In this document: in pieces, positions 1 through 7,067 of the stretch
Numbering within the stretch: the stretch's first letter is position 1
Layout of the letters: every line of letters begins with the position of its first letter
Notes under the pieces: generated by a model
What the model was told of the DNA's origin: nothing
The model's input: the letters and a program-made list of their open reading frames with translations, nothing else
Database searches by the model: none
Source of the DNA: Candidatus Cloacimonadota bacterium
GTDB taxonomy: Bacteria > Cloacimonadota > Cloacimonadia > Cloacimonadales > TCS61
DNA length: 7,067 bases
Direction: 5' to 3'
NCBI GenBank assembly: GCA_030445745.1
Contig: JASUTE010000037.1
Coordinates: 1 to 7,067, forward strand
Position numbers and translations under genes: made by a program

Positions 1-132
1 CAAGCTGTGGAAAGAGTAAATGCTTTTCTGCAACATCTCGGTTGGGAAAATCCAAAGTGCTACTCGATGAAAGCTGTTGAAAACATTGTCGGATTTGCTC
101 TGCTGGGAAAATCCTTGAAGTCGCTCCTGTAA
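1..132 (+). CDS. 3' fragment of a CDS entering from the left edge, possible DDE transposase C-terminus
   Basis: Frame 1 is open from the first base to a TAA at 130-132, giving 43 residues with no start in the window. The residues include AVERVNAFLQHLGW near the beginning and VENIVGFALLGKSL near the end. The pattern ER-x-NA-x-L, then LG, then a hydrophobic stretch, resembles the last part of many IS4/IS5-like DDE transposases, in which the E of an ER pair is the third catalytic acid and the tail is a hydrophobic helix. This is a recollection of family patterns, not an alignment. No terminal inverted repeat could be identified because the left end lies outside the window. It could equally be a pseudogene fragment or the end of an unrelated protein. 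The tail is short, so confidence in the product is low. Confidence 0.4.
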   Translation, partial: QAVERVNAFLQHLGWENPKCYSMKAVENIVGFALLGKSLKSLL

Positions 133-388
133 CCGATTTTATGATTTCACCAACAGGATGTTGAAAACAACTCCATCGCTGAACACGCCCAAAATCACTT
201 ATTTACTTATAAAGATCAGAAATACTACTGGTTTTTACAAAAAAAAATAAATCTTAAACACTTTATTCTATATTCAGGCCTGATTTGAGACCTAATATTT
301 TAAATTTCTCCCTATTTCACCCTAATTATGCAGAACTCATTATCTTCAAGCTAAAGAAAGAAATTTGTATTTTTTGACAACTTTTTTT
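133..388. other. Intergenic stretch, no convincing gene
   Basis: This AT-rich stretch separates the left-edge fragment from the 3' end of gpsA. Short open stretches occur in several frames, including one from about 143 to 287 that follows an in-frame TGA and lacks a credible start and ribosome binding site. None is long enough to support a gene. A poly-A tract sits at about 239-247. If the left fragment is a transposase, part of this stretch would be the right end of the insertion sequence or its decayed remains. No clear rho-independent terminator for gpsA is seen here. Confidence 0.4.
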
Positions 389-417
389 CTAATTAGAGAT
401 AGAATTTAAAGTTGTCA
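375..417. repeat. 10-bp inverted repeat across the gpsA stop codon
   Basis: TGACAACTTT at 375-384 and AAAGTTGTCA at 408-417 are exact reverse complements. A smaller inner pair, TTCTA at 387-391 and TAGAA at 400-404, lies between them, and the gpsA stop (389-391) is inside the structure. In minus-strand RNA the arm is followed by an A-rich run rather than a U-run, so it is not a textbook intrinsic terminator. It could slow exonucleases at the 3' end of the gpsA message or act as a weak terminator. A function is not shown. Confidence 0.45.
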
Positions 418-1366
418 TCAACTCTTTTTTAATATCTTCTACATCTTCGTAAATTATACGTGTAATACAGGATATTAGAGGGATGGTAAGGTTAAATTTC
501 GCCAATTTTTTTATTGTTTTAGCCATCGAAACTCCCTCTACTTCCATTCCAACTTTCTGCAAAGCAGCATCACGGCTATATCCCTGGGCTAAATATTTGC
601 CAAATTTACGGTTACGGCTATTTTCGGAAATACAGGTGGTTATTAAATCGCCCATACCGGCAATACCATAAGCTGTATTGGGGCTTACACCCAAAAATGT
701 CATTACGGTGGTAAATTCACGCAAACCATAGGTCATAATCAAGCCAAAAATATTAGCTTGGAAGTTTAATCCGTCTGCTATGCCCACAGCGATAGCGATA
801 ATTCCTTTTAGTGAAGAAGCGAGTTCTATCCCAAAAACATCGCGGCTAAACTCAAACTGCAGTACAGGATTTTCCAGAACATCTTGCAGCAGAAAGAGAA
901 GTTCAATATCTTTGGACGCCAGAACCGCTTTTGCTGGAAGGCCAGCAGCCACTTCGCGAGCAATGGTAGGCCCGCTAAGGGTGGCAAAACGTATCAGCGG
1001 CAGTTTATCTAGCACTATTTCGCTGATTGTTTTTAGATTGGAATGCTTCACACCTTTGGAAGCATTTACCATAATACATTTTTTAACTCCATGCTGCTTG
1101 AATTCTTCCATCAATTCCTCAATTTTCCTGGAGGGAATAGCAATCACCGCGATATCATCTCGGTTTATTTTTCGGCTAAATTTAGCTTCTATAGTTATTT
1201 TTTTAGGAATTTCGAACCCGGCCAAAAAATCTTCATTTACTCTGGTAGAATTTAGTTTGTTTGCTTCTTTCTGATCAATTGTCCATAAGTACACCTTATT
1301 TTTATCTGAAAAGAGCCGAGCCAGGGTGGTTCCCCAATTTCCTGATCCAATTACAAAAATATTCAT
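389..1366 (-). CDS. gpsA: NAD(P)H-dependent glycerol-3-phosphate dehydrogenase
   Basis: This cytosolic enzyme reduces dihydroxyacetone phosphate to sn-glycerol 3-phosphate, the backbone for membrane phospholipids. The 325-residue product has the usual family length. It begins with a Rossmann fold containing GSGNWG (7-12). SGPTIAREVAAGLPAKAV (131-148) and SLKG with Lys187 match the conserved substrate-site regions. GIAGMGDLITTC followed by SRNRKFG (234-256) is the family's C-terminal signature. The residue after Lys187 is Gly, where most homologues I recall have Asn. The ATG at 1366 was chosen because GGAGGAG sits just upstream; the frame stays open 18 codons further, but that extension covers the ribosome binding site and spacer and lacks family similarity. 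The gene lies 57 nt downstream of a tRNA-Val and may share its transcript. Confidence 0.95.
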   Translation of the reverse strand: MNIFVIGSGNWGTTLARLFSDKNKVYLWTIDQKEANKLNSTRVNEDFLAGFEIPKKITIEAKFSRKINRDDIAVIAIPSRKIEELMEEFKQHGVKKCIMVNASKGVKHSNLKTISEIVLDKLPLIRFATLSGPTIAREVAAGLPAKAVLASKDIELLFLLQDVLENPVLQFEFSRDVFGIELASSLKGIIAIAVGIADGLNFQANIFGLIMTYGLREFTTVMTFLGVSPNTAYGIAGMGDLITTCISENSRNRKFGKYLAQGYSRDAALQKVGMEVEGVSMAKTIKKLAKFNLTIPLISCITRIIYEDVEDIKKELMTTLNSISN

Positions 1367-1386
1367 CTCTCCTCCGTAAAATTCCA

Positions 1387-1414
1387 CTTTTGCAAAAGGG
1401 AAGCGGTAGCTTCC
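1387..1414. repeat. Palindrome and hairpin in the tRNA-gpsA spacer
   Basis: Two adjacent symmetrical elements occupy the 57-nt spacer. CTTTTGCAAAAG at 1387-1398 is a perfect 12-bp palindrome. GGAAGC at 1399-1404 and GCTTCC at 1409-1414 form a 6-bp stem with a 4-nt loop. In minus-strand RNA the stem follows the tRNA and is followed by CTTTTGC, so it could be a weak, leaky terminator for the tRNA or a processing site separating the tRNA from the gpsA message. The palindrome could instead be a protein-binding site. Confidence 0.35.
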
Positions 1415-1423
1415 TAACAAACA

Positions 1424-1500
1424 TGGTGGGTGATACTAGATTCGAACTAGTGACTTCTACGATGTGAACGTAGCGCTCTAACCAACTGAGCTAATCACCC
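1424..1500 (-). tRNA. tRNA-Val, anticodon CAC
   Basis: The minus strand folds into a complete 77-nt cloverleaf with an encoded CCA end. The acceptor stem pairs GGGTGAT with ATCACCC. The D arm is GCTC, loop AGTTGGTTA, GAGC. The anticodon arm is CTACG, loop TTCACAT, CGTAG. The T arm is ACTAG, loop TTCGAAT, CTAGT. The discriminator base is A. Loop positions 34-36 read CAC, which decodes GUG valine codons. The surrounding A37 and 7-nt loop match bacterial valine tRNAs. The gene lies upstream of gpsA on the same strand and is probably released from a joint transcript by tRNA processing. Confidence 0.96.
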
Positions 1501-1514
1501 ATTATTAATCGATT

Positions 1515-1542
1515 AAGTTAAATTCTCTGCTTTAAGTGTCAA
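1515..1542 (-). promoter_or_regulatory. Candidate promoter for tRNA-Val and gpsA
   Basis: Reading the minus strand, a perfect TTGACA -35 box (1542 to 1537) is followed after 16 nt by TAACTT (1520 to 1515), a weak -10 match that keeps the key TA and final T. Transcription would start near 1508, a few bases before the mature tRNA 5' end at 1500. The -35 match and the position directly before a tRNA are the support; the -10 box is poor, and the consensus used is that of housekeeping sigma factors in general. Confidence 0.4.
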
Positions 1543-1628
1543 GTGTTTTCAAAAGGCAAAAAAAGATTGACTAATATGCTTACCAGCTGCAAACGGTTAA
1601 ATATTAAATCTGATAACGAGGTGTTTTT

Positions 1629-2087
1629 ATGAAGGTTTTAAAAGTTTCCGAGATTCTGGAAAAAGATTTTATCATCGATATAAAGTCTTCTGATAAAGAA
1701 GGAGCTTTGAAAGAACTCATTGAGGTAATTTGTAAAAGTGATAAAGTAGAAGACTGCCAGAGTTTTTCCAAAGCTATCTTTGCCCGCGAAAAGCTGATGA
1801 GCACTGGAATTGGATATGGAATTGCTATTCCGCATGTACGTCTAAAAAGTGTAAAAGATTTCGTAATTGCCCTGGGACGTAAACCGGAGGGTGTGAAATA
1901 TGAATCGATTGATGACAAGCCAGTACAGCTTATTTTTATGATTGGAGCTTCTGATACTCAGGACAAAGAGTATATAAAACTGCTTTCTCGGCTGGTTTTA
2001 AGGCTAAAAAATAAGGAATTTGTGAATAAAATTTTGCAGGCAAAGGATTCCCAAGAGGTTTATGAAATAATAAAACGGACAAAATAG
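1629..2087 (+). CDS. PTS EIIA type-2 (fructose/PtsN-like) domain protein
   Basis: The 152-residue product is a stand-alone PTS EIIA domain of the mannitol/fructose/nitrogen type, normally phosphorylated on one histidine. The expected site is His69 in STGIGYGIAIPHVR, the family's phosphorylation motif. The protein spans the whole domain with no EIIB or EIIC fused and no EI, HPr or sugar permease nearby, so a regulatory (EIIA-Ntr-like) role is more likely than sugar uptake. It starts at ATG 1629, preceded by GAGGTG with a short T-rich spacer. It opens an apparent four-gene operon and is followed after 7 nt by a cation/proton antiporter. Known EIIA-Ntr proteins control potassium transport in Enterobacteria, so control of the neighbouring antiporter is a reasonable inference, not shown here. 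Whether it should be called PtsN is uncertain. Confidence 0.9.
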   Translation: MKVLKVSEILEKDFIIDIKSSDKEGALKELIEVICKSDKVEDCQSFSKAIFAREKLMSTGIGYGIAIPHVRLKSVKDFVIALGRKPEGVKYESIDDKPVQLIFMIGASDTQDKEYIKLLSRLVLRLKNKEFVNKILQAKDSQEVYEIIKRTK

Positions 2088-2094
2088 AGGTAGG

Positions 2095-3306
2095 ATGACA
2101 ACTGAATATTTACTATTTTTTATGGGTTCAGCCATAGTTTTGGCACTGATTTTTTCTCAAGCAGCCACGCTGCTGCGTATTCCCATGATAGTTGGTTATA
2201 TTTTTGCCGGAGCTCTTTTGGGGCCGGATATTCTGGGAATTATTTCTCGGCAGCAGATAGCTAGTTTGGATATCGTGAATACTGTGGTGCTCTCTTTAAT
2301 TGGATTTGGAGTTGGCGGAGAGCTACGCTTAGGTGAAATAAAGAAACTGGGTAAAACCATAGTAACTATTGTTCTTTTCGAAGCTTTTGGTGCTTTTTTG
2401 TTAGTAGGAACAGTTTCGGCAATTTTTTTAAAAAGTGTTCCGCTGGGGCTTATATATGGTTCTTTGGCTTCAGCCACAGCACCAGCTGGTACAGTGGAGG
2501 TAATAAAGCAATATAAAGCTAAAGGTAAATTTACTACCACTCTGTATGCCGTTATGGGACTGGATGATATTATCTCGCTTTTATTGTTCACCATTAGTTT
2601 ACCCTTAGCTATCATTTTGTTGGTAGGTGACACTGGTGGCGAAAGTGTTACCATACTTTCAGCGCTGGGAACAGCCGGTCTGGAAATTTTTCTTTCTATT
2701 GGAATAGGAATCGTGGTAGCGCTACTGGTGATTTGGATAGCCCCAAAGCTCCACGATAGAGTGAACTTGATGTTGTTTGCCTTGGCCATGATACTTATTA
2801 ATTGCAGTATAGCTGAATATTATCATCTTTCGCCTATTCTTTTGAATATGACATTTGGAATAGTATTGGTGAATCGAAGTAAGCTGATGGCTAAGAAAGT
2901 TTTTAATGTTTTAGGCGAGTGGTCACCGCCAATGTATGTGTGGTTTTTTGTAATAATAGGAACTCGTTTGAATGTGAGTATGATAAGTAAATATGCCTTG
3001 TTTGTTGTTCTATATATTGTTGCCAGAACGGCCGGCAAAAGTCTGGGAGTATTTTTGGGAGGAACAATTTCCCATGCTCAGACTACTATAAAAAAGTATT
3101 TGGGGCTAGCTTTGATGTCGCAGGCAGGAGTAGCGGTAGGTTTGGCTTTAGCTGCAGCCAAGGCTTTGGAAGCCAAGCATCTGCACGAATATGCTGTGCA
3201 AATTATGAGCACAATTACGGCTACCACTTTTATAGTGATGGTAATAGGCCCTATATTTGCCAAAATAGCTTTGTTTAAATCGGGTGAGACTAATAGCTTA
3301 GATTAG
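2095..3306 (+). CDS. CPA2-family Na+/H+ (cation/proton) antiporter
   Basis: The 403-residue integral membrane protein fits the Na_H_Exchanger (CPA2/KefB-like) transmembrane domain, with about 11-13 hydrophobic segments and no cytosolic RCK/TrkA-N domain at the C-terminus. GLDDIIS has adjacent Asp157-Asp158 in the membrane, the place of the ion-binding DD pair of electrogenic antiporters such as NhaA and NapA. Upstream, SLASATAPAGTVEV (123-136) corresponds to the unwound-helix segment. RTAGKSLG (311-318) and LALMSQAGVAVGLALA (338-353) match conserved late helices. By family knowledge it would exchange Na+ (possibly K+) for H+ across the inner membrane; the cation cannot be read from sequence. 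The start ATG follows GAGGT a few bases upstream. It lies 7 nt after the EIIA gene and 8 nt before a small PII-like gene, which may supply the regulation that a missing RCK domain would otherwise give. Confidence 0.9.
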   Translation: MTTEYLLFFMGSAIVLALIFSQAATLLRIPMIVGYIFAGALLGPDILGIISRQQIASLDIVNTVVLSLIGFGVGGELRLGEIKKLGKTIVTIVLFEAFGAFLLVGTVSAIFLKSVPLGLIYGSLASATAPAGTVEVIKQYKAKGKFTTTLYAVMGLDDIISLLLFTISLPLAIILLVGDTGGESVTILSALGTAGLEIFLSIGIGIVVALLVIWIAPKLHDRVNLMLFALAMILINCSIAEYYHLSPILLNMTFGIVLVNRSKLMAKKVFNVLGEWSPPMYVWFFVIIGTRLNVSMISKYALFVVLYIVARTAGKSLGVFLGGTISHAQTTIKKYLGLALMSQAGVAVGLALAAAKALEAKHLHEYAVQIMSTITATTFIVMVIGPIFAKIALFKSGETNSLD

Positions 3307-3314
3307 GAGTTGTT

Positions 3315-3632
3315 ATGTATATGATCTTACATTTATATCAGGAAAAATATCAGGATGATGTGTTGATGGCGCTAACAGAAGCCGGAATAGAGGAGACGAT
3401 AGTTCTTTCCGGTGAATCATTGGTTCATAAACTGGCATTTGATATGCCCTTGTTTGCCGGCTTTAGGAAATCTTATGGTTCAGGGAAGGGCTTTGCTAGC
3501 GTAATAATGGCAATAGCTGCAAAAGAGCAGGTAGAATTTATGCTTGAAGAATTAAAAAATTCTGGTATAGAGTTTATAGAAAATAAATTGGGTAGCATTG
3601 TGTTGCTACCTGTAGAAAATATTTATAAATAA
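3315..3632 (+). CDS. Small PII-like / ferredoxin-like fold protein
   Basis: This 105-residue soluble protein has the beta-alpha-beta-beta-alpha-beta layout of PII-like proteins. Strand one is MYMILHLYQ, followed by a helix to about residue 24 (ALTEAGI) and strand two ETIVLSG. A loop of about 25 residues (33-58) rich in Phe, Gly and Lys comes next. Strand three is ASVIMAIAA, followed by helix two VEFMLEELKNSGIEF and a last strand GSIVLLPVE. PII-like proteins are usually trimers that bind nucleotides or other small ligands in clefts near such a loop and often control adjacent transporters. No PII signature motif is visible, so the assignment rests on fold pattern, size and context. The first ATG (3315) is preferred over the one at 3321 because GGAG lies five bases before it. 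It sits 8 nt after the antiporter and 12 nt before ftcD. Confidence 0.75.
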   Translation: MYMILHLYQEKYQDDVLMALTEAGIEETIVLSGESLVHKLAFDMPLFAGFRKSYGSGKGFASVIMAIAAKEQVEFMLEELKNSGIEFIENKLGSIVLLPVENIYK

Positions 3633-3644
3633 ACGGGAGGCTAT

Positions 3645-5309
3645 ATGAAGTTAGTGGAATGTGTTCCCAACTTTAGCGAAGGCAGAGACGAGAATATTTT
3701 AAAAGAAATAGCTAGTGTAATAGAAGATGTGAATAATGTAACCCTTTTAGATGTTGATCCTGGTGCTGATACCAATCGAACAGTTTTTACATTTGTGGGT
3801 CAGCCCGATTATGTAGCAGAAGCTGCATTTCAGGCTGTGAAAAAAGCTTCCGAACTTATTGATATGAGCAAGCACAGCGGTGCTCATCCCAGAATGGGAG
3901 CTACCGATGTTTGCCCTTTTATCCCGGTTTCGGAAATAAGTATGGAAGAGTGTGTTGAGCTTTCAAAAAAAGTGGCAAAGCGTATTGGTGATGAACTGGA
4001 TATTCCTGTTTACCTATATGAATATTCCGCCAGTAAACCGGAATGGAAAAATTTGGCAACTGTGAGAAAGGGCGAATACGAAGCACTTCCTAAAAAAATG
4101 GAAGATGACGAGTGGAAACCAGATTTTGGCCCGCAAAAATTCAACGCTCGAGCTGGCGCAACAGCTGTTGGTGCGCGTGAATTCTTGATTGCTTACAATA
4201 TAAATTTAAATACCAGAGACAGAAAAAAAGCACATGACATCGCACTCACAATTCGGGAAAGCGGCCGCTGGCTGCGCGATAAAAAGGGAAAGATAGTACG
4301 TGATGAAAATGGTAAGAAGAAACGCCAGAAAGGCTTATTTAAGTTTTGTAAAGCGGTTGGTTGGTATATCGATGAATATAATCGTGCGCAGATAAGCATG
4401 AATTTGACCAACTACAAGGAAACTCCACCGCATTTGGTCTTAGACAAAGTACGCGAGCTGGCTACAGCAAAGGGTATTCAAGTTACTGGTAGCGAGCTGG
4501 TGGGACTTATACCCAAAGATGCAATGCTGAAAGCTGGAAAATATTATCTAAAAAAAATGGGTGAAAGTGCTGGAATCCCAGAAAAGATGATAATTGAAAC
4601 AGCTATTCAATCGATGGGATTGGAAGATTTGGGACCATTCGAAACTAACAAGAAAATTATAGAATATGCTATTGCTAAAAAAGATAATCTGGTAAATTTA
4701 AACCTAACCGATTTCAACGATGAACTTTCCACCGATTCTCCTGCACCGGGTGGTGGCAGTGTAGCAGCTTTGTGCGCTGCAATGTCTGGAGCGCTTACCG
4801 CAATGGTTTCCAATCTTACGGTGGGAAAGAAAAAGTACAAAGACGTATGGGAACCAGCCAAAAAACTGGCAGAAAAAGGCCAAAGTGTAAAAGAAAGAGC
4901 TTTAGCTGCTATCGATGCTGATACCCAAGCTTTCTATGAAATGATGGCTGCGTGGAAGCTTCCCAAAAAGAAAGAGGAAGATAAAAAGCTGCGCCATGCA
5001 GCTATCCAGAAAGCTACTAAAAATGCTATCCAAATACCTTTGGGAACTTTGGAGATAGCACTAAATGCTGTGCAAATAGCGGCCGAAATTGCTCAGATCG
5101 GTAATGAAAATGCACTTTCCGATGCTGGCGTAGCAGCCATTAATGCAAATGCTGCTGCCAAATCTGCTTATTTGAACGTGAAGATAAATATGGCTGGCAT
5201 TGATGACAAAAAATTTAAGTTTGCAACTATGGGCAAAGCAGATGAGCTTCTGGAAAAGGTAAACAACTTAGCCCAAAAAGTGGAAGCAACTGTAAATGAT
5301 AAAATGTAA
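3645..5309 (+). CDS. ftcD: Bifunctional glutamate formimidoyltransferase / formimidoyl-THF cyclodeaminase
   Basis: The 554-residue product combines two enzymes. It transfers the formimino group of N-formimino-L-glutamate, an end product of histidine breakdown, to tetrahydrofolate and then releases ammonia to give methenyl-tetrahydrofolate. Residues 1 to about 325 are the formiminotransferase: LVECVPNFSEG at the start and KHSGAHPRMGATDVCPFIP, where His81 aligns with the catalytic His82 of the pig enzyme. A lysine-rich insertion (211-230) precedes GWYIDEYNRAQISMNLTNY. Residues about 350-554 are the cyclodeaminase, with SPAPGGGSVAAL (365-376) as its signature. The length matches the mammalian-type fusion rather than separate bacterial enzymes. 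The start follows GGGAGG. It is the last gene of the operon and is closed by a strong terminator. No other histidine-degradation gene is in view, so its pairing with ion-transport genes is unexplained. Confidence 0.96.
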   Translation: MKLVECVPNFSEGRDENILKEIASVIEDVNNVTLLDVDPGADTNRTVFTFVGQPDYVAEAAFQAVKKASELIDMSKHSGAHPRMGATDVCPFIPVSEISMEECVELSKKVAKRIGDELDIPVYLYEYSASKPEWKNLATVRKGEYEALPKKMEDDEWKPDFGPQKFNARAGATAVGAREFLIAYNINLNTRDRKKAHDIALTIRESGRWLRDKKGKIVRDENGKKKRQKGLFKFCKAVGWYIDEYNRAQISMNLTNYKETPPHLVLDKVRELATAKGIQVTGSELVGLIPKDAMLKAGKYYLKKMGESAGIPEKMIIETAIQSMGLEDLGPFETNKKIIEYAIAKKDNLVNLNLTDFNDELSTDSPAPGGGSVAALCAAMSGALTAMVSNLTVGKKKYKDVWEPAKKLAEKGQSVKERALAAIDADTQAFYEMMAAWKLPKKKEEDKKLRHAAIQKATKNAIQIPLGTLEIALNAVQIAAEIAQIGNENALSDAGVAAINANAAAKSAYLNVKINMAGIDDKKFKFATMGKADELLEKVNNLAQKVEATVNDKM

Positions 5310-5330
5310 TATTTACATAGCTATGAAATA

Positions 5331-5359
5331 AGCCATAGCTCAGAGCTATGGCTTTTTCT
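5331..5359 (+). terminator. Intrinsic terminator after ftcD
   Basis: AGCCATAGCT (5331-5340) and AGCTATGGCT (5344-5353) form a perfect 10-bp stem around a 3-nt CAG, closed by a run of five T (5353-5357). This is a strong rho-independent terminator in the plus direction, 21 nt after the ftcD stop. The next gene's ribosome binding site begins about seven bases after the T-run, so there is almost no room for a separate promoter between them. A nearby AGCTATG (5319-5325) could pair with CATAGCT (5334-5340) and disrupt the stem. Confidence 0.9.
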
Positions 5360-5374
5360 AGTTAGGAGGAATTT

Positions 5375-6322
5375 GTGGCATACAAGCACTTGTTTGGGCC
5401 TGTCCCTTCTCGGCGACTGGGCATCTCTTTAGGTGTAGATTTGGTAGCACACAAAGTATGCAGTTTAAATTGTGTTTACTGCGAAGTTGGAGCTACTACT
5501 AATCTCACCATAAAGCGCAAAGAGTATGTTCCTGCGCAAGAAGTAATTTCAGAGTTAAGTGATTTTTTGAAAAATAAACCAGAGCTAGATTATATAACTT
5601 TTTCTGGAGCTGGTGAACCTACACTGAATTCCAAAATCGGGGCTATTATCAATTTTATTAAGAAAAAATATCCGCACTATAAACTAAGTTTGCTTTCCAA
5701 TGGCACCTTATTTTACGATGAAGCCGTAAGAAAAGAAGTTGGTGGTGTAGATTTGGTGCTTCCTTCTTTAGACGCTGTTACCAGCGCAGCTTTTCTAAAA
5801 ATTAACAGGCCTAATCCGAATTTAAAATTGGGAAAAATAATCGACGGCTTGATTCAGTTTAGAATGGAATATCCAAACACAACTATGTGGTTGGAAGTTT
5901 TCATAGTTCCCGGAATTAATGATACAACTGCAGAAATTAGTAAAATGAAACAAGTTTTAACCAAAATTTCACCTGATAGAATTCAGTTGAATACTTTAGA
6001 TCGTCCTGGAACTGCTGATTGGGTACAGCCAGCTTCCAAACAGCAATTATTGGAAATAAAAAATAAGTTAGAACCTCTACCAGTAGAAATAATTGCCAAA
6101 TTCAAATCAGCCCGAAAATATAGCAGCTATAAAAAAGATATCGAAAAAACTATCTTGGAAACGATCAGTCGCCGTCCTTGTACAGACAAAGACCTGTGTG
6201 AAATTTTGGGACTGCACATCAATGAATTAAACAAATATCTGCGAGAGTTGCAACAGAAAGATAAAATAACCAGCGAAAGATTGAAACGTGGAATATTTTT
6301 CCGAGCCAAACAGAATAATTGA
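5375..6322 (+). CDS. Radical SAM protein, COG0731 (TYW1-like) family, with winged-helix-like tail
   Basis: The 315-residue product opens with FGPVPSRRLGISLGVD, typical of the COG0731 radical SAM group. The 4Fe-4S cluster motif follows: Cys29, Cys33 and Cys36 in CSLNCVYC (CX3CX2C). FSGAGEPTLN (76-85) is the SAM-binding GGE-like motif, and LSLLSNGTL and LEVFIVPGIND (173-183) continue the barrel. COG0731 includes enzymes related to wyosine tRNA synthesis, but most bacterial members are uncharacterised, so the reaction is unknown. Residues about 252-312 look like a winged helix (ILETISRRPCTDKDLCEILG, then a recognition-helix-like segment and a basic wing). The GTG start at 5375 is set by AGGAGG five bases before it. 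Its end overlaps the next gene by 35 nt, suggesting translational coupling. How it is transcribed past the terminator just upstream is unclear. Confidence 0.9.
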   Translation: MAYKHLFGPVPSRRLGISLGVDLVAHKVCSLNCVYCEVGATTNLTIKRKEYVPAQEVISELSDFLKNKPELDYITFSGAGEPTLNSKIGAIINFIKKKYPHYKLSLLSNGTLFYDEAVRKEVGGVDLVLPSLDAVTSAAFLKINRPNPNLKLGKIIDGLIQFRMEYPNTTMWLEVFIVPGINDTTAEISKMKQVLTKISPDRIQLNTLDRPGTADWVQPASKQQLLEIKNKLEPLPVEIIAKFKSARKYSSYKKDIEKTILETISRRPCTDKDLCEILGLHINELNKYLRELQQKDKITSERLKRGIFFRAKQNN

Positions 6323-6848
6323 GCAGGAATTAACTAGGTTTCCCCAAACCAGGTTACAGGACATTTACAAAGTATTTTATCAGGGCACTTTTGGCCCTGC
6401 GCATTTTGTTCGATCTCGTCAGAATGCCGAAACTGCAATTAAAAAAGAATTAGATAGTATTTTAGAGGTTAAGCAGACTAATATTTTCCATAATATTAGT
6501 TATATAGGTTGGTTTTATCGTGTAGATCTTAGTTATCTTAAACTTACTACTATGGATATCACAGAATTTAGCGATTTATTTTACAGGAGTAGTTTATTAG
6601 ATCCCCCTATTTCCTATAGTAACTGGAAACAGGAGTGGAAGAAAATTGTGGGAAAAATTGAAAATGATTTTGCTATTGTTAATATAAAAAAAGATAGAGA
6701 ATGGTTGCAGAGAAAGTTGGAAAAAGGCGAATACATTTGTTCTCACAGCGATATATTCCACAAAGAGTATCATCCACACTATCGTTTGATTTATGGTGGC
6801 TTTGTAAAAGAATTACAAACAAAAATAAAAAAAGCCTCAGTCAGATGA
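6288..6848 (+). CDS. Conserved-looking hypothetical protein, 186 aa
   Basis: I cannot name this product. It starts with GTG at 6288, the first possible start after an in-frame stop at 6282-6284; no later ATG, GTG or TTG precedes the first well-ordered segment. The protein is soluble with no signal peptide. Ordered segments are DIYKVFYQGTFGPAHFV (25-41), WFYRVDLSYLKL (75-86), a Trp-rich NWKQEWKKIVGKI (112-124) and a histidine- and tyrosine-rich end, HSDIFHKEYHPHYRLIYGG (153-171). The first and last resemble, from memory only, a widespread hypothetical family with a (D/Y)Y-K-L-x-x-Q-x-x-x-G-x-x-H core. The paired His clusters could bind metal or phosphate. It overlaps the radical SAM gene by 35 nt, so a shared pathway is likely. 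Its last five codons and stop lie in a terminator hairpin. Confidence 0.75.
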   Translation: MEYFSEPNRIIEQELTRFPQTRLQDIYKVFYQGTFGPAHFVRSRQNAETAIKKELDSILEVKQTNIFHNISYIGWFYRVDLSYLKLTTMDITEFSDLFYRSSLLDPPISYSNWKQEWKKIVGKIENDFAIVNIKKDREWLQRKLEKGEYICSHSDIFHKEYHPHYRLIYGGFVKELQTKIKKASVR

Positions 6849-6859
6849 CCGAGGCTTTT
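6830..6859. terminator. Bidirectional terminator between convergent genes
   Basis: AAAAGCCTC (6830-6838) pairs with GAGGCTTTT (6851-6859). An A/C mismatch and an inner GTC/GAC pair around AGAT complete the hairpin. Read on the minus strand the stem is followed by seven T, one A and five T, a strong terminator for the T9SS-cargo gene entering from the right. Read on the plus strand the tail is only four T, so it is weaker for the radical SAM operon. The hairpin overlaps the last codons and TGA (6846-6848) of the plus-strand hypothetical gene. Confidence 0.85.
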
Positions 6860-6890
6860 AAGTTATCTCAGATCCAGACTATTCCATCAA

Positions 6891-7007
6891 GACCTGTCCT
6901 GTGAAATTACGAAAGTACTATTTCATTAGGACCTGTCCTGTGAAATTACGAAAGAACTATTTCATCAGGACCTGTCCTGTGAAATTACGAAAGTACTATT
7001 TCATCAG
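6891..7007. repeat. Tandem array of three 39-bp hairpin-forming units
   Basis: Three head-to-tail 39-bp units start at 6891, 6930 and 6969. Only two substitutions separate them: C to T at 6927 in unit one and T to A at 6955 in unit two. A degenerate copy of the unit's last 12-13 bases (6878-6890) precedes the array. In plus-strand RNA each unit folds as GTCCTG, TGAAAT, TAC, loop GAAA, GTA, bulge CT, ATTTCA, bulge T, CAGGAC: 15 pairs and a GNRA tetraloop. Hairpins span 6896-6932, 6935-6971 and 6974-7010. The third covers the stop codon and last codons of the minus-strand T9SS gene. Units abut without spacers, so this is not a CRISPR. No other copy is seen in the window. Confidence 0.93.
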
Positions 7008-7067
7008 GATCATTTTCTTAGTAGAAGTATATCTACCAGCTTGCATTTTATAGAAATAAACGCCACT
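6996..7067 (-). CDS. 3' end of a secreted protein gene with T9SS type A C-terminal sorting signal (partial)
   Basis: The minus strand enters the right edge in an open frame of 23 codons and stops with TAG (6998 to 6996). The residues read SGVYFYKMQAGRY, then TSTKKM, then ILMK. This is the usual end of the Por/type IX C-terminal sorting domain: a GVYFY(R/K)(L/M)xAG strand, a basic (K)KM motif and a short hydrophobic-basic end. Proteins with this tail are exported by Sec, moved across the outer membrane by T9SS, and often anchored at the surface after the tail is cleaved. The cargo part lies beyond the window, so its function is unknown. The stop codon is inside the last unit of a 39-bp tandem repeat, and a terminator at 6859-6830 closes the message. 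Confidence 0.88.
   Translation of the reverse strand, partial: SGVYFYKMQAGRYTSTKKMILMK

Follow-up and report, generated by a model that had tools for sequence, protein, structure and literature searches.

Hairpin units at the coding end of a T9SS cargo gene in a Cloacimonadota bacterium: probable REP-like insertions at a single nucleotide

A short hairpin is repeated in tandem at the very point where a T9SS cargo gene ends, raising the question of what these units are, how they reached this position and how the gene has withstood them. Here, we describe the array in a window of 7,067 nt, the whole stretch of DNA analysed (contig JASUTE010000037.1), from a Cloacimonadota genome of 2.04 Mb in 38 contigs, together with its counterparts in relatives, the samples being draft metagenome-type assemblies. 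The array very probably consists of stacked REP-like miniature hairpins that were inserted into the cargo gene's final codons.

The array and the gene end

A tandem repeat search (TRF) of the window found a single array (6878-7009; period 39, 3.4 copies, 93% matches), which on the minus strand extends over three 39-bp units and a 14-nt partial copy (6879-7009). Unit 1, adjacent to the gene (6971..7009, minus strand), encodes (I)LMK-stop in its 5' arm and is followed on the same strand by unit 2 (6932..6970), unit 3 (6893..6931) and, after the three units, a stretch read as the displaced former gene end, TCTTGATGGAATAG (6879..6892). Joined to AAAATGA, TCTTGATGGAATAG gives K-M-I-L-M-E-stop, and so appears to be a slightly decayed native tail. 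The array lies between the stop codon of the cargo gene and an intrinsic terminator, predicted from sequence and common to convergent genes (6829..6862, no strand assigned; GCCTCRGTCA..TGACYGAGGC with T-runs on both sides).

With its TRF array and a fold much more stable than that of shuffles (z of -4.6 on the minus and -6.6 on the plus strand), the tandem 39-bp hairpin array of a preliminary description is real, as are the alternative folds that it proposed over unit borders, the within-unit and across-border helices being similar in energy (-9.5 vs -10.7 kcal/mol for this unit). The units abut without spacers, in agreement with its view that they are not a CRISPR, and the uniform loops within the array fit its suggestion of recent local amplification. 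The only Rfam match in the window above the gathering score was a tRNA at 1427-1500, and the array was assigned to no family. A terminator role for the array was ruled out, ordinary terminators lying further downstream; read-through of the stop (39 = 13 codons, ...YFRNFTGQVLMK) was ruled out as a general feature, unit length being 34-39 in relatives; and a serine-recombinase-like CAGGAC-AG-GTCCTG core was ruled out because the bulge puts the half-sites out of register and displaced gene end makes up the second half.

The unit has the form UCCUG-A-UGAAAU-AG-UCC-UUC-GGA-AUUUCA-CAGGA plus a 4-nt tail, with 14 bp and two bulges on the 5' side. In unit 1 of the window, UCCUG(A)UGAAAU pairs with AUUUCACAGGA, the inner stem is UAC/GUA and the tail is CAGG. 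The stem class YCC...GGR has one conserved 5'-side bulge, an unpaired column that sets a 12-nt 5' arm against an 11-nt 3' arm. Pairing is kept in 95.8% of cells, and double changes occur in 31 cells vs 6.3 in shuffles (0/500); at one locus (L181) the two arms fail to pair. The GAAA tetraloop described earlier is a complement-strand reading of this genome's version and is not conserved, the sense loop being UUUC here and mostly UUC in relatives. A UUCG tetraloop was dropped as a conserved motif, a 3-bp inner stem with a variable loop fitting better.

The cargo gene is cut by the contig end, and its last codons (7010..7067, minus strand) encode SGVYFYKMQAGRYTSTKKM(I) as far as AAAATGA^, the caret marking where the insertion took place. 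The last 60 bases of the window encode SGVYFYKMQAGRYTSTKKMI on the minus strand, after which the array opens with LMK-stop; the array thus overlaps the coding end and does not simply lie downstream of the gene, as in the preliminary description, since the first 5' arm holds the last codons and the stop. These 20 codons, without a gene body, give a weak TIGR04183 match (20 aa only) and recur unchanged as the terminus of a 728-aa TIGR04183 ORF on contig C10. Contigs C28, C34 and C10 break inside 90-99 bp of identical sequence, so that contig ends fall in the tails of such genes and the body of the array's cargo gene is ambiguous. Hairpin inserts explain a systematic break point in Cloacimonadota assemblies.

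Distribution and insertion at one nucleotide

The host genome, assigned to the Cloacimonadota by the nearest relatives of a neighbouring protein as well, has the TIGR04183 T9SS C-terminal domain (CTD) at 75 places, and 71 gene ends were extracted and read. The array stands at nine gene ends, all of CTD genes (~75), and nowhere else at array strength; the copies after other T9SS-tail genes that had been proposed as a check are thus present. Nine sites in the same genome and many other genomes argue against an assembly artefact. A DNA search found copies in 10/40 relatives, and a covariance model built from 48 units matched 23/40 genomes of the family and 29/124 of the phylum, all within two families. 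Nearly every strong match begins at AAR ATG A^TC CTG ATG AAA TAG, the K-M-I-L-M-K-stop of a CTD gene. The same codon start position recurs in related genera and in the second family, and a few copies lie off the exact site (L197, L195, L184).

The insertion point follows the ATGN of a coding end ...K-M-x-L-x-K-stop; within its first 11-14 nt the unit encodes (I)LMK, ILLK or ILLR anew, together with a stop, and the native end is displaced downstream, into the 3'-UTR. Under a strict rule (hairpin plus tail), inserts are present in 65/144 distinct CTD ends, with 4-nt tails of CAGG (34), TAAA (17) and CAAG (8). Rejoining the flanks of these 65 restores an in-frame MILMK-, MILLK-, MILIK- or MLLLK-stop in 60, with 34 different displaced 14-mers. 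At the same offsets, control ends without inserts give an in-frame tail in 11/1027, a figure that is if anything too high, the control set still holding some inserts missed by the strict rule. The displaced ends vary as native ends do (TGTTGTTGAAGTAA, TATTAATTAAATAA) and are unlike the insert's own arm, which rules out reading the second copy as a plain target duplication.

Unrelated inserts of 25 nt (TCCTCCTAAAATAATGGCGGACAAG) and 30 nt (TCCTCCTTCGCTAAAGCTTCGGAGGACACG) occupy the same nucleotide. Insertion is serial, type 1 preceding type 2 in L190-192 and the order being reversed in L201 and L230, and hairpins are nested in hairpins with sharp borders at five loci (L254, L255, L260, L196, L304; e.g. 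CCCCAGATAGTTATCGGGG-CAGG inside L254). Within one genome, G023, one 3' flank is found both with the 25-nt insert (contig C183) and empty (C146). Because varied inserts share one nucleotide, gene ends are displaced, hairpins are nested and one site is found both filled and empty, the reading of each unit as a hairpin inserted at one exact nucleotide, K-M-^I-L-M-K-stop, is well supported.

Generic hairpins with the same core are also abundant in several of these genomes and occur outside CTD genes as well, the pattern TGAAAT..ATTTCAYNGG giving up to ~99 matches per genome on both strands (27 in the host genome; 0-2 for a reversed-pattern control). One such hairpin (L322; G000 contig C9, 6747-6777) lies inside apparent in-frame coding sequence. 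Truncated CTD tails (RNLFSGELVLADKFVQTKKMILMK-stop) occur in G006 ~180 bp after full CTD ends (L168, L171, L178, L167), with a GTTTTCGGGAGAAC palindrome before them and the same hairpin after; they are scars of duplication or deletion. A palindrome resembling a terminator, AACCTTGCGGATGGTC..GACCTCCGCAATGGTTTTTTT, is repeated in the 3' flanks of L167, L171, L173 and L177 in that genome. In several genera, intergenic regions (L256, L221, L268, L257, L258, L259) contain a second nested palindrome that is conserved, GACTAACCCGGTGGAATAGTCCTACGGAATTCCACAGGTTAAAAAGTC, with the common core TGAAATAGTCCTTCGGAATTTCA. In family f13 (L310, L311, L312, L315, L318), a hairpin, TCCCTGTGAAATAAAAAAAAGATTTCACGGGACAGG, has entered a repeated GGAATATCCAA context, and immediately downstream lies an ORF reminiscent of four-helix-bundle (23S IVS) proteins. 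At L290, L296 and L300, RAYT-type genes have flanking repeats of their own (ACCTTGAAAGTGCTAA...CCTTTTCAAGGTT), which represent a separate REP-like population in these Cloacimonadota.

Origin, survival and alternative explanations

An insertion within the last five codons would be expected to destroy the C-terminal motif used in export, yet the inserts described here supply an equivalent C-terminal tail and stop, and the export tag is kept. T9SS translocation needs the last CTD residues, being abolished in PorU with its last six replaced, while an extension is tolerated (PMC11285876). Inserts that fail to rebuild the C-terminal motif would be lost, because export needs that motif. The insertion site would persist because the unit starts with TCCTG, like the sequence that it displaces, and further insertions or local tandem duplication at the re-created site could build arrays. 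The hairpin, bulge and tetranucleotide tail hint, at low confidence, that an HUH/Y1-type enzyme might move the units in the form of folded single-stranded DNA. The single-site pattern is most readily explained by the survival of inserts that mimic the tail, possibly alongside true targeting; the preference for this site could reflect targeting or survival, or in part conversion between homologous gene ends. A stronger proposal, in which a putative enzyme inserts at ATGN^TNYT, the arms have evolved to encode the secretion-signal tail and the cargo repertoire forms a never-exhausted safe harbour for a sequence-targeted mobile system, is conceivable, and we consider it doubtful.

Among the roles offered by the preliminary description were a mobile REP-like palindrome and a 3'-UTR stability or processing element or structured small RNA. 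The mobile palindrome fits the discrete insertions, the variety of insert types that use one nucleotide, the nesting and the empty site. A dedicated 3'-UTR stability element or a small RNA was not borne out, the array being at only nine of ~75 cargo genes and the hairpin being interrupted by inserts in several relatives. In a fuller form, a bistable hairpin over the stop would act in T9SS cargo mRNAs on stability, ribosome release or co-ordinated export. The conserved, covarying stem, the similar energies of the A:B and B:A' helices, the position between stop codon and terminator, and a sense-strand excess of G.U over A.C (23 to 5) are all in its favour; yet 17 of the 23 wobbles come from a single column, a single-stranded DNA element that folds would be just as likely to show G.T wobble and a conserved hairpin, and relatives have unrelated or nested inserts at the site. 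Taken together with the few genes concerned, this makes a functional RNA element decidedly improbable.

Somewhat less improbable, though still unlikely, is an origin without transposition, through short-tract gene conversion among the homologous 3' ends of CTD paralogues, with slippage enlarging the arrays. Conversion could contribute to the concentration of type-1 copies at CTD ends, and the likeness of units within one array, the identical bases common to C28, C34 and C10, and the truncated tails with the element in G006 would all be accommodated. It does not account for displaced ends and following 3' flanks that differ between genes directly after 38 bp, for the use of the same nucleotide by different insert types, or for unrelated hairpins that also carry insertions and have an empty site. 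We give very little credence to integron-like shuffling of cargo genes, in which the hairpin would serve as attC-like site at each cassette's 3' end: a folded site with a bulged base does stand at gene ends, and in G006 (C7, C33, C58) CTD genes follow one another in the same orientation, every one of them closed by the element, but cassette boundaries and circular forms were not seen at the loci, most elements end singleton genes with their own terminators after them, and displaced native ends imply that the hairpin was inserted, not the gene.

Read as insertions, the hairpins amount to selfish DNA made harmless through molecular mimicry, in that an insert of 25-39 bp in coding sequence brings suitable last codons and a stop. 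Such inserts recur across one gene family and across genera while the protein end stays equivalent, and they offer a natural, countable readout of the C-terminal residues that T9SS tolerates (ILMK, ILLK, ILLR). They also make REP-like targeting testable at single-nucleotide level.

Comparison with known systems

A literature search for such elements in Cloacimonadota or at T9SS gene ends found nothing relevant. The nearest likeness is to REPs and REPINs, imperfect palindromes of 20-40 nt near gene ends that have an unpaired bulge and, on one side, a tetranucleotide (PMC3733652, PMC8266576). The elements described here are multicopy short imperfect palindromes (hairpins of 36-39 nt) with an unpaired stem/loop irregularity, and their movement is indicated by the filled and empty pair in G023 and by nested inserts with exact boundaries. 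In E. coli, the REP bulge is needed for TnpA_REP activity (PMC8266576), and GTAG REPs often give a TAG stop to flanking ORFs (PMC3733652). In contrast to REPs, the tails here are CAGG, CAAG or TAAA (complement CCTG, CTTG or TTTA), not GTAG or CGTC; the element occupies a single, exact codon position within one family of genes, and its 5' arm encodes the protein's C-terminal motif. It also differs in having no linked dedicated RAYT (TnpA_REP, Y1 HUH). The CTD-type element flanked the Y1 gene in 0/20 Y1 loci read, most of which had other flanking repeats, and 2/20 had a generic TGAAAT..ATTTCA hairpin within ~200 bp; in G047 (86% complete), elements are present and a Y1 gene was not detected.

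Rickettsia palindromic elements (RPEs) and CGTC-tagged repeats are similar in being tagged palindromes able to lie inside ORFs. RPEs add an internal peptide, whereas the element here has another tag and re-ends the reading frame with the same tail. The CGTC super-family has been reported in Bacteroidetes and in Chlorobi and lacks a dedicated transposase (PMC3733652). As for T9SS itself, the host genes have the TIGR04183 export signal and a C-terminal K-x-x-x-K motif, but the element does not belong to the secretion machinery and most CTD genes here lack it.

Integrative elements that enter the 3' end of a gene and restore it, at att sites in tRNA or protein genes, are a further parallel, since here too an insert in the last bases of a gene supplies the lost end. 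The inserts described here differ in being 25-39 bp, gene-less and hairpin-shaped, with unrelated units accepting the same site; as hairpin insertions that displace native gene ends, the units are, as first suggested, not a known attachment site. The element is REP-like, REPs being the closest known kind, and is not a REP; its single-nucleotide address and its codon mimicry are new.
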